NCBI RefSeq assembly: GCF_000212855.1 | Contig: NZ_GL890993.1 | Location: forward strand, 1,042,705-1,106,704 | Direction: 5' to 3' | Length of the DNA: 64,000 nucleotides | From: Streptococcus sanguinis SK355 | GTDB taxonomy: Bacteria; Bacillota; Bacilli; Lactobacillales; Streptococcaceae | Made by a program: the position numbers and the translations under genes | In this document: in pieces, positions 1 to 64,000 of the stretch | Layout: each line of letters begins with the position of its first letter | Position numbering within the stretch: the first letter of the stretch is position 1 | The notes under the pieces: model-generated | Database searches by the model: none | What the model saw: only the letters and a program-made list of their open reading frames with translations | What the model was told of the DNA's origin: nothing

Positions 1-60
1 CTGCGCCAGTCTTTGGACATGGAGCAGATTTATCAAATCATCAACAGAGAAGAAAAATGA
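1..60 (+). CDS. C-terminal end of a cobalamin-operon gene, possibly cobyric acid synthase
   Basis: Only the last 19 codons are in the window (frame 1, reading LRQSLDMEQIYQIINREEK, then TGA). The stop overlaps the next start as ATGA, so it is translationally coupled to the adenosyltransferase gene. The LRQSLDM..IY tail resembles my recollection of the C-terminus of CbiP-type cobyric acid synthases, which would suit the position upstream of cob genes. Nineteen residues cannot prove the family, so the identity is a guess while the existence of a reading frame is fairly secure. Confidence 0.5.
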   Translation: MRQSLDMEQIYQIINREEK

Positions 61-632
61 GAATTTATACGAAATACGGAGACAAGGGCTTCACACGGCT
101 CTACGGTGGGGACCGAGTATCCAAGACCCATATTCGGGTCGAAGCTTATGGAACAATGGATGAGCTATGCTCGCATCTAGGCTATGTCGTATCTGAGATG
201 CGTGACTATCCTATCTTGGATGACCTGCGTCTGGAATGCGAGGAAATCCAGCAGCATCTCTTTGACTGTGGCAGCGACTTGGCTACACCGAGGGAACTGC
301 GTCCCTACAAGCAAGAGCCAGCCAATGTCAGCTGGCTGGAGGAGCGGATGGATGAGTATATGCATATTCCTCCGAAAATCGACCGCTTTATCATTCCGGG
401 TGGCCATAGGATTGCGAGTCTTCTACATGTAGCCCGCACCATGACCAGACGTCTGGAGCGCCGTATGGTAGCTGTTATAGAGGCAGAAGAAGCAGTCAAT
501 GAGATCAGCTTGATCTATATCAACCGTCTGTCGGATTACTTTTTTGTACTGGCTCGATTGGTCAATGATCGTCTAGAGGAGCCAGATACAGTCTACAAAC
601 GCAGCGCGAAAATCTTTCGGGAAAAGAAATAG
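57..632 (+). CDS. PduO-type ATP:cob(I)alamin adenosyltransferase (copy 1)
   Basis: Transfers the 5'-deoxyadenosyl group of ATP to cob(I)alamin or a corrinoid precursor to give the adenosylated form. At 191 aa it has the usual length of a stand-alone PduO-type enzyme. The N-terminal nucleotide loop reads TKYGDKGFTRLYGG where the second copy at 28.2 kb has TKTGDKG, so a normally conserved Thr is Tyr here. The C-terminal NRLSDYFF.LAR helix is intact, as is the DCGSDLATP stretch shared with copy 2. It overlaps the upstream gene by 4 nt and is followed 11 nt later by the precorrin-2 dehydrogenase gene. Its place in the biosynthetic operon suggests a role in de novo synthesis rather than in the catabolic operons. 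Family assignment is secure; the exact substrate is inferred. Confidence 0.9.
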   Translation: MRIYTKYGDKGFTRLYGGDRVSKTHIRVEAYGTMDELCSHLGYVVSEMRDYPILDDLRLECEEIQQHLFDCGSDLATPRELRPYKQEPANVSWLEERMDEYMHIPPKIDRFIIPGGHRIASLLHVARTMTRRLERRMVAVIEAEEAVNEISLIYINRLSDYFFVLARLVNDRLEEPDTVYKRSAKIFREKK

Positions 633-643
633 GAGAAGCTAGC

Positions 644-1075
644 ATGTATCCAGTCATGATTAATATCAGAGAGAAGAAAGTTGTGGTAGTGGGAGGCGGC
701 AAGGTCGCAGCACGGAAGATTAAGACCCTGCTGGCTGAGCAGGCTGCTGTGACAGTGGTCAGTCCGACCCTGCATGCTGATATTCCGCAGGCGGAGATCC
801 AGTGGCTAGCTAGACCCTACCAGACAGGTGATTTGGAAGGCGCGAAACTGGTCTTTGCCTGTACAGATCAGGCAGAAGTTAACTGTCAGATTATGGAGGA
901 TGCGGCACCTAGCCAGCTGGTAAACAATACGGGCGACAAGACCTTTTCTGATTTCTATAATGTAGCTATTGCGCGAAAGAAGGACGTATCTGTCATGATC
1001 TCGACCAATGGCTTCTCGCCCAGCCGTTCCAAGGAGATTCGCAAGAAGATAGAAGCAATTTTAGACCAACTTTAA
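644..1075 (+). CDS. Precorrin-2 dehydrogenase (SirC/Met8/CysG N-terminal type)
   Basis: NAD-dependent oxidation of precorrin-2 to sirohydrochlorin, the branch step to cobalt-sirohydrochlorin in anaerobic B12 synthesis. The 143 aa protein starts MYPVMINIREKKVVVVGGGK: a Rossmann fold with the VVGGGKVAARK dinucleotide motif near residues 15-25. FSDFYNVAIARKKDVSVMIST, near residues 100-120, is typical of this family. It lacks the methyltransferase half of full CysG and is shorter than Met8, so it is a dehydrogenase-only form. A sequence GGAGAAGC lies just before ATG 644. Its position between the adenosyltransferase and hemA links it to corrin rather than siroheme synthesis. Confidence 0.85.
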   Translation: MYPVMINIREKKVVVVGGGKVAARKIKTLLAEQAAVTVVSPTLHADIPQAEIQWLARPYQTGDLEGAKLVFACTDQAEVNCQIMEDAAPSQLVNNTGDKTFSDFYNVAIARKKDVSVMISTNGFSPSRSKEIRKKIEAILDQL

Positions 1076-1090
1076 AAGAAAGAAAGAAGC

Positions 1091-2344
1091 ATGCACCTAT
1101 TATATGTGGGTTTGACCCATCGGGAAACACCGCTGACAATTTTGGAAAAAGCGCATTTTTCAGATCAGGAGGGGCTCAAAGCTCTAAAGCTCCTGAAAAG
1201 AGAAAAAAGTATCTTGGAAAATATCATCCTGTCTACCTGCAATCGGACCGAGCTCTATCTGGTGGTGGACCAGCTGCACACTGGCCGCTACTATTCCAAG
1301 CATTTTTTGGCGGACTGGTTTCAAATTCCTGTCAAGGAGCTGGAAGAGTATTTAGTCTTTCGTGAGGGGGATGAGGCCTTGCGGCATCTGCTGCGGGTTT
1401 CCATCGGCCTGGAATCCAAGATTGTCGGTGAAAGTCAGGTCTTGGGCCAGCTCAAGCAGGCTTTCCTGACAGCACAAGATGCTGGTACGACTGGAATTGT
1501 CCTCAATCAGGCTTTCAAGCAGGCGCTGACCTTTGCCAAGCGCATGCACGATGTTTATCGAATCAATGATCGCCCCATTTCTATCGGACTGACAGCCATC
1601 CAAGAATTGGACCGACTGGGGCTGGATTGCAGCACTAAAAAGGTAGCTGTTATCGGTCTGGGAGAGATTGGTCAGCTAGTGACCAAGTATGCTCTGCAGC
1701 GGCCATTCGAATCCGTCATGCTGCTCAATCGGACGGTCAGCAAGGCCCAGCCTTTTCTGACAGAAGACAGGGTATCTGCCCATGGCTGGGATGAATTGGA
1801 AGCGGTGCTGGCGGATGCGGATGTGGTCTTTTCAGCTGTTAAAACGGAAGAATACATTATCTTTCCCTCCATGCTTAAGGCGGATGCGGTCGTGTTTGAC
1901 CTCTGTCTGCCTCGTTCCTGCCATCCGAGCTCGTCTCTGAAGCTCTATAATATTGAAAATCTAACCAATCAACTGGAGCAATACAAAGCGGAGCGGCAGG
2001 AGATTGCCGGTCGGATTGCTTTGGAGATTGATGAGGAGCTGGTCAAGTTTGCTGACTGGCGTCAGCAGTTGGGCATTATTCCTCTGATTCAGGAAATCAG
2101 GGATAAGGCTTTGGAAGCTCAAGCTTCGGCCATGGAAAGCCTTAATCGCAAGATTCCGGATTTGACCGAGCGGGAGCAAAAGCAGATTTCCAAGCACATG
2201 AAGAGTATTATCAACCAAGTCTTGAAGGAGCCAATCTTGCAGCTCAAAGAGCTGTCAGTCGGTGAGCATTCAGACTATGACATTGCCTTGATTGCCAAGA
2301 TATTTGGCTTGCACAGAGAAAGGGGAAAAGATGAAGGTCATTAA
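1091..2344 (+). CDS. hemA: Glutamyl-tRNA reductase
   Basis: First enzyme of the C5 tetrapyrrole pathway: reduces Glu-tRNA(Glu) to glutamate-1-semialdehyde with NADPH. The 417 aa length is normal. The catalytic cysteine is Cys50 in ILSTCNRTELY. A Rossmann segment VAVIGLGEIGQLV lies near residue 185, and a C-terminal dimerisation helix follows. It overlaps hemC by 14 nt (2331-2344). It heads a compact hemA-C-D-B-L series that ends at uroporphyrinogen III. Because it is embedded among cob genes, with no later heme genes in view, it probably feeds corrin rather than heme synthesis. Confidence 0.96.
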   Translation: MHLLYVGLTHRETPLTILEKAHFSDQEGLKALKLLKREKSILENIILSTCNRTELYLVVDQLHTGRYYSKHFLADWFQIPVKELEEYLVFREGDEALRHLLRVSIGLESKIVGESQVLGQLKQAFLTAQDAGTTGIVLNQAFKQALTFAKRMHDVYRINDRPISIGLTAIQELDRLGLDCSTKKVAVIGLGEIGQLVTKYALQRPFESVMLLNRTVSKAQPFLTEDRVSAHGWDELEAVLADADVVFSAVKTEEYIIFPSMLKADAVVFDLCLPRSCHPSSSLKLYNIENLTNQLEQYKAERQEIAGRIALEIDEELVKFADWRQQLGIIPLIQEIRDKALEAQASAMESLNRKIPDLTEREQKQISKHMKSIINQVLKEPILQLKELSVGEHSDYDIALIAKIFGLHRERGKDEGH

Positions 2345-3251
2345 GGTAGGAACCCGCAAGAGTAAGCTGGCCATGACCCAGACCCAACAGTTAGTGGACC
2401 AGCTCAAGGCGCTCCATCCAGAGCGGGATTTTGTCCTCGTTCCCTATACCACAAAAGGAGATCGCTTGACCCATGTCAGCCTCCAGGAAATTGGCGGCAA
2501 GGGAGTCTTTGTCAAGGAAATTGAGCGGGCTCTCTTGGCTGGTGAGATTGATATGGCGGTTCACAGTCTCAAGGACATGCCGGCTAAGCTAGCTGAAGGC
2601 TGTGCGCTCGGTGCGATTAGTCAGCGAGAAGATGTTCGGGATTGCTTGATTTTCCGTCAATCTGGCCAGACGCTAGCTGACCTGCCTGAGGGCGCTCTTA
2701 TAGGAACCAGCAGCATTCGCCGACAGGTTCAGCTGCAGGCTCAGAGACCGGATTTGGCTTTCAAGCCACTTCGGGGCAATATCGATACCCGCATCAAGAA
2801 GCTGGAAGAAGGCGAATACGATGCAATTGTCTTGGCTATGGCCGGTCTTAAACGTTTGGGCTGGCTGGACCAAAGCCGTCTTCACATTCAGCCTTTAGAG
2901 ACCAGTCTTTGCCTGCCGGCTATTTCTCAGGGAGCTTTGGCGGTGGAATGCCGGGAAGAGGATGAGGAGCTACGGAGTCTCTTGGCGGCTGTTCAGGATG
3001 AGAAGACAGCTGCTGAAGTGGCAGTTGAACGGGCAGTTTTGGCTCAGATGAATGCAGACTGCACCTTCCCTATCGCTGCTTTTGCCCAGAAAAACGGTCA
3101 AAACTACCAACTAGAGGCCATGCTGGCCAAGGAGGACGGCCAATGCATCTTTGTCAGCCTTCAAGGGCAGGATGGTCAGGAATTAGCAGAGCAGGCTGTG
3201 CGTCAGTTAGCCGATAAGGGAGCAGTAGGAATGCCATGGTTAAAAAAATAA
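2331..3251 (+). CDS. hemC: Hydroxymethylbilane synthase (porphobilinogen deaminase)
   Basis: Polymerises four porphobilinogens into hydroxymethylbilane. I chose ATG 2331 (MKVIKVGTRKSKLAMTQ) over an in-frame ATG at 2292: the family begins with exactly this VGTRKS.LA motif, and AGAAAGGGGAAAAG just upstream gives a ribosome site. This gives 306 aa. The dipyrromethane-cofactor cysteine is Cys244 in NADCTFPIAAFA. The substrate-binding segments VHSLKDMP (about residues 77-84), GTSSIRR (about 125-131) and RGNIDTR (about 148-154) are present. It overlaps hemA by 14 nt and hemD by 16 nt, indicating translational coupling. Confidence 0.96.
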   Translation: MKVIKVGTRKSKLAMTQTQQLVDQLKALHPERDFVLVPYTTKGDRLTHVSLQEIGGKGVFVKEIERALLAGEIDMAVHSLKDMPAKLAEGCALGAISQREDVRDCLIFRQSGQTLADLPEGALIGTSSIRRQVQLQAQRPDLAFKPLRGNIDTRIKKLEEGEYDAIVLAMAGLKRLGWLDQSRLHIQPLETSLCLPAISQGALAVECREEDEELRSLLAAVQDEKTAAEVAVERAVLAQMNADCTFPIAAFAQKNGQNYQLEAMLAKEDGQCIFVSLQGQDGQELAEQAVRQLADKGAVGMPWLKK

Positions 3252-3961
3252 TCTTTACCAGAGAGCAGGCGCCAGACTCTGCCTGGCTAGAAAAGATCAG
3301 ACAGTCTGGATTTGAGACGCACCATGTCCCTCTCATTCGCTGCCAGTCTCTGCCCTTGCCAGAAGCTGTCCAAGCAATTCTGTCAGAAGCTGACTGGGTC
3401 TTTTTTACCAGTGCTGTCGCAGTGGAGGCTTTCAGTTCCTATCTGAAAGCTGACCACCAGATTGCGACCATTGGGCCTCAGACCAGTCAGGCGCTGGACA
3501 AGCTAGGCCGAGCCTGTGATTTTGAGTCTAGCAGCCACTATGGTCTTGACTTTATTCAGGAGTGGCTGGATTTGGCTCTGCCGACGCAGAAGATCTTGCT
3601 GCCCCAGAGCAGCCTGTCCAATCCCAGTCTGGCCGAGAAATTAAAAGAAGCAGGTCATGAGGTCTGGGCTTGGCCTATGTACGAAACGACCTCAAATCCT
3701 GCTGGTCAAGACCAGCTCGAGACCTATCTGTCCCAGAAGGATGTGATTTGGACCTTTGCCAGTCCGTCGGCTTGGCAGAGTTTTTGTGCTATTAAGCCCC
3801 ATCTAGCGACCAGCCATCAGATTGCAGTCATTGGCCAGACAACGGCTCAGGCGGTTAAGGGGTCCGGCTATAGGGTAGACTACCAGCCCCAGAGTCCTTC
3901 TGTTGAGGAAATGGTAAAGGAAATAATCAAGAAAGAAGAGAAGAAGCATGGAATTTTATAG
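3236..3961 (+). CDS. hemD: Uroporphyrinogen-III synthase
   Basis: Cyclises hydroxymethylbilane with inversion of ring D to give uroporphyrinogen III, the branch point to corrins. The 241 aa protein begins [20 protein letters not shown]. It shows the two-domain pattern of this weakly conserved family, with [12 protein letters not shown] near residue 60 and [12 protein letters not shown] near residue 170. Position between hemC and hemB is the strongest support. The start lies inside the hemC end (16 nt overlap), and the end overlaps hemB by 14 nt. Confidence 0.92.
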
Positions 3962-4919
3962 ACATCGCAGGCTGAGAAGAAGCAGCGGTTTGCGGCAGCT
4001 GGTTCGAGAAACCAAGCTGTCTGTGGATGACTTTATCCAGCCCTTATTTGTCAAGGAAGGCTTGACTGAAAAGCAAGAAGTTGCCTCCATGCCGGGAGTT
4101 TATCAGTTCTCCCTCGAGGATTTGCTGCCAGAAGTTCAGGAATGTGTGGACTTGGGCATTCGGGCTTTTATCGTCTTTGGCATTCCGTCAGAAAAGGACG
4201 AAAGAGGCAGTCAGGCTTCAGCTGAAAATGGCATTGTCCAGGGAGCTATCCGTCTGATCAAGAAGCATTTCCCTGAGACGGTCGTCATTGCAGACACCTG
4301 TCTCTGTGAGTTTACCAGTCACGGCCATTGCGGTATTTTGCGAGGGGAGGAAGTGGACAATGATCTGTCTCTGACTAGACTGACAGAAGTCGCTGTCAGC
4401 CAAGCCAGGGCTGGAGCAGATGTCATTGCGCCTTCCAATGCCATGGACGGTTTTGTGACAGCTATCCGTCAGGGGCTTGATGCGGCTGGCTTTGAAGACA
4501 TTCCCATCATATCCTATGCGATTAAGTTTGCCTCTAGCTTTTATGGACCTTTCCGAGATGCAGGTGAGAGTGCTCCGGCTTTTGGCGACCGCAAGACCTA
4601 TCAGATGGATCCGGCCAATCGCTTGGAGGCTCTAAGAGAAGCCAAGAGCGATGAGGAGCAGGGAGCAGACTTTCTCATGGTTAAGCCGGCTCTGGCCTTT
4701 CTGGATATCCTCAGAGAGCTGCGCCAGGAAACCCGGCTGCCTCTGGTGACCTATAATGTCAGTGGAGAATACGCCATGGTTAAGGCAGCCGCTCAGCAGG
4801 GCTGGATCAATGAAAAAGCTATTGTTATGGAAACTTTGACCAGTATGAAGCGGGCTGGTGCAGACTTGATTATCACCTATTTTGCCAAGGATGCGGCTGG
4901 CTATCTGAGAGAAGGATAG
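3948..4919 (+). CDS. hemB: Delta-aminolevulinic acid dehydratase (porphobilinogen synthase)
   Basis: Condenses two 5-aminolevulinates into porphobilinogen. The 323 aa length is standard. The zinc-type cysteine cluster is present in [16 protein letters not shown] (about residues 118-133). The two active-site lysines are in [14 protein letters not shown] (about 190-203) and [10 protein letters not shown] (about 243-252). The SD AGAAGAGAAGAAG precedes ATG 3948. The start lies 14 nt inside hemD. A 43 nt gap with a strong ribosome site separates it from hemL. Confidence 0.97.
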
Positions 4920-4962
4920 AGACTGCGGAAAATCAGCAGTTTTCTAGATAAGGAGGACGAAC

Positions 4963-6261
4963 TTGAAGAGAGAACATTCCAACCAATATTTCGCAGAGGC
5001 TCAAAAGCTCTTTCCAGGCGGAGTCAATAGTCCTGTCCGGGCTTTTAAGGCTGTGGGCGGTCATCCGCTTTTTATCGAAAAAGCCAGCGGAGCCTATTTG
5101 CATGATGTTGATGGTAACCGCTATATTGACTACGTCCTGTCTTGGGGGCCTATGATTTTGGGACATGCTCCTAAGGATGTTTTGCCGGCAGTTGAGGAAG
5201 CTATTTGGGAGGGAACCAGCTTTGGTGCTCCGAGCCCCAGAGAGATTGCCCTCGGCCAGCTGGTGCAGGAGCGTCTGCCTTTCATGGAAAGAATGAGGAT
5301 GGTCAATTCGGGAACGGAAGCGACCATGAGCGCCATTCGGGTAGCGCGTGGGGTGACCAAGCGTTCTAAAATTGTCAAATTTATCGGCTGCTATCACGGC
5401 CACAGCGATTCCTTTTTGGTTCAGGCTGGTTCAGGCTTGGCCAGCTTTGGGATTGCAGATTCTGCTGGAGTCATTGCTCAGGTAGCTGGAGAAACTCTGG
5501 CCTTGCCTTACAATGATACAGATGCTCTCAAGGCTTGCTTTGAAAAGCATGGAGACGACATTGCCTGTGTCATTTTAGAAGCAGTTGCTGGCAATATGGG
5601 CTTGATACCCGCGGATGCGGATTTCATCAGTACTATTCGCTCCCTCACTCAGGAATACGCCTCTCTCTTCATCGTGGACGAGGTCATGAGTGGTTTCCGA
5701 GCTCATTATCAGGGGGCCGTCGGCCTCTATCAGACAGAGCCAGACCTTGTCTGCTTGGGCAAGGTTATCGGTGGCGGCTTCCCAGTCGCAGCCTTTGGCG
5801 GCAAGGCCGTCTATATGGATCAGGTAGCGCCTCTAGGCAGCATCTACCAGGCTGGTACCTTGTCGGGCAATCCAGTCGCTATGACGGCTGGTTATGAAAC
5901 CCTGAAACAGCTAACACCGGAGCTCTTTGCTGAGATTGAAGAGAAAACAAGCTACCTCTGTGATGGCTTGCGAAATCTAGCAGACAAGTACAGTATTGAT
6001 TTGCAAGTCGTATCAAAAGGGACCATGTTTGGCTTCTTCTTCAGTCAGAAGCCAGTCCGTAACTTTGAGGATTCTAAGGCGGCTGACCATGCTCAGTTTG
6101 CAAGACTGCACGGTCTCTTGCTGGAAGAGGGCATTTATCTGGCGCCATCTCAGTATGAAACCAACTTTATGTCCAGTGCCCATACTAGAGCGGATTTAGA
6201 CCAGACCTTGGCAGCCTTTGAGCGGGCATTTCAAGAAATGAAAGAAGAAGCAAATGGCTAA
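4963..6261 (+). CDS. hemL: Glutamate-1-semialdehyde 2,1-aminomutase
   Basis: PLP enzyme that isomerises glutamate-1-semialdehyde to 5-aminolevulinate, the step between HemA and HemB. It is 432 aa. The start is TTG 4963, decided by the SD AAGGAGG at 4950-4956 and by the family N-terminus [23 protein letters not shown] being complete. The PLP lysine is in [18 protein letters not shown] (about residue 267). [15 protein letters not shown] and [13 protein letters not shown] are typical. It overlaps cobU by 8 nt, so heme-precursor and late cobalamin genes form one transcription unit. Confidence 0.96.
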
Positions 6262-6838
6262 GATTGTGTTAGTGACAGGCGGGGCCAGAAGCGGTAAGTC
6301 GGCATTTGCGGAGGAGCGACTAGCGGACCAAGAGCGAGTTTGCTATATTGCGACCGGCCTGCCCCGAGGAGAAGATCCAGAATGGCAGGAGCGGATTCGG
6401 CTGCACCAAGAACGCCGGCCGGCTTCCTGGACGACTCAGGAGCAGTACGCTGGATTGGCAGACTGGCTGCGAGAGCAATCGCATCCAGTTTATCTGCTGG
6501 ATTGTGCCACCCTTCTGACCAGCAATCGCCTCTTTGATTTAATTGCCCAGCATTATCCAGACAAGCTGGAGCTGACCGAGGAACATTTTCTCAGTCGGCA
6601 GGAGCAGTCTTTCCTGCTGCAGCTCCTGGAAGAAGAATGGCAAGAGCTCCTATCTGCAATCCGTCAGACTGATGCTGAGTGCTGGATTGTAACGGACGAG
6701 GTTGGCCTGGGTATTGTCCCAGAGACCAGACTAGGACGCTTCTTCCGTGATGTGCAGGGCAAGATCAACCAACTGATTGCAAAGGAGGCGAGTGAGGCCT
6801 ATTTAGTCATCTGCGGCCTCGCTCAGCAGTTGAAATGA
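6254..6838 (+). CDS. cobU: Adenosylcobinamide kinase / adenosylcobinamide-phosphate guanylyltransferase
   Basis: Bifunctional nucleotide-loop enzyme that phosphorylates adenosylcobinamide and then attaches GMP to activate it for CobS. The 194 aa length is normal. The P-loop is [14 protein letters not shown] at residues 7-20, followed by VCYIATGLP and the RP.SW segment. The late [20 protein letters not shown] motif is highly characteristic of CobU. It overlaps hemL by 8 nt and cobS by 4 nt (ATGA). Confidence 0.95.
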
Positions 6839-7563
6839 TAAAGGCATTGATTATCTATACTCAATTTTTTAGCCGGATTGTGATTCCAAAGGCAGTGGAT
6901 ATTTCCTATCTGCGACGGGGGCTTCCTTTTCTGACCCTCTTTGGCCTCTTGCTGGGGCTGATTTCAGGTGGATTTTATTTCCTGACGAGCCTAGTTCTGC
7001 CAGGGATGGTCGCTTGGGTTCTGACCCTTGCTTTCGATGTTCTGCTGACGGGCGGCTTTCACTTAGATGCCCTAGCGGATACGGCAGACGGTCTCTTCTC
7101 CTCTCGTAAGAAGGAGCGGATGCTAGAGATTATGAAGGACAGTCGGATTGGCAGCAATGGCGTTCTGGCGCTCATTCTCTACTATGCTCTGATGCTGGTT
7201 CTCTACCCTTATTTGCCAGAGCCTCGCTGGTTTATCGTGGCTAGTCTGACCATGATTGGCAAGGCTGGTCTGAGCCTACAGCTTTACCGGATGACCTATG
7301 CTAGAGAAGGCGGCGGCTCGGGGAATTTCTTCAGCGGCAGCAAGACTGGTCATATCCTGCTTGCCCAGCTTTTACCTTTGCTCCTATCTCTGCTGGTTTT
7401 CAGCTGGAGAGGCCTTCTGGCTTACGGTTTGGTATTTCTGGGAGCAATCGGCTATCGCCGGTTCGTTTATAATAAAATTGACGGTCACACAGGCGATACG
7501 CTGGGAGCCTATGTCGAAATTGCCCAGCTCCTCTATCTCTTAGGATTGGTGGTGCTAGGATGA
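6835..7563 (+). CDS. cobS: Adenosylcobinamide-GDP ribazoletransferase (cobalamin synthase)
   Basis: Integral membrane enzyme joining adenosylcobinamide-GDP to alpha-ribazole(-phosphate). At 242 aa it has several hydrophobic spans (for example about residues 30-65 and 110-135). The acidic motif GGFHLDALADTADGLFSS near residues 74-90 is the family's metal-binding active site, followed by KKERMLEIMKDSRIGSNG. It overlaps cobU and cobC by 4 nt each, a fully coupled trio. Confidence 0.95.
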   Translation: MIKALIIYTQFFSRIVIPKAVDISYLRRGLPFLTLFGLLLGLISGGFYFLTSLVLPGMVAWVLTLAFDVLLTGGFHLDALADTADGLFSSRKKERMLEIMKDSRIGSNGVLALILYYALMLVLYPYLPEPRWFIVASLTMIGKAGLSLQLYRMTYAREGGGSGNFFSGSKTGHILLAQLLPLLLSLLVFSWRGLLAYGLVFLGAIGYRRFVYNKIDGHTGDTLGAYVEIAQLLYLLGLVVLG

Positions 7564-8132
7564 AAAGATGGTATCTGATGCGGCATGGTCAGACAGACTA
7601 CAACCGCAGGCGCTGTTTCTACGGTAGCCATGATGTCTCTATCAACGGGCAAGGCCAAAAAGATGCCAAGCAGCTGGCGCTACTGATGCAGGAGCACCCA
7701 GTTGATGTGATTTACACCAGTTGTCTCAAGCGGACGCAGGAAACAGCTCAGCTGGCTTTTCTAGACAGGCAAATAAAGTTGATAAGTGATTTTGACGAGC
7801 GAGGCTTTGGGCAATGGGAAGGCTTGACAGCTGATGAGATTGAAGCGGCGTTTCCAGAAGTCTGGCAGGCTTGGCTGGAGGCCCCCTTTGAGGTCACGCC
7901 TCCTGAGGCAGAAGTTTTCGCAGACTTTCAGACCAGAGTCTGGACAGCAACAGACCGCCTGCTAGATAGTACTGATGAGTCAATCGCTCTAGTCGCTCAT
8001 TTGGGAGTGCTGCGCCTGATTTACCAACATTTGGTTGACCTAAAGGCGGTTTTTTGGAACATTGATGTCCCCCAAGGACGAGTGCTGCTCTTGGAAGAGC
8101 GCGACCAGAATTGGCAGGCTACTTTACTCTAA
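7560..8132 (+). CDS. cobC: Alpha-ribazole-phosphate phosphatase (histidine phosphatase family)
   Basis: Removes the phosphate from alpha-ribazole-5'-phosphate or adenosylcobalamin-5'-phosphate, completing the nucleotide loop. The 190 aa protein starts MKRWYLMRHGQTDYNRRRCF with the RHG phospho-histidine motif at residues 8-10. YTSCLKRTQETAQ (about 57-69), a central glutamate in FDERGFGQWEG, and the second histidine in VAHLGVLR are present. The family includes many broad phosphatases; CobC is assigned because it overlaps cobS by 4 nt. The gene ends the cob operon, and a gap of 55 nt follows. Confidence 0.88.
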   Translation: MKRWYLMRHGQTDYNRRRCFYGSHDVSINGQGQKDAKQLALLMQEHPVDVIYTSCLKRTQETAQLAFLDRQIKLISDFDERGFGQWEGLTADEIEAAFPEVWQAWLEAPFEVTPPEAEVFADFQTRVWTATDRLLDSTDESIALVAHLGVLRLIYQHLVDLKAVFWNIDVPQGRVLLLEERDQNWQATLL

Positions 8133-8187
8133 GGATTTATTATTTAAAAACAAACAACAGGATTTATCTTGGGAGAGAGGTGACCAG

Positions 8188-9291
8188 ATGAATACACAGA
8201 TTCAGGATAAATTTACTTTTAAAAATGGTCAGACCATGCGCAATCGCGTTGTCTTGGCGCCTATGACCATCTGCGCTAGTGAGCCCGGTGGCTATGTATC
8301 TCAGGCAGATATTGACTTTTTTGCCCGCCGGTCGAGGTCGGTTGGCATGGTCATTACTGGCAGTACCTATGTCCATCCTCTAGGCAAGTCCTTTGCGGAG
8401 AGCTTCAGCGGCGCTGAGGACGATAAGATTGAGGGGCTTAGCCGTCTAGCCAAGGCCATCAAGGATCAAGGTGCTCTGGCTATTGTCCAGCTCTATCATG
8501 GTGGTCGTATGGTTCTGCCTGATTTGATTGACGGTCAGCCAGTAGCACCCAGCGCTGTCAAGGCTCCGCGCGACTATCTGGCAGAGCCAAGGGCGCTCAA
8601 GAACGCTGAAGTGGAGCAGGTGATAGAGGACTTTCTATCAGCTATCAGACGGGCGATTCAGGCTGGCTTTGACGGAGTCGAGCTTCATGGCGCCAATACC
8701 TACCTGATCCAGCAGTTTGTCTCTCCTCATTCAAATATCCGTCAGGACAAGTGGGGCGGCAGCCTTAACAACCGCCTGCGCTTTCCAAAGACCTTGCTGA
8801 AAAGAGCCAAGCAACTAGTCAAAGAAGAGGCCGACCGCCCCTTCCTGATTGGCTACCGCTTTTCTCCGGAAGAGATTGAAGAGCCAGGTATCCAGCTTTA
8901 TGATACCCTGCAGTTACTGGAGCAGCTTATCTATCATCAGGTGGACTATCTGCATATTTCGACCTCAGATGTCTGGCGCTCGTCTATAAGAGATTCTCAG
9001 GACTCGGAGCCAGTGATTCAGAAAATTATCAGAAAAATTAATGATAGAGTGCCTCTCATTGGTGTCGGTCAGATAGAGACCAAGCAGGATGCCCAGCGAG
9101 TATTGGATGCGGGGATTCCGCTCTTTGCTCTCGGAAAGGCCCTGCTCCTAGACCCAGACTGGGCTGAAAAAGTTGTCTCCGGCCGAGAGGCAGAAGTTAT
9201 CCGAGCTTATCGCGATGAGTTGCAGGCTGATTTGGCTCTGCCAACTGCCTTTGTCGAAGATGCCCGAAGCTATCTGGAAGGAAAAGATTAA
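8188..9291 (+). CDS. NADH:flavin oxidoreductase, Old Yellow Enzyme family
   Basis: FMN-dependent TIM-barrel reductase of the OYE/2,4-dienoyl-CoA-reductase-like group. An upstream in-frame ATG at 8062 lies inside cobC; ATG 8188 is preferred because GGGAGAGAGGTG precedes it and the protein then begins at the usual OYE N-terminus (367 aa). FMN and substrate motifs are visible: LAPMTICAS (about 25-33), VQLYHGGRM (about 100), HGANTYLIQQFVSPHSN (about 170), DKWGGSLNNRLRFP (about 188) and the phosphate-binding IGVGQI and ALGKALLLDPDW. There is no C-terminal FeS/FAD domain. The physiological substrate cannot be read from sequence. It follows the cob genes by 55 nt, so it may be co-transcribed, perhaps as a reductase, but that is speculation. 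Confidence 0.88.
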   Translation: MNTQIQDKFTFKNGQTMRNRVVLAPMTICASEPGGYVSQADIDFFARRSRSVGMVITGSTYVHPLGKSFAESFSGAEDDKIEGLSRLAKAIKDQGALAIVQLYHGGRMVLPDLIDGQPVAPSAVKAPRDYLAEPRALKNAEVEQVIEDFLSAIRRAIQAGFDGVELHGANTYLIQQFVSPHSNIRQDKWGGSLNNRLRFPKTLLKRAKQLVKEEADRPFLIGYRFSPEEIEEPGIQLYDTLQLLEQLIYHQVDYLHISTSDVWRSSIRDSQDSEPVIQKIIRKINDRVPLIGVGQIETKQDAQRVLDAGIPLFALGKALLLDPDWAEKVVSGREAEVIRAYRDELQADLALPTAFVEDARSYLEGKD

Positions 9292-9319
9292 GACATACCA
9301 GCCAGAAGGAGGAAAAATA

Positions 9320-9382
9320 ATGAGCAATCATTTGTTTTTCACTCGTTTGCTCTCTCATCTTCAGGACATAGAACCACCTTAG
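9320..9382 (+). CDS. 20-codon leader ORF upstream of an ABC importer operon
   Basis: ATG 9320 is preceded by a near-ideal SD (AAGGAGG at 9306-9312, 7 nt spacing) and encodes MSNHLFFTRLLSHLQDIEPP, then TAG. The last two sense codons are Pro-Pro before the stop, a context known to slow termination. The 3' half of the ORF lies in the 5' arm of an imperfect inverted repeat (GCTCTCT near 9349-9356 with AGAGAGC near 9385-9391). It may be a regulatory leader peptide for the downstream importer, a small functional peptide, or chance. I do not recognise a family. The strong ribosome site is the main support. Confidence 0.45.
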   Translation: MSNHLFFTRLLSHLQDIEPP

Positions 9383-9466
9383 ACAGAGAGCGAAGCGTAT
9401 TTAGATTTGACTAGGACAGACCGTCTTAAAGTAGTTTACAAAATAGAAAAGGAATTTGAATACTTT

Positions 9467-11002
9467 ATGAAACATTTAAAAAAAATAATGGTTTTAGCCT
9501 TGGCAGGCCTAGCCCTAGCCTCCTGTGTAAACCCTAGCAAAACCAGCGAGCCTGCTGGTGAGACAGACAGTAAGACTGTAACCATCGGTTATACGCAATT
9601 TCCAGCAAATGTGGATCCAGCAGCGGAATACAATGGCTGGTTCACGGTCCGTTACGGAGTGGGAGAAACCCTCTTTAAGATGGACGACAAACTTGAAGTA
9701 AAACCTTGGCTGGCTGAGAAAATCGAAGCAGTCTCAGACCTAGAGTGGAAAATTACCCTCAAGGATAAGGTGACTTTCCAAAATGGTGAAAAAATGACCG
9801 GTGAAAAGGTCAAAGCTTCTCTGGAACGCTTGATTAAGACCAGCGAACGGGCAGCATCAGATATGGGCATTGACAGTATCTCTGCGGAGGGTCAAACCGT
9901 GACCATCAAGACAAAGGCTGTGCAACCTATCATGGCGAATCTCTTGGCAGAGCCATACTCCGCCATTGTCGATACGACTGGCAAGAGTGCATCTGACAAG
10001 GCTCCTGTCGGAACTGGCCCTTACATGGTGACCAAGTACACTCCTGAGAGCGGAGCAGAGCTCAAGGCTTATGATGACTACTGGGATGGCAAGCCAAAAG
10101 TTGCTAATCTGAAGATTAAATACTTCTCTGATCCGACAGCTATTTCTGCAGCCCTCAAGTCTAAGGAAGTGGATGCCGTCTATGGTCTGCCTTACGCAAA
10201 TCTAAGTACCTATGCTTCCGATAAGAACTACAAAATCTCTGAGGTAGAAGGTTCCCGCTACCTAGCTTATTACTATAACTTTGAAAATCCTTATGTAGCA
10301 GATGATAAGTTCCGTCAGGCTTTGGATACCTTGGTAGACAAGAAAACCTACTCAGAATCCCTCTTTAAAGGATCAGCTGTGCCAGCCGTTGGACCTTTCC
10401 CTACAGGTTTCGCCTTTGCCCTGCAAAAGAGCGTTCATGAATTTAACGTAGAAAAAGCTAAGAAACTCTTGGACGAAGCGGGTTACAAGGATACTGACGG
10501 CGATGGCTACCGTGAAAAAGACGGTCAAAAAGTCAGCATTGAGCTGCTGTCCTTTACCCGTCTGCCTGAAATACCGCTGGCTGTAGAAGCAAGCCAACAA
10601 CAGCTCAAGGAAGTTGGAATCGAAGCGACCATTAAGAAAGTTGAAGTCAGTGCCGTTGCCAGTGAAAAGGACTATGCCTTCACACCTTACGCGGTGGTGG
10701 CAGCTCCTATCGGTGATCCATATGCCTTCTTCAACAGTGCCGTTAAGACCAATGGTACAGCCAATATCGGTCACTACAGCAACCCAGAAGCAGACAAGAA
10801 AATCGAAGAGTTAGCGACTGAAACTGATCCAGCTAAGCGCAATCAGCTCAGCAAGGAAATCCAAGAAATCATGGATAAGGACTACGGCTTTACCATCATC
10901 GGCTTCTTCAAGGTCGCTCTGGTAATGGACAAGTCCGTCTCTGGTTTGGAATCCCATCCAACAGACTACTATCACGTCAGCAACAAACTTTCAAAGGAAT
11001 AA
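9467..11002 (+). CDS. ABC importer substrate-binding lipoprotein (SBP family 5, peptide/nickel class)
   Basis: Extracytoplasmic solute-binding lipoprotein of the dipeptide/oligopeptide/nickel family. The start is ATG 9467 (511 aa), because MKHLKKIMVLALAGLALASC is a complete lipoprotein signal with lipobox LASC; the in-frame extension to 9407 would bury it. Family features are GTGPYMVTKYTPESGAELKAYDDYW (about residues 185-205) and KAKKLLDEAGYKDTDGDGYR near residue 335. It heads a five-component importer with two ATPases, two permeases and an embedded metal deacylase. It is less like NikA than the second binding protein at 15.4 kb. The substrate is unknown; peptide, metal-chelate or an opine-like metallophore are possible, and cobalt or nickel would fit the neighbourhood. 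Confidence 0.88.
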   Translation: MKHLKKIMVLALAGLALASCVNPSKTSEPAGETDSKTVTIGYTQFPANVDPAAEYNGWFTVRYGVGETLFKMDDKLEVKPWLAEKIEAVSDLEWKITLKDKVTFQNGEKMTGEKVKASLERLIKTSERAASDMGIDSISAEGQTVTIKTKAVQPIMANLLAEPYSAIVDTTGKSASDKAPVGTGPYMVTKYTPESGAELKAYDDYWDGKPKVANLKIKYFSDPTAISAALKSKEVDAVYGLPYANLSTYASDKNYKISEVEGSRYLAYYYNFENPYVADDKFRQALDTLVDKKTYSESLFKGSAVPAVGPFPTGFAFALQKSVHEFNVEKAKKLLDEAGYKDTDGDGYREKDGQKVSIELLSFTRLPEIPLAVEASQQQLKEVGIEATIKKVEVSAVASEKDYAFTPYAVVAAPIGDPYAFFNSAVKTNGTANIGHYSNPEADKKIEELATETDPAKRNQLSKEIQEIMDKDYGFTIIGFFKVALVMDKSVSGLESHPTDYYHVSNKLSKE

Positions 11003-11005
11003 AAC

Positions 11006-11788
11006 ATGCTGGAAATGAAAGATCTGCTGGTGCAGTCAGCAGATAAAGTCATTCTCGATCGGGTCTCCCTCTCTCTTGCTGAGGGGGAGTCCCTTTCGAT
11101 TGTGGGCGAGAGTGGCAGTGGCAAGTCTACCCTGCTCAAGATGCTGCTAGGTCTCCCTCTTAGGGGGCTGACAGTAACAGAGGGCAGTATTACCTTTGAG
11201 GGGCAGGAAATTCAGCCCCAGGACCACCGTATTTATCTGCCTTTTGTGGGCCGAGAAGTGGCCTGGATTAGCCAGCATGCCAGTCTCAGCTTTAACAACC
11301 GCCGTAAGATCAAAAAGCATTATCAGGACTTGGTGAAGAATCAGGGCCAGCAAGCAGCAAATTTCCGCCCCTTGGAAGAATGCCTAGAGATGGTGGGACT
11401 GCTGCCTGAAAAAGTCGTCAATAAGTATCCTTTCGAGCTCAGCGGTGGTATGATGCAGCTAGTCGGCGTGGCGCTGGCTCTAGCCAGCAGGCCCAAACTA
11501 TTGCTGGCTGATGAGCCGACCAGCGCTCTGGATGTCCTGTCTAAAATGAAGCTGCTTGATCTCTTGAGCAAGCTTCATCAAGAGGAAAACATGGCTATTC
11601 TCTTTGTCACACATGATATCAGCGTAGCTGAGCATCTAGCGCAAAAAGTAGTTGTCATGAAAGAAGGGCAGATTGTCGAAAGTGGTCCAGCCCATCAAGT
11701 TCTCCGCCATCCTGAGCAGGCCTATACCCAGAAATTGCTGAAGGCTGTGCCTAAGCTGGCAGAGTTTAGAGAAGGGGAGCAGCTATGA
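11006..11788 (+). CDS. ABC importer ATPase (OppD/NikD class)
   Basis: First of two ATPases of the importer headed by the 9.5 kb lipoprotein. 260 aa. Walker A is VGESGSGKSTLLK (about residues 35-47), the signature is ELSGGMMQLVGVALAL (about 145-160), Walker B is LLLADEPTSALD (about 167-178), and the switch histidine is in FVTHDIS. The signature replaces the usual QR with QL, a small oddity also leading into a hydrophobic stretch. It begins 3 nt after the binding-protein stop and overlaps the second ATPase gene by 4 nt. Confidence 0.92.
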   Translation: MLEMKDLLVQSADKVILDRVSLSLAEGESLSIVGESGSGKSTLLKMLLGLPLRGLTVTEGSITFEGQEIQPQDHRIYLPFVGREVAWISQHASLSFNNRRKIKKHYQDLVKNQGQQAANFRPLEECLEMVGLLPEKVVNKYPFELSGGMMQLVGVALALASRPKLLLADEPTSALDVLSKMKLLDLLSKLHQEENMAILFVTHDISVAEHLAQKVVVMKEGQIVESGPAHQVLRHPEQAYTQKLLKAVPKLAEFREGEQL

Positions 11789-12555
11789 ATCAAGTATTGA
11801 TCGGTCGCCAGTTGACCTACGAGTACAGTCAGATAGGCGAGCGGAGAATCGGTGTCTTTGATATTGACATTAGCTTGGAAAAGGGACAGGCTTTGGGTCT
11901 GGTCGGTGAATCAGGTTCAGGTAAGAGTACCATTGCCAAACTCATCTGCCGCTTTTTAAAGCCAGACCAAGGGGAGCTGACTCTACTGGGCCAGCCAGTC
12001 TCTGCCTACAAGGATAGGGACTACTATGCTCGGGTCCAGTATATCGCCCAGCAGCCCCAGTCGACCTTTCATCCTAAGCGCAGCATTCAGCAGAGCCTAG
12101 AAGAGGTCTGTCGAAACTTCTCTCTCTATCAGCAGCCGTCAGATAGAAAGCAGGCCATCCATGACTTGCTGAGATCGGTTGGTCTGACACCTGAGCTTGC
12201 TCGGCGGCTGCCGCACCAGCTGAGCGGAGGAGAATGCCAGCGGGCGGCTATTGCCCGTGCCCTGCTGATTAATCCCGATGTGCTCATCTGCGATGAAATC
12301 ACCAGTGCTCTGGATGTGACCGTTCAGTATGAGGTCATGCAGCTGCTGGCAGATATCAAGGAGCGCTCGCAGACCTCCTTTCTCTTCATCTCTCATGACA
12401 TCGCTCTGGTCAGCAATTTTGCGGAAGATTTGGTCGTCCTCAAGGACGGAATCGTGCAAGAAAAGGGCAGCATGCGAGAGGTCGTCTCTGCTCCCAAGAG
12501 TGACTATACCAAGCTCTTGCTCAGTCAGTACAGGGAGGATGAAGATGAGGATTAA
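11785..12555 (+). CDS. ABC importer ATPase (OppF/NikE class)
   Basis: Second ATPase of the same importer, 256 aa. Walker A VGESGSGKSTIAK (about residues 38-50), signature LSGGECQRAAIARALL (about 146-161), Walker B VLICDEITSALD (about 165-176) and HDIALV are present. The Walker-B region has DEI where DEP is usual, which keeps the catalytic glutamate. It overlaps the first ATPase gene by 4 nt and the deacylase gene by 11 nt. Confidence 0.92.
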   Translation: MNQVLIGRQLTYEYSQIGERRIGVFDIDISLEKGQALGLVGESGSGKSTIAKLICRFLKPDQGELTLLGQPVSAYKDRDYYARVQYIAQQPQSTFHPKRSIQQSLEEVCRNFSLYQQPSDRKQAIHDLLRSVGLTPELARRLPHQLSGGECQRAAIARALLINPDVLICDEITSALDVTVQYEVMQLLADIKERSQTSFLFISHDIALVSNFAEDLVVLKDGIVQEKGSMREVVSAPKSDYTKLLLSQYREDEDED

Positions 12556-13528
12556 GCAACAACTAGCTTCTATGGCTCCATGCAGCAGCTATCAAGGAAG
12601 TCTGCCTATCACGGATGAGCTGGCTATCCAGTACACTCTGCTTAAAGGACAGGCCTCCCAGCCCTTGCTGACCATCAGTGCTGCAGTCCATGGCTGCGAG
12701 TATGTCGGTGTCAAGGCGCTGATGGACTTGGCGCATGAGTGGGACTTTAGCTTTCAAGGCTCTGTCCTCCTCCTGCATGCAGTCAATGTCAGCGGCTTCT
12801 GGGCTCGGGAGACGACGCTTGTACCTGAGGACGGTCTCAATCTAAACAGGATCTTTCAAGACCAAGGGCCAGCTTCCAGTCTTAGCTATCAGATTCGGTC
12901 TGTGATTGAGAGCCAGGTCTTTAGCGTCAGTGATTTCTTGATTGACCTGCATAGTGGCAATCGGGAAGAACTGCTGACACCGCATGGTTACTACTCTCTG
13001 CGGGCGAATCCAGAGGTGGTCGAAAAATCCTATCAGATGCTGCAGGCTTCTGGGACACCGATTATCTATCAATCTCAGGACCGCGGCAACCTTTATCACG
13101 CTGCCTCGGTGGACTATGGTTTGCCTAGCATCCTGCTGGAGCAGGGAGAAAATGGTACCTGTCTGCCAGAAGATGTATTGGCTATGAAGGAGTCAGTCAA
13201 GCAAGTCGCCCGCTATCTTTTTGAAGGGGTTATGCCCTATTATAAGCAGGCGCCACTGATCTTTGATGACAGCTACTATCTGACCTGTCAGAGGTCGGGC
13301 TGCTGGATGTGCTTTGTCCGTCCTAATCAAACAGTACAGGCTGGTCAGGTCATCGGCGAAATCTGTGATATTTATGGCAATATTTTAGAAAAGGTGACTG
13401 CCAAGGAAGACGGTCTGGTCCTCTACCAGAAAGCGACCTTGGTCGTCCACCAAGGCGAAGTGCTGTTGGCTGTAGCTAGCAAGAAGCCTGGAAGCTACCA
13501 GACATCTGAAAGGGAGGCGCATGATTAA
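12545..13528 (+). CDS. Zinc deacylase of the succinylglutamate desuccinylase/aspartoacylase (M14-like) family
   Basis: Predicted zinc amidohydrolase that cleaves an N-acyl group from a small amino-acid-like molecule. ATG 12545 is chosen because GGGAGG at 12533-12538 sits 6 nt before it; the nearby in-frame ATG 12539 would be too close. The 327 aa protein has the metal motif HGCEY (about residues 47-51: His and Glu ligands) and the third ligand in LIDLHSGNREE (about 135-145). A C-terminal beta domain includes VRPNQTVQAGQVIGEICD. It lies between the ATPase and permease genes of one importer operon, overlapping both, so it probably processes what the importer brings in. The substrate is unknown. 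Confidence 0.85.
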   Translation: MRIKQQLASMAPCSSYQGSLPITDELAIQYTLLKGQASQPLLTISAAVHGCEYVGVKALMDLAHEWDFSFQGSVLLLHAVNVSGFWARETTLVPEDGLNLNRIFQDQGPASSLSYQIRSVIESQVFSVSDFLIDLHSGNREELLTPHGYYSLRANPEVVEKSYQMLQASGTPIIYQSQDRGNLYHAASVDYGLPSILLEQGENGTCLPEDVLAMKESVKQVARYLFEGVMPYYKQAPLIFDDSYYLTCQRSGCWMCFVRPNQTVQAGQVIGEICDIYGNILEKVTAKEDGLVLYQKATLVVHQGEVLLAVASKKPGSYQTSEREAHD

Positions 13529-14516
13529 ATTTATTATCAAAACTATTCTGCAATTCGTCCTCATCCTGCTCTGCGTCAGCTTTATCTCCTTTTTACTGGT
13601 TTATCTAGCACCGGGAGATCCGGCTGAGAGCATCCTCAACGCTCAGGGTATTCCTTATACCAAGGAACTGTTGGAAATCAAACGAGCAGAGATGGGCCTG
13701 AATGGCAGCTTTATGGAGCAATATCTGGCCTGGCTGGGCAGGATTGTCCATGGCGACTTTGGTGTGACCTATAATTCTGGAGCTTCGGTCTGGGAGCAGC
13801 TGATTTTCTATTTTCCCAACTCAGTCTATCTAGCTTTCTATACCCTGCTAGCGACTCTGGGGATTTCCCTGCCGACAGCTCTCTACACGTCCTACCATGC
13901 TGGGAAGCCAGTTGACCGCTTCCTGATGGCTGGTCTGGCTTTCCTGAATGCCATTCCTAGCTTTGTTATGGGCATTATCCTGATTCTGATCTTTTCCGTT
14001 CAGCTGCACTGGTTTCCCATTCAGGCAACGGCCAATGAGCTGGGCCTAGTCTTGCCAGTTCTGACACTGGCCATGATTATGTCTACTCGCTATATCCCGC
14101 AGTTGCGGACAGCTTTGATAGAAGTCCTGCATTCGCCAGAAGTCGAAGGTGCGCGAGGTCGAGGGATTCGAGAAGGACATATCCTATTGCACGATGTGAT
14201 TTACAATGTCCTGCCCTTTCTCCTGACCCTAGTCAGCCTTTCTCTGGGCTCGCTCTTAGGCGGTGTGGCTATTATCGAGCACCTCTTTTCCTGGCCGGGC
14301 GTTGGTAAGATGCTGATTGGAGTCGTCGCCAATCGGGATTATCCTCTTGTTCAGGGGGCGGTCCTCTTTATCACAGCTGGGGTCTTGACTGTAAATTTAG
14401 TCTTTCAACTGCTCATGGTTTGGCTCAATCCTCGCGTCCGACTGGCTCAGGGAAATCCCAAACTGCTGCCGCGCCTGAAGAAACTAAAAGCAAGCAAGGA
14501 GGGTTCGTATGGATAA
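13521..14516 (+). CDS. ABC importer permease (OppB/NikB class)
   Basis: Inner-membrane permease, 331 aa, with an N-terminal span at about residues 8-30, a periplasmic-type loop containing APGDPAESILNAQGIPY, and four to five further spans. The cytoplasmic coupling loop EVEGARGRGIREGHILLHD (about residues 205-225) is the EAA-type contact with the ATPase. A basic tail of about 20 residues follows. It overlaps the deacylase gene by 8 nt and the second permease gene by 8 nt. Confidence 0.92.
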   Translation: MIKFIIKTILQFVLILLCVSFISFLLVYLAPGDPAESILNAQGIPYTKELLEIKRAEMGLNGSFMEQYLAWLGRIVHGDFGVTYNSGASVWEQLIFYFPNSVYLAFYTLLATLGISLPTALYTSYHAGKPVDRFLMAGLAFLNAIPSFVMGIILILIFSVQLHWFPIQATANELGLVLPVLTLAMIMSTRYIPQLRTALIEVLHSPEVEGARGRGIREGHILLHDVIYNVLPFLLTLVSLSLGSLLGGVAIIEHLFSWPGVGKMLIGVVANRDYPLVQGAVLFITAGVLTVNLVFQLLMVWLNPRVRLAQGNPKLLPRLKKLKASKEGSYG

Positions 14517-15318
14517 AAAAATCAATCGAAAACTCTTGGTTTTGGGCGGTCTTATCGTCCTGGCCCTGCTCCTATCTTCCTTGGCCCCTCGTCTCTTGGG
14601 TGACAGTTTGACCAAGGTCAATCTGGGACAAGCCCTGCAAGGACCGAGCAGCAGTGAGTGGTTCGGAACGGACGCTCTGGGTCGGTCTGTCTTTGCGCGT
14701 GCAGTAAGCGGAGGTGCGGAAACAGCCCTACCAGCCCTGATGATTCTAATGCTGATTGCGGCGGTGGGCTCCTTTATCGGGGTGACTAGCGCCTTCATCG
14801 GCGGGAAATTCGACCAGTTCATCTTGCTGGTTATCACGGCCTTTCAGGCTTTTCCATCCATCATTCTGGTCATTGCCATCGTCAGTATCTTGGGCATCGG
14901 CCTCCAGCAAACCCTCATCGCTATCTGCTTGACAGCCTGGACCAAGTATGCCTATCTGATGCGCTCTATGACCCTGCAGCTGAAAAATGAACCCTATATC
15001 CAGTCCTCTAAAATGTATGGCAATAGTTTTTGGACAACTCTGAAAAACTATTATTTCCCCAGCCTTTTTCCTCAGATTCTGACAACCATGAGCTTTGACA
15101 TCAGCACCATTATCATGGAAATCGCTGGTCTCAGCTTTGTCGGACTAGGAGCTCAGGCGCCGTCGCCTGAGTGGGGAGCCATGATTAATGACGGCCGGAT
15201 TTATATCCAGGAAGCCCCTTGGATTGTGGTCTTCCCTTGTATCTTGCTGATTTTGACCATTCTCCTCTTCACCAAGTTCGGAGATGCGCTCAACAGCAAG
15301 TACAATCGCATGAGTTAA
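14509..15318 (+). CDS. ABC importer permease (OppC/NikC class)
   Basis: Second permease of the importer, 269 aa. FGTDALGRSVFARAVSGG (about residues 50-67) is the hallmark of the DppC/NikC group. Four or five spans follow, with the C-terminal SFVGLGAQAPSPEWGAMINDGR segment near residue 210. It is the last gene of the first importer operon. An 88 nt gap precedes the second importer operon, in which I see no convincing terminator. Confidence 0.92.
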   Translation: MDKKINRKLLVLGGLIVLALLLSSLAPRLLGDSLTKVNLGQALQGPSSSEWFGTDALGRSVFARAVSGGAETALPALMILMLIAAVGSFIGVTSAFIGGKFDQFILLVITAFQAFPSIILVIAIVSILGIGLQQTLIAICLTAWTKYAYLMRSMTLQLKNEPYIQSSKMYGNSFWTTLKNYYFPSLFPQILTTMSFDISTIIMEIAGLSFVGLGAQAPSPEWGAMINDGRIYIQEAPWIVVFPCILLILTILLFTKFGDALNSKYNRMS

Positions 15319-15406
15319 TCATCAAAAATCACCAGCTAAACTGTAGCTCCTATCTCTTGGGACTGCAAACAAAAAAATATGAATACAAGAAAGTGATTCA
15401 ATAAAA

Positions 15407-17014
15407 ATGAGAAAAAAATTATTTTTATTAGTTGTCCTCTTGCTGCCTTTATTCTTGGTAGCCTGCCAGCAAAACTCAAACTCTTCCCAACAGGTCAATG
15501 AGAAAGACAAACTCACCATGGTTTGGGGCGAAGACTTTGGGGATGTCAACCCTCACCGCTACAATCCAGACCAATTTGTCATTCAGGATATGGTCTATGA
15601 AGGCCTGGTCCGCTACGGTGACAATGGTAAAATCGAGCCAGCCTTGGCAGAAAGCTGGGATATCAGCGAAGATGGTAAAACCTATACCTTCAAGCTGAGA
15701 AAGGCAAAATTCTCAGACGACTCTGACTTTAACGCGGAGAATGTCAAACGGAATTTCGATACCGTCTTTTCAGAGGAAAATAAGAAAAACCACACTTGGT
15801 TTGACTTCACCAACCAACTGGAAAGCTACCGGGTTGTTGACGAGCATACCTTTGAGATTAAACTCAAACAAGCCTACAGCGCGACACTCTATGATCTCTC
15901 CATGATTCGTCCGATCCGTTTCGTAGCTGATGCTGCCTTCCCTGACGGAGATGACACGACTAAGGACAACCTCAAAAAACCAATCGGAACCGGTCAATGG
16001 GTTGTTAAAGACAAGAAGCCAAACGAGTACATCACCTTTACCCGTAACGAAAATTACTGGGGTGAAAAACCTAAACTGAAAGAAGTGACTGTCAAGATTA
16101 TTCCAGATCCGCAAACCCGTGCTCTTGAGTTTGAGTCTGGTAATGTTGACTTGATCTATGGAAATGGCGTTATCGGTCTGGATAACTTTGCTAAATATGC
16201 CAAAGATGACAAGTACACGACAGACGTATCTCAGCCAATGTCTAGCCGCCTCATGCTCTTGAATGCCAAGCAAGAAATCTTCAAAGACAAGACTGTCCGT
16301 CAGGCGATGAACCATGCGGTTGATAAGAAGTCTATCGCGAAAGACATTTTCCGCGGAACAGAAACACCAGCTGATACTATCTTCTCTAAGTCTACCCCTC
16401 ACTCTGATGCCAATCTGACTCCCTATGAATACGATATCGAGCTGGCTGAAAAGATGCTGGATCAAGCAGGCTGGAAGAAAGGAGCTGACGGTATCCGCGA
16501 AAAAGATGGCAAGAAAATGAGTCTGAATGTTCCTTATATTTCTTCTAAGGCGACAGACAAGGACTTGGTTGAGTACTTCCAAGGAGAATGGAAGAAAATC
16601 GGAATCGATGTTCAGCTCAAAGCTATGGAAGAAGATGACTACTGGGAAAATGCCAAGACAGGAAACTTTGACCTGATGTTGACTTATTCTTGGGGAGCAC
16701 CGTGGGATCCGCATGCTTGGATGACTGCCTTGACTTCACCAGCAGACCATGGTCACCCAGAAAATGTTTCCCTAGAAGCTCTGCCATCTAAGCCAGAAAT
16801 TGATAAAATTATCAAGGCGACTCTGGTCGAACCAGACGAAGCAAAAGTTGATGAAGGTTATAAGAAAGTTCTCACTATGCTCCATGATGAAGCTATCTAT
16901 ATCCCAATCACTTACCAATCCGTTGTTTCTGTCTACCGCAAGGGAGAACTTGATGGCATGCGCTTTGCTCCAGAAGAAAATGCCTTCCCACTGCGCTATA
17001 TTGAGAAAAAATAA
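15407..17014 (+). CDS. Nickel/cobalt-type ABC substrate-binding lipoprotein (NikA-like)
   Basis: 535 aa lipoprotein; signal MRKKLFLLVVLLLPLFLVAC with lipobox LVAC. From memory it tracks E. coli NikA closely along its length: VNPHRYNPDQFVIQDMVYEG (about residues 46-65), PIGTGQWVV, FTRNENYWGEKPK (about 215), IIPDPQTRALEFESGNVDLIYGN (about 230-250), TYSWGAPWDPHAW (about 425), and LHDEAIYIPITYQSVV. This supports nickel or another first-row metal (cobalt is plausible next to cobalamin genes) bound with a small chelator. It is followed by an attenuator-like hairpin and then the permease and ATPase genes. The upstream SD is weak. Confidence 0.9.
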   Translation: MRKKLFLLVVLLLPLFLVACQQNSNSSQQVNEKDKLTMVWGEDFGDVNPHRYNPDQFVIQDMVYEGLVRYGDNGKIEPALAESWDISEDGKTYTFKLRKAKFSDDSDFNAENVKRNFDTVFSEENKKNHTWFDFTNQLESYRVVDEHTFEIKLKQAYSATLYDLSMIRPIRFVADAAFPDGDDTTKDNLKKPIGTGQWVVKDKKPNEYITFTRNENYWGEKPKLKEVTVKIIPDPQTRALEFESGNVDLIYGNGVIGLDNFAKYAKDDKYTTDVSQPMSSRLMLLNAKQEIFKDKTVRQAMNHAVDKKSIAKDIFRGTETPADTIFSKSTPHSDANLTPYEYDIELAEKMLDQAGWKKGADGIREKDGKKMSLNVPYISSKATDKDLVEYFQGEWKKIGIDVQLKAMEEDDYWENAKTGNFDLMLTYSWGAPWDPHAWMTALTSPADHGHPENVSLEALPSKPEIDKIIKATLVEPDEAKVDEGYKKVLTMLHDEAIYIPITYQSVVSVYRKGELDGMRFAPEENAFPLRYIEKK

Positions 17015-17045
17015 AAGCTAACTTCATACATAAAAATTTGCATAT

Positions 17046-17098
17046 AAAGGGAGTAGTGCTGCCAAGGTTAAAAGCTTATCAGCCGCCCCTTTTCTTTT
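17046..17098 (+). terminator. Imperfect hairpin with T-rich tail between the NikA-like and NikB-like genes
   Basis: AAAGGG (17046-17051) pairs with CCCTTT (17087-17092) and an inner GCTG (17058-17061) with CAGC (17080-17083). TCTTTT follows. A partial terminator or processing site after the binding-protein gene is common in ABC operons and would raise the ratio of binding protein to membrane parts. Confidence 0.5.
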
Positions 17099-17105
17099 AA
17101 GAAAT

Positions 17106-18047
17106 ATGAAAAAAGATTTATTTAAAACAATAGTTTCTCTCTTTGCTGCCCTCTTGATGATTTCAGTCTTGACCTTTCTCTTGGCCAAGCTGTCCTCGGC
17201 GGATCAAGCAGAAAACTATTTAAGAATATCGAAGATTCAAGTGACTCCTCAATCCTTGGAAAAAGCCAGAGAATATCTGGGACTCAATCAACCCTGGCCC
17301 CAGCAGTATCTAGGCTGGCTGACTAAAGCTCTTCGTGGGGATTTTGGGACATCTTATCTATTAAAGGTTCCTGTCCTGCCCTTGGTGCTGGAGCGTTTCC
17401 AGTCAACCCTTTCTCTGGGCTTGACTTCCTTTGCCCTCATTTTGCTTACGTCTATTCCTTTGGGAATTTTTAGTGCAGTCTACAAGGGTTCTCTCTTTGA
17501 TAAGGTCACTCGCTTTCTATCCTTTTCCAGCGTTTCCATGCCCAGCTTTTGGTTAGGCTACATGCTGATTGTGATTTTTGCTGTTCAGCTCAGATGGCTG
17601 CCAGTTTCGGGCAAGCAGGACCTTAGCAGCTTGATTCTTCCTAGTCTGACCCTTAGTATGTCTTTGATTGGCCAATATACCGCTTTGATCCGCAAGGCCG
17701 TGATTGAGCAGATGAACAGTGTCCATGTCGAAAATGCCCTCTTGCGTGGAGTCAGCAAGTTCTTCCTAGTCAAGAATCATCTCTTGAGAAATTCCCTGCC
17801 AGCCATTGCGACAGGCCTGAGTCTGACCTTGGTCTATCTCCTGACAGGCTCCTTGATTGTCGAGGAAGTCTTCTCTTGGAACGGTGTCGGCTCTCTCTTT
17901 GTAGATGCGCTGCAGGCTGTGGATCTGCCCATCATCCAGTGCTGCATGCTTTTATTTGGCCTATTATTCTTGGGAAATAATATTCTAACCCAGCAGTTGC
18001 CGCTCTGGATAGACCCTAGAGTCAGAAAAAGGAGGAGCAATGTCTAA
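17106..18047 (+). CDS. Nickel/cobalt-type ABC permease (NikB-like)
   Basis: 313 aa membrane permease with an N-terminal span (about residues 8-30) and a loop with GLNQPWPQQYLGWLTKALRG (about 58-77), typical of NikB/DppB. Four to five further spans and the EAA-like coupling loop around VENALLRGVSKFFLVKNH (about 200-217) follow. It overlaps the NikC-like gene by 8 nt. Part of the operon with the 15.4 kb NikA-like lipoprotein. Confidence 0.9.
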   Translation: MKKDLFKTIVSLFAALLMISVLTFLLAKLSSADQAENYLRISKIQVTPQSLEKAREYLGLNQPWPQQYLGWLTKALRGDFGTSYLLKVPVLPLVLERFQSTLSLGLTSFALILLTSIPLGIFSAVYKGSLFDKVTRFLSFSSVSMPSFWLGYMLIVIFAVQLRWLPVSGKQDLSSLILPSLTLSMSLIGQYTALIRKAVIEQMNSVHVENALLRGVSKFFLVKNHLLRNSLPAIATGLSLTLVYLLTGSLIVEEVFSWNGVGSLFVDALQAVDLPIIQCCMLLFGLLFLGNNILTQQLPLWIDPRVRKRRSNV

Positions 18048-18846
18048 ACGATTTATTTTTTCAAGTGTCATTTTACTGGCCCTCCTCATCTGTGCTCTCT
18101 TTGCTCCCTATCTATCCTCTTTTGATCCCCAGCATGTGGAGATCTCAAATAAACTAATGCCGCCTGATGCAGTTCATCTGCTGGGAACGGATCAGCTAGG
18201 CAGAGACGTCTTGTCTCGTCTGCTGCATGGGGCTCGTTACTCCCTCTTTTTATCCTTGACCATCAGTCTACTGGAGGTGGTCATCGGTGTGACAGTCGGC
18301 TTACTGATTGGATGGTACCAAGGCAAGGCTGAAGCGACCTTTTTATGGTTTGTAAATGTTATTTCTGCCTTTCCAAGCTTCCTGCTATCGCTAGCTACCG
18401 TTGGGATATTGGGACAGGGAATGACCAATATGATTTTAGCCATTGTCATCATAGAGTGGGTCTACTATGCTCGGGTGACGGCCAATCTGGTCAAGAGTGC
18501 CAAGGAGGAAGCCTATGTCATTTCTGCCCAGACCATGGGACTCTCCCAGTTCCATATCCTCAAAACCCATATCCTGCCCTTTATCTACAAGCCCATTTTG
18601 ATTATTGTGCTCATGAATATCGGGAATATCATTCTCATGATTTCTGGCTTTTCCTTCTTGGGAATCGGTGTCCAGCCCAACATTACCGAGTGGGGCATGA
18701 TGCTGCATGATGCTAGAAGCCATTTTCAAACGGCAACTTGGATGATGCTGGCGCCTGGACTAGCTATCTTTCTGACAGTGGTCGCCTTTAATCTATTTGC
18801 CGAATGCTTTGAAGAGAAAGGCTGGAAACAGATATGGAAAAAATAG
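18040..18846 (+). CDS. Nickel/cobalt-type ABC permease (NikC-like)
   Basis: 268 aa permease of the DppC/NikC group. LLGTDQLGRDVLSRLLHGAR (about residues 46-65) is diagnostic. The coupling loop is AKEEAYVISAQTMGLSQFHI (about 150-170), and FSFLGIGVQPNITEWGMMLH closes the family pattern. It overlaps the NikB-like gene by 8 nt and the NikD-like ATPase by 13 nt. Confidence 0.92.
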   Translation: MSKRFIFSSVILLALLICALFAPYLSSFDPQHVEISNKLMPPDAVHLLGTDQLGRDVLSRLLHGARYSLFLSLTISLLEVVIGVTVGLLIGWYQGKAEATFLWFVNVISAFPSFLLSLATVGILGQGMTNMILAIVIIEWVYYARVTANLVKSAKEEAYVISAQTMGLSQFHILKTHILPFIYKPILIIVLMNIGNIILMISGFSFLGIGVQPNITEWGMMLHDARSHFQTATWMMLAPGLAIFLTVVAFNLFAECFEEKGWKQIWKK

Positions 18847-19625
18847 CAGTAAAGAAACTGACAGCCCAAATCGAGCAAAAGACCATTCTGCAGAACATCA
18901 GCTTTGAAGTGGAGGCAGGGCAGTCGCTGCTCATTATCGGGGAAAGTGGGTCTGGCAAAACCCTCTTAACCAAGATATTGATTGGTCAGCTGCCTTCATC
19001 CTTGAGCATGCAAGGAGAAGTTCACTACGGATCCCTGGCTTTGGAGCGAAATTCTCTCAAAGCTTGGCAGCAGCTACGAGGCAGTCAAGTAGCCTATATG
19101 TCTCAAAATCCGATGGCTATGTTCAATCCCTTTCAGACCATTCAAAGCCATTTTTGGGAAACTCTACGCAGCCATAGCAAGATTTCAAAAAGCGCTTGTC
19201 TGGCTAAGGCAGTAGCTTCCATGAAAGAGGTGCGACTGGGAGAGCCGGAAGAGCTTTTGAAGAAATATCCTTTTGAGCTCAGCGGCGGTATGCTGCAGCG
19301 GGTCATGTTGGCTATCTTGCTCTGCCTAGAGCCAGAAACCATCATTTTGGATGAGCCAACTTCAGCTCTAGATATCCACAATCGCGAGCAGATTATTCTC
19401 ATCTTAAAGGAGCAGCTGGCTAAGGGAAAGACTCTCATCACAGTGACCCATGATTATCATTTAGCGCGAGAGCTAGGAGGCAAGATGCTTGTCATGTATC
19501 AGGGGGCTATCATGGAGGAAGGGCCAGTGTCCAAGCTCCTCGAAAGTCCTTCGCAATCCTATAGTCAAGACCTTATCTTAGGAAATCCATACGAACGGTT
19601 GGTGAGACAAGATGCTGGAATGTAG
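18834..19625 (+). CDS. Nickel/cobalt-type ABC ATPase (NikD-like)
   Basis: 263 aa ATPase. Walker A IGESGSGKTLLTK (about residues 34-46), signature ELSGGMLQRVMLAILL (about 147-162), Walker B IILDEPTSALD (about 169-179) and VTHDYHLA are present. It overlaps the NikC-like gene by 13 nt and the NikE-like gene by 14 nt. Confidence 0.92.
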   Translation: MEKIAVKKLTAQIEQKTILQNISFEVEAGQSLLIIGESGSGKTLLTKILIGQLPSSLSMQGEVHYGSLALERNSLKAWQQLRGSQVAYMSQNPMAMFNPFQTIQSHFWETLRSHSKISKSACLAKAVASMKEVRLGEPEELLKKYPFELSGGMLQRVMLAILLCLEPETIILDEPTSALDIHNREQIILILKEQLAKGKTLITVTHDYHLARELGGKMLVMYQGAIMEEGPVSKLLESPSQSYSQDLILGNPYERLVRQDAGM

Positions 19626-20322
19626 ACATGTTTTTAAAAAATTCGATGGGAAAATGGTTGTCAAAGACTGTAACTTCTCCGTCCATAAGGGTGAAATGAT
19701 CGGCCTGATGGGCGAGAGCGGCAGTGGTAAGAGCACGCTGGCTAAATTGCTACTTGGTTTAGAAAAGCCCAGTCAGGGTGAGATCCTGCTGGATGGCCAG
19801 CCCTACTCAGTCAAAAAATCTGGGGTGAGAATCCTGCTGGTTTTTCAGGACTCGCTTCACTCAGTCAATCCGAACTTTACAGTCGAGCAGGTCTTGACAG
19901 AGGCGCTGCCAAAAGATGTGGCTAGAGAAGAGATAGAAGCCATTCTAGAAGACGTCGGTCTAGATAAAAGCTATCTGAATCAGCCAGCGCGCCAGCTCAG
20001 TGGCGGTCAGCTCCAGAGGATTTGCATCGCCCGCGGCCTGCTCTTAAAGCCAGATATTCTTATCTTTGATGAGGCTCTGAGCGGTCTGGATCCCATTGTT
20101 CAAGGCAGGTTGTTACGCCTCCTATATGATTTGTGGGAGAAATACCAGCTGACCTATGTCTTCATCTCTCATGACTTCAAGCTGAGCTACGCTCTCTGCC
20201 ATCGGATTTTAGTCATGGCAGATGGGGAAATCGTTGACGAGATAAAGGACTTTGAACTTCCTATTCAGGCTCATCACCCTGTGACAAAAAAATTGATAGG
20301 CGACAAGGGACATTTCAGTTGA
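19612..20322 (+). CDS. Nickel/cobalt-type ABC ATPase (NikE-like)
   Basis: 236 aa ATPase, short for the Opp/NikE class because the C-terminal oligopeptide-transporter extension is lacking. Walker A MGESGSGKSTLAK (about residues 34-46), signature QLSGGQLQRICIARGLL (about 128-144), Walker B ILIFDEALSGLD (about 148-159) and SHDFKLSYALC are present. It overlaps the NikD-like gene by 14 nt and closes the importer operon. Confidence 0.92.
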   Translation: MLECRHVFKKFDGKMVVKDCNFSVHKGEMIGLMGESGSGKSTLAKLLLGLEKPSQGEILLDGQPYSVKKSGVRILLVFQDSLHSVNPNFTVEQVLTEALPKDVAREEIEAILEDVGLDKSYLNQPARQLSGGQLQRICIARGLLLKPDILIFDEALSGLDPIVQGRLLRLLYDLWEKYQLTYVFISHDFKLSYALCHRILVMADGEIVDEIKDFELPIQAHHPVTKKLIGDKGHFS

Positions 20323-20374
20323 TGCATGCCCCAGCTAGCTAATCTATTTTAAAATTAAAAATAAAGGAACATAT

Positions 20375-20950
20375 ATGAAACGTACTTTTGAAACGAGAAA
20401 ACTTTACTTCGGCTTTCCAGTCTTCTTTTTAGGCTATAAGGACGATGTGCACGGCTATAATATTTCGACTTCTAGCTCAGTTTATTCCTTGGGCAGCATG
20501 ATGGTTATTGCCATGCGTACCAAGGGGAATGCCATTACAGAGATTACTAAGCACCAGCAATTCACAGTCAATGTCCCAGAGAAGGATTTGACCAAAGAGT
20601 CTGAAATTGCCGGCTTCAACAGCCGCAAGGACAAGTTTGCCCTGACCGGTCTTAGCTACACAATCGGAGAGACGGTGGATGCTCCGCTGGTAGACCAATG
20701 CCCTGTTTCCATTGAGTGTCAGGTGCTGGATATGGTCGAATGCGGTGCCCTGACCAATGTCATCGCCCGTGTTACTCGGCGCGTGGTGGATGAGGATTTG
20801 ATTGATGAGAATGACGCTTTCCGCAGCGACCGCTTTTCTCCTATCAGCTATATGGGAGACGGCGATGGACGGCTTTACCGCTATTTCAGCGACGAGTCAG
20901 TCAAGATGGGCTCCATTATCAAAGAAATCCGCAAACAAGAAGAAAAATAA
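20375..20950 (+). CDS. Flavin reductase-like domain protein
   Basis: 191 aa protein of the flavin-reductase-like (FMN-binding split barrel) family. Recognisable parts are GYNISTSSSVYSLGSMMVIAMR (about residues 28-49), FTVNVPEKDLTKESEIAGF (about 64-82) and PVSIECQVLDMVECG (about 109-123). Its place 52 nt after the nik-type importer genes and before a strong terminator suggests co-transcription. A reductase that releases metal from a chelate, or that reduces cob(II)/cob(III)alamin through reduced flavin, would fit but is inference. It may equally be a general FMN oxidoreductase. Confidence 0.8.
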   Translation: MKRTFETRKLYFGFPVFFLGYKDDVHGYNISTSSSVYSLGSMMVIAMRTKGNAITEITKHQQFTVNVPEKDLTKESEIAGFNSRKDKFALTGLSYTIGETVDAPLVDQCPVSIECQVLDMVECGALTNVIARVTRRVVDEDLIDENDAFRSDRFSPISYMGDGDGRLYRYFSDESVKMGSIIKEIRKQEEK

Positions 20951-20952
20951 AG

Positions 20953-20993
20953 AAACCGCTGAGATATTTAAGTCTCAGCGGTTTAGTTTTTTA
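20953..20993. terminator. Strong bidirectional terminator between flavin reductase gene and queG
   Basis: A perfect 12-bp inverted repeat, AAACCGCTGAGA (20953-20964) with TCTCAGCGGTTT (20973-20984), has an 8 nt loop. It is followed by AGTTTTTTATT on the plus strand and flanked by A-rich sequence for the minus strand. It overlaps the last two bases of the queG stop codon, so it serves both convergent genes. Confidence 0.9.
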
Positions 20994-22125
20994 TTATAAG
21001 TCTTTCTTCTAGGCCAAATTTCTCTAGGAAACGGCCTTGCTCTTCTTGGATTTGCGGTGTCGGATTTTTGACACTCATGACTAGCTCCACCATCTCTGGA
21101 TGGACTTCACGTACCAGCTGACTCAGAGCCCAGATAGCTGTAGCGACATGAATCGGATTTTGCCCCTTGTCGATAATTTCCAGCAGTTTGGGAATGGCAG
21201 AGCGGTCGTTGGCATTTGCCAGAGCGATAATGGCATTGCGCTGCAGGATATTTTTCCCCCGCCAGCTGCCGGCCACATGACCGAATTTCTCCTTAAACTG
21301 ACCGTTGGAAAGCTCCAAGAAAGGCAGGAGCTCCGGATGAGAAAGGTCGGGGTCAATTTCTGTCGCCAGAGGATTGTCCAAGCCTTTATTATAGGGACAG
21401 CAGATTTGGCAGATATCGCAGCCATAGATGACAGTCTTAATCTTCTTGCGAAATTCCAGATCCATGACGCCCTTGTCCTGAGTCTGAAAGGACAGACAGC
21501 GCTTGGCATTCATAGTACCGTCGCCAATCAGGCAGGAAGTAGGGCAGGCTGTTACACAGCGGTTGCAGTCTCCACAGCCGTAGTCGACGGGCTGATCAGG
21601 CTCGATGTCCAGATTGGTGATGAGTTCGCCCAGAAACATATAGGAGCCAAATTCCTTGGAGATGACCAAGCCGTTCTTGCCGATAAAGCCGATTCCTGCT
21701 CTCTGGGCTACAGCAGTATCGACCAAGGCGCCCGTGTCCACCATGCCCTTGTATTCAAAGTCAGCGGTCAGCTCTTCGATTCCCTTGGCAAGCCGGTCCA
21801 GCTTGTCTTGCAGGACATAGTGGTAGTCCAATCCCCAGCTGTTGGGGGTAAATTTCCCCCGCTTGTAGGCCGTTTTCTGAGGCTGCTGCTTGAGCTTGTG
21901 GGGGTAGGCGACTGCGATAGAGATAATGGTCTTGGCTGAGGATAGACTCAGTTTAGGCTTGATCCGCTCCTCGATGTTCTTGTGCTCAAATCCTGAATTT
22001 CGCCCTTCTTCTACAGCCAAGCGCAGCGATTTCTCCAGATAGTCAAAATCATCCGCTGTCGTAAAGCCAATCTTAGAAATCCCAATGTCTTTTGCTAAGT
22101 TAATAATTTCTTCTTTGATGTTCAT
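20983..22125 (-). CDS. queG: Epoxyqueuosine reductase
   Basis: Cobalamin- and iron-sulfur-dependent enzyme that reduces epoxyqueuosine to queuosine in tRNA. The start is ATG at 22125 (MNIKEEIINLAKDIGISKIG), not the upstream in-frame 22200, giving the usual 380 aa. Two ferredoxin-like 4Fe-4S motifs are clear: CGDCNRCVTACPTSC (about residues 185-199) and CDICQICCPYN (about 238-248). A HEAT-like tail (AIIALANANDRSAIPKLLEI) follows. It is convergent with the importer operon. It is one of the few housekeeping B12 users in streptococci, so its place next to B12 genes is notable though possibly accidental. Confidence 0.95.
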   Translation of the reverse strand: MNIKEEIINLAKDIGISKIGFTTADDFDYLEKSLRLAVEEGRNSGFEHKNIEERIKPKLSLSSAKTIISIAVAYPHKLKQQPQKTAYKRGKFTPNSWGLDYHYVLQDKLDRLAKGIEELTADFEYKGMVDTGALVDTAVAQRAGIGFIGKNGLVISKEFGSYMFLGELITNLDIEPDQPVDYGCGDCNRCVTACPTSCLIGDGTMNAKRCLSFQTQDKGVMDLEFRKKIKTVIYGCDICQICCPYNKGLDNPLATEIDPDLSHPELLPFLELSNGQFKEKFGHVAGSWRGKNILQRNAIIALANANDRSAIPKLLEIIDKGQNPIHVATAIWALSQLVREVHPEMVELVMSVKNPTPQIQEEQGRFLEKFGLEERLIIKN

Positions 22126-22234
22126 TGTTTCTATTATAGCGGAAAAATGCCAACTTGGCGAATGATTGAGAAAGGGCCGCCTCCTATATAGATATACCAA
22201 TATTTTATAAGACTTCCTAATCCTATAGCCTATA

Positions 22235-22243
22235 TGATATAAT
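22235..22243 (+). promoter_or_regulatory. Extended -10 promoter for the 22.3 kb membrane protein gene
   Basis: TGATATAAT at 22235-22243 is a TGn-extended -10 box, with no clear -35 in front. It lies about 70 nt upstream of ATG 22315 and is divergent from queG. Confidence 0.55.
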
Positions 22244-22314
22244 GAAATGTAGAACTTTTTTATAGAAAATTCTGCAAAGTTTAGGGAATTTTTTTAATAA
22301 ATGGGAGTTATAAT

Positions 22315-22956
22315 ATGAAAAAGAGATATTATGAGTTTTTGAATGTTCTTGTTACGGATTGTAATCCAATCAGAAACTTAGATTTTTATAAGGCTGGTTT
22401 AATTGAGTTATTTTTTATCTCACTGGTATCTATAGTTTCTATTTTCTTACGCGGTGAGATGCATCACCTGAGCATGATGGTCATGAATTTTACTATCGTT
22501 CACGCGCTTATTTTGTTCCTGGCCTTTTTACTCTTCCAAAAGTTTTTTGATACCAAAGCCCTGCAGCTCATTCCGACCAGCTCTTACCTATTTCTTCATT
22601 TTGAATTGCTTTTTTGGGGCTCCATCTTTTTTGGTGAGAACTACTTGGCATTTTTTATGATTTTTATCATACTCAGCTTGTCTTATCAGCTGATCAATTT
22701 GCTCTATCAGATGGTGATCGTTTCAAAATTGAGATATTTTGAACAGAAGCAAAAGATTAATATTTTGCAGATTCATGCCATCGTTTTGTGCTGCCTGTCA
22801 GCAGGAGTAGCAGTCATCACTCGCTTGTTTATGCTGTCAGGAATCTATATGATTATTGCCTTGGTAGGCTTGAGTATCGCATTGACGCCCTTGTATCTAC
22901 TGGGCTATGCACAAGTTTTCACAGGCTGGAGAAATCAAGTGCCTGAAAAATGGTAG
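22315..22956 (+). CDS. Six-span membrane protein of unknown function
   Basis: 213 aa, not recognised. It starts MKKRYYEFLNVLVTDCNPIR after GGGAG at 22303-22307. Six hydrophobic stretches are visible at about residues 25-45, 55-80, 85-105, 110-135, 145-170 and 175-198, giving a polytopic cytoplasmic-membrane protein. No catalytic or binding motif is apparent. It is monocistronic: an extended -10 precedes it and a terminator at 23050 follows. Its codon use is AT-richer than the adjacent cob genes. Function unknown. Confidence 0.7.
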   Translation: MKKRYYEFLNVLVTDCNPIRNLDFYKAGLIELFFISLVSIVSIFLRGEMHHLSMMVMNFTIVHALILFLAFLLFQKFFDTKALQLIPTSSYLFLHFELLFWGSIFFGENYLAFFMIFIILSLSYQLINLLYQMVIVSKLRYFEQKQKINILQIHAIVLCCLSAGVAVITRLFMLSGIYMIIALVGLSIALTPLYLLGYAQVFTGWRNQVPEKW

Positions 22957-23049
22957 AATTGAAGGGGGATTGTCTGTCTAGTCTTGAATACGTTTGGTTT
23001 CCTCTAACACGTTGATTGAGAAGATTAGAGTAAATGCATTTTAATCAGT

Positions 23050-23086
23050 AAGGTAGAGAAATAATTTTTCTCTGCCTTTATTTTTT
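23050..23086 (+). terminator. Intrinsic terminator after the 22.3 kb membrane protein gene
   Basis: AAGGTAGAGAAA (23050-23061) pairs with TTTCTCTGCCTT (23067-23078), 12 pairs including one G-U, loop 5 nt. It is followed by TATTTTTTC. The 22957-23049 stretch before it shows no other feature. Confidence 0.85.
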
Positions 23087-23094
23087 CACAAATT

Positions 23095-23108
23095 TGAAAG
23101 CGCTTCAT
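23095..23108 (+). promoter_or_regulatory. CcpA-binding (cre)-like site at the HAD lipoprotein promoter
   Basis: TGAAAGCGCTTCAT carries the AAAGCGCTT core of catabolite-responsive elements. It abuts and overlaps the first base of the -35 box at 23108, a position expected to repress. Very similar cores occur at 29310 and 44796. Confidence 0.6.
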
Positions 23109-23136
23109 TGACAAAGTCAATCAGATAGTTTATAAT
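23107..23136 (+). promoter_or_regulatory. Sigma-A promoter with overlapping palindrome, HAD lipoprotein gene
   Basis: TTGACA (23108-23113), 17 nt, TATAAT (23131-23136): a consensus promoter. The -35 box lies inside the palindrome ATTGAC-AAA-GTCAAT (23107-23121), a possible operator in addition to the cre site just upstream. Confidence 0.85.
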
Positions 23137-23262
23137 ATAATAACAGTATAGAAAATGGCAAGGAAGCCTGATTTGATCGCAATGAAGCGAGTGTTTCAGA
23201 ATCAAAGGGTTTTTCTATGCCATTTTTTTGCGCACTATTATTTTTTATGGAGGATTGTTTCT

Positions 23263-24579
23263 ATGCGGACAAAAGGAATTGTGCTGCTTTGTGGCTTGGC
23301 TTTGCTTCTGGGAGCCTGTCAAGCGGGGAATAATAAGACGACGACTGAGTCATCCTCGGCTAAGACGGAGACAACAGATAAGGACAAGGCTAAGACTTTG
23401 GATAAAGGTGTCTGGGAAGACAAGCTTTATGCCCGTCTGACCAAGCTCATCAAGGAGAATGGGAACACTAGTTCTACCTACGATAAAAATAAAAAACCTT
23501 ATGCCGTCTTTGACTGGGACAATACGACAGTCATTAATGACATTGGCGAAGCAACCTTTACCTATCAAATTGAAAATCTGGCCTTTAAGATGACGCCGGA
23601 AGAATTTGACCAAGCAGTGCGGACCAATATACCGAGCGACGATTTTGTTGAGGATTACCATAACAAAGATGGTGAGCCAGTGAATATTGACAAGATTGCG
23701 GCTGACTTGCTTTCTGACTACACAGCTATTTACAATAGCTATAAGGGAATGCAAGGGGACAAGTCTCTGGAAGAAGTCAAAAAGACTGATGAATATCAAG
23801 ACTTTGCTGCTAAACTCCGGTATCTTTACGAAGCGATTGGTGACACCTTCAGCTCAGACATCAGCTATCCATGGGTGACCTACCTCTACGCAGGTATGAC
23901 TTCTGAAGAAGTTCAAGCCCTATCTGAAAAGTCTATTGACCAGGCTCTTGAGGACAAGCTGACTTCTGAAACCTGGGAAAGTCCGGAAGGCTTGAAAGGC
24001 GAGTCAGGCCAAATCAGTGTAACTTTCAAGCGGGGGGTTCGCTCCGTTAAGGAAATGCAAAATCTCTACAAGACTCTGATGGCTAACGGCATTGATGTCT
24101 ATATCTGTTCAGCGTCTTATATTGATGTGATTATCCCTTATGCTAGCAATTCTAAGTATAGCTACAATATTCCTAAAGAAAATGTCACTGCTATGCGCCT
24201 GAAAAAGGATGACAAGGGTGTGATTCAGCCGGAATACGATACCAACTATGCTCAGACTCAGGGTGAGGGCAAGACAGAGACTATCAAGAAGCTGATTGCT
24301 GTCAATCATGACAATCAAGAACCAATCCTGATTGCCGGCGATAGTAATGGTGACTATGCTATGCTCAAGGACTTCCCTAAAATGCAAATGGGTATCATCT
24401 TCAATCTTTTGAGAGATCCTAGCAAGGGAATCGGTCTTTTGCAAACAAAGGCAATTGAAACTTACGGCCAGAAAGATGCCCTTTACTACCTGCAAGGCCG
24501 CGATGAAAATAAAGGTGTACTGCTCAATGGCAGGGAAACTATCAAACTAGATAGTAAGGAAGCCCAGCTCAGCAAATAG
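23263..24579 (+). CDS. HAD-superfamily phosphatase lipoprotein
   Basis: 438 aa lipoprotein. ATG 23263 is chosen because GGAGG lies about 10 nt upstream and MRTKGIVLLCGLALLLGAC is a full signal with lipobox LGAC; the longer in-frame start has no ribosome site. HAD motif I is FDWDNTTVINDIG (about residues 86-98), motif II is ICSASYIDV (about 285), and motif IV is IAGDSNGDYAM (about 358-368), so it should be a surface-anchored acid-type phosphatase. The overall plan recalls phosphorylcholine/phosphoethanolamine phosphatases, which would supply ethanolamine, but this is inference. Consensus promoter, cre-like site and palindrome precede it. The next gene starts 30 nt after its stop. Confidence 0.85.
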   Translation: MRTKGIVLLCGLALLLGACQAGNNKTTTESSSAKTETTDKDKAKTLDKGVWEDKLYARLTKLIKENGNTSSTYDKNKKPYAVFDWDNTTVINDIGEATFTYQIENLAFKMTPEEFDQAVRTNIPSDDFVEDYHNKDGEPVNIDKIAADLLSDYTAIYNSYKGMQGDKSLEEVKKTDEYQDFAAKLRYLYEAIGDTFSSDISYPWVTYLYAGMTSEEVQALSEKSIDQALEDKLTSETWESPEGLKGESGQISVTFKRGVRSVKEMQNLYKTLMANGIDVYICSASYIDVIIPYASNSKYSYNIPKENVTAMRLKKDDKGVIQPEYDTNYAQTQGEGKTETIKKLIAVNHDNQEPILIAGDSNGDYAMLKDFPKMQMGIIFNLLRDPSKGIGLLQTKAIETYGQKDALYYLQGRDENKGVLLNGRETIKLDSKEAQLSK

Positions 24580-24609
24580 CGGGCAGTCCCCTGTCATAGA
24601 GAGGAATGG

Positions 24610-25053
24610 ATGCAATATATGAAAAAAATCATGTTTGTCGGTCCGGTCGGAGTGGGTAAGACCACTCTGACCCAGCGACTAAAGGGTTTGGAGCTGACCT
24701 ACTATAAGACTCAGGCGGTTGAGTTTCATGATACCATCATTGATACTCCGGGAGAATTTCTCCAACATCGTAGGTATTATAATGCCTTGAACGTGACGGG
24801 TGCAGAGGCTGATGTGATCGGTCTCTTGGTAGCAGCTTCCAATCAGATGCAGACCTTTCCTCAGGGCTTTTCCTCCCTTTTCAATCAAGAAGTGATTGGT
24901 ATTGTCACCAAGATCGATATGGCTGATAAGGAAGAGCAGATCGAAAAAGCACGGCGGCAGCTGAAAGCGGCTGGAGCCAAGGAAATTTTTGAAATATCAG
25001 CGACGGAAAACGAAGGAATTGACCGTCTTCAGGCTTATCTGGAGTCAGACTAG
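24610..25053 (+). CDS. EutP/PduV-type small GTPase
   Basis: 147 aa Ras-like GTPase of the EutP/PduV family associated with bacterial microcompartments. G1 is VGPVGVGKTTL (about residues 10-20), G3 is IIDTPGEFLQ (about 43-52), G4 is TKID (about 98) and ISATENEGI supplies G5. ATG 24610 is preferred over 24619 because GAGAGG ends 5 nt before it. It precedes cobD, separated by a possible promoter at 25074. PduV has been linked to microcompartment dynamics and EutP has been reported to have kinase-like activity, so its role here is open. Whether to call it eutP or pduV cannot be settled from sequence. Confidence 0.88.
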   Translation: MQYMKKIMFVGPVGVGKTTLTQRLKGLELTYYKTQAVEFHDTIIDTPGEFLQHRRYYNALNVTGAEADVIGLLVAASNQMQTFPQGFSSLFNQEVIGIVTKIDMADKEEQIEKARRQLKAAGAKEIFEISATENEGIDRLQAYLESD

Positions 25054-25070
25054 GGACGAGAAGTCGAATA

Positions 25071-25079
25071 TGGTATACT
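25071..25079 (+). promoter_or_regulatory. Possible extended -10 promoter for cobD-pduX-cobT-pduO
   Basis: TGGTATACT at 25071-25079 is a TGn-extended -10 box 38 nt upstream of the cobD start. There is no convincing -35. It would make the late cobalamin genes independent of the upstream GTPase gene. Confidence 0.4.
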
Positions 25080-25116
25080 AGATTCTAACAAGGAAACGAG
25101 GAAGGAATGTCTATTT

Positions 25117-26211
25117 ATGAAAGTAGAGCACGGGGGAAATGCAGCAGCTTTGGCTGAGGAATTGGGTTTTTCTCTAGAAGACTGTCTGGATTTCAGTGCC
25201 AATATCAATCCTCTGGGGATTTCTCAAAAGCTGAGGGCTTGTCTGACCGAGTCCATTGATTGGCTGGTTCATTATCCAGACATCAGCTACAGTCACTCCA
25301 GAGAGCTTTTGGCCCGGCATCATGGGCTGGACAAGGACAATGTCCTGCTGGCAAATGGTGCGGTAGAAGTCTTCTATGAGCTGGCCCGCTTCCTGCGTCC
25401 AAAGACAGTCCTGACTCTGAGCCCTACTTTCATGGAATATGAAAAAGCTTTCTCGCAAGTGCAGGCCAAGGTGGAGCGCTTTAGCCTCCCTTCCCCATCC
25501 TATGAGTGGAATCTAGCTGACATGATGCCAGCCTTGGATTCACTGACTGCAGGGGACGCTGTACTCATCTGCAATCCTAATAATCCGACGGGTAGCTTGA
25601 TTCGGCGTACTGAGCTAGAAAAGCTAGCTGAGGACCTGCAGGAGCGGCAAATCTTTTTGATACTGGATGAGGCTTTTATGGACTTTCTGGACGATGAGGA
25701 GGACTATAGTTTCGTCTCACGTCTGGCCACCTATCCAAATGCAGTAGTGGTACGGTCTCTGACCAAGTTTTATGCTATTCCTGGTCTGAGATTGGGCTAT
25801 GCTCTTAGCTGCCATCCAACTTGCTTTGATGAGATAGAGGGGAGTCGCGCTCCTTGGTCGGTCAATGCTATGGCTGATCACGCCCTGCCTGTCCTTTTGG
25901 AAGATCAGGCCTATCAGGAAGCTACCAAGCAGTGGCTTCGAGTAGAAAGAGATTTCCTTTTTCAAGGGCTGGCTGCATTTTCACAGATTCGGCCGATCAA
26001 GCCTAGTGTCAACTATATCTTCTTTGAATATTTAGGTCGGCTGGATCTGCGTCAGGAGCTTCGGCAGAGAAAGATTTTTATCCGTTCCTGTCAAAATTAT
26101 CATGATCTGACAGAACGTCATTACCGCATAGCCATTCGCAGCCATCAGGAGAATGAACAGCTTCTGACTTGTCTGACAGAGGTCTTGGCGAAAGAGGGTC
26201 CTTATGACTAA
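25117..26211 (+). CDS. cobD: L-threonine-O-3-phosphate decarboxylase
   Basis: PLP enzyme that makes (R)-1-amino-2-propanol O-2-phosphate, the linker of the cobalamin lower ligand, from the product of PduX. 364 aa, fold type I. It starts MKVEHGGNAAALAEELGFSL, and LDFSANINPLG (about residues 24-34) is the CobD hallmark that separates it from histidinol-phosphate aminotransferase. CNPNNPTGSL (about 152) and the PLP lysine in VRSLTKFYAIPGLRLGY (about residue 217) are present. It overlaps pduX by 8 nt. Confidence 0.94.
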   Translation: MKVEHGGNAAALAEELGFSLEDCLDFSANINPLGISQKLRACLTESIDWLVHYPDISYSHSRELLARHHGLDKDNVLLANGAVEVFYELARFLRPKTVLTLSPTFMEYEKAFSQVQAKVERFSLPSPSYEWNLADMMPALDSLTAGDAVLICNPNNPTGSLIRRTELEKLAEDLQERQIFLILDEAFMDFLDDEEDYSFVSRLATYPNAVVVRSLTKFYAIPGLRLGYALSCHPTCFDEIEGSRAPWSVNAMADHALPVLLEDQAYQEATKQWLRVERDFLFQGLAAFSQIRPIKPSVNYIFFEYLGRLDLRQELRQRKIFIRSCQNYHDLTERHYRIAIRSHQENEQLLTCLTEVLAKEGPYD

Positions 26212-27070
26212 GACAATCGTTTCCTGTCCAGGTTCCTGCGGTGAATTATTTCAAGGTTTAGTAGGAGAGCAGGAAGTCCTGCTCTCCTATGGGATTGAGA
26301 AGCGAAGTCAAGTTAGATTGGACGGGGCTTCGTCTCTCGCAAGTCAACCCCAAGGTGAAAAGGTAAGGCGAGCTTTGGAGCTCCTGCCTGAGTCCAATGT
26401 TTTCTCTTTTGTTCATAAGTCAGACCTGCCTATCAGCAAGGGCTATTCTAGCAGCACAGCTGATATGATTAGCTGCCTGCAGGCAGTTAATCTGGGACAA
26501 AAGCAGCCTCTAACAGCAGCAGATTTGACGCGTCTCTGTGCCAAGATTGAGCCTACTGACTCTGTGGCTTTTGCGGACTGGACGGTCATTGAGCCCCTAA
26601 CTGGTCAAGTGGTCTGGCAGACAGACTGGCGACCGGAGCTCTATGTCTATATCTTGGAGCCTGTGGAGATGGTGACTACTCTTGACTTGGTTCGGATGAA
26701 GGACAGTCCTAGCTATCCAGCTGAGGAGTCTAAGTGTTTGCTTCCTCTCTTTCAGGAGGCTTGTCAGGAGAAGAGTTTGGAAAAACTTGGTCATTTAGCG
26801 AGCTATAGTGCTTTGTTGAACAACCAACGGCTACCCAAACCCTATCTGAAAGAATTACTGAATTTGGTAAAAGAACACCAGTGTTTAGGCCTCAATGTTG
26901 CCCATAGTGGTACATTGGTTGGTCTGTTGCTGAGCAGGGAGCAGCTAGAAGTCTTGCCTAAGCTAGAGGCTGAACTAGCTCGCTCAGCCAGTGGGGCTTA
27001 TTATCAGACTCGGACCTTGAGCAGGATTATTTTTGAAGGGGTGCAGCCGGTCAGGGAGGAGATAGACTAG
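26204..27070 (+). CDS. pduX: L-threonine kinase (GHMP family)
   Basis: Phosphorylates L-threonine to feed CobD for the aminopropanol side chain of cobalamin. 288 aa. The N-terminal VSCPGSCGELFQG (about residues 7-19) and the GHMP ATP loop PISKGYSSSTADM (about 76-88) are the PduX pattern; AHSGTLVGLLL (about 232) is the third GHMP motif. It overlaps cobD by 8 nt and is separated from cobT by one base. The adjacent cobD makes the PduX call firm. Confidence 0.92.
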   Translation: MTKTIVSCPGSCGELFQGLVGEQEVLLSYGIEKRSQVRLDGASSLASQPQGEKVRRALELLPESNVFSFVHKSDLPISKGYSSSTADMISCLQAVNLGQKQPLTAADLTRLCAKIEPTDSVAFADWTVIEPLTGQVVWQTDWRPELYVYILEPVEMVTTLDLVRMKDSPSYPAEESKCLLPLFQEACQEKSLEKLGHLASYSALLNNQRLPKPYLKELLNLVKEHQCLGLNVAHSGTLVGLLLSREQLEVLPKLEAELARSASGAYYQTRTLSRIIFEGVQPVREEID

Positions 27071-27071
27071 T

Positions 27072-28139
27072 TTGAAAGACTTAGAAAAAATTATTGAGCA
27101 GATTCTTCCGATAGATAAAGACAAGCTTCAAGAAGGCCAGCGCTATTGTGATCAATTAGGTAAACCCCCGGGCTCCTTGGGAAAGCTCGAGACTATCTAT
27201 GCGCGCTTGCATGCCATGTTTTCTGGACCTATTGACCTAGAGAAGAAGATTGTCCTCGTCTATGTAGCCGATAATGGCATTGTGGCTGAAGGCGTTTCTG
27301 CCAACCCTCAAGAAACGACCTATACTGTTGCTTGTAATATTCTAGCAGGGAAATCAGGCTTGTGTGCTATTTCCAAACATGCAGGTTCAGACATCTGCCT
27401 GGTAGACATTGGCTGCAAGAAGGATATCTTTGAGGAGAGTGAGGACAAGGTCTGTCATGGGACGCGTAATATGCTCAAGGAGCCGGCCATGACTCGTGAG
27501 CAGGCTATAGCGGCAATTCTAGTCGGCTACAAGAAGACAGAGGTCTTGATTAAAGATGGATATCGTCTCTTTGGAACAGGAGAAATGGGGATTGGCAACA
27601 CCACCACCTCGGCTGCTGTCATTGCTGCAGTTCTCGGTCTCAAAGCAGAGGACGTCACAGGCTATGGAGCTGGTCTGACTCAGAATATGAAGGCTCATAA
27701 AACTGCCGTTATCCAGCGGTGTTTGGATCGTCATGCTCCTTATGGAGATATTCTGGATCTGACCGCTAAGCTTGGTGGGCTAGATATGCTGGCGATGGCA
27801 GGCACTCATCTCGCCTGTGCCCGCTATCAGCTGCCATGTGTAGTGGACGGTCTTATCTCTCTAACGGGGCTTCTGCTTGCCCATCAGCTGACTCCTCATG
27901 TCTTGGACTATGCCTTTGCTTCCCATGCTTCGACGGAGCCTGCTTACAGACTGGTCAGTGACTTTCTAGGACTGGAGCCCATGCTTTTGCTGGACATGCG
28001 ACTGGGTGAAGGCTCAGGCTGTCCTTTGGCTTTCTTTCTGTTGGAAAATGCTGTTTATACCATGGAGCACATGCCGACCTTTGCTGAAGGCAGCTTGAAA
28101 GAAGAAGATTATGTTGATATTCGCAAAAATGTGACTTAA
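27072..28139 (+). CDS. cobT: Nicotinate-nucleotide:dimethylbenzimidazole phosphoribosyltransferase
   Basis: Activates the lower-ligand base as alpha-ribazole phosphate. 355 aa. The start is TTG 27072, with GGAGGA at 27055-27060. Hallmarks are GKPPGSLGKLE (about residues 30-40), VYVADNGIVAEGVSANPQE (about 62-80), GTGEMGIGNTTTSAA (about 167-181) and the C-terminal DMRLGEGSGCPLAF. The DNGI.EGVS loop and GEGSG motif are those of active CobT. No base-synthesis genes are seen nearby, so the lower ligand may be scavenged. Confidence 0.95.
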   Translation: MKDLEKIIEQILPIDKDKLQEGQRYCDQLGKPPGSLGKLETIYARLHAMFSGPIDLEKKIVLVYVADNGIVAEGVSANPQETTYTVACNILAGKSGLCAISKHAGSDICLVDIGCKKDIFEESEDKVCHGTRNMLKEPAMTREQAIAAILVGYKKTEVLIKDGYRLFGTGEMGIGNTTTSAAVIAAVLGLKAEDVTGYGAGLTQNMKAHKTAVIQRCLDRHAPYGDILDLTAKLGGLDMLAMAGTHLACARYQLPCVVDGLISLTGLLLAHQLTPHVLDYAFASHASTEPAYRLVSDFLGLEPMLLLDMRLGEGSGCPLAFFLLENAVYTMEHMPTFAEGSLKEEDYVDIRKNVT

Positions 28140-28151
28140 AGGAGGAAAAAT

Positions 28152-28751
28152 ATGCAACTCTATACAAAAACAGGTGACAAGGGCTTGACCAAGCTAGTTG
28201 GCGGCCAAAGTGTCGCCAAGGATGCAGAACGAGTGAATGCTTACGGAACCATTGATGAGCTGAACTCTTGGATTGGTTATACCATTACCAAGTTGGACAA
28301 GGGTGATAAGCTGAGAGATGAGCTACTCCAGCTGCAGCATTATCTCTTTGACTGTGGTTCAGACCTCTCTACTCCTCAGGGAGTTTACCCTTATAAGGTC
28401 GATCAGCAGCTGATTGACTGGATTGAGGAGAGGATTGATACCTACGCAGAAATTCCACCAGCTTTGGAAAGGTTTATCCTGCCGGGTGGTGACGAGATTG
28501 CTTCCATGATTCATGTAGCTCGGACCATTGCAAGACGGGCAGAGCGTCACATCGTAGGAACGATGTGGACTACAGAAATTAACAATAATGTCCTGATTTT
28601 TGTCAACCGTCTGTCAGATTACTTCTTTGCCTTGGCTCGAGTAATCAACTTTACCAAACATCAAGAAGACGTGGCCTATGAAAGAGGTGCCAAGGTCTTC
28701 CACAATATCACCAAGGCGGATGTTGAGCGTTGGGCAAGCAAGCGCCAGTGA
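28152..28751 (+). CDS. PduO-type ATP:cob(I)alamin adenosyltransferase (copy 2)
   Basis: 199 aa enzyme with the canonical nucleotide loop LYTKTGDKGLTKLVGGQSV at the N-terminus, HYLFDCGSDLSTPQG (about residues 62-76) and NRLSDYFFALARVIN (about 152-166). It makes adenosylcobalamin needed by ethanolamine ammonia-lyase and propanediol dehydratase. It is only moderately similar to copy 1 at the window start, whose loop has TKYGDKG, so these look like diverged paralogues rather than a recent duplication. SD AAAGGAGG precedes ATG 28152. It ends the cobD-pduX-cobT unit at a long bidirectional hairpin. Confidence 0.92.
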   Translation: MQLYTKTGDKGLTKLVGGQSVAKDAERVNAYGTIDELNSWIGYTITKLDKGDKLRDELLQLQHYLFDCGSDLSTPQGVYPYKVDQQLIDWIEERIDTYAEIPPALERFILPGGDEIASMIHVARTIARRAERHIVGTMWTTEINNNVLIFVNRLSDYFFALARVINFTKHQEDVAYERGAKVFHNITKADVERWASKRQ

Positions 28752-28767
28752 TAAAAAGAAACAGAAA

Positions 28768-28824
28768 AAGTTCTGTCTTTCCAAATTGACTTTTACCAAG
28801 TCTTGGAAGGACAGAACTTATTTT
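28768..28824. terminator. Long hairpin after the second PduO gene (bidirectional terminator)
   Basis: A 17-bp stem pairs 28768-28784 (AAGTTCTGTCTTTCCAA) with 28803-28819 (TTGGAAGGACAGAACTT), one G-U. Plus-strand tail is ATTTTGAT; on the minus strand the stem is followed by TTTTTCTG. It can end the cob unit and back up the terminator of the minus-strand small RNA. Confidence 0.75.
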
Positions 28825-28832
28825 GATATTCT

Positions 28833-29167
28833 AAAAAAGAAAGCCGCCTATACATCATTGTATCTTCATGCTAAGCTTCGTTGATTAGCACTAGCTTTCC
28901 AATTATTGACTCTGCTCCTTTGCAGAAAGACAAGTGAAACCTCATCTTTAGAAAATTAACGTACTTAAACGTAGAGTCAATAATGGAAACTAAGCTAAAA
29001 TGTTTGTTCCAAACTGACATCACTACCTTACATCGAGGCATGAAATCTACTAAAATTTAAGAATAAAGACCTGACTTAAAGCTGAAAAGCTTATCACAGT
29101 GGCGGGACCGCGCTGGATTTGCACCAGACTTCCATACCCTTAAAAGTACTAAAATCAATTTCCTAGT
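28833..29167 (-). ncRNA. Cobalamin-riboswitch small RNA with paired ANTAR hairpins (EutX/Rli55-like)
   Basis: Read on the minus strand, 29141-29094 contains the cobalamin aptamer core: GGAAGTCTGGTGCAAATCC, then GCGCGGTCCCGCCACTG with the B12-box GCCACTG, followed downstream by AAGTCAGG. Further downstream are two hexaloop hairpins of the ANTAR-target type (loop A at 1, G at 4): TCTGC-AAAGGA-GCAGA (28926-28911) and ATAC-AATGAT-GTAT (28863-28850). GAAAGC (28899-28894) pairs with GCTTTC (28844-28839) before T6 (28838-28833), a terminator that encloses the second hairpin. A 12-bp repeat, ATTATTGACTCT/AGAGTCAATAAT, brackets the region before the first hairpin. No protein is encoded. The EutX model from Enterococcus: without B12 the RNA captures EutV; with B12 the riboswitch stops transcription early and frees it. 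The 47 nt spacing between hairpins is longer than in the mRNA leaders. Confidence 0.85.
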
Positions 29168-29173
29168 AACTAG

Positions 29174-29202
29174 ATTGTAACACCTTTCACAGGGAATTAC
29201 AA
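29174..29202 (-). promoter_or_regulatory. Promoter of the riboswitch small RNA
   Basis: On the minus strand, TTGTAA (29202-29197), 17 nt, TACAAT (29179-29174); predicted start near 29167. It places the whole aptamer downstream and faces away from eutG, so the two promoters are divergent about 125-170 bp apart. Confidence 0.75.
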
Positions 29203-29303
29203 GGAAAATGAACTAAATTTTAATAAAAATTTAATCCTTCAAATAAGCTTGGCTTTGCAAGGAGAAGCGGCACTAAAAATTTCTTATATTAACGACTTTT
29301 TCA

Positions 29304-29332
29304 TTGCCATGAAAGCGCTTTTGTGTTATAAT
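29304..29332 (+). promoter_or_regulatory. eutG promoter with embedded cre-like site
   Basis: TTGCCA (29304-29309), 17 nt, TATAAT (29327-29332) with TGT in front (extended -10). A cre-like TGAAAGCGCTTTTG occupies 29310-29323, exactly between the boxes, so CcpA binding would block RNA polymerase. Predicted start near 29339, immediately before the first ANTAR hairpin. Confidence 0.8.
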
Positions 29333-29339
29333 TCAATAT

Positions 29340-29440
29340 AGTACAAAGGGGTACTGAAGATAAATAAGCAATGAAGCTATATGAAAATGCTGTGACGTGT
29401 GTAGGGGAGCAGTCTTATTTTCATATAGTTTCTTTTTGTT
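29340..29440 (+). promoter_or_regulatory. ANTAR-controlled attenuator in the eutG leader
   Basis: Hairpin P1 is AGTAC-AAAGGG-GTACT (29340-29355). Hairpin P2 is AGC-AATGAA-GCT (29367-29378), extendable past one bulge. Both have a six-base loop with A at position 1 and G at position 4, the known EutV recognition pattern. P2 shares bases with the 5' arm of a 16-bp terminator stem, 29373-29388 with 29417-29432, followed by TTTTTGTT. EutV binding to P1/P2 should prevent the terminator and allow eutG transcription. Confidence 0.85.
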
Positions 29441-29470
29441 TAAAAACAGATACAACAGAAAGGAGAAAAG

Positions 29471-30613
29471 ATGTATAAGATTTCCTATAAGACTGAATTG
29501 CATGTGGGCAAGGGCGCTCTGCAGCAATTAAGCCATTATAAAAACGAGCATATTTTAGTCGTTGCCGATCCTTTTTTGAAGACATCTGGCACGCTGGATG
29601 CTATTTTAGCCAACTTTGATGACAGCAATGATATTGTTGTTTTCACAGATATTGTGCCTGATCCGCCAATCGAAACTGTTGTGGCTGGTATCAAGAGTGC
29701 AGGAGACAAGCCAATCAGCATTGTGCTTTCTATTGGCGGAGGCTCTGCCATTGATGCTTCCAAGGCTATGTATTATTTTGCCAAGAAGCAGGGTGCCTTC
29801 TCAGAAGCCATTCTCATTGCCATTCCGACGACCAGCGGAACTGGATCTGAAGTGACCGACTTTTCTGTTATCACAGATGCAGACAAAGGCACCAAGTATC
29901 CTTTGGTGACCAGTGAAATTCTGCCAGATGTTGCTATCTTGGATGCGGATTTAGTTCTATCTCTTCCTAGCAACATCACAGCAGATACAGGAATGGATGT
30001 GCTGACACATGCTATTGAAGCCTATGTATCCACTGAGGCGACCGACTTCTCCGATGCCTTGGCTGAAAAGGCAATTAAGCTAGTCTTTGAATATCTGCCT
30101 AAAGCCTACAAAAATGGTCAGGATGTAGAAGCGCGTGAAAAAATGCACGCAGCATCCACTCTGGCAGGGATGGCCTTCAATACGGCTTACTTGGGTATCA
30201 ACCACAGTCTGGCTCATGCGGCAGGTGCCAAGTTCCATGTTCCTCATGGTCGTTTAAACAGTATTTTAATGCCCCATGTCATTCAGTATAATGCTGGTAT
30301 CGATCTCAATAATAGGGGCCGGCAGGCAGCGGACAAGACTGTAGCCAGCCGCTATCAGGATATTGCTAAACTACTGGGATGCAGTGCTTCAAGCCCTGTG
30401 TCAGGAGTAAGACAGCTGGTTGAAGCTATCAAGAGGCTGCAGAGAAAGCTGGAGATGCCAACTTCTCTGAGAGAATATGGTGTGAAGGCAGATGTCTTTG
30501 CCCAGTACAAGGTAGAAATTTCAGAAGCTGCCCTGCATGATGGCTGTACTCCGACTAACCCTCGTGTCCCTACGGCAGAAGAACTGCTTAAAGTATTAGA
30601 GAAAGCGTTTTAA
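29471..30613 (+). CDS. eutG: Iron-type alcohol dehydrogenase of ethanolamine/propanediol use
   Basis: 380 aa group III (iron) alcohol dehydrogenase that reduces acetaldehyde or propionaldehyde and recycles NADH inside the microcompartment. SD AAAGGAGAAAAG precedes ATG 29471. Motifs: SIGGGSAIDASKAM (NAD loop, about residues 87-100), [16 protein letters not shown] (about 120-135), and metal ligands in DTGMDVLTHAIEAYVS (about 176-191) and NHSLAHAAGAKFHVPHGRLN (about 243-262). It is the first gene of the eut operon and is controlled by the ANTAR attenuator. As there is no other such gene in the pdu operon it probably also serves as PduQ. Confidence 0.88.
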   Translation: MYKISYKTELHVGKGALQQLSHYKNEHILVVADPFLKTSGTLDAILANFDDSNDIVVFTDIVPDPPIETVVAGIKSAGDKPISIVLSIGGGSAIDASKAMYYFAKKQGAFSEAILIAIPTTSGTGSEVTDFSVITDADKGTKYPLVTSEILPDVAILDADLVLSLPSNITADTGMDVLTHAIEAYVSTEATDFSDALAEKAIKLVFEYLPKAYKNGQDVEAREKMHAASTLAGMAFNTAYLGINHSLAHAAGAKFHVPHGRLNSILMPHVIQYNAGIDLNNRGRQAADKTVASRYQDIAKLLGCSASSPVSGVRQLVEAIKRLQRKLEMPTSLREYGVKADVFAQYKVEISEAALHDGCTPTNPRVPTAEELLKVLEKAF

Positions 30614-30622
30614 TCCTCTGAA

Positions 30623-30651
30623 TTGCTGTTATGCCAAAATTATTGTATAAT
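30623..30651 (+). promoter_or_regulatory. Promoter for eutS-eutV-eutW
   Basis: TTGCTG (30623-30628), 17 nt, TATAAT (30646-30651), 59 nt before the eutS start. I see no ANTAR hairpin pair or terminator here, so the regulator genes may be expressed basally and independently of the eutG attenuator. Confidence 0.7.
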
Positions 30652-30709
30652 GATTAAGAGCATGCAGTACACTTCTGAACGTTTAAAATCATGAAGAAGG
30701 TTTACTAAA

Positions 30710-31054
30710 TTGGAAGAAAAACAAAGAATGATACAGGAATACGTTCCTGGGAAACAAGTGACCTTGGCGCACCTTATCGCCAATCCTGATGAAGTCATTT
30801 TTGAAAAATTAGGGTTGCAGGCAGAAATCAAGGATGCGATTGGAATCTTGACGATCACTCCGAGTGAAGCGGCTATCATTGCAGTTGATATTGCGACCAA
30901 GGCTGCGGATGTTCAAGTTGGTTTTGTGGATCGTTTCAGCGGCTCTGTCGTGATGACAGGTGATGTTTCTTCTGTTGAGGCAGCTCTCATTGCCGTTTTA
31001 CAAGGTCTGGAAGAGATTTTGGGCTTCTCCAGCACTGTCGTAACACGGACATAA
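30710..31054 (+). CDS. eutS: Microcompartment shell protein EutS
   Basis: 114 aa circularly permuted BMC-domain protein that forms hexameric shell tiles. It starts at TTG 30710 after GAAGAAGG (30693-30700). [19 protein letters not shown] near the N-terminus is nearly the E. coli EutS sequence as I recall it, and [20 protein letters not shown] (about residues 62-81) carries the shell signature. PduU is the paralogue, but operon position favours EutS. It is the only member of this fold in the window. Confidence 0.93.
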
Positions 31055-31078
31055 AAAATCAAACTGTCGAGGGGAAGT

Positions 31079-31654
31079 ATGAAGGGCAGAATACTAATTG
31101 TTGATGATGATCCAATTGTAAGATTAGATATCCGAAATATATTAGAAGCAGCTGATTATGAAGTGGTGGCTGAGGCATCCGATGGCTTTGAGGCTATTGA
31201 TTTGTGTCAGAAATATCGTTGTGACTTGGTCATAATGGACATCAAGCTTCCGCTTTTGGATGGCCTGACAGCGGGTAAGAAAATACTCGAAGATGCTTTA
31301 GCTTACAGTGTGATTCTACTGTCAGCCTACAGTGATGAACACTATGTTCAAAAAGCTAAAACCAATGGGATTAGTGCTTACTTGGTTAAACCTTTGGATG
31401 CCAAGTCCTTGATTCCAATGGTAGAGGTCTGCATTGAGAAAGGCCGCCAGCTTCAGCAGATGTCCAATGAAATGGTCAAGCTGTCGAAAAAGATAGACGA
31501 TCGGATTGTGATTGAAAAGGCCAAAGGCTTACTGATGGCTCGTGATCATTTGTCAGAGCCAGAGGCTTTCAAGCGCATTCGGACAATTAGTATGCAAAAG
31601 AGAGTGCCGATGATTGAGATTGCTAAATTGCTGGTGCTCCAAGATGATGTGTAA
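31079..31654 (+). CDS. eutV: Response regulator with ANTAR RNA-binding domain
   Basis: 191 aa. Receiver domain with acidic pocket DDD (residues 9-11), phospho-acceptor Asp54 in VIMDIKLPLLDG, and conserved Lys in YLVKPLD (about 105). A linker coiled coil follows, then a C-terminal ANTAR domain (about residues 130-190; VIEKAKGLLMARDHLSEPEAF). When phosphorylated by EutW it binds paired hexaloop hairpins and prevents transcription termination. Target hairpins are visible at 29340, 33101 and in the minus-strand small RNA. Its stop overlaps the eutW start by one base. Confidence 0.95.
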   Translation: MKGRILIVDDDPIVRLDIRNILEAADYEVVAEASDGFEAIDLCQKYRCDLVIMDIKLPLLDGLTAGKKILEDALAYSVILLSAYSDEHYVQKAKTNGISAYLVKPLDAKSLIPMVEVCIEKGRQLQQMSNEMVKLSKKIDDRIVIEKAKGLLMARDHLSEPEAFKRIRTISMQKRVPMIEIAKLLVLQDDV

Positions 31655-33090
31655 TGATGTATAAAGATAAGATAAAGCAGCTTTGTCAGGAACAGACAAA
31701 TTTGGATGCGGCTGATATCGAGCATCTTGTCCAACAGGCTGACGAATTATTGAAAAACTCAGCTTATGCCAATGAAGATGTCTTCATTGACGTAAAGAAT
31801 ATCTTTTCGGAACATGCCATTGTCATCTTTCACAAAAAACCGGAAAGCAAGCTCAGCTTGTACGAAAACTCGGTTGTAGGTGCTATGGCCTACCTGGAAA
31901 ATGAGCCAGGTGTTATCCGCACCTTGGAGACGGGCGCTCCCTCGATTGGGCTTTCGGCCAGATCGCAGGAGGGCTTAGCCATCCATCAGACAGTCTTTCC
32001 GATAGTGAGAGAAGAGCGCGTCATTGGAACGCTGATTATCGAAAGAAATGCTCCCCAGACTTTACCGGACCACTTTTCTTTAGATAAAGAGAACGACGGT
32101 TTTGAATTACGGAGCAGTCCTGAGATTTCAGCCCAAGAGCAGTTTGTTTTATTTGATTATATAGATGAAGCTTGTCTGGTCTTTGACCGGCAGGGCTATC
32201 TCAAGTACTTCAATCAGGCAGCCGCTGACTCTTATCGTCATAAGCTAGGCTATATGGACTCGATTGAGGGAATGCACTATAGCAATCTGGTCTTAGACAG
32301 TCTGCCTTTTGAAGAAATACAGCAACTGGGACCGCAAGCCCCTCAAGAAAAACCTCACCAAGTTGAGGTACATTATGGCACTTATTGCTTTTTGGTCAAG
32401 CGCTACCTGCTGGCTGAGAGTGAAAATGTGGTCATGATTTGTAAGGATATTACAGACATCAAGGAAAAGGAAGCGCAGCTCTTAACCCATACAACTACCA
32501 TTCGTGAAATGAATCATCGGGTAAAGAATCACTTGCAAACCGTTGTTTCCTTGCTGCGACTACAAGCTCAGCAAAGTCCAGGAGCAGACACCAAAAAAGC
32601 TCTTAATGACAGTATGAATCGTGTGCTCTCCATAGCAGCGACTCACGAACTCTTGTCTTCTCAGCAGGATGACAGCATTCAGATTGAGCATCTGCTGAAG
32701 GAAGTTATCGAAAATGTCCAGCACTGTTTTTCTGGGCATAGGGAAATAGCCCTGACCTACAGCTTGGAACCGGAACTCTGTCTTGACAGCAGCCGGGCTA
32801 CTTCACTGGCGCTAATCGTCAATGAATTACTGCAGAACAGCTATGAACATGCTTTTAAGGACAAAAAATATCCAGAAAAGCCGCAAATCCATTTGCAGGT
32901 TGGACTTAAAAATGATATAATAACTTTAAAAGCACTGGATAATGGTAGCGGTTACAATCAAGAGCATTCCTTTGAGAATCATCTGGGTCTACTCTTGGTG
33001 GAGCGCTTTGTCCAAGGAAAATTGTTTGGAACCTTGTCTATCCACTCAGACCATGAGGGAACGACAACGACCATTCGTTTTAAAAAATAA
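31654..33090 (+). CDS. eutW: Ethanolamine-sensing histidine kinase
   Basis: 478 aa soluble kinase with no membrane span. It has an N-terminal sensor region of the GAF-like PdtaS/EutW type (about residues 1-140), a PAS-like domain (about 160-270), and a HisKA_2 dimerisation helix with phospho-acceptor His288 in REMNHRVKNHLQTVVSLLRLQ. The HATPase domain has N-box NELLQNSYEHAF and ALDNGSGYNQEHSF. In Enterococcus EutW senses ethanolamine and phosphorylates EutV. ATG 31654 or 31657 could be the start; both lie on the eutV stop. Confidence 0.94.
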   Translation: MMYKDKIKQLCQEQTNLDAADIEHLVQQADELLKNSAYANEDVFIDVKNIFSEHAIVIFHKKPESKLSLYENSVVGAMAYLENEPGVIRTLETGAPSIGLSARSQEGLAIHQTVFPIVREERVIGTLIIERNAPQTLPDHFSLDKENDGFELRSSPEISAQEQFVLFDYIDEACLVFDRQGYLKYFNQAAADSYRHKLGYMDSIEGMHYSNLVLDSLPFEEIQQLGPQAPQEKPHQVEVHYGTYCFLVKRYLLAESENVVMICKDITDIKEKEAQLLTHTTTIREMNHRVKNHLQTVVSLLRLQAQQSPGADTKKALNDSMNRVLSIAATHELLSSQQDDSIQIEHLLKEVIENVQHCFSGHREIALTYSLEPELCLDSSRATSLALIVNELLQNSYEHAFKDKKYPEKPQIHLQVGLKNDIITLKALDNGSGYNQEHSFENHLGLLLVERFVQGKLFGTLSIHSDHEGTTTTIRFKK

Positions 33091-33100
33091 ATACTACCAA

Positions 33101-33191
33101 GACTAACAATGATGTCAGTCGAAAAAAGCAATGACGCTTGAAGAATGTAAATGAACTCTGTTTGTTTGCATTGCTTTGAGCGTCTTTTTTT
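33101..33191 (+). promoter_or_regulatory. ANTAR-controlled attenuator in the eutA leader
   Basis: P1 is GACTAAC-AATGAT-GTCAGTC (33101-33120, one A-C mismatch). P2 is AAGC-AATGAC-GCTT (33126-33139). Both loops have A1 and G4. The terminator GACGCT (33133-33138) with AGCGTC (33179-33184) plus T7 takes over the loop end and 3' arm of P2, and a second stem AAAGCAATG/CATTGCTTT is an alternative fold. Only 5 nt separate P1 and P2. Confidence 0.88.
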
Positions 33192-33204
33192 GGAGGTTTT
33201 TAGT

Positions 33205-34638
33205 ATGTCAGATAAAATTTTGAGTGTGGGGCTTGATATCGGGACAGCCACTACACAGCTGATCCTTTCAGAGCTTACCATCGAGAATATTGCTTCTGTG
33301 TTTACTATTCCTCGTGTCTATATTACAGATAAAAAAGTTCTTTATAAAAGTGAAATTATCTTCACACCAATTTCGGATCAACTTTTGATCGAGGTGGATA
33401 AGATTAAAAACTTTGTTCTGAATGAGTATGCGAAAGCAGGCATTCAGAAAAAAGATATTCAGATGGGGGCAGTCATCATTACTGGTGAGACGGCTCGCAA
33501 GGAAAATGCCAGTCAGGTGCTCCAAGCACTGAGTGGCTACGCTGGTGACTTTGTCGTTGCGACGGCCGGTCCAGACCTTGAGAGTATCATCGCTGGTAAA
33601 GGGGCCTGCAGCCATCAGTATTCTCAAGAGCATCATACATCAGTCGTCAATATTGATATTGGTGGGGGGACTTCCAATCTGGCAGTCTTCCGAGAAGGAG
33701 ATGTTATTGATACAGGGTGTTTTGATATCGGAGGTCGGCTGATAAAGATGGATCCGCAGACCCAGCGGATTAGCTATATTGCTCCAAAACTGCAGACTAT
33801 CATTGCAGAGCAGGGGCTTCAGCTGGCAGTTGGTGAAACGGTCCATCGGGCTGATTTGGATCGGCTGATTCAAGAAATGGTCTCCGTATTAGAACAGTCT
33901 GTAGGAATTGACAATCACAGTCCTTACTATGAGCTCTTACAGACCAACCACGGTCTCAAGTTGAACTATGATCTCCACTGTGTATCTTTCTCTGGTGGTG
34001 TAGCTGATGGAATATACTTGGAAACGACCTCGGCGGATGATTTCCGCTATGGGGATATCGGTATCCTGCTTGGCAGGGCGTTGAGCAAATCCAAGATTTT
34101 TGATCAAAAGAAAGTCATCCAGTCAGCTGAGACCATTCGGGCAACCGTTGTTGGAGCGGGCAGCCATACGACCGATGTCAGTGGCAGTACCATTACCTAC
34201 ATCTCTGATATCCTCCCTATTAAGAACATTCCAGTTCTCAAACTGGCAGCTTCTGATGAGCATGAGGATAAGGAGGGACTGCAGCAGATTATCAGGGACA
34301 AGGTAGCCTGGTTCACACTGGAAAATGAAGTCCAGCAGGTGGCTTTGGCAATCAATGGAGAAAAAAGCCCAAGCTTCGCCCGAGTTTTGGAATACGCAGA
34401 GGCTATTGTCAGCGGAATGAGCGAAAGTATTGAAAAGAAAATTCCGCTGCTAGTGGTAGTCAGAGAAGATATGGCCAAGGTTTTAGGTCAATGTCTCTTT
34501 GCTCAGTTGCCAAAGGATTATCCATTTGTCTGTATTGACTCAGTGGATGTTCAAAATGGCGACTATATCGATATTGGTAATCCAGTTATTGAAGGCTCGG
34601 TCTTACCGATTGTTGTGAAAACATTGGTGTTTAATTAA
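33205..34638 (+). CDS. eutA: Ethanolamine ammonia-lyase reactivating factor
   Basis: 477 aa ATPase of the actin/Hsp70-like fold that exchanges damaged cobalamin from EutBC. ATG 33205 is chosen for TGGAGG at 33191-33196. Nucleotide motifs are LDIGTATTQLIL (about residues 9-20) and VVNIDIGGGTSNLAVF (about 148-163). CVSFSGGVADGIY (about 270) is the adenosine-binding segment. It is the first gene after the second ANTAR attenuator and lies directly upstream of its client eutBC. Confidence 0.94.
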   Translation: MSDKILSVGLDIGTATTQLILSELTIENIASVFTIPRVYITDKKVLYKSEIIFTPISDQLLIEVDKIKNFVLNEYAKAGIQKKDIQMGAVIITGETARKENASQVLQALSGYAGDFVVATAGPDLESIIAGKGACSHQYSQEHHTSVVNIDIGGGTSNLAVFREGDVIDTGCFDIGGRLIKMDPQTQRISYIAPKLQTIIAEQGLQLAVGETVHRADLDRLIQEMVSVLEQSVGIDNHSPYYELLQTNHGLKLNYDLHCVSFSGGVADGIYLETTSADDFRYGDIGILLGRALSKSKIFDQKKVIQSAETIRATVVGAGSHTTDVSGSTITYISDILPIKNIPVLKLAASDEHEDKEGLQQIIRDKVAWFTLENEVQQVALAINGEKSPSFARVLEYAEAIVSGMSESIEKKIPLLVVVREDMAKVLGQCLFAQLPKDYPFVCIDSVDVQNGDYIDIGNPVIEGSVLPIVVKTLVFN

Positions 34639-34669
34639 ACTTTTATTTACACAAAGGAGGAAGTAATCC

Positions 34670-36040
34670 ATGATTTTGAAAACAAAATTGTTTGGTCGGC
34701 TTTACGAATTTAAATCCGTAAAAGAAGTGCTGGCCAAAGCCAATGAGTACAAATCCGGAGATCAGCTAGCCGGAGTAGCAGCAGAATCTGCTGAAGAGCG
34801 TGTCGCTGCTAAGGTTGTACTAGCCCAGCTGAAACTGTCTGATTTGTTCAATAATCCAGTAGTGCCTTATGAAGAAGATGAGGTAACACGGATTATCATT
34901 GACGACGTCAATCTTCGTACTTACGAAAAGATTAAGAACTGGACAGTAGAAGAGCTGCGTGAATGGATCTTGGATAACAAGACTAAGAACGTGGACATTC
35001 AATGGCTGTCTCGTGGGTTGACTTCTGAAATGGTAGCAGCGGTTGCTAAGTTGATGACCAACTTGGACTTGATTGTAGCTGCCAATAAGATTGTCATTAC
35101 CAAACATGCGAATACAACGATTGGTATGCCGGGAACATTCTCTTCTCGTCTTCAACCAAACCATACCACAGACGATCCAGACGGTATCATGGCTTCTACT
35201 ATGGAAGGTTTTGCTTATGGATGTGGGGATGCTCTTTTGGGATTGAACCCAGTAGACGATTCTGTGGAAAGTACCAAACGCATCTTGCATAAATTTAACG
35301 ACTTCATCGAGGAGTACAAGATTCCGACTCAGCACTGTGTACTGGCTCACGTTACTACTCAGATTGAAGCCATGAATCAAGGTGCTCCGACAGGATTAGT
35401 CTTCCAGTCTATCGCTGGATCTGAAAAAGGAAATGAAGCCTTTGGTTTTGATGCTAAAATCATTCAAGAAGCTTGGGATACAGCTCTGAAAGTGGGAACA
35501 GCTGCTGGACCGAATGTCATGTACTTTGAAACAGGTCAAGGTTCTGAACTTTCATCTGATGCTCACCATGGAGCAGACCAAGTGACTATGGAAGCACGTT
35601 GTTATGGTTTCGCTAAACGCTTCGATCCATTCTTGGTAAATACCGTTGTTGGATTTATCGGGCCTGAGTATCTTTACGATTCTAAGCAGGTTATCCGTGC
35701 TGGTTTGGAAGACCACTTCATGGGCAAACTGACTGGTATCTCAATGGGTTGTGATATCTGCTACACTAACCACATGAAAGCTGACCAAAACGATGCTGAA
35801 AATCTCTTGGTTCTTCTCGGAGCAGCTAATGTTAACTACATTATGGCGATTCCTCATGGTGACGATATCATGCTTAACTATCAAACAACTGGTTACCATG
35901 AAACAGCAACCATGCGTTCACTTCTCAATAAACGTCCGATTAAGGAATTTGAAGAGTGGATGGAAAAAATGGGCTTGATGGAAGATGGCCACCTGACAGA
36001 AATCGGCGGAGACGGCTCCATCTTTATGAAATCAAATTAG
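34670..36040 (+). CDS. eutB: Ethanolamine ammonia-lyase large subunit
   Basis: Adenosylcobalamin-dependent lyase subunit splitting ethanolamine into acetaldehyde and ammonia. 456 aa, family length. Hallmarks are [20 protein letters not shown] (about residues 84-103), [20 protein letters not shown] (about 153-172), [19 protein letters not shown] (about 286-304) and [13 protein letters not shown] (about 355-367). Strong SD AGGAGGAAG precedes ATG 34670. It is followed 16 nt later by eutC. Confidence 0.97.
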
Positions 36041-36056
36041 CAAGGAGGAAATCATT

Positions 36057-36977
36057 GTGGATGAATTGCAATTAAAAGAAATGATTCGCTCATTGTTAAA
36101 TGAGATGGGCGGCGACTCAGCTGTTAAAGAAACAGCAGCGACTGACCAGAACAAAGCTGACAAACCTGCGGTTTCTCTGCAGGAAGAAGTCAAACAAGAC
36201 ACTTCGGTGATTGAAGATGGCATTATTCCGGATATAACAGAAGTAGATATCCAGGAACAGTTCTTGGTGCCTAATGCCATCAATGAAGAAGCCTACCGGA
36301 AGATTAAGAAATTTACTCCGGCACGTCTGGGCTTGTGGCGGGCAGGTGATCGCTACAAGACACAAACTGTTCTGCGTTTCCGAGCAGACCATGCGGCAGC
36401 TCAGGATGCGGTCTTCTCCTATGTTTCAGATGACTTTATCAAGGAAATGGGCTTCATTCCTGTACAGACAAAGGCAGTTACTAAGGATGAGTACCTGACA
36501 CGTCCAGATTTTGGCCGCATCTTCCCAGAAGATCAGCAGGCGATTATCAAGGAAAAATGCAAACCTAATGCCAAAGTTCAGATTGTCGTTGGTGATGGTC
36601 TTAGCTCATCAGCTATCGAGGCTAACGTCAAAGACTTCCTGCCAGCTCTGAAGCAAGGTCTGAAAATGTTCGGACTGGACTTTGGCGAAGTACTCTTTAT
36701 CAAGCATGCTCGGGTTGCAGCTATGGACCAAATCGCAGAACTGACTGGTGCAGAAGTTATCTGTATGCTGGTTGGTGAGCGTCCAGGTCTGGTAACAGCT
36801 GAGTCCATGAGTGCTTATCTGGCTTACAAGCCAACAGTTGGTATGCCAGAAGCGAAACGGACCGTTGTTTCCAATATTCATAAAGGCGGAACACCAGCCG
36901 TTGAAGCTGGAGCCTATGTAGCAGAAATCATTAAGAAGATTCTTGATAATAAGAAATCAGGAATTGATTTGAAATAA
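36057..36977 (+). CDS. eutC: Ethanolamine ammonia-lyase small subunit
   Basis: 306 aa partner of EutB that completes the cobalamin site. The start is GTG 36057, after CAAGGAGGAAATC. The N-terminus [19 protein letters not shown] is an amphipathic helix of the encapsulation-peptide type, followed by a low-complexity linker to about residue 60. The core begins near [34 protein letters not shown] (about 180) and LIGERPGL-like [18 protein letters not shown] (about 240) are typical EutC. Confidence 0.96.
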
Positions 36978-36992
36978 TAGGAGGTAGTGGCT

Positions 36993-37646
36993 TTGAAAAA
37001 TGATCGATTAGGTGCAAATGTATTAAGTGCCCTTCTGATTTCAAACGTGGATGCAGGTTTGGCAGCTTCTTTGGAGCTTAAACCACATCACAGAAGCCTA
37101 GGCATTATCACTTCTGACTGTGATGATGTCACTTATGTGGCCTTGGATGAAGCAACCAAGGCAGCAGATGTAGAAGTAGTCTATGCTCGCAGTATGTACG
37201 CTGGTGCAGGCAACGCTTCAACTAAGCTGGCTGGTGAAGTCATCGGTATCTTGGCTGGTCCAAACCCAGAAGAAGTTCGCAGCGGTCTGGATGTAGCAGT
37301 CTATGAAATCGAAAATGGGGCTAGCTTCTACAGTGCCAATGATGATGACAGCATTCCTTATTTTGCACATTGTATCTCTCGTGCGGGTTCTTACTTGTCA
37401 GAGGGAGCTAATGCAGAAGAGGGAACAGCGATTGCTTACTTGATTGCTCCACCGGGTGAAGCTATGGTGGCACTGGATGCAGCTTTGAAAGCGGCAGATG
37501 TGCAAGTTGGGGCCTTCTATGGACCGCCGAGCGAAACCAACTTTGCCGGCGGACTTCTGGTCGGATCACAGTCAGCCTGCCGAGCTGCCTGCGACGCATT
37601 TGCGAATGCAGTCATCGCAGTAGCAAATGATCCTAAAAGTTATTGA
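36993..37646 (+). CDS. eutL: Microcompartment shell protein EutL (tandem BMC trimer)
   Basis: 217 aa tandem-BMC protein forming pseudo-hexameric trimers with a gated pore. I prefer TTG 36993 (MKNDRLGANVLSALL): AGGAGG at 36979-36984 lies 8 nt from it but only 2 nt from the alternative GTG 36987. The family signature is HHRSLGIITSDCDDVTYVAL (about residues 28-47), with EATKAADVEVVYARSMYAGAG and the second half [20 protein letters not shown] (about 153-172). Confidence 0.93.
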   Translation: MKNDRLGANVLSALLISNVDAGLAASLELKPHHRSLGIITSDCDDVTYVALDEATKAADVEVVYARSMYAGAGNASTKLAGEVIGILAGPNPEEVRSGLDVAVYEIENGASFYSANDDDSIPYFAHCISRAGSYLSEGANAEEGTAIAYLIAPPGEAMVALDAALKAADVQVGAFYGPPSETNFAGGLLVGSQSACRAACDAFANAVIAVANDPKSY

Positions 37647-37661
37647 TTAGGAGTTGATTAA

Positions 37662-38225
37662 ATGGCAGATAGAGCACTAGGTTTAATTGAAGTAAAAGGT
37701 TATCTAGGTGCTGTAGTTGCGGCAGATGCGGCTTTGAAGGCTGCCAATGTATCATTGCTTAATATTGAAACGGTCAAAGCTGGTTTGAACACAGTTCAAT
37801 TAATAGGCGATGTCAGTGCAGTCCGCTCAGCGGTTGATGCGGCAGTTGAGTTGGTACAGGATAAACCTTACTATCTGGCCAGCCATGTAATTTCTAGGTT
37901 GGATAACCAGACAGATATTCTCTTTGTACCAAAGAGAAACAGTAAAACAGCTAAAAAAGAGATTGCTTCTACGGCGGAAACAATCCCTTCAGAAAAAATC
38001 GAAGAAAAGCCTCAGCCTGTAAAGGAAACTAAGGCTAAGCCAGCAGAGAAGCTTGAAGGAGAGACAAGGATCTACACCAGAGAAGAACTGGAAAAACTAA
38101 AAGTCGTCGAACTACGCAGCCTTGCCTATCATCAAGAAGGTATCCGTCTCAGCAAGAAAGAAATCAAATTTGCTAACAAAAAACTTCTCGTTGAGACTTT
38201 GATGGAAACAATAGGAGAGGAGTAA
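37662..38225 (+). CDS. BMC shell protein with a basic, possibly nucleic-acid-binding tail (EutK-like)
   Basis: 187 aa. Residues 1-85 are one BMC domain (ALGLIEVKGYLGAVVAADAA, ending around HVISRLDN). Residues about 90-130 are a charged Lys/Glu/Pro linker. The C-terminal 50 residues (YTREELEKLKVVELRSLAYH, then LSKKEIKFANKKLLVETLM) look like a small helical SAP/Rho-N-type domain. E. coli EutK also joins a BMC domain to a helix-turn-helix tail, but the tail here seems different. The gene sits between eutL and eutE with SD TAGGAG. The BMC half is secure and the function of the tail is inferred. Confidence 0.8.
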   Translation: MADRALGLIEVKGYLGAVVAADAALKAANVSLLNIETVKAGLNTVQLIGDVSAVRSAVDAAVELVQDKPYYLASHVISRLDNQTDILFVPKRNSKTAKKEIASTAETIPSEKIEEKPQPVKETKAKPAEKLEGETRIYTREELEKLKVVELRSLAYHQEGIRLSKKEIKFANKKLLVETLMETIGEE

Positions 38226-38231
38226 TTGCGG

Positions 38232-39710
38232 ATGTTTTTAGAAGATAAAGATTTGGTATCGATTCAGGAAGTAAGGAATTTGATTCGGGATGCAAAGAAA
38301 GCCCAACAAGAACTTGCTAAAATGAGCCAGGAGCAAATTGATACCATTGTAAAAGTAGTAGCGAAAGCTTGTTATGATGAGCGTGAACGCCTAGCAAAAA
38401 TGGCGGCTCAGGAAACTGGCTTTGGCCGCTGGGAAGACAAGGTATTGAAAAATGCTCTTGCTTCCAAAGGTATTCTTGAAGAAATCAAGGATATGAAAAC
38501 TGTTGGGGTTCTCCGCGAAGACAAGGAAAAGAAAGTCTTGGAAGTTGGAGTTCCAGTCGGTGTCATTGCTGGCTTGATTCCATCAACCAACCCGACATCA
38601 ACAGTTATGTATAAGGCTTTGATCGCTTTGAAGGCAGGAAACAGTATCGTCTTCTCTCCTCACCCAAATGCTCTTAAGAGTATTGAGGAAACGGTGGAAA
38701 TCATCAAGAAAGCTGCTAAATCAGCTGGCTGTCCAGATGGAGCCATCAGTGCGATTCATCGGGTATCCATCGCAGCTACCAATGAGTTGATGCGACACAA
38801 GGATACAAATCTCATTTTGGCGACTGGCGGAAATGCCATGGTCAAAGCAGCATACTCATCTGGTACACCAGCAATCGGTGTAGGTCCTGGTAATGGTCCA
38901 GCCTTCATCGAAAGAACAGCAGATGTGCCAAAAGCAGTTCGTCAGATTTTGGATTCTAAAACCTTTGACAATGGTGTAATTTGTGCATCTGAACAGTCTA
39001 TCATCGTCGAAGAAGATATGAAGGAAAAGGTTGTAGCAGAGTTCAAGAAACAAGGTGCTTACTTTGTTCCAGCAGATGATGCTAAGAAACTGGGTGCCTT
39101 CATTATCCAGCCGAGTGGTGCGATGAATCCGAAGATGGTTGGTAAAACACCTCAGGTGATTGCTGAGTTAGCTGGTATTTCAGTTCCAGCAGATGCTCGG
39201 GTCTTGATTGCAGAAGAAACAGGTGTCGGCAAGCAGTATCCATATTCTATGGAAAAACTGGCTCCAGTCTTAGGCTTCTACACTGTCAAGGACTGGTTGG
39301 AAGCTTGTGAGCTGAGCATTAAGATCTTGCATCACGAAGGTGCTGGCCACACTCTTGCTATCCACAGTCAAAACGAAGAAATTATTCGTGAATTTGCACT
39401 GAAAAAACCAGTATCTCGCCTGCTGATCAATACGCCAGCAGCTCTGGGTGGTGTCGGTGCAACGACTGGTCTCTTCCCAGCCTTTACTTTGGGTTGTGGA
39501 GCAGTGGGTGGCAGCGCGACATCTGATAATGTCAGCCCGCTCAATCTCTTCAATATCCGTCGTGTAGCTTACGGAACAGCTGAACTGTCAGACCTGCGAC
39601 AAGCAGAAAATATGGCAGTGGAAGAACCAAAAGCAGTAGCAGTTGACGGATCAAACGAAGAAGAACTGGTAACCTTGTTGGTTCAACGCGTATTGGAAAA
39701 ACTAAAATAG
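38232..39710 (+). CDS. eutE: CoA-acylating aldehyde dehydrogenase
   Basis: Converts acetaldehyde (and probably propionaldehyde) to acyl-CoA with NAD. 492 aa from ATG 38232; the alternative TTG 38226 lies too close to the GGAGAGGAG site. The N-terminal 20 residues form a helix that may act as an encapsulation tag. Motifs: [20 protein letters not shown] (about residues 118-137), [13 protein letters not shown] (about 217-229), and catalytic cysteine in [15 protein letters not shown] (about 247-261). It is the only enzyme of this type in the window, so it probably doubles as PduP. Confidence 0.94.
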
Positions 39711-39744
39711 TCAATATTAAACATTAAAATTGGAGGATACAATC

Positions 39745-40026
39745 ATGGCAATCACAAATGCATTAGGAATGGTAGAAACAAAAGGACTCGTCGGCGCAAT
39801 CGAAGCAGCTGATGCAATGGTCAAAGCCGCTAACGTAACTTTGATTGGTAAAGAACAAGTCGGTGCTGGATTGGTAACTGTAATGGTTCGTGGTGATGTC
39901 GGCGCAGTCAAAGCAGCGACAGATGCTGGAGCAGCTGCAGCTGAAAACGTTGGTGAATTGATTTCAGTTCATGTAATCCCACGTCCACACGCAGAAGTAG
40001 AAGTAATCTTGCCTCATCAAGAATAA
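39745..40026 (+). CDS. eutM: Hexameric microcompartment shell protein (EutM/PduA type), copy 1
   Basis: 93 aa single-BMC protein making the main hexagonal shell tile. ATG 39745 follows [35 protein letters not shown] at the start is the canonical EutM/PduA sequence, and [18 protein letters not shown] ends it. It is almost identical to copy 2, 55 nt downstream, at both protein and DNA level, pointing to a recent duplication or ongoing gene conversion. Confidence 0.95.
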
Positions 40027-40081
40027 GATTACAGACTTTCGGATAAAATTAAAAACAAGAAAATAATTGGAGGAAATAAAC

Positions 40082-40357
40082 ATGGCAAACGCAAATGCAT
40101 TAGGAATGGTAGAAACAAAAGGACTCGTCGGCGCAATTGAAGCAGCTGATGCAATGGTCAAAGCCGCTAACGTAACTTTGATTGGTAAAGAACAAGTCGG
40201 CGCTGGATTGGTAACAGTTTTAGTTCGTGGTGATGTAGGCGCAGTCAAAGCAGCGACAGATGCTGGAGCAGCTGCAGCTGAAAACGTTGGTGAATTGATT
40301 TCAGTTCACGTAATTCCACGTCCACATGCTGAAGTGGAAGTTATTCTGCCCAAATAA
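40082..40357 (+). CDS. eutM: Hexameric microcompartment shell protein (EutM/PduA type), copy 2
   Basis: 91 aa; ATG 40082 after TTGGAGGAAATAAAC. It differs from copy 1 only at residues 3-4 (NA for IT), one residue in VTVLVRGDV (M in copy 1), and the C-terminus (ends EVILPK). The 91 shared residues are otherwise the same. A large imperfect hairpin and a short repeat element follow in the 198 nt gap before eutT. Confidence 0.95.
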
Positions 40358-40372
40358 TCTGGGACAGATAAA

Positions 40373-40433
40373 TATTTGCTGAAAGAGCCTGTATTGTAGC
40401 GTTTAGGCCAGATACAGGCCCCTGAGGCAAATA
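40373..40433 (+). repeat. Two-tier inverted repeat after eutM copy 2
   Basis: TATTTGC (40373-40379) pairs with GCAAATA (40427-40433), and GCCTGTAT (40387-40394) with ATACAGGC (40412-40419), separated by a symmetrical 7/7 internal loop. No T-run follows, so it is more likely an mRNA-stabilising or processing structure than a terminator. Confidence 0.6.
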
Positions 40434-40435
40434 GA

Positions 40436-40529
40436 ATACTCAGTGAAAATGAAGCTTATGGGCAGTAGCTCTATACTTAAAAGGAAATATTGGTTTTCGA
40501 AGAGTATCAGATTGATTTTCACAGAGTAT
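40436..40529. repeat. Small RUP/MITE-like element between eutM and eutT
   Basis: Terminal inverted repeats ATACTCAGTGAAAAT (40436-40450) and ATTTTCACAGAGTAT (40515-40529) match at 14 of 15 positions. An inner TTTTCGAAGAGTATC (40494-40508) resembles the right-end repeat. The ends recall the AATACTCAATGAAAAT/TTTTCGAAGAGTAT ends of dispersed streptococcal repeats. At about 94 bp it is non-coding. Confidence 0.5.
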
Positions 40530-40554
40530 CAACGGAGTAGAAGGATGTGAATAC

Positions 40555-41196
40555 ATGTCAGTTTTTACAGAAGCTAAGATCAGAAAGCTTTATAGAGAAT
40601 CCGTTCTCGCTGATAACGGTGTCTTTGAATTAAACAAAGATGAAAAACTGACGCCAGCAGCCAGAGGTTTTCTCAATGATCACCATATTCGAATTATCTG
40701 TTCAGGTCAGACCAAAGGGAAAACAGACTCAGCTGCTGATGCTATCAGGGTGCCGATTGCAAACCTTGAGGACTCTGCTGTGTATCCACGACTATTTAGA
40801 CTGACTAAACTTTATACTTGCTTTTTGAAGAACCAGAGAGAATTGCATCAGGCTTTTCAGGATGAAAAGTGTGAGCAAGTTGGCCAACTATTGAATATAG
40901 TAGAACAAATCGTTGGCCAGCATATTCTGGATGATATTTCTGATTACCAGACAGACCTGCCTAGCAATGCAGAATTGCAGGCTATTCGGGTCAGTCGACA
41001 GCTAGATCAAGAAACGGTTATGATGAGTTATCAAGAACCGGCTTGGCAGCTGAATTGCTATGAAACATATATCGAAACGACCCTCCTGCGCAAAGAATTG
41101 GAGCAGGCTGCTGATGGTGACAGAGATCAATTTGCTTGTAAGGTTTCTCAATTATTAAAATCAATTGAAGTCTTGCTCTGGTTGATAGCAAGCTAA
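40555..41196 (+). CDS. eutT: EutT-type cobalamin adenosyltransferase
   Basis: 213 aa. It begins with the EutT N-terminal pattern (FTEAKIRKLYRES, KLTPAARGFLNDHHIRI), and the C-terminal half (PSNAELQAIRVSRQLDQETV; SIEVLLWLIAS) fits the helical core. EutT of enterobacteria binds metal through an HxxxCxxC motif; I find no such motif here, so this is a shorter, metal-site-free form. It is the third adenosyltransferase gene of the window, of a different family from the two PduO-type ones. Product should be adenosylcobalamin for EutBC. Confidence 0.82.
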   Translation: MSVFTEAKIRKLYRESVLADNGVFELNKDEKLTPAARGFLNDHHIRIICSGQTKGKTDSAADAIRVPIANLEDSAVYPRLFRLTKLYTCFLKNQRELHQAFQDEKCEQVGQLLNIVEQIVGQHILDDISDYQTDLPSNAELQAIRVSRQLDQETVMMSYQEPAWQLNCYETYIETTLLRKELEQAADGDRDQFACKVSQLLKSIEVLLWLIAS

Positions 41197-41219
41197 TAAC
41201 AAGAGAAAGAAGAACAGCA

Positions 41220-41846
41220 ATGACTTTAGAAAATTTGGTAAATAAAGTAATTGATAAAGTTCAGGAAGAATTGCAGGGGTCATTTGAGGTAGAAGCGAGC
41301 GGACGTCATGTCCATTTGAGTCAGAAAGATTTGGAAGCCTTGTTTGGTCCCAACTATCAATTAACAAAAGCAAAAGACCTATCACAGCCAGGCCAGTTCG
41401 CTAGTCAAGAAAGGCTGACGGTTGTCGGTCCAAAAGGCGCTTTTCACAATGTAGTTATTCTGGGACCTGTTCGCAAACATTCTCAGGTAGAAGTTTCCCT
41501 GACAGACTGTTTGCAGCTAGGCACCAAGGCTCCTATTCGCGAAAGTGGCGATATCGAAGGAACACCAGGTGTCATCTTGGCTCATGGAGACAAGGCAGTT
41601 TGTCTGGATAAGGGCCTGATTGTAGCTAAGCGTCATGTTCATATGACACCGGAAGATGCCGAACGTCTGAATGTAAAAAATCACGAGATTGTACAAGTCA
41701 GAGTAGAAGGAGCTCGTCCGCTGATATTTGATGATGTGGTTATCCGTGTTAGTCCTAAATTTGCAACCTATATGCATATTGACTACGATGAAGCCAATGC
41801 TTGTGGTTTCAAAAAAGGAACACGCGGACGGATTATTAAAAAATAA
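41220..41846 (+). CDS. pduL: PduL-type phosphate acyltransferase (phosphotransacylase)
   Basis: 208 aa. Converts acetyl- or propionyl-CoA to the acyl-phosphate, regenerating CoA inside the shell. Two zinc-binding repeats show SGRHVHLSQKDLEALFG (about residues 27-43) and AKRHVHMTPEDAERL (about 140-154). The N-terminal MTLENLVNKVIDKVQEEL is an amphipathic encapsulation helix. In eut operons this protein is also called EutD, though it is unrelated to Pta-type EutD. It is the only phosphotransacylase in the window and probably serves propanediol too. Confidence 0.93.
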   Translation: MTLENLVNKVIDKVQEELQGSFEVEASGRHVHLSQKDLEALFGPNYQLTKAKDLSQPGQFASQERLTVVGPKGAFHNVVILGPVRKHSQVEVSLTDCLQLGTKAPIRESGDIEGTPGVILAHGDKAVCLDKGLIVAKRHVHMTPEDAERLNVKNHEIVQVRVEGARPLIFDDVVIRVSPKFATYMHIDYDEANACGFKKGTRGRIIKK

Positions 41847-41877
41847 GTCCTATGAGCAAATAAAAGGTAGGTAAAGA

Positions 41878-42525
41878 ATGGAAAATCTAGATCATTTGGT
41901 AGATTTGATTACAGACCGCCTGATGGAAAAGTTGAAGAAAAAGCCTCAGAAACCCTCAGTATACGTCATTGGAGGCGATAAGATTCCTGACTTATTAGAA
42001 GGGGAAGGCTTTCAAGTCGTAAAAGATTCTTGCACAGCAGAGATTGTTGTTGTTGAGTCGCTTGGTTTTGATGCTTTTCTAAGACTCTCATCCCTTTGCC
42101 CTTTAGCGGTGGAGGAAGCAGTCATTTTAAAGAGTCTTTTGAAAGGCAAAAAAGTCCTCGTATCAGACAGCGCCTTTGCTATTCAGCAGTACAAGCAATC
42201 TTCTAAAGTGTACTTGTATCAGGAACTGCAGGGACAGCGAGAAAAGCTGATTCGCTACGGTCTGCAATTTTATAAAGAAGGCCAACTCTTAGCACTCCTA
42301 GAAAGCGATCAGGCTGAAGAGCCTCGCCCGGAAGTGAAACGGGCGGTGGCAGAAGAAGTCAGCCAGAAGATTAAGGCTCCGAGCAAGCCGGTTTTGCTTA
42401 CAGAGAAGAGGCTGAGAGAAATGGGCTTACCTGAAAATGGAAACTTTAAAATAGAAAAAGGAATGATTGTGACAGCCTTGGCGAGAGATTATCTAAAACG
42501 TCAAAAAATAGAAATCATAGAATAA
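41878..42525 (+). CDS. Eut-operon protein of unknown function (TIGR02536-like)
   Basis: 215 aa. It starts with MENLDHLVDLITDRLMEKLKK, an amphipathic encapsulation-type helix. Residues about 25-155 alternate hydrophobic strands and helices like a flavodoxin-type or Rossmann-like fold (VYVIGGDKIPDLL, VLVSDSAFAIQQY). The last 40 residues (LLTEKRLREMG, then KIEKGMIVTALARDYLKRQ) resemble the N-terminus of EutT in this same operon. I recall this as the uncharacterised Gram-positive ethanolamine family TIGR02536. No catalytic residues can be named. Confidence 0.75.
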   Translation: MENLDHLVDLITDRLMEKLKKKPQKPSVYVIGGDKIPDLLEGEGFQVVKDSCTAEIVVVESLGFDAFLRLSSLCPLAVEEAVILKSLLKGKKVLVSDSAFAIQQYKQSSKVYLYQELQGQREKLIRYGLQFYKEGQLLALLESDQAEEPRPEVKRAVAEEVSQKIKAPSKPVLLTEKRLREMGLPENGNFKIEKGMIVTALARDYLKRQKIEIIE

Positions 42526-42539
42526 AGGAGTGGGTAGAG

Positions 42540-42821
42540 ATGTTTGTTGGTAAAGTAAAAGGAAGCCTTTGGGCGACTAGAAAAGACGAAAATTTAAATG
42601 GTTTGAAATTTTTAGTGGTCGAACGGCAGCTAAATGAACATCAAAGTGACCCAGCTCTGCTTATTGTGGCCGACTGCATCGGTGCAGGCGAAGGAGACCA
42701 AGTAATGGTAACCACTGGCAGTTCTGCCCGGATGAGCCTAAATAAGACGAATATCCCTGTGGATATGGTCGTTGTGGCTATCATTGACAAGGTTGACTAT
42801 CACAGTGATGAAGAATATTAG
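42540..42821 (+). CDS. eutN: Microcompartment vertex protein EutN (CcmL/BMV family)
   Basis: 93 aa pentameric vertex protein closing the corners of the shell. It begins MFVGKVKGSLWATRKDENL and carries ADCIGAGEGDQVMVTTGSSA (about residues 45-64) and DMVVVAIIDKVD, all typical. AAAGGAG precedes it. It is the only vertex protein of the window, so any pdu compartment would have to use it. Confidence 0.94.
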   Translation: MFVGKVKGSLWATRKDENLNGLKFLVVERQLNEHQSDPALLIVADCIGAGEGDQVMVTTGSSARMSLNKTNIPVDMVVVAIIDKVDYHSDEEY

Positions 42822-42837
42822 AAACTAAGGTAATGTT

Positions 42838-43932
42838 ATGAGTATCAATGAAATTATCATTTATATCATGGTTCTATTCATGCTGATCGGTGCAGTGGAT
42901 AAATGTATCGGTGGCAAACTAGGACTAAGTGAAAAATTTGAAGAAGGTATCATGGCTATGGGAGCTTTGGCTCTGTCTATGGCTGGGATTATGGTAATCG
43001 CGCCCCTCTTGGCGGATGTCTTGAAACCGATTGTCGTGCCTTTGTATGGCTTGGTGGGCGCTGACCCGTCAATCTTTGCGACAACCTTCATTGCCAATGA
43101 TATGGGAGGAGCTCCTCTGGCTCTCAGTCTGGCTCAGGATCCAGCAGTAGGAAATTTCGCTGCCTTTGTACTGGGCTCTATGATGGGGCCAACCATCGTC
43201 TTTACGATTCCAGTTGCCTTGGGTATTATCGAAAAAGATGATCGTCCGTTTTTGGCTCGCGGAATCTTATACGGTTTGGTAACTGTTCCGATTGGCTGTC
43301 TTCTCGGAGGATTTTTCGTACCAGGTCTGCCTTTTGGAACCTTGATTGTCAATCTTATTCCGATTATCATTGTATCTGCTCTGATTTTCGTAGGATTGCT
43401 TTTGGCACCTAATGCCATGATCAAAGGTTTTGAAGTGTTTGGTCAGATTATTGTTATCTTGGCAACGCTTGGCTTGGCCTTTGGTGCAGCTCAGCTTCTG
43501 ACTGGCAATGAGTGGCTTATTAGCATCTATCCAAAAGGTGCTGAAACACTGAAGGAAGCCTTTGAAGTTGTCGGAACGATTGCTGTAACCTTGGCTGGAG
43601 CCTTTGGTCTGGTAGCTGTCTTTACCAAGGTAGCCAACAAACCGCTTTCTGCTATCGGAAAATCCCTAGGAATGAACGAAGTTGGTGCAGCTGGTTTGGT
43701 AGCTTCTCTGGCTAATAACATTGCCATGTTCCAAATGATGAAGGATATGGACAAACGCGGTAAGATTATCAACGTAGCCTTTGCCGTATCTGCTTCCTTT
43801 GTTATCGGAGATCACCTAGGCTTCACAGCTGGTCAAAAACCGGAAATGATTGTGCCGATGATGATTGGTAAATTTGTCGGCGGTATCACAGCGGTATTAC
43901 TGGCTTTCTTCTTAACCAAGAAGGAAGCTTAG
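42838..43932 (+). CDS. eutH: Ethanolamine permease EutH
   Basis: 364 aa polytopic membrane protein with ten or eleven predicted spans. It starts MSINEIIIYIMVLFMLIGAVDKC. DKCIGGKLGLSEKFEEGIMA (about residues 21-40), FIANDMGGAPLALSLA (about 85-100) and SLANNIAMFQMMKDMDKRGK near 285-305 are family hallmarks. It takes up ethanolamine when it is scarce; diffusion suffices otherwise. It starts 16 nt after eutN. Confidence 0.95.
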   Translation: MSINEIIIYIMVLFMLIGAVDKCIGGKLGLSEKFEEGIMAMGALALSMAGIMVIAPLLADVLKPIVVPLYGLVGADPSIFATTFIANDMGGAPLALSLAQDPAVGNFAAFVLGSMMGPTIVFTIPVALGIIEKDDRPFLARGILYGLVTVPIGCLLGGFFVPGLPFGTLIVNLIPIIIVSALIFVGLLLAPNAMIKGFEVFGQIIVILATLGLAFGAAQLLTGNEWLISIYPKGAETLKEAFEVVGTIAVTLAGAFGLVAVFTKVANKPLSAIGKSLGMNEVGAAGLVASLANNIAMFQMMKDMDKRGKIINVAFAVSASFVIGDHLGFTAGQKPEMIVPMMIGKFVGGITAVLLAFFLTKKEA

Positions 43933-43949
43933 ACTTGGAGGTATGAAGT

Positions 43950-44399
43950 ATGGCAGATATTAATCGTTCTGACCTAGAAACATTGGTTCGTAAGATTTTA
44001 TTGGAAGAATTAGCCACTAAAGATGGTGGCAAAAAAGTCAGCAAGGCAGGTGTAGCTTCTATTGCCCTGCCTGGTCTGGATGTTCGTCCAGAAGATCGCT
44101 TGGATACAGGTGATGCGAGCCATCAAGTTTATACACGAGACTTGCTGACTTTAGATGAAAGCCCAAGATTGGGCTTGGGTCTGATGACCATGGAAAAGAC
44201 AACTTTCCCTTGGCATCTGGACTATGATGAAGTGGACTATGTTATTGAAGGGCGTCTTGATATTATCGTTGGTGACGAAGTCATGACAGCTGGCCCTGGC
44301 GAAGTACTCTTTATCCCTAAAGGCAGCGACATTCAGTTCTCTGTCAGAGATAAGGCCCGCTTTATCTATGTGACCTATCCGGCTGACTGGCAAGGCTAG
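43950..44399 (+). CDS. eutQ: Cupin-type acetate kinase-like protein EutQ
   Basis: 149 aa. The N-terminal helix MADINRSDLETLVRKILLEEL resembles an encapsulation peptide. The C-terminal half is a cupin (FPWHLDYDEVDYVIEGRLDI, then GEVLFIPKGSDIQFS). EutQ of Salmonella has acetate-kinase activity, but this has not been shown for Gram-positive forms. It is the last gene of the eut operon, followed by a very stable hairpin. Confidence 0.92.
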   Translation: MADINRSDLETLVRKILLEELATKDGGKKVSKAGVASIALPGLDVRPEDRLDTGDASHQVYTRDLLTLDESPRLGLGLMTMEKTTFPWHLDYDEVDYVIEGRLDIIVGDEVMTAGPGEVLFIPKGSDIQFSVRDKARFIYVTYPADWQG

Positions 44400-44431
44400 T
44401 TTGTTGGAGATTTGAACTATCGGATTTACTA

Positions 44432-44468
44432 GAATGGCAGGACAGCGGCCTGCTGTCCTGCCATTCTG
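44432..44468 (+). terminator. Very stable hairpin after eutQ without T-run
   Basis: A perfect 16-bp stem (44432-44447 with 44453-44468; AGAATGGCAGGACAGC on the 5' side) has a 5 nt loop. No T-tract follows. It may protect the mRNA 3' end while the T-tailed hairpin at 44601 terminates. Confidence 0.6.
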
Positions 44469-44600
44469 TAATGATGGAAAATAAAAAACAGATAAAAGAT
44501 GAGCAACCCTGCGAAAAGTTTATCATCTGTTATCTGTCTCTGCGATTGTTATTTTTGAAGGGAAAGGCCTGTCAAGTATATTTCTTGTAGGCTTAGCTTG

Positions 44601-44650
44601 GCATTCTTAAAAAAGTTGGTTAGGCTCTTTTTGAGAATGCAGAATTTTTT
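44601..44650 (+). terminator. Intrinsic terminator of the eut operon
   Basis: GCATTCTTAAAAAAG (44601-44615) pairs with CTCTTTTTGAGAATGC (44625-44640); TTTTTT follows at 44645-44650. Between it and 44432 lies a further imperfect repeat near 44570-44595 (GCCT...CAAG with CTTG...AGGC). I see no gene in 44400-44837. Confidence 0.7.
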
Positions 44651-44737
44651 CCTTTTTAAAAACAACCATACTCATTTTAACAGAAAACCTTAGAATAATC
44701 TATTCTTTTGACCCCAAAAAAGTAAAAAAAAAGAAAT

Positions 44738-44789
44738 CAGAAAGATGCGTATGCCTACAGTGCTCCTCTTATCTGATTTTCCTATCCCT
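44738..44789 (-). terminator. Hairpin with T9 on the minus strand upstream of pduB
   Basis: AAATCAGA and TCTGATTT bracket about 30 nt at 44740-44782. On the minus strand TTTTTTTTT follows directly, while the plus strand has only TTTT. This favours termination of a leftward transcript that would start within about 60-100 nt to the right, near the pduB promoter. Confidence 0.45.
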
Positions 44790-44795
44790 TAAAAT

Positions 44796-44809
44796 TGTAA
44801 GCGCTTCAA
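44796..44809 (+). promoter_or_regulatory. CcpA-binding (cre)-like site upstream of pduB
   Basis: TGTAAGCGCTTCAA lies 29 nt before the pduB start. A weak AT-rich -10 candidate (TATATA, 44812-44817) lies just downstream. The core is shared with the sites at 23095 and 29310. Binding would repress the pdu operon in rich sugar. Confidence 0.6.
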
Positions 44810-44837
44810 AATATATATCAGCGAAAGGAGCTGTCTT

Positions 44838-45542
44838 ATGGAAAACAAATGCAATATTACAGAATTTGTCGGTGTTAATCCGATAGGCGATACAATTGGA
44901 CTTGTCATTGCCAATGTGGATCAGCAGGTGCTGGATGCTATGAAGCTAGAAAAGAGCTATCGCTCAATTGGTGTAGTCGGTGCTCGTACCGGTGCGGGTC
45001 CTCATATCATGGCTGCTGATGAAGCGGTTAAAGCAACCAATACAGAAATTGTTAAAATCGAACTGCCTCGTGATACTAAGGGTGGTGCTGGGCACGGAAG
45101 TTTGATTATCTTCGGTGGTGAAGATGTATCAGATGTCAGACGAGCTGTGGAAGTAACCTTGAAGGAAGTGGATCGAACCTTCGGTGATGTTTATGCTAAT
45201 GATGCAGGCCATATTGAACTCCAGTATACTGCGCGTGCTAGCTATGCTTGTCAGACTGCCTTTGGTGCTGAATACGGTCGTGCATTTGGCTTGATTGTCG
45301 GAGCACCTGCAGCTATTGGTGTTGTTATGGCGGATACAGCTGTTAAGGCTGCTAATGTTACTGTTGTCGGCTATGCTTCTCCAGGAAATGGTGGTACCAG
45401 CCACTCAAACGAAGCCATTCTCTTTATCAGTGGAGATTCTGGAGCAGTTAGACAATCAGTTATCTCAGCGCGTGAAGTTGGACTGGCACTTTTAGGCAGT
45501 ATGGGTGACGAGCCAACCAACTCACAGCCATCTTACATTTAA
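44838..45542 (+). CDS. pduB: Microcompartment shell protein PduB (tandem BMC, short form)
   Basis: 234 aa tandem-BMC trimer. ATG 44838 follows GAAAGGAG. It matches the Salmonella PduB' form as I recall it: ITEFVGVNPIGDTIGLVIAN, LDAMKLEKSYRSIGVVGART, EIVKIELPRDTKGGAGHGS (about residues 75-93) and AILFISGDSGAVRQSVISAR near the end. It lacks the N-terminal extension of full PduB that tethers enzyme cores. It is the only shell gene of the pdu operon. Confidence 0.95.
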   Translation: MENKCNITEFVGVNPIGDTIGLVIANVDQQVLDAMKLEKSYRSIGVVGARTGAGPHIMAADEAVKATNTEIVKIELPRDTKGGAGHGSLIIFGGEDVSDVRRAVEVTLKEVDRTFGDVYANDAGHIELQYTARASYACQTAFGAEYGRAFGLIVGAPAAIGVVMADTAVKAANVTVVGYASPGNGGTSHSNEAILFISGDSGAVRQSVISAREVGLALLGSMGDEPTNSQPSYI

Positions 45543-45563
45543 GAGTGAGAGGGAGGAAACGGT

Positions 45564-47225
45564 ATGAGATCCAAACGTTTTGAAGTATTAAGCGAACGCC
45601 CTATCAACCAAGATGGATTTGTAAAAGAATGGGTTGAAGAAGGTTTAGTGGCTATGGAAAGCCCCAATGATCCTAAACCCAGTATCAAGATTCAAAATGG
45701 GAAAGTGGTTGAGTTAGACGGCAAACCAAAAGAAGAATTTGACCTGATTGACCAGTTCATTGCCAACTACGGGATTGATCTGAGCCGAGCTGAAGAAGTT
45801 ATTCAGATGGACTCAAGAGAGATTGCCAATAAAATATTGACACCGAATGTACCTCGTACAGAAATTATCAAGCTGACCAAGGCCATGACTCCAGCTAAAA
45901 TCATTGAAGTAGTCAATCAGATGAATGTCGTGGAAATCATGATGTGTCTGCAAAAGATGCGGACCCGTAAGCAAACAGCTACTCAAGCCCACGTCACTAA
46001 TGTCAATGATAATCCAGTGCAGATTGCAGCAGATGCAGCTGAAGGAGCTCTGCGTGGTTTTGCAGAGCAGGAAACAACGGTTGCCGTAGTGCGTTACGCT
46101 CCATTCAATGCCCTATCTTTGATGATTGGTTCCCAAGTGGGCCGTCCTGGGGTACTGACTCAGTGCTCTTTGGAAGAAGCGACAGAACTAGAATTTGGTA
46201 TGCGTGGCTTTACAGCCTATGCTGAGACCATCTCTGTTTATGGTACAGAAGATGTCTTCACCGATGGAGATGATACACCTTGGTCCAAGGCCTTTCTGGC
46301 TTCCGCCTATGCCTCTCGTGGACTCAAGATGCGCTTCACTTCCGGTACAGGGTCTGAAGTGCAGATGGGACAAGCCGAAGGCAAGTCCATGCTCTATCTG
46401 GAAGCTCGCTGTCTCTATGTCACGAAAGCGGCTGGAGTTCAAGGAACTCAGAATGGATCAGTTAGCTGTATCGGTATTCCAGCAGCTGTTCCGAGTGGTA
46501 TTCGGGCAGTCGTTGCTGAAAACTTGATTGCCAGCATGCTGGACTTGGAATGTGCTTCATCAAACGACCAAACCTTTACTCACTCAGACTTACGTCGCTC
46601 TGTTCGGACTTTGATGCAGTTTGCACCAGGTACAGACTTTATCAACTCTGGCTACTCTGCTACGCCAAACTATGACAATATGTTTGCCGGCTCTAACTGG
46701 GATGCGGAAGACTTTGATGACTACAATGTCCTACAACGTGACCTGCGGGTAGACGGTGGTCTTCGTCCTGTACGTGAAGAAGAAGTTGTGAAGGTTCGGA
46801 ACAAGGCAGCACGCGTTATGCAAGCTCTTTTCAAAGGCTTAGGCCTGCCGCCGATTACCGACGAAGAAGTCGAAGCAGCGACCTATGCTCATGGCTCTAA
46901 AGATATGCCAGAGCGGGATAAGGTTGAAGACATCAAGGCTGCTCAGGGTATTCTGGAACGCGGAGTTCAAGGGGCTGATTTGATCAAAGCCTTGGCTAAT
47001 AATGGCTTCCCTGAAGTTGCCAATGAGCTGCTCAATTTGTTCAAGCAACGTGTAGCAGGGGATTTCCTACAAACATCTGCTATCTTTGATCGGGATTGGA
47101 ATGTTATTTCAGCGGTGAATTCACCGAATGACTATGTTGGTGTCGGTACAGGCCATCGTCTGGTCGGCGAAGAATGGGAAAAAGTCAAAGACATTCCTAA
47201 AGCGATTGACCCGCGTGATGTATAG
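45564..47225 (+). CDS. pduC: Propanediol (diol) dehydratase large subunit
   Basis: 553 aa adenosylcobalamin-dependent subunit carrying the TIM-barrel active site that turns 1,2-propanediol into propionaldehyde. It starts [20 protein letters not shown] after GGGAGGAAACGG. Family motifs include [15 protein letters not shown] (about residues 139-153), [11 protein letters not shown] (about 259), [18 protein letters not shown] (about 304) and [16 protein letters not shown] (about 373). Glycerol dehydratase DhaB is the close relative; pduB and pduF context favours propanediol, but glycerol may also be accepted. Confidence 0.95.
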
Positions 47226-47236
47226 GAGGAGCTAAG

Positions 47237-47893
47237 ATGACAGAGATAAATGAAACTTTACTGCGCTCCATTATTGCAGAAGTGATGAAAGAGATGAGCG
47301 CCAATACCAACGAAACAGCTGCTGAAACAAACGAAAAGCCTGTGTCCAATGAAAAAGCTGTCATCCGTACAGTTGGTGTGGCTAAGCCTAGCCAGTCAAC
47401 GGATGAAGTCGTTATTGCAGTTGGACCTGCCTTTGGGGAGCAGCAAGTGAAGACAATGGTGGACATTCCTCATACGGAGGTGCTGCGTCAGCTGGTAGCT
47501 GGTATCGAAGAAGAGGGGCTCAAGGCTCGCATTGTCAAGGTCTATCGTTCTTCTGACGTTGCCTTTGTAGCGGTAGAAGGAGACCACTTGTCTGGTTCTG
47601 GCATTTCTATCGGTGTTCAGTCTAAGGGAACAACGGTTATTCACCAACGTGATTTGCCACCGCTCAGTAATCTGGAACTTTTCCCGCAGGCACCTTTGTT
47701 AACTCCTGAAACCTATCGTTTGATTGGTAAAAATGCTGCTAAGTATGCCAAGGGTGAAACACCAAATCCGGTGCCAACCCTTAATGACCAAATGGCTCGT
47801 CCTAAGTACCAGGCCTACTCAGCCTTGCTGCATATCAAGGAAACGAAACTGGTTAAAAGAGGAAAACCAGCTGATGAATGTCAGGTGATTTAA
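47237..47893 (+). CDS. pduD: Propanediol dehydratase medium subunit
   Basis: 218 aa cobalamin-binding subunit. The N-terminal [20 protein letters not shown] is a classic encapsulation helix, followed by a polar linker to residue 40. The core has [20 protein letters not shown] (about residues 56-75), [18 protein letters not shown] (about 100-117) and [27 protein letters not shown]; it starts 11 nt after pduC. Confidence 0.95.
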
Positions 47894-47923
47894 TGCATAT
47901 GATGTCTACAAGGAGAAATCAGA

Positions 47924-48439
47924 ATGAGTGAATCAGTAGAAACATTAGTAAAACAAATATTAGCCGAGCTAAGCGACAGCGGCTCAACTAATCAAGGAGC
48001 AGCCAATCGTCCTGTCAGTTCTGATGAAGCGACAGCGGCTGATTATCCTATTTCTAAAAAACACCCAGACTGGATAAAGGTTGGTCAGGATAAGAAATTC
48101 GAAGATATTACACTGGAAAATATCTTGTCTGGCTATGTAAAAGCAGAGGATTTGCGGATTAAGCCGGAGATTTTGATCAAACAAGGTGAAATTGCTAAGA
48201 ATGCCGGCCGCGAAGCAATCCAGTATAACTTTTCTCGGGCTGCGGAACTGACCAAGGTTCCGGATGCGCGTGTGCTGGAAATCTACAATGCCCTGCGCCC
48301 TTACCGGTCTTCCAAACAGGAATTATTGGACATTGCCAATGAATTGGAAAACCAATATGGAGCTGTTATCTGTGCGGGCTTTGTCAGAGAAGCCGCTGAA
48401 AATTATGAGCGCCGCAAGAAGTTGAAAGGCGACAACTAA
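47924..48439 (+). CDS. pduE: Propanediol dehydratase small subunit
   Basis: 171 aa. The N-terminus MSESVETLVKQILAELSDSG is another encapsulation-type helix. The core DYPISKKHPDWIKVGQDKKF (about residues 38-57) and ARVLEIYNALRPYRSSKQEL (about 115-134) are diagnostic. A 99 nt gap with an intercistronic hairpin separates it from pduG. Confidence 0.94.
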   Translation: MSESVETLVKQILAELSDSGSTNQGAANRPVSSDEATAADYPISKKHPDWIKVGQDKKFEDITLENILSGYVKAEDLRIKPEILIKQGEIAKNAGREAIQYNFSRAAELTKVPDARVLEIYNALRPYRSSKQELLDIANELENQYGAVICAGFVREAAENYERRKKLKGDN

Positions 48440-48452
48440 TCCGGTTTTATCG

Positions 48453-48517
48453 AGGCTATTTTGGGTTTGAAAAAAGATTATTGTCGCTACTTTTATAAAT
48501 GCTACTCAAAATAGCCT
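48453..48517 (+). repeat. Intercistronic stem-loop between pduE and pduG
   Basis: AGGCTATTTTG (48453-48463) pairs perfectly with CAAAATAGCCT (48507-48517) across a 43 nt loop, with no T-run after it. It may mark an mRNA processing or stability boundary giving more dehydratase than reactivase. Confidence 0.6.
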
Positions 48518-48538
48518 AATCTTGGTGGAGGTGAAAAT

Positions 48539-50395
48539 GTGAAACGAATCATTGGAGTAGACATAGGAAATTCTTCGACCGAGTCTGCCTTAGCTGAAGT
48601 GCAAGATGATGGAAGCATTCACTTTCTTGCCTCAGCCATTGCGGATACAACAGGTATCAAAGGAACCAAGGAAAATGTCCACGGGATTTATCAATCTCTG
48701 AGAAAATTGATGGATCAAACATCCTTTGAACTGGGACATGTTGATTTGATTCGGATCAATGAAGCGACGCCTGTTATCGGTGATGTTGCCATGGAAACCA
48801 TCACAGAGACAGTCATTACTGAGTCTACTATGATTGGTCATAATCCTCGTACCCCAGGCGGTCTGGGTCTGGGGATTGGACTGACAGTGGATATTCTCGA
48901 CTTGGTTCATCATCCGATTGACGGTAAATACATCGTGGTAGTGCCGAAGATCATTGATTTTGACTTGGTTGCCCAGCTGATTAATGCCTATCTAGCCAAG
49001 GGCTATCAGATTACCGCTGCCATTTTGCAGGCGGATGATGGGGTTCTGGTCAATAACCGCATTAGCCAGAAGATTCCAATCGTGGATGAGATTCTCTTTA
49101 TTGACAAGGTTCCTTTGGGAATGCAAGCTGCTGTTGAAGTGGTAGAGCAAGGGAAGGTGATTTCTCAATTATCCAATCCCTATGGTATTGCGACGGTCTT
49201 CGGCTTGAGTGCAGAAGAGACGAAAAGCATTGTCCCCATTGCCCGTGCCCTCATTGGCAACCGCTCGGCTGTCGTGATTAAGACACCGGCAGGTGACGTT
49301 CAGGCTCGGACGATTCCAGCAGGTAGTATCCAAATTATCGGCAAGGAGCATACCTTAAAGGTGGATATTTCCAAGGGTGCCGATGAGATTATGGAGAAAA
49401 TCGTCTATGCTGGCGAGATTAGCAATGTTGTCGGAGAAGCGGGAACCAATGTTGGAGGCATGCTGGAGAAGGTGCGCCAAACCATGGCTGACTTGACCGA
49501 GAAAGAGCCTTCCGACATTTATATCCGTGACTTACTGGCCGTCAATACTTTTGCTCCGATTTCTGTGCGCGGTGGTGTGGCTGGAGAATTTTCTATGGAG
49601 CAGGCTGTCGGCATTGCCTCTATGGTAAATTCTGACAAGCTGCAAATGTCCATCATTGCCCAAGAAGTCGAACGTGAGCTGGGGATTAGCGTGGAAATCG
49701 GTGGAGCAGAAGCTGAATCAGCTATCCTCGGAGCCCTGACTACACCAGGGACGGATCGCCCCTTGGCTATTTTGGACTTAGGAGCAGGCTCGACAGATGC
49801 TTCCATTATTGATAGCAGAGGGGAAATCCTGGCTGTCCATCTAGCCGGTGCCGGTGATATGGTAACCATGCTGATCAATTCGGAGTTGGGACTGGAAAAT
49901 CATCATCTGGCAGAGGACATCAAACGATATCCTCTGGCCAAGGTGGAAAGTCTTTTCCATATCCGGCATGAAGACGGCACTGTTCAGTTTTTTGACAAGC
50001 CGCTGTCTGGAGATTTGTTTGCCAGAGTCGTCATCGTCAAGGAAAATGATGAATTTGTTCCTATTGATGACGGAGACTACTCTATTGAGAAAATCAAACT
50101 CGTTCGGCAGTCTGCCAAGGAAAGAGTCTTTGTTACCAATGCAATGCGGGCTCTCAAGCGTGTCAGTCCTACTCAGAATATTCGAGACATTCCTTTCGTT
50201 GTCATCGTAGGTGGCTCAGCTTTGGACTTCGAAATACCTCAGCTAGTGACCGAAGCCCTTTCTCAGCATGCCATTGTAGCTGGTCGAGGCAATGTGCGTG
50301 GATTGGTGGGACCTCGAAATGCAGTAGCGACCGGACTGATTTTGACCTATGTCAGAGAGAAATGGGGGGCCGGCTATGGAATTAGCTTATACTAG
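48539..50395 (+). CDS. pduG: Diol dehydratase reactivase large subunit
   Basis: 618 aa ATPase of the Hsp70/actin fold that removes inactivated cobalamin from PduCDE. The start is GTG 48539 after GGTGGAGGTG. Nucleotide motifs are IIGVDIGNSSTESALAE (about residues 4-20) and LAILDLGAGSTDASII (about 411-426). FVVIVGGSALDFEIPQ (about 556) is typical. It overlaps pduH by 20 nt. Confidence 0.95.
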   Translation: MKRIIGVDIGNSSTESALAEVQDDGSIHFLASAIADTTGIKGTKENVHGIYQSLRKLMDQTSFELGHVDLIRINEATPVIGDVAMETITETVITESTMIGHNPRTPGGLGLGIGLTVDILDLVHHPIDGKYIVVVPKIIDFDLVAQLINAYLAKGYQITAAILQADDGVLVNNRISQKIPIVDEILFIDKVPLGMQAAVEVVEQGKVISQLSNPYGIATVFGLSAEETKSIVPIARALIGNRSAVVIKTPAGDVQARTIPAGSIQIIGKEHTLKVDISKGADEIMEKIVYAGEISNVVGEAGTNVGGMLEKVRQTMADLTEKEPSDIYIRDLLAVNTFAPISVRGGVAGEFSMEQAVGIASMVNSDKLQMSIIAQEVERELGISVEIGGAEAESAILGALTTPGTDRPLAILDLGAGSTDASIIDSRGEILAVHLAGAGDMVTMLINSELGLENHHLAEDIKRYPLAKVESLFHIRHEDGTVQFFDKPLSGDLFARVVIVKENDEFVPIDDGDYSIEKIKLVRQSAKERVFVTNAMRALKRVSPTQNIRDIPFVVIVGGSALDFEIPQLVTEALSQHAIVAGRGNVRGLVGPRNAVATGLILTYVREKWGAGYGISLY

Positions 50396-50756
50396 AAAGC
50401 CTACCATTAGGCTGATAGCTACGGACAATGCTCCTGCGGATAAGGTGGCACAAATCGGCTACGGTATCGAAGAGGAAGGTATCCCTTTTAGTCTGGTCAG
50501 CCCAGATGAAGTTAGCGATCCTGTATCACTAGCGCATGTGGCTGCAACTCAATCCCAGCTTTTAGTCGGGATTGCCTGTGATGAGCGAGATGCAGTCCTC
50601 CATTATCGTAACTTGCCGCTTGAACAATTTATCTATCGTATCAAAGATTATTCCGCTATACCGGACCATGTCTTGCGCCTATTTGGTTCAAATGCAGCGC
50701 GTTTGGTTAAGGGTATCCCGTTTAAAAAATCTGACCTGTTAGAAGCATCTTTTTGA
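50376..50756 (+). CDS. pduH: Diol dehydratase reactivase small subunit
   Basis: 126 aa partner of PduG, with a fold like the medium dehydratase subunit so it can swap places with it. ATG 50376 (MELAYTRKPTIRLIATD) is chosen over an upstream in-frame start at 50349 inside pduG. GYGIEEEGIPFSLV (about residues 30-43), SQLLVGIACDERDAVLHYRN (about 60-79) and GSNAARLVKGIPFK near the end are family features. Confidence 0.92.
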   Translation: MELAYTRKPTIRLIATDNAPADKVAQIGYGIEEEGIPFSLVSPDEVSDPVSLAHVAATQSQLLVGIACDERDAVLHYRNLPLEQFIYRIKDYSAIPDHVLRLFGSNAARLVKGIPFKKSDLLEASF

Positions 50757-50814
50757 CTTGTTCCGATCGATTCAAAAAGATGTCCGTATCAACTACTGAA
50801 AAGAGGTGAAATGG

Positions 50815-51348
50815 ATGGCTAGAGATAGAGAGAAAGACGAGCTCAGCAGTCCAGAACTATCAAGCTGGGGAGGAAACTCAGAATTGCAGGACAGCATTAT
50901 CCAAAAAGTCCTTGCCAGATGCCAAACCTTACTGGATAAAGAGCCTGTTCTTTTCACAAATATCTATCAGGATGCCTGGGAATTGGTAACAAGGGCCAGA
51001 CGCAAGGCTGAAGAGCTGGGACTAGCTGTCGTGATAACGGTGGTTGATCCAGCAGCACAAGTTGTGATGACCTATCGTATGGAAAATGCCTTGTTAGTGA
51101 GTAACGATATGGCTTATAAGAAAGCTTATACAGCTGTTGGCATGAGGATGCAGTCCAAGAATTTAGCACCTTTAACTCAGCCTGGCCAGTGGCTCTACCA
51201 GCTGGAAACGATGACTGACAATAAGGTCGTTAGTTTGGCAGGCGGTATTCCTATTTATTGCCAGTCAGAGATGATTGGTGGTATCGGCGTCAGCGGAGGA
51301 AGTTCTGAAGAAGACCAGTCCATTGCTGAGTATGCTGTGGGACTGTAG
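50815..51348 (+). CDS. GlcG/HbpS-family protein (like the C-terminal domain of PduO)
   Basis: 177 aa. ATG 50815 fits AAGAGGTG at 50801-50808; an in-frame GTG 50806 is inside that site. After about 45 variable residues the GlcG/HbpS fold begins (ELVTRARRKAEELGLAVVIT; VVDPAAQVVMTYRM) and runs to GGIPIYCQSEMIGGIGVSGG, DQSIAEYA. In enterobacterial PduO this fold is fused behind the adenosyltransferase and binds heme; here it stands alone while the PduO enzymes are elsewhere. Heme or corrinoid binding is inferred. Confidence 0.82.
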   Translation: MARDREKDELSSPELSSWGGNSELQDSIIQKVLARCQTLLDKEPVLFTNIYQDAWELVTRARRKAEELGLAVVITVVDPAAQVVMTYRMENALLVSNDMAYKKAYTAVGMRMQSKNLAPLTQPGQWLYQLETMTDNKVVSLAGGIPIYCQSEMIGGIGVSGGSSEEDQSIAEYAVGL

Positions 51349-51379
51349 AGAAGCAAGCTAGCTAACTAAATAATATCAG

Positions 51380-51436
51380 AGGAGAGAATACCACTTGCAA
51401 TCCATGCTTTGGAGCTAGGGATTTTCTCCTATTTTA
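51380..51436 (+). terminator. Possible terminator or attenuator before pduF
   Basis: AGGAGAGAAT (51380-51389) pairs with ATTTTCTCCT (51421-51430), one G-U, loop 31 nt, then ATTTTA. The weak tail suggests partial read-through into pduF. Confidence 0.5.
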
Positions 51437-51461
51437 CGAGCACATTTCTCTTATGCTTTCT

Positions 51462-51494
51462 TATAATCTATATTGCGCCTTAGAAGCAATATAG
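51462..51494 (+). promoter_or_regulatory. Possible pduF promoter with adjoining palindrome
   Basis: TATAAT at 51462-51467 is followed immediately by a perfect inverted repeat CTATATTGC-N9-GCAATATAG (51468-51494) that would span the start site. No clear -35. The repeat could be an operator or a 5' mRNA hairpin. Confidence 0.45.
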
Positions 51495-51536
51495 AGGAGA
51501 GAGTATAAAGTATTTCGAAATGAAGGAGTATGGAGT

Positions 51537-52250
51537 ATGGAAAAATATCTAGGTGAATTTTTAGGCACCATGGTTCTGATGGTTTTTGGGAATGGAATCG
51601 GAGCGTCTATCAGTCTTAATAAGAGTCTCGCAAAAGGTTTCTCTCCCAACTGGTTTACCGTTGTATTTGGCTGGGGCTTGGCAGTAACCTTGGGTGTCTA
51701 TACGGCAGGATTTTATAATACTGGCGGTCACCTTAACCCAGCTGTCACTATTGCCTTTGCGGTGGGTGGCATCTTCCCTTGGGAGCAAGTGGTGGGCTAT
51801 ATCATCGCTCAGATTCTAGGGGCCTTTGTCGGAGCCGCTATTGTGGTGCTCTTCTATTATCCCCATTTCAAAGAAACCAAGGCAGAAGAAGGCAACTCAG
51901 TTGGCGTATTTGCTACTGGACCAGCCATCCAGAATCCAGCATTTAATCTGCTCAGCGAAATCGTTGCGACTTTCTTCTTCATCTTTGCACTTTTGATGAT
52001 AACGTACGGTGAAATCACGCCCGGACTCACTCCACTCTTAGTTGGCTTCCTCATTATGGCGGTCGGCTTGTCTTTGGGTTCGACGACAGGTTTTGCCCTC
52101 AACCCAGCTCGGGACTTCGGTCCGCGCCTTGCTTATGCTCTCTTGCCAGTTCCGAATAAAGGAGATGCAAACTGGGCTTATGCTTGGGTGCCAATTGTAG
52201 GACCGACTATCGGCGCTGTCTTGGCTGTCTTGGCAGTCAATGCTATGTAA
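51537..52250 (+). CDS. pduF: Propanediol/glycerol diffusion facilitator (aquaporin family)
   Basis: 237 aa six-span aquaglyceroporin. NPA boxes are in GGHLNPAVTIAFAVGG (about residues 64-79) and FALNPARDFGPRLAY (about 185-199); the Asp after the second box (NPARD) is characteristic of glycerol-type channels. ATG 51537 follows AAGGAG at 51523-51528. It sits at the end of the pdu operon, favouring propanediol as the main solute; glycerol should also pass. Confidence 0.92.
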   Translation: MEKYLGEFLGTMVLMVFGNGIGASISLNKSLAKGFSPNWFTVVFGWGLAVTLGVYTAGFYNTGGHLNPAVTIAFAVGGIFPWEQVVGYIIAQILGAFVGAAIVVLFYYPHFKETKAEEGNSVGVFATGPAIQNPAFNLLSEIVATFFFIFALLMITYGEITPGLTPLLVGFLIMAVGLSLGSTTGFALNPARDFGPRLAYALLPVPNKGDANWAYAWVPIVGPTIGAVLAVLAVNAM

Positions 52251-52262
52251 TATATAAAATAG

Positions 52263-52302
52263 TAAATAAGCTAGCCGACCATTTGAAGCTAGCTTATTTA
52301 TC
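52263..52302 (+). terminator. Terminator of the pdu operon
   Basis: TAAATAAGCTAGC (52263-52275) pairs perfectly with GCTAGCTTATTTA (52288-52300), loop 12 nt. The A/T flanks could serve both strands although no long T-run follows. Confidence 0.65.
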
Positions 52303-52310
52303 TAACAAGT

Positions 52311-52372
52311 AGCAATGGAAAGTTTCAGTTTTCAAAAAAACGTTATTTAGAAAAATCACTGTTTTCATTGCT
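52311..52372 (+). promoter_or_regulatory. Stem-loop in the leader of the acetate/propionate kinase gene
   Basis: AGCAATGGAAA (52311-52321) pairs with TTTTCATTGCT (52362-52372), 11 pairs with one G-U. It ends 1-2 nt before the AGGAG ribosome site, so folding could influence translation. No convincing promoter is seen in 52303-52384. Confidence 0.4.
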
Positions 52373-52384
52373 CAGGAGAAAAAT

Positions 52385-53584
52385 ATGTCTAAAAAAATTT
52401 TTGCGATTAATGCGGGCAGTTCGTCATTAAAATTTCAACTGCTCAGTATGCCCGATGAAAGCCTTTTGGTGAAAGGAATTTTTGAAAAGATTGGCTTAAA
52501 GGAAGGTATTTTTAAGATTGAATTTGAAGGTCAAAAAGAGAAGGAGCTGTTGGCTATTCCTTCGCATCAATTTGCTGTGGATTATCTGCTGAACTTTCTT
52601 TTGGAGCGGAAGTTGATTGCTTCTCTGGACGAGATAGATGGAATCGGTCATCGCGTAGCCCATGGCGGAGAATCCTTTGATGATTCTGCTTTGATAGACG
52701 AGCAAGTGCTATCCACCATTGAGAAGCTGTCCTTCCTAGCTCCTAGCCATAACCCTGTCAACTTGGTAGGGATTCGAGCTTTCCAAAAGGCGCTGCCAGA
52801 AACAGGACAAGTGGCTGTGTTTGATACATCCTTCCATCAAAGCCTTTCAGAAGCCTATTATCTCTATCCTCTTTCCTGGGATTACTATCATAAATACGGT
52901 TTGAGAAAGTATGGTTTCCATGGAACGAGTCACAAGTATATTGCTCAAAAGGTAAAGGAGATTTGGGAGGGGCAAGGAGAAGCTGCGGAGCATTTGAAGA
53001 TTATCAACTGCCATTTAGGCAATGGTGCTAGTATCTGCGCCATTAAAAATGGTCAGTCTGTCAATACTTCGATGGGATTCACCCCTTTAGCTGGCCTGAT
53101 GATGGGCTCCCGCTCAGGTGATATTGACCCTATGATTCTTCCTTTTTTGCTGGAACAGGAAAAATTATCAGCCCAGCAATTAAGCGATGTCCTCAATAAA
53201 GAATCCGGTCTGCTGGCTATCTCCCAGCTCAGCAATGATTTAAGAGATGTTCTGGAAGCTTGTGACAGAGGCGATGAAAAAGCTAGTCTAGCAGTCAATA
53301 TGTTTGTCAACCGTATCGCTCAGACAATTGCAAGCTACATCACAGATTTAGATGGTCTGGATGCCTTGGTTTTCACTGCTGGAATCGGTGAGAATTCAGC
53401 CTTGGTCCGCAGCTTAGTTGTTCAAAAGCTCAATTGCTTAGGACTTTCTTTGAATCAGGCAGCTAACGAGCAAGGACAGCTCTTTATCCAAAATTCCCAG
53501 TCTCAGGCTAAAATTCTCATTCTTCCAACCAATGAAGAATTGATGATTGCCCAAGATACCATGCGTTTGCTGGATTTTAAGTAG
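52385..53584 (+). CDS. Acetate/propionate kinase
   Basis: 399 aa, family length. Makes ATP from acetyl- or propionyl-phosphate delivered by PduL. INAGSSSLKFQLL (about residues 8-20), GHRVAHGGESF (about 86-96), VFDTSFHQSL (about 143), KYGFHGTSHKYI (about 174-185), and TAGIGENSALVR (about 325) are the ASKHA kinase motifs. Directly downstream of the pdu operon it would be named pduW; it could instead be the general ackA. Sequence alone does not decide. Confidence 0.92.
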   Translation: MSKKIFAINAGSSSLKFQLLSMPDESLLVKGIFEKIGLKEGIFKIEFEGQKEKELLAIPSHQFAVDYLLNFLLERKLIASLDEIDGIGHRVAHGGESFDDSALIDEQVLSTIEKLSFLAPSHNPVNLVGIRAFQKALPETGQVAVFDTSFHQSLSEAYYLYPLSWDYYHKYGLRKYGFHGTSHKYIAQKVKEIWEGQGEAAEHLKIINCHLGNGASICAIKNGQSVNTSMGFTPLAGLMMGSRSGDIDPMILPFLLEQEKLSAQQLSDVLNKESGLLAISQLSNDLRDVLEACDRGDEKASLAVNMFVNRIAQTIASYITDLDGLDALVFTAGIGENSALVRSLVVQKLNCLGLSLNQAANEQGQLFIQNSQSQAKILILPTNEELMIAQDTMRLLDFK

Positions 53585-53671
53585 CCAAAAGAGAGGTAGA
53601 GTGTTCAAGGAGTGCAGGAATAACTTTATTAATGAGAAAAAACCAGTTTATCCTTGTGTTGTTTAGACTCG

Positions 53672-53706
53672 AAAAGACAGAGCAAGACCTCTGCCTTTTC
53701 TTTTTT
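53672..53706 (+). terminator. Intrinsic terminator after the kinase gene
   Basis: AAAAGACAGAG (53672-53682) pairs with CTCTGCCTTTT (53689-53699) with one mismatch, followed by CTTTTTT. The rest of 53585-53776 holds only T-rich sequence. Confidence 0.8.
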
Positions 53707-53776
53707 AGCTTAGATATCTTGCCATCTTCCAGTTCTGTAAGCACAGTCTGATGGAGCTTTTTTGCTTTTTTCATTC

Positions 53777-53805
53777 TTGAAAGATATAGGAAAACATGCT
53801 ATAAT
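53777..53805 (+). promoter_or_regulatory. secA promoter
   Basis: TTGAAA (53777-53782), 17 nt, TATAAT (53800-53805) with TGC in front (extended -10), 51 nt before the secA start. Confidence 0.85.
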
Positions 53806-53855
53806 GAAAAGAACATTCTAAAAATCAGAAAGATTATTATATAGTAAGGAAAAAA

Positions 53856-56375
53856 ATGGCGAATATTTTAAAGACTATCATTGAAAATGATAAAGGTGAA
53901 TTAAGAAAATTAGAAAAAATGGCTGACAAGGTCTTGGCTTATGAAGACGAAATGGCGGCCTTATCTGATGAAGAACTTCAGGCAAAAACAGAAGAATTCA
54001 AGAAACGCTATGCTGATGGCGAAACTTTAGATCAGCTCTTATTTGAAGCTTTTGCGGTTGTCCGTGAGGGAGCTAAGCGGGTGTTGGGACTCTTCCCTTA
54101 TAAGGTACAGGTTATGGGAGGGATCGTTCTCCATCATGGTGACGTTCCAGAGATGCGTACCGGTGAAGGAAAAACCTTGACAGCGACAATGCCAGTTTAC
54201 TTAAATGCCCTTGCAGGCAAAGGTGTGCACGTTGTCACAGTCAATGAATACCTGACTGAGCGTGACGCGACCGAAATGGGTGAACTCTACTCTTGGCTGG
54301 GCCTCTCTGTCGGTATCAATCTGGCAGCTAAGTCTCCATCTGAGAAGAAAGAAGCATACGCTTGCGACATTACCTATTCAACCAATGCTGAAATCGGCTT
54401 TGACTACCTGCGTGATAACATGGTAGTCCGCGCTGAAAACATGGTACAGCGTCCACTCAACTATGCCTTGGTCGATGAGGTGGATTCAATCCTGATTGAC
54501 GAAGCTCGGACACCATTGATTGTATCCGGACCAGTTTCTTCAGATACCAACCAGCTTTATCATATGGCTGACCACTATGTCAAATCTCTGGATAAGGACG
54601 ACTACATCATCGATGTTCAGTCTAAGACGATTGGTCTGTCTGACTCAGGGATTGATAAGGCAGAAAGTTACTTCAAGCTGGACAATCTCTACGATATTGA
54701 AAATGTTGCCCTGACTCACTTTATCGACAATGCTCTGCGAGCTAACTACATCATGCTCCTTGACATTGACTATGTGGTCAGTGAAGATCAGGAAATTCTG
54801 ATTGTCGATCAGTTTACTGGTCGGACAATGGAAGGACGTCGTTACTCTGACGGTCTCCACCAAGCGATTGAAGCCAAAGAAGGTGTGCCGATTCAGGAAG
54901 AAACAAAGACCTCTGCTTCTATTACTTATCAGAACCTCTTCCGTATGTATAAGAAGCTGTCCGGCATGACAGGTACAGCCAAGACAGAGGAAGAAGAGTT
55001 CCGCGAAACATACAACATTCGTGTTATTCCGATTCCAACCAACCGTCCGGTAGCACGTATTGACCATTCTGACCTGCTCTACCCAAGTATTGATTCTAAG
55101 TTCAAGGCAGTTGTTCAGGATGTTAAAGAGCGTCATGAAAAAGGCCAGCCAGTTCTGGTCGGTACCGTTGCGGTTGAAACCAGTGATTATATTTCTAAGA
55201 AATTGGTGGAAGCTGAGGTTCCTCATGAAGTTCTTAATGCGAAAAACCACTATAAAGAAGCACAAATTATCATGAACGCCGGCCAACGTGGTGCGGTTAC
55301 TATTGCGACCAATATGGCCGGACGGGGAACCGACATCAAGTTGGGTGAAGGTGTTCGCGAACTGGGCGGTCTCTGCGTTATCGGTACAGAGCGCCATGAA
55401 AGCCGCCGGATTGACAATCAGCTGCGCGGACGTTCAGGCCGTCAGGGTGATCCAGGTGAGTCACAGTTCTACCTGTCACTGGAAGATGAGCTTATGCGCC
55501 GCTTTGGCTCAGAGCGCATTAAAGCCCTCTTGGATCGAATGAACCTTAGTGACGAAGATTCTGTTATCAAGTCTGGCATGCTGACCCGTCAGGTAGAGGC
55601 GGCTCAGAAGCGTGTCGAAGGAAATAACTACGATACGCGGAAACAAGTCTTGCAGTATGACGATGTGATGCGTGAGCAACGGGAAATTATCTATGCCGAG
55701 CGCCACGATGTCATTACTGCTGACCGTGACCTCAGTCCTGAAATCCAGGCTATGATTAAACGGACTATCAACCGCATCGTTGATGGCAGCAGCCACTCTG
55801 ATCAGGATGATAAGATTGAAGCGATTTTAAACTTTGCTAAGTATAACTTGGTTTCAGAAGATTCTATTTCAGATAGCGATTTGGAAGGCAAATCTGACCA
55901 AGAAATCAAAGATTATCTGTTTGAACGTGCACTGGAAGTCTATGACAGTCAGATTGCTAAGCTGCGAGACGAAGAAGCAGTGCGTGAATTCCAGAAGGTC
56001 TTGATCCTGCGCGTAGTGGACAGCAAGTGGACTGACCATATCGACGCCCTTGACCAGCTGCGCAATGCTGTTGGACTGCGTGGTTATGCACAAAATAACC
56101 CAGTTGTCGAATACCAAGCAGAGAGTTTCCGTATGTTCAACGACATGATTGGCTCCATTGAATTTGATGTGACTCGTCTGATGATGAAAGCGCAGATTCA
56201 TGAGCAAGAGCGTCCGCGGACAGAGCGTGCTATCAGTACGACTGCTACCCGCAATATCTCTGCTAAGGCGCCAAATATACCTGATAATATAGACCTGTCT
56301 AACGTAAAGAGAAACGACCCTTGTCCATGTGGCTCTGGCAAGAAGTTCAAGAACTGTCACGGCCGTAAAAAGTAA
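53856..56375 (+). CDS. secA: Preprotein translocase ATPase SecA
   Basis: 839 aa motor of the general secretion pathway. Walker A-type [14 protein letters not shown] (about residues 101-114), [16 protein letters not shown] (about 208-223), and [16 protein letters not shown] (about 490-505) are visible. The C-terminal zinc-binding tail [20 protein letters not shown] is complete. It starts [20 protein letters not shown]. It begins the conserved streptococcal core block and is followed 20 nt later by a DAHP synthase gene. Confidence 0.98.
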
Positions 56376-56395
56376 GCGTAAAAGAAGGAGAATAG

Positions 56396-57427
56396 ATGAC
56401 CTTTAAAGCAACCAGTCAACCCATTGATGTGGCAGAAGTTCGCCAACTTGCTAAGTTAGAAGGCGACATGCTCGCTCGCAAGGAAAAGCGTGACCGAGAG
56501 TTAGAAGCAATTCTGCGTGGTCAGGATGACCGCATTCTCTTGGTCATTGGTCCCTGCTCTTCAGATAATGAAGAAGCGGTGCTGGAGTATGCCAAGCGTC
56601 TATCTGCTCTCCAAGAAGAAGTAAAAGACCGTATTTTCATGGTCATGCGTGTTTATACTGCCAAGCCTCGGACGAATGGAGATGGCTACAAAGGGCTTAT
56701 TCATCAGCCTAATGCGACGGCCGCTCCAAGTCTGATTAACGGCATCAAGGCAGTCCGCAATCTGCACTATCGGGTTATTTCTGAGACAGGTATGACCACG
56801 GCTGATGAGATGCTCTATCCAGAAAATCTGCCTCTGGTAGATGATTTGATTTCTTACATGGCTGTAGGAGCTCGCTCGGTCGAAGACCAGCAGCACCGCT
56901 TTGTAGCTAGTGGAGCAGATCTGCCGACTGGCTTGAAAAATCCGACTTCTGGCAATCTCAATGTCATGTTTAACGGAATCTATGCAGCCCAGAACAAGCA
57001 GAGTTTCCTATTCGCGGGTAAGGAAGTCGAAACATCTGGCAATCCTTTGGCGCATGCCATCTTGCGCGGTGCCCTGAACGAATACGGCAAGAATATTCCT
57101 AACTACTATTATGATAACCTGCTGGATACCATTGCCCAGTATGAAAAAATGGGCTTAGAAAATCCCTTTATCATCATTGATACCAATCATGATAACTCTG
57201 GTAAGCAGTATCTGGAGCAGGTTCGTATCGTTCGCCAGACTCTGATTAACCGGGACTGGAATGAAAAGATTAAGGCTACAGTACGGGGCTTTATGATCGA
57301 GTCTTATCTGGAAGACGGCCGTCAGGACGAACCAGAAGTCTTTGGCAAGTCCATTACAGACCCTTGTCTGGGCTGGGCAAATACAGAACAGCTGGTTCGT
57401 GAAATTTATGATACATTAGGAAAATAG
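56396..57427 (+). CDS. DAHP synthase (type I), copy 1
   Basis: 343 aa 3-deoxy-D-arabino-heptulosonate-7-phosphate synthase, first step of the shikimate pathway. LLVIGPCSSDNEEAVLEYAK (about residues 49-68), MRVYTAKPRTNGDGYKGLIH (about 83-102), GARSVEDQQHRFVASG (about 159) and IIDTNHDNSGKQYLEQ (about 258) are AroF/G/H-type motifs. SD AAGGAG precedes ATG 56396. It is a close paralogue of the next gene and ends one base before it. Feedback specificity cannot be read. Confidence 0.96.
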   Translation: MTFKATSQPIDVAEVRQLAKLEGDMLARKEKRDRELEAILRGQDDRILLVIGPCSSDNEEAVLEYAKRLSALQEEVKDRIFMVMRVYTAKPRTNGDGYKGLIHQPNATAAPSLINGIKAVRNLHYRVISETGMTTADEMLYPENLPLVDDLISYMAVGARSVEDQQHRFVASGADLPTGLKNPTSGNLNVMFNGIYAAQNKQSFLFAGKEVETSGNPLAHAILRGALNEYGKNIPNYYYDNLLDTIAQYEKMGLENPFIIIDTNHDNSGKQYLEQVRIVRQTLINRDWNEKIKATVRGFMIESYLEDGRQDEPEVFGKSITDPCLGWANTEQLVREIYDTLGK

Positions 57428-57428
57428 T

Positions 57429-58460
57429 ATGGCATTTATTGAAAAAGGTCAGAAGATTGACATTGAGCAGATTAAGTCCAGAACCAGACTGACTGGTCAG
57501 GCCTTGGCTCATAAAAACAAGCGAGATCAAGAACTAGCTGAGATTCTCAGTGGCGAAGACGAGCGCATTCTCTTGGTGATTGGCCCTTGCTCATCGGACA
57601 ATGAAGAGGCTGTGCTGGAGTATGCCCACCGTTTGTCAGAGCTGCAGAAGAAGGTCGCAGATAAGATTTTTATCGTCATGCGGGTCTATACTGCTAAGCC
57701 GCGGACCAATGGGGATGGCTATAAGGGCTTAGTTCACCAGCCAGATACTTCTAAAGCACCTAGTCTTATCAATGGTTTGCAGGCAGTTCGTCAGTTGCAC
57801 TATCGTGTCATTACAGAGACTGGTCTGACGACGGCTGATGAGATGCTCTATCCGTCCAATCTTGTGCTGGTAGACGACTTGGTCAGCTATCATGCTGTGG
57901 GTGCCCGCTCAGTTGAAGACCAGGAGCACCGCTTTGTGGCGTCAGGGATTGACGCTCCGGTCGGCATGAAAAATCCAACTTCTGGCAATCTGGGGGTTAT
58001 GTTTAACGCTGTCTATGCGGCACAAAATAAGCAGACTTTCCTTTTTCATGGCCAGGAAGTAGAAACATCTGGGAATCCTTTGGCTCATGTTATTCTGCGT
58101 GGGGCAACCAATGAATATGGTAAAAATATCCCAAATTTCTACTATGAGAATATGCTGGATGCCATTTCCTACTACGAAAAGATGGGCTTGGAGAATCCTT
58201 TCATCGTCATTGATACCAATCACGATAACTCTGGCAAGCAGTATCTGGAACAGATTAGGATTGTGCGTCAGACCTTGCTGAATCGGGATTGGAACGAAAA
58301 GATTAAGAGAGCGGTTCGTGGTTTTATGATTGAGTCTTATCTGGAGGATGGCCGGCAAAATGAGCCGGAAGTCTTTGGTAAATCCATTACAGACCCTTGT
58401 CTAGGCTGGGACAATACTGTTCAGCTCATTGAAGAAATTTACAACACTTTAGATAAATAA
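57429..58460 (+). CDS. DAHP synthase (type I), copy 2
   Basis: 343 aa, same length and nearly the same motifs as copy 1 (RLLVIGPCSSDNEEAVLEYA, MRVYTAKPRTNGDGYKGLVH, VEDQEHRFVASGIDAPVGMK). Differences cluster in the N-terminal 45 residues, the part that usually sets feedback control. The tandem pair probably gives isoenzymes with different aromatic amino acid inhibition, as in other streptococci. Confidence 0.96.
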   Translation: MAFIEKGQKIDIEQIKSRTRLTGQALAHKNKRDQELAEILSGEDERILLVIGPCSSDNEEAVLEYAHRLSELQKKVADKIFIVMRVYTAKPRTNGDGYKGLVHQPDTSKAPSLINGLQAVRQLHYRVITETGLTTADEMLYPSNLVLVDDLVSYHAVGARSVEDQEHRFVASGIDAPVGMKNPTSGNLGVMFNAVYAAQNKQTFLFHGQEVETSGNPLAHVILRGATNEYGKNIPNFYYENMLDAISYYEKMGLENPFIVIDTNHDNSGKQYLEQIRIVRQTLLNRDWNEKIKRAVRGFMIESYLEDGRQNEPEVFGKSITDPCLGWDNTVQLIEEIYNTLDK

Positions 58461-58518
58461 GGAAAATTGAAAGGGACAGTCTTGACCTGTAAAGAGGACT
58501 AACTGTCGGGTGAAGATG

Positions 58519-58548
58519 AACTCAGCTGGCGGCCCAGCTGAGTTTTGT
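58519..58548 (+). terminator. Hairpin between DAHP synthase copy 2 and acpS
   Basis: AACTCAGCTGG (58519-58529) pairs perfectly with CCAGCTGAGTT (58534-58544), loop 4 nt, tail TTTG. The short tail suggests a weak terminator. Confidence 0.65.
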
Positions 58549-58567
58549 CGCCTTTCCAGAGAATGAT

Positions 58568-58930
58568 ATGATAAAAGGACACGGAATTGACATAGAAGAG
58601 TTAGCTGCCATTGAGCGAGCCTATCTGAAAAATGCCCGCTTTGCAAAGAAGGTCTTGACCGAGGCGGAACTTACTCGTTTTGAGGAGTTATCCGGCAAAC
58701 GGAAAATCGAATTTCTGGCTGGCCGTTGGGCTGCCAAGGAGGCATTTTCTAAAGCTTGGGGAACCGGTATTGGTAAGCTCAGGTTTCAGGACTTGGAGAT
58801 TTTAAATGATCGCCAGGGAGCGCCTTATTTCAGCCGGTCACCTTTTACTGGCAAGGTTTGGATTTCGCTCAGCCATGCTGCTGGCCTAGTTACAGCCAGC
58901 GTTATTTTGGAGGAAAATGATGAAAGCTAG
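58568..58930 (+). CDS. acpS: Holo-[acyl-carrier-protein] synthase
   Basis: 120 aa phosphopantetheinyl transferase that activates acyl carrier protein. [18 protein letters not shown] (about residues 2-19, metal-binding Asp) and [20 protein letters not shown] (about 50-69) are the two signature motifs. It overlaps alr by 11 nt, the usual streptococcal arrangement. Confidence 0.96.
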
Positions 58931-60026
58931 TCTGCATAGACCCAGCAAGGCAGTGATTGATTTAGCTGCTATTGCTTTTAATATTAGACAACTGAGTGCC
59001 CATCTGCCTCAGACGACAGAGAAGTGGGCTGTCGTTAAAGCCAATGCTTATGGTCATGGAGCTATTGAGGTTTCTAAGCATATTGAGCCCCTCGTAGATG
59101 GTTTTTGTGTGTCTAATATCGATGAAGCCTTGGAGCTGCGCTCAGCTGGTATTGGCAAAAGAATTCTGGTGCTAGGAGTGTCAGATCTGGCTGCGCTTCC
59201 GCTGGCTAGAAAGGGAAAGGTGTCTCTGACCGTAGCCAGTCTGGAGTGGTTGGACCTAGCTTTAGCTGCGGAAAAAGACTTAACAGGATTGAATTTTCAT
59301 ATCAAGATTGACTCTGGTATGGGGCGGATTGGATTTCGAGATAGTCAGGAAGCTCAGGAGGCAATCCATCGCTTGCAGGCTGCTGGGGCTGTCGCGGAGG
59401 GAATTTTTACCCACTTTGCAACGGCAGATGAAGCGGAGCACCATAAGTTTGAAGCCCAGCTGGCTCGTTTTCATCAGATCTTATCTGAGCTGGACAGTGT
59501 TCCCCCTCTCGTTCACGCTAGTAATTCCGCCACATCTCTCTGGCACAGCGAGACCGTTCTAAATGCAGTTCGGCTGGGGGATATCATCTATGGTCTCAAC
59601 CCTAGCGGAAGAGTCTTGGAACTTCCTTATGAATTCAAGCCTGCCTTGACTCTGGTCTCAGAATTGGTGCATGTCAAGGAAGTAGATGCTGGAGCAGATG
59701 TTGGCTATGGAGCCACCTACACCAGCGAGTCTCAAGAGTGGATTGGCACCATTCCTTTGGGTTATGCGGATGGCTGGACACGCGATATGCAGGGGTTTGA
59801 TGTCTTGATTGATGGTAAGCGCTGCCCGCTTGTCGGCCGGGTTTCCATGGACCAGATTACAGTGCGCCTGCCTCAGGCTTATCCCCTTGGCACGCCGGTT
59901 GTGTTGATTGGAAATAGCGGAGCGGAGACCATTACGGCGACAGATGTGGCAGAAAAGCGTGGCACCATTAACTATGAGGTGGTTTGCTTGATTAGCGACC
60001 GTGTACCGAGGGTCTATAAAGACTAG
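58920..60026 (+). CDS. alr: Alanine racemase
   Basis: 368 aa PLP enzyme making D-alanine for the cell wall. ATG 58920 is preferred to 58917 because GGAGG ends at 58913 (6 nt against 3 nt spacing). The PLP lysine is in [12 protein letters not shown] (about residue 40), and the opposite-face tyrosine in [12 protein letters not shown] (about 265). SNSATSLW and [14 protein letters not shown] are typical. It overlaps acpS by 11 nt. Confidence 0.96.
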
Positions 60027-60130
60027 GAAGATTAATGCAGGGAACCGCTTGAAGTATTTGATAATGTTCTAGCTTGGCCCCCTGTCTGTGGTTTTAGATC
60101 CGCAGCAGTATCAGAACTGAAAGAGGAATT

Positions 60131-62146
60131 ATGAATTTACACCAACCTTTGACGGTTCTGCCTGGTGTGGGACCGAAATCAGCAGAAAAATTTGCTAAGC
60201 TGGGTCTAGAGACCTTGCAGGATTTACTGCTTTATTTTCCTTTTCGTTATGAGGATTTTAAGAGTAAGAACGTCCTAGACTTGGAGGATGGAGAAAAGGC
60301 GGTTATTTCTGGTCAGGTCGTGACCCCAGCCAATGTCCAGTATTATGGCTACAAACGCAATCGCCTGCGCTTCACTATCAAGCAGGGAGAAGTCGCTCTA
60401 GCAGTTAATTTCTTTAACCAGCCTTATCTAGCGGACAAGATTGAAGTGGGAGCTAATATAGCTGTCTTTGGCAAGTGGGACAAAGCCAAGGCTAGTCTTA
60501 CTGGAATGAAACTGTTGGCTCAGGTAGAGGACGACTTGCAGCCTGTCTATCGGCTGGCTCAGGGAATTAGTCAGGCCAGTCTGGTCAAGCTGATTAAGAC
60601 TGCCTTTGACCAAGGTTTGGACTTGCTCTTAGAGGAAAATCTACCCCATCCCCTGCTGGAACTCTACCAACTAGTGAGCAGAGTTGAGGCTGTGCGGGCT
60701 ATGCATTTTCCAAAGGACTTTGCGGACTACAAGCAGGCTCTTCGGCGGGTCAAGTTTGAAGAACTCTTTTATTTTCAAATGCAACTGCAGGTGCTAAAGA
60801 GAGAAACCAAGGCTGTCAGCAATGGATTAAAGATTGATTGGCGGTCGGATACTGTAGCCGAGAAAAAGCAGAGCTTGCCTTTTGAGCTGACTTCAGCTCA
60901 GGAGCGCAGTCTGACAGAGATTTTGCAGGATTTGCGGTCGCCTGGACACATGAATCGCCTGCTACAGGGCGATGTGGGAAGCGGAAAGACAGTAGTCGCT
61001 GGTCTGGCTATGTATGCTGTTTATACAGCTGGCTTTCAGTCAGCTCTGATGGTTCCAACAGAAATTTTGGCTGAGCAGCATTTTGACAGCCTAGCTCAGC
61101 TATTTCCAGAACTGAAATTGGCCCTACTTACTGGGGGAATGAAAGCAGCTGAACGCCGAAAGACCTTGGAAGCGATTGAAAAAGGTCAGATGGACATGAT
61201 TGTCGGAACCCATGCCCTGATTCAGGAAGGAGTCCGTTACCATGCATTGGGTTTGGTCATTATTGACGAGCAGCATCGCTTTGGGGTGGAGCAGCGCCGG
61301 ATTTTACGGGAAAAGGGAGACAATCCTGATGTCCTCATGATGACGGCGACGCCTATCCCCAGAACCCTTGCTATCACAGCATTTGGTGATATGGATGTGT
61401 CCATTATTGACCAGATGCCGGCGGGACGCAAACCTATCATCACCCGCTGGGTCAAGCATGAGCAGCTGGAAGTCGTCCTCGACTGGCTGAAAAAAGAGCT
61501 CCACAAGGGGGCTCAGGTCTACTTTATTTCTCCCTTGATTGAGGAATCTGAGGCGCTGGATCTTAAGAATGCCATTGCCTTAGAAGAAGAACTGACAGCC
61601 TATTTTGGTCAGCAGGCCCAAGTGGCTCTGCTTCATGGCAAGATGAAGAGCGAGGAAAAAGATGCGATTATGCAGGACTTCAAGGAAGGACGGACTGATA
61701 TTCTGGTCTCTACCACGGTCATTGAGGTCGGAGTCAACGTCCCCAATGCTACAGTGATGGTCATCATGGATGCGGATCGCTTCGGACTCAGCCAGCTTCA
61801 TCAGCTGAGAGGCCGCGTTGGCCGGGGGAGCAAGCAGTCTTATGCCGTCCTTGTTGCCAATCCTAAGACGGAGTCGGGCAAGCGCCGCATGAAAATCATG
61901 ACTGAGACGATTGATGGATTCCTGCTAGCTGAAGAGGATTTGAAAATGCGAGGTTCCGGAGAAATCTTTGGCACTCGGCAGTCTGGTATTCCTGAGTTTC
62001 AAGTGGCAGACATCGTAGAAGATTATCCGATTTTAGAAGAAGCCAGAAAGGTTGCCAGCCAGATTACAGCTGATCCGAACTGGCGGACAGATCCTAATTG
62101 GCACTTGATTGCTCTTCATTTGGACAAGCGAGATTACCTAGATTAA
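60131..62146 (+). CDS. recG: ATP-dependent DNA helicase RecG
   Basis: 671 aa helicase that remodels stalled forks and Holliday junctions. The N-terminal wedge/OB domain runs to about residue 240 (LTVLPGVGPKSAEKFAKLGL). Helicase motifs: LLQGDVGSGKTVVA (I, about residues 277-290), DEQHRFGVEQR (II, about 379-389), MTATPIPRTLA (III, about 403), and TTVIEVGVNVPNA and QLRGRVGRGSKQS (V-VI). AGAGGA precedes ATG 60131, and the 104 nt before it holds nothing else that I recognise. Confidence 0.97.
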   Translation: MNLHQPLTVLPGVGPKSAEKFAKLGLETLQDLLLYFPFRYEDFKSKNVLDLEDGEKAVISGQVVTPANVQYYGYKRNRLRFTIKQGEVALAVNFFNQPYLADKIEVGANIAVFGKWDKAKASLTGMKLLAQVEDDLQPVYRLAQGISQASLVKLIKTAFDQGLDLLLEENLPHPLLELYQLVSRVEAVRAMHFPKDFADYKQALRRVKFEELFYFQMQLQVLKRETKAVSNGLKIDWRSDTVAEKKQSLPFELTSAQERSLTEILQDLRSPGHMNRLLQGDVGSGKTVVAGLAMYAVYTAGFQSALMVPTEILAEQHFDSLAQLFPELKLALLTGGMKAAERRKTLEAIEKGQMDMIVGTHALIQEGVRYHALGLVIIDEQHRFGVEQRRILREKGDNPDVLMMTATPIPRTLAITAFGDMDVSIIDQMPAGRKPIITRWVKHEQLEVVLDWLKKELHKGAQVYFISPLIEESEALDLKNAIALEEELTAYFGQQAQVALLHGKMKSEEKDAIMQDFKEGRTDILVSTTVIEVGVNVPNATVMVIMDADRFGLSQLHQLRGRVGRGSKQSYAVLVANPKTESGKRRMKIMTETIDGFLLAEEDLKMRGSGEIFGTRQSGIPEFQVADIVEDYPILEEARKVASQITADPNWRTDPNWHLIALHLDKRDYLD

Positions 62147-62157
62147 GAGTTCTTTGG

Positions 62158-62212
62158 ATTAAGTTTCCTGCAAGTTATTTATAAGTAGGCTTTAAGTTTG
62201 AGGGATTATACT
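62158..62212 (+). promoter_or_regulatory. CiaR-type promoter A (11-bp-phased hexamers)
   Basis: Hexamers ending AAG recur every 11 bp: ATTAAG (62158), TGCAAG (62169), TATAAG (62180), TTTAAG (62191). Exactly 10 nt after the last comes TATACT (62207-62212). The last pair fits the CiaR direct repeat TTTAAG-N5-TTTAAG with one mismatch. Confidence 0.65.
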
Positions 62213-62218
62213 ATTGTC

Positions 62219-62401
62219 AAATCAAAGAAAGAGGTAGGACCAATGACAATGTAAACATCCCTTAAAATCCTGTAACCAAAGCTTGAAGACTAGAAGACTT
62301 GCGAGGTATGAGCCACTCAAAGAAATAGAATAATTTAGAATTTTTTCATCAACAATCTCCTAATAAATCACAAGCTTCATCCAATCGGTGAAGTTTTTTT
62401 T
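62219..62401 (+). ncRNA. Putative CiaR-controlled small RNA A
   Basis: Predicted transcript from about 62219 to a T8-tailed terminator. It contains AATCTCCTAATAA (62354-62366), which carries the CUCCU anti-Shine-Dalgarno-like stretch seen in streptococcal csRNAs. No ORF with a ribosome site of note is present. The length of about 180 nt is somewhat longer than typical csRNAs, so an internal start is possible. Confidence 0.55.
62375..62401 (+). terminator. Terminator of small RNA A
   Basis: CTTCA-T-CC (62375-62382) pairs with GG-TGAAG (62387-62393) with one bulge, loop AATC, then T8 at 62394-62401. Confidence 0.8.
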
Positions 62402-62464
62402 GTATATAATTGAAAAGACTTGTTCATTTCAATTAGTAGATAGAGATTGCTGGACTTCTTTGAC

Positions 62465-62519
62465 TATAAGCTTTCCCTAAGAAATCTATAAGAGATTCTT
62501 AAGTTTAGGGCTGTATCCT
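62465..62519 (+). promoter_or_regulatory. CiaR-type promoter B (11-bp-phased hexamers)
   Basis: TATAAG (62465), CCTAAG (62476), TATAAG (62487), CTTAAG (62498), each 11 bp apart, then 10 nt and TATCCT (62514-62519). The geometry is the same as promoter A. Confidence 0.6.
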
Positions 62520-62525
62520 TATATC

Positions 62526-62589
62526 CAAGTAAGAACAAAAAGATTAGGGATCAAACTTGAGGTCAAACGCCCCAAGAGTTTCGTTTTTG
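62526..62589 (+). ncRNA. Putative CiaR-controlled small RNA B
   Basis: Short predicted transcript from promoter B to an imperfect hairpin (AAACTTG, GG at 62553-62562 with CC, CAAG, GTTT at 62570-62581) and TTTTT at 62584-62588. At about 65 nt it is short, and the terminator is imperfect, so read-through toward 62.6 kb is likely. Confidence 0.4.
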
Positions 62590-62624
62590 CTCTTAAAGAA
62601 TTCATGATAAGCGAGGTAAAAGCT

Positions 62625-62838
62625 ATGAAAGTTACAATCAAAGTCCACTATCCGAAGACATTTAAGCAAGCTCAGAAAATGGAGATGACCTATGGTAAGT
62701 GATTATATTTTTGAAATTCTAGAGTCTCTGTTTGAGGTTATCTTCTAAGACCAGCGATTCAATGAAGTTTTCCCAGTGTTAGAATATGAAAGAGTCAAAA
62801 AAGTGCTAAGCAAACTTAGCACTTCTTGATTTAAAGAA
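62625..62838 (+). pseudogene. Possible remnant of a small gene
   Basis: ATG 62625, after GCGAGGTAAAAG, opens MKVTIKVHYPKTFKQAQKMEMTYGK and stops at 62702. A second frame from ATG 62692 reads MVSDYIFEILESLFEVIF, stop, then continues open to 62838. The protein-like composition split by a frame change and a stop suggests a decayed gene. I do not recognise the family, and chance is possible. Confidence 0.25.
62801..62824 (-). terminator. Terminator of the asparaginase gene
   Basis: AAGTGCTAAG (62801-62810) and CTTAGCACTT (62815-62824) form a perfect 10-bp stem with a CAAA loop. On the minus strand TTTT follows directly, so it ends the leftward asparaginase transcript. Confidence 0.8.
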
Positions 62839-62859
62839 AATAAATAGGGGCTTTTTCTC

Positions 62860-63822
62860 TCAGCCTTCCATATAATTCCGGAGTTCTTGGTCTTTGAGTC
62901 CAGCATTCAGGGCGATGAGCAGTTTGATTCTGGCTTTTTGGGCATTGAGCTCTTTGACGAAGAAGATACCAGCCTGGTGCAGCTGAACGCCGCCACCTTC
63001 ATAAGCATAGACTGGCTCAGCGATCCCGTTAAAGCAGCGAGAGACCAGAGCAATTGGCAGTCCGGCTGCTATCATATCAGCTAGCTTGTCAGCTACTTCC
63101 TTGGGGAGGTTGCCAGCACCGAATGCCTCTATGATGAGGCCGTCTATCTTGTCTAAATCCAGCATATCCAGAAGTTCTGTCTTCATACCCGCATAAGCTG
63201 GAATAATGGGCACCAGACCAGAGATGCTGTTCAAGTCAAAGCGGACTCGAGGCTCCGCTGTCTTAAAATAGAGAATCTCCTGTTTCATAATCAAGCCAAG
63301 CGGTCCGTGAGTCGGTGTCTGGAAGGTGCTGACATTGGTCGTATGGGTCTTGGTTACATACTTGGCAGCATGTGCCTCGTCATTCATAACGACAAGAACG
63401 CCTTTATCGCTGGCTTTTTCATCACTAGCCACCCGCAGGGCTGTCAGGTAGTTATAGACTCCATCGCTCCCCAGCTCATTGGAACTGCGCATAGCTCCGG
63501 TCAGAACGACTGGAATCTTTGGCAACTGCATAGTATCCAGAAAGTAAGCCGTCTCTTCTAAAGTGTCCGTTCCATGAGTAATGACCACTCCGTCAAATTG
63601 GTCAGCGCTGGCTTTGATTTTCTGATAAAGTTTGAGCATATGCTGGGGTGTGATATGAGGACTGGGAATATTAAAAAAGTCAATGACTTCCGTCTCAATC
63701 CCTTCAAGCGGAACTGTCACATGGTTCATAGGGTTATCAGCATTGGTAACGACAGCCCCAGAGCCGTCAGCCTGCATGGAAATGGTTCCTCCTGTGTGCA
63801 GGACCAAGATTTTCTTTGTCAT
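62860..63822 (-). CDS. L-asparaginase (type I, cytoplasmic)
   Basis: 320 aa, starting MTKKILVLHTGGTISMQADG on the minus strand after AAGGAGAGAAAG. Hydrolyses asparagine to aspartate and ammonia. The first catalytic Thr is in HTGGTIS (residues 9-15) and the second in VVITHGTDTLEETAYFL (about 80-96). There is no signal peptide, so it is intracellular. It is convergent with recG and the small RNA region. Confidence 0.94.
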   Translation of the reverse strand: MTKKILVLHTGGTISMQADGSGAVVTNADNPMNHVTVPLEGIETEVIDFFNIPSPHITPQHMLKLYQKIKASADQFDGVVITHGTDTLEETAYFLDTMQLPKIPVVLTGAMRSSNELGSDGVYNYLTALRVASDEKASDKGVLVVMNDEAHAAKYVTKTHTTNVSTFQTPTHGPLGLIMKQEILYFKTAEPRVRFDLNSISGLVPIIPAYAGMKTELLDMLDLDKIDGLIIEAFGAGNLPKEVADKLADMIAAGLPIALVSRCFNGIAEPVYAYEGGGVQLHQAGIFFVKELNAQKARIKLLIALNAGLKDQELRNYMEG

Positions 63823-63958
63823 AAATTCTTTCTCTCCTTGTAGTCATGATGCAGATTCAAAAACTTACATTCTGTTTTCATAGAGTTTTCAATCCTGTTG
63901 CATAGATATTACTCCAGCTTTTCTTTTCTGCAATTCATGTGATTGTATGCCATTTTTG

Positions 63959-64000
63959 TGTTATAATTTATTGTATCATAAAAGGAAAGAATGAGAAAAT
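63959..64000 (+). promoter_or_regulatory. Extended -10 promoter and start of the next gene
   Basis: TGTTATAAT (63959-63967) is an extended -10. AAAGGAAAG then precedes ATG 63991, which opens a plus-strand reading frame (Met-Arg-Lys) cut off by the window end. The product cannot be told. The gap 63823-63958 holds the divergent regulatory region. Confidence 0.5.

Follow-up and report, generated by a model that had tools for sequence, protein, structure and literature searches.

The window (the whole stretch of 64,000 nucleotides of the oral bacterium Streptococcus sanguinis SK355 that was analysed) contains two promoters, A and B, each with four phased NNNAAG hexamers. The features of these promoters and of their predicted transcripts are as follows.

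62158..62196, plus strand: array A, four NNNAAG hexamers (ATTAAG at 62158, TGCAAG at 62169, TATAAG at 62180, TTTAAG at 62191)
62207..62212, plus strand: -10 box A, TATACT, 10 nt 3' of the last array A hexamer
62219..62401, plus strand: RNA A, 183 nt as predicted by the published length rule, probable csRNA8 orthologue
62231..62254, plus strand: Shine-Dalgarno (SD) sequence GAGG (62231-62234) and three-codon ORF ATG ACA ATG TAA (62243-62254)
62343..62360, plus strand: csRNA core TTTTCAT...ATCTCC, with the anti-SD CTCCT at 62357-62361
62372..62401, plus strand: intrinsic terminator of RNA A (stem 62372-62396, then T; terminator scan)
62465..62503, plus strand: array B, four NNNAAG hexamers (TATAAG at 62465, CCTAAG at 62476, TATAAG at 62487, CTTAAG at 62498)
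62514..62519, plus strand: -10 box B, TATCCT, 10 nt 3' of the last array B hexamer
62556..62588, plus strand: hairpin and T-rich run in the B leader, a possible attenuator (from folding; not called by the terminator scan)
62613..62702, plus strand: SD GAGG (62613-62616) and microprotein ORF (62625-62702; 25 aa, MKVTIKVHYPKTFKQAQKMEMTYGK)
62801..62824, plus strand: terminator stem 3' of the microprotein ORF (terminator scan, for which about one call is expected by chance in the stretch)

Phasing and conservation of the arrays

The sequence-only reading described hexamers exactly every 11 bp in both arrays, followed by 10 nt and a -10 box, and this was confirmed to the base for both. The -10 box of B (TATCCT) is poor. 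A sigma-70 promoter scan called no promoter at A or B, as expected because they have no -35 box; it made two calls elsewhere between 61900 and 63000, where 2.4 are expected. The full pattern, made up of four AAG at 11-bp steps, N10 and TANNNT, has exactly two matches in the 64-kb window and none in 100 dinucleotide shuffles. In the whole 2.37-Mb genome there are three matches (A, B and a site C at G000:C1:2288440) and none for a reversed-pattern control. Among the 12 S. sanguinis-group genomes with at least one full-pattern match, all four AAG of array B and all four of site C are retained in every one, and those of array A in 11, the exception being G009, which has TTTGAG. All or most of the window region is 93-96% identical in eight other genomes.

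Two phased hexamers, and not four, are found in this genome at the promoters of csRNA1-1, csRNA1-2, csRNA1-3 and csRNA7 and at one that we take to be the htrA promoter; four are found at A, B and C. The csRNA labels were assigned by order, spacing and sequence in comparison with Marx 2010. Another stretch (G000:C1:1869702-1869759) carries six NNNAAG hexamers in 11-bp phase. It is apparently intergenic and has no -10 match at N10, and its neighbours include short cupin-like and peptidase-like ORFs on the minus strand (labels assigned by eye).

A microprotein family behind promoter B

The full pattern has a match in 95 of 284 Streptococcus genomes, and the reversed-pattern control in one (G023). 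These matches are not all promoters: at least 12 of the rows listed represent one repeat (AAGAGCGATTGAAG...), which is not promoter-like by eye. When the first 30 four-hexamer loci were read by eye (leaving out L064, at a contig end), 19 proved to lead to an SD and a short ORF, nine to csRNA-like RNAs and one (L068) to neither. The arrays are thus not exclusive to the microprotein. Seventeen of the 19 ORFs fit a single family, L039 fits it loosely and L062 does not.

The consensus of this family is M-T-V-x-I-K-V-x-Y-x-K-x-F...Y-G-K. Its members are 20-33 aa long, have a V-x-Y-x-(K/T)-x-(F/Y) core and are preceded by an SD, a form shared by the window ORF at 62625-62702. This ORF matches the two family profiles with E values of 3.2e-12 and 1.2e-9, the peptide itself being a row in both. 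A 28-peptide profile detects the family at E<=0.01 in 179 of 284 Streptococcus genomes and not in the other 105; an earlier profile of 11 rows, used at E<=1, matched in 207 of the 284. Of 246 Lactobacillales genomes sampled, 24 have a match: 23 of the 34 Streptococcus among the rows listed, and one member of another genus, which is weak (6.5e-4). The non-Streptococcus part of the sample amounts to 212 provided that Streptococcus is absent from the other 202 rows. A search of 84,980 species with a DNA pattern for the beginning of the 25-aa ORF found 34 stretches, 33 of them in Streptococcus; the remaining one, in a gamma-proteobacterium, was taken as chance. No NCBIfam model matches any of eight peptides submitted and no Pfam model any of six.

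The 337 ORF hits in loci were reduced to 178 by merging identical upstream-plus-ORF copies. Those with E below 1e-3, counted with one start per stop, give 133 distinct members, which represent 83 different peptides; an SD is present in 132. One profile hit (L143) seemed to fall within a gene and was set aside as a chance match. Selection was estimated from 80 distinct ORF sequences in nine hand-defined groups, members outside the groups being unpaired. The pN/pS ratio is 0.08-0.33 in six of the nine groups, 0.58 and 0.70 in two small groups, and 0.81 for the S. sanguinis type (nine sequences with few synonymous changes). In most of the family these ratios indicate purifying selection. The copy in the window is either too sparsely sampled or only weakly constrained.

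The microprotein is basic and apparently soluble, with no long hydrophobic stretch by eye. An AlphaFold2 model of a 33-aa member (L127) has a mean pLDDT of 64.6, a pTM of 0.14 and no secondary structure. At a guess, and one with little behind it, the microprotein might work in the cytoplasm as an effector or connector, with a short beta-prone N-terminus as the part that binds a partner. In several genomes microprotein genes occur in tandem, 259-467 nt apart (L258, at 3025 and 3492; G259 and G260). Site C (minus strand) is followed by an SD and a divergent ORF of 20 aa, MTSKVTLYDKQVLTFSQAQK (read by eye).

The members fall into 29 clusters at 80% identity. In 25 of these, four NAG stand in 11-bp register and the -10 box follows after N10; AAG stands at all four positions in 18 of the 25. 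Two of the other four clusters have two or three NAG. The last two are unscored: the window type because its leader exceeds the limit of the script (its array is known), and L179 because of N in its upstream sequence. The same register occurs in 0.03% of shuffled upstream sequences, and periods of 9, 10, 12 and 13 never give more than two. This linkage of promoter and family is partly circular because the loci behind the first profile had themselves been found by their promoter or by DNA similarity. Nine clusters have fewer than four AAG and lie beyond the reach of the full pattern; seven of them have four NAG. These seven were found by the protein profile, although relatives of the L138 type (G007 and G118) also match array B weakly at the DNA level. 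Four phased hexamers are the usual promoter of the microprotein family. Four in phase, which the sequence-only reading called striking, is an arrangement not peculiar to the window.

Of the 27 scored clusters, 25 have the ATG 29-32 nt after the -10 box; the distance is 80 nt in L152 and 46 nt in L115. In the window type (B) it is 105 nt, the longest leader seen, and in copy A 30 nt. The short leader is a common trait and not a defining one. In 17 of 20 loci chosen for diversity, the DNA-repair gene recG is the next upstream ORF (counting ORFs of at least 80 aa) on the same strand; L244, L250 and L257 have other neighbours. The microprotein gene of B also lies downstream of recG on the same strand. 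From the 17 of 20 it follows that most microprotein loci are probably one old locus.

The sequence-only reading took the product of promoter B for a second small RNA, with a 3' end implied near 62589. Neither part is borne out: at that position there is a weak hairpin with a T-rich run, no terminator is called within 250 nt of the -10 box, and the next one called on the plus strand is the stem at 62801-62824, after an SD and a 25-aa ORF of a conserved family. The frame, SD, start and stop of this ORF are intact in nine aligned S. sanguinis-group sequences. From these features, RNA B is probably the mRNA of the 25-aa microprotein and not a small RNA.

Three other views of B deserve consideration. 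A model in which both arrays drive csRNAs that code for nothing, with RNA B stopping at the hairpin and T-rich run, would agree with the CiaR-type promoter and with the order of the two elements in 62556-62588. We consider this quite improbable: the hairpin was missed by the terminator scan, whereas the terminator at 62801-62824 was called after the ORF; neither TTTTCAT nor CTCC occurs within 200 nt 3' of the ORF; and it is an SD and a family ORF that come next. B might also have a dual use, yielding a short RNA when transcription is attenuated at the leader hairpin and the microprotein mRNA when the polymerase reads through; this would make sense of the exceptionally long leader. The aligned relatives have the hairpin too, and substitutions are found in each of its arms (judged by eye, with no statistics). 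Set against this are the lack of a terminator call and the leader of about 30 nt in most relatives, which has no room for a hairpin, and such a dual use seems unlikely. We also doubt that the 25-aa ORF is a decaying, non-functional copy in S. sanguinis and that csRNA8 alone works at this locus. The pN/pS of 0.81 in the S. sanguinis group would suit decay, as would the stop at codon 4 of copy A in nine of nine genomes and the divergence of copy C (by eye), but the reading frame and its signals have stayed intact in the nine S. sanguinis-group sequences and array B is retained in 12 of 12 genomes. The reading of RNA B as a messenger remains the preferred one.

Two observations concern the sequence downstream of the microprotein ORF. 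An 18-aa ORF, MVSDYIFEILESLFEVIF, at 62692-62748 (plus strand) starts within the last microprotein codons and has GGAG upstream; its base changes in nine relatives are mostly synonymous by eye, and it was not seen, again by eye, 3' of the other cluster representatives. In L016 and L017 (G046 and G062) the terminator stretch 3' of the microprotein ORF is replaced by sequence starting GAGGCTGGGACAAAAGTCC, possibly a mobile repeat.

RNA A, the likely regulator and a proposed common origin

RNA A has a terminator within 250 nt of its -10 box, is intergenic and contains no ORF of at least 60 aa. The anti-SD-like CTCCT before a T8 terminator, pointed out in the sequence-only reading, is indeed present (62357-62361 and 62394-62401). 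By the length rule of Marx 2010, which gives 92, 94 and 86 nt for csRNA1-1, csRNA1-2 and csRNA7 (listed as 91, 94 and 85), RNA A is predicted to be 181-183 nt long in nine genomes. S. sanguinis SK36 has a csRNA8 of 177 nt on the plus strand, and all six S. sanguinis csRNAs were detected by northern blot in that strain (Marx et al. 2010, PMC3091779). The same source places the beginning of csRNA1-2 208 nt from that of csRNA1-1, csRNA7 1788 nt from csRNA1-2 and csRNA8 480,670 nt from csRNA1-1; in this genome the equivalent promoter matches are separated by 209, 1787 and 466,344 bases. The proposal that RNA A is a csRNA is thus supported, and RNA A is very probably csRNA8 itself and hence not new, a match made by order, strand and approximate size. 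The csRNA core of RNA A is common to csRNA1-1 and csRNA1-2 of this genome and is not matched in csRNA7. An Rfam search of 55000-64000 gave no match even at E<=1.

RNA A also resembles a microprotein transcript. Copy A lies directly after recG, the usual place of the microprotein gene. It keeps the family promoter, the leader of about 30 nt, the SD and the ATG, but the frame is lost and no intact ORF remains: in nine of nine genomes the ATG stands 30 nt after the -10 box and is followed by a stop at codon 4. Its promoter and leader resemble site C over about 106 nt (77% identity). In the other direction, the csRNA core is found within 160 nt 3' of the ORF in four of the 29 microprotein clusters, including loci of the S. 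anginosus and S. gordonii types, as against 4 of 8400 shuffles. The core motif was written after the downstream sequences had been read, which makes this test partly post hoc, and a cluster with N was kept out of the shuffles. By these sequence features, RNA A looks like a microprotein gene turned csRNA, and we infer the direction of that change.

Pairing of csRNAs with the SD of the microprotein mRNA was considered and is unsupported. With csRNA1-1, csRNA1-2 and csRNA7, the pairing at the B and C starts is equalled or surpassed at 40-53 of 54 other gene starts in the window. In these calculations the B stretch was offset by one base. The pairing of RNA A with the B start (-20.0 kcal/mol) is reached by 10 of 54 gene starts, and its pairing with the site C start is equalled or beaten by all 54.

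The published CiaR rule is TTTAAG-N5-TTTAAG, with one mismatch allowed in each hexamer and the G kept, then N10 and a TATAAT-like -10 box (PMC3091779); it is also given as TTTAAG-N5-TTTAAG-N22-TSS, that is, with one repeat pair (Slager 2019, PMC6560143). Promoter A fits the csRNA promoter rule as TATAAG-N5-TTTAAG-N10-TATACT, and array A as a whole can be read as two CiaR-type sites side by side. The earlier assignment of both promoters to the CiaR type is in keeping with the published rule in hexamers, N5, N10 and -10 box. CiaR is the likely regulator also because the homologous srf-21/rio82 locus is in the CiaR regulon. For A and B the CiaR reading is therefore well supported, if indirectly.

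VicR, TCS08 and similar OmpR-family regulators also use hexamer-N5-hexamer sites. It is conceivable that one of these, with direct repeats at 11-bp spacing, binds the arrays instead of CiaR, the more so as only the proximal pair is close to TTTAAG, the distal pair being NNNAAG. This is very unlikely given the agreement with the CiaR rule in every element, the membership in the CiaR regulon of srf-21, which carries the family member rio82, and the fact that the rule had predicted csRNA8 of SK36. If the regulator is CiaR, which is described as requiring phosphorylation for DNA binding, arrays A and B would be double-length CiaR operators. The phosphorylated protein, of the OmpR family, would most likely bind each hexamer pair as a dimer, placing two dimers next to each other on one face of the helix, where they would replace the -35 box for RNA polymerase. 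The second dimer, being in helical phase, would probably give a steeper or stronger response, and binding to the four hexamers, suggested earlier to be cooperative, may be so. On this reading, CiaR binding, transcription and translation would be expected in this strain.

CiaRH is linked to envelope stress, competence, biofilm formation and beta-lactam resistance in streptococci, and its output has been described as a set of genes together with the non-coding csRNAs. In the explanation that we favour, the transcript of promoter B would be the messenger for a 25-aa Rio82-family microprotein, a member of this envelope-stress regulon. A duplication after recG would have given two copies: B, which keeps the protein, and A, in which the frame was lost and the RNA function retained. 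The resulting csRNA8 ends in a csRNA core with an anti-SD and would probably now act as a base-pairing small RNA. For this joint reading (double-length CiaR operators, B as microprotein mRNA, A as csRNA8 derived from a frame-lost copy) we estimate a probability of about 0.75. A broader proposal is more tentative, and we would give it somewhat less than an even chance: CiaRH would have an overlooked and widespread target after recG, a microprotein gene under a double-length operator that belongs to it alone. In several lineages its transcript, with a csRNA core 3' of the ORF, would be a candidate for a dual function, and csRNA8 would be the end point of the series, its ORF lost and its RNA kept. 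On this proposal at least some csRNAs would have evolved from mRNAs of microproteins, and among the RNAs now classed as csRNAs there may be mRNAs.

RNA A is known or nearly so, and B is probably an mRNA and not a small RNA. Its microprotein family has been overlooked, was detected here almost exclusively in Streptococcus and stands out by its CiaR-type promoter. A conserved microprotein with its own promoter design would be a widespread member of the CiaRH regulon missed by annotation. As far as we have found, the family has been known as one of 114 ribosome-profiling ORFs and as an sRNA candidate, in one species. The natural two- and four-hexamer promoters of a single genome offer a direct test of four against two phased half-sites. 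The pair A and B would also provide a concrete route by which a small RNA arises from an mRNA.

Comparison with known systems

The top-ranked titles of a literature search include none on the family across species or on a four-hexamer CiaR operator; earlier mention is possible. The closest known counterpart of B is srf-21/rio82 of S. pneumoniae D39, likewise a CiaR-regulated transcript with a microprotein that has the V-x-Y-x-(K/T)-x-F core. It differs in that the peptide has 20 aa, the leader is about 31 nt in loci with the same peptide (105 nt in B) and the quoted CiaR rule has one repeat pair. Presumably recG also flanks rio82/srf-21 in D39. The order recG, microprotein, AXE1 is seen in L242 and L243, in L242 with a thioesterase-like ORF in between. 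A peptide identical to rio82 in every letter is found in members L156-L158, L163-L165 and others, and these loci carry four NAG hexamers in phase in their promoter, with TTTCAG or TTTTAG in the last position.

In D39, rio82 is reported as MTVTIKVNYQTTFQKKEAKN (20 aa), inside srf-21, with a start called by Ribo-RET; five of ten rio fusions to sfGFP gave a protein band, the outcome for rio82 going unstated in the source (Laczkovich 2022, PMC9426450). srf-21 lies upstream of axe1 and belongs to the CiaR regulon, with a log2 change of 3.2 ten minutes after CSP (PMC6560143). It is also listed, with rio82, as the sRNA candidate M74/Spd_sr83 (PMC12323649). The PneumoBrowse 2 text annotates rio82 as shp1518 (PMC11701578, section 14). 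In the source table it is rio84 that adjoins rgg1518, with rio82 in srf-21, and the PneumoBrowse 2 statement is probably a slip.

Srn024 of S. agalactiae resembles B as a CiaR-controlled RNA in which a short ORF was noticed. Unlike B, it has no RBS and is reported as non-coding, its 24-aa ORF having been tested and found not to encode a peptide (PMC9603419). csRNA22 of S. gordonii was considered as a possible microprotein RNA: the RNA predicted at the DD07-type locus has 190 nt, and csRNA22 is listed as 202 nt, its listed coordinates giving 153. The csRNAs of S. pneumoniae, csRNA1-csRNA5 (ccnA-E), share CiaR promoters with A and B and an anti-SD with RNA A, but they have one hexamer pair by the published rule and no ORF family is described for them in the parts of the sources consulted. 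The csRNA1 copies of S. sanguinis share the TTTTCAT...CTCC core with RNA A. The text on csRNA8 in PMC3091779, as far as available, mentions no SD, short ORF or microprotein family, and 'reading frame' is absent from the main text. The counterpart closest to RNA A is csRNA8 of SK36: the two differ in strain and in length (177 nt against 181-183 nt) and agree in strand, in order and approximate spacing relative to csRNA1-1, csRNA1-2 and csRNA7, in promoter type, and in having a terminator and an anti-SD.
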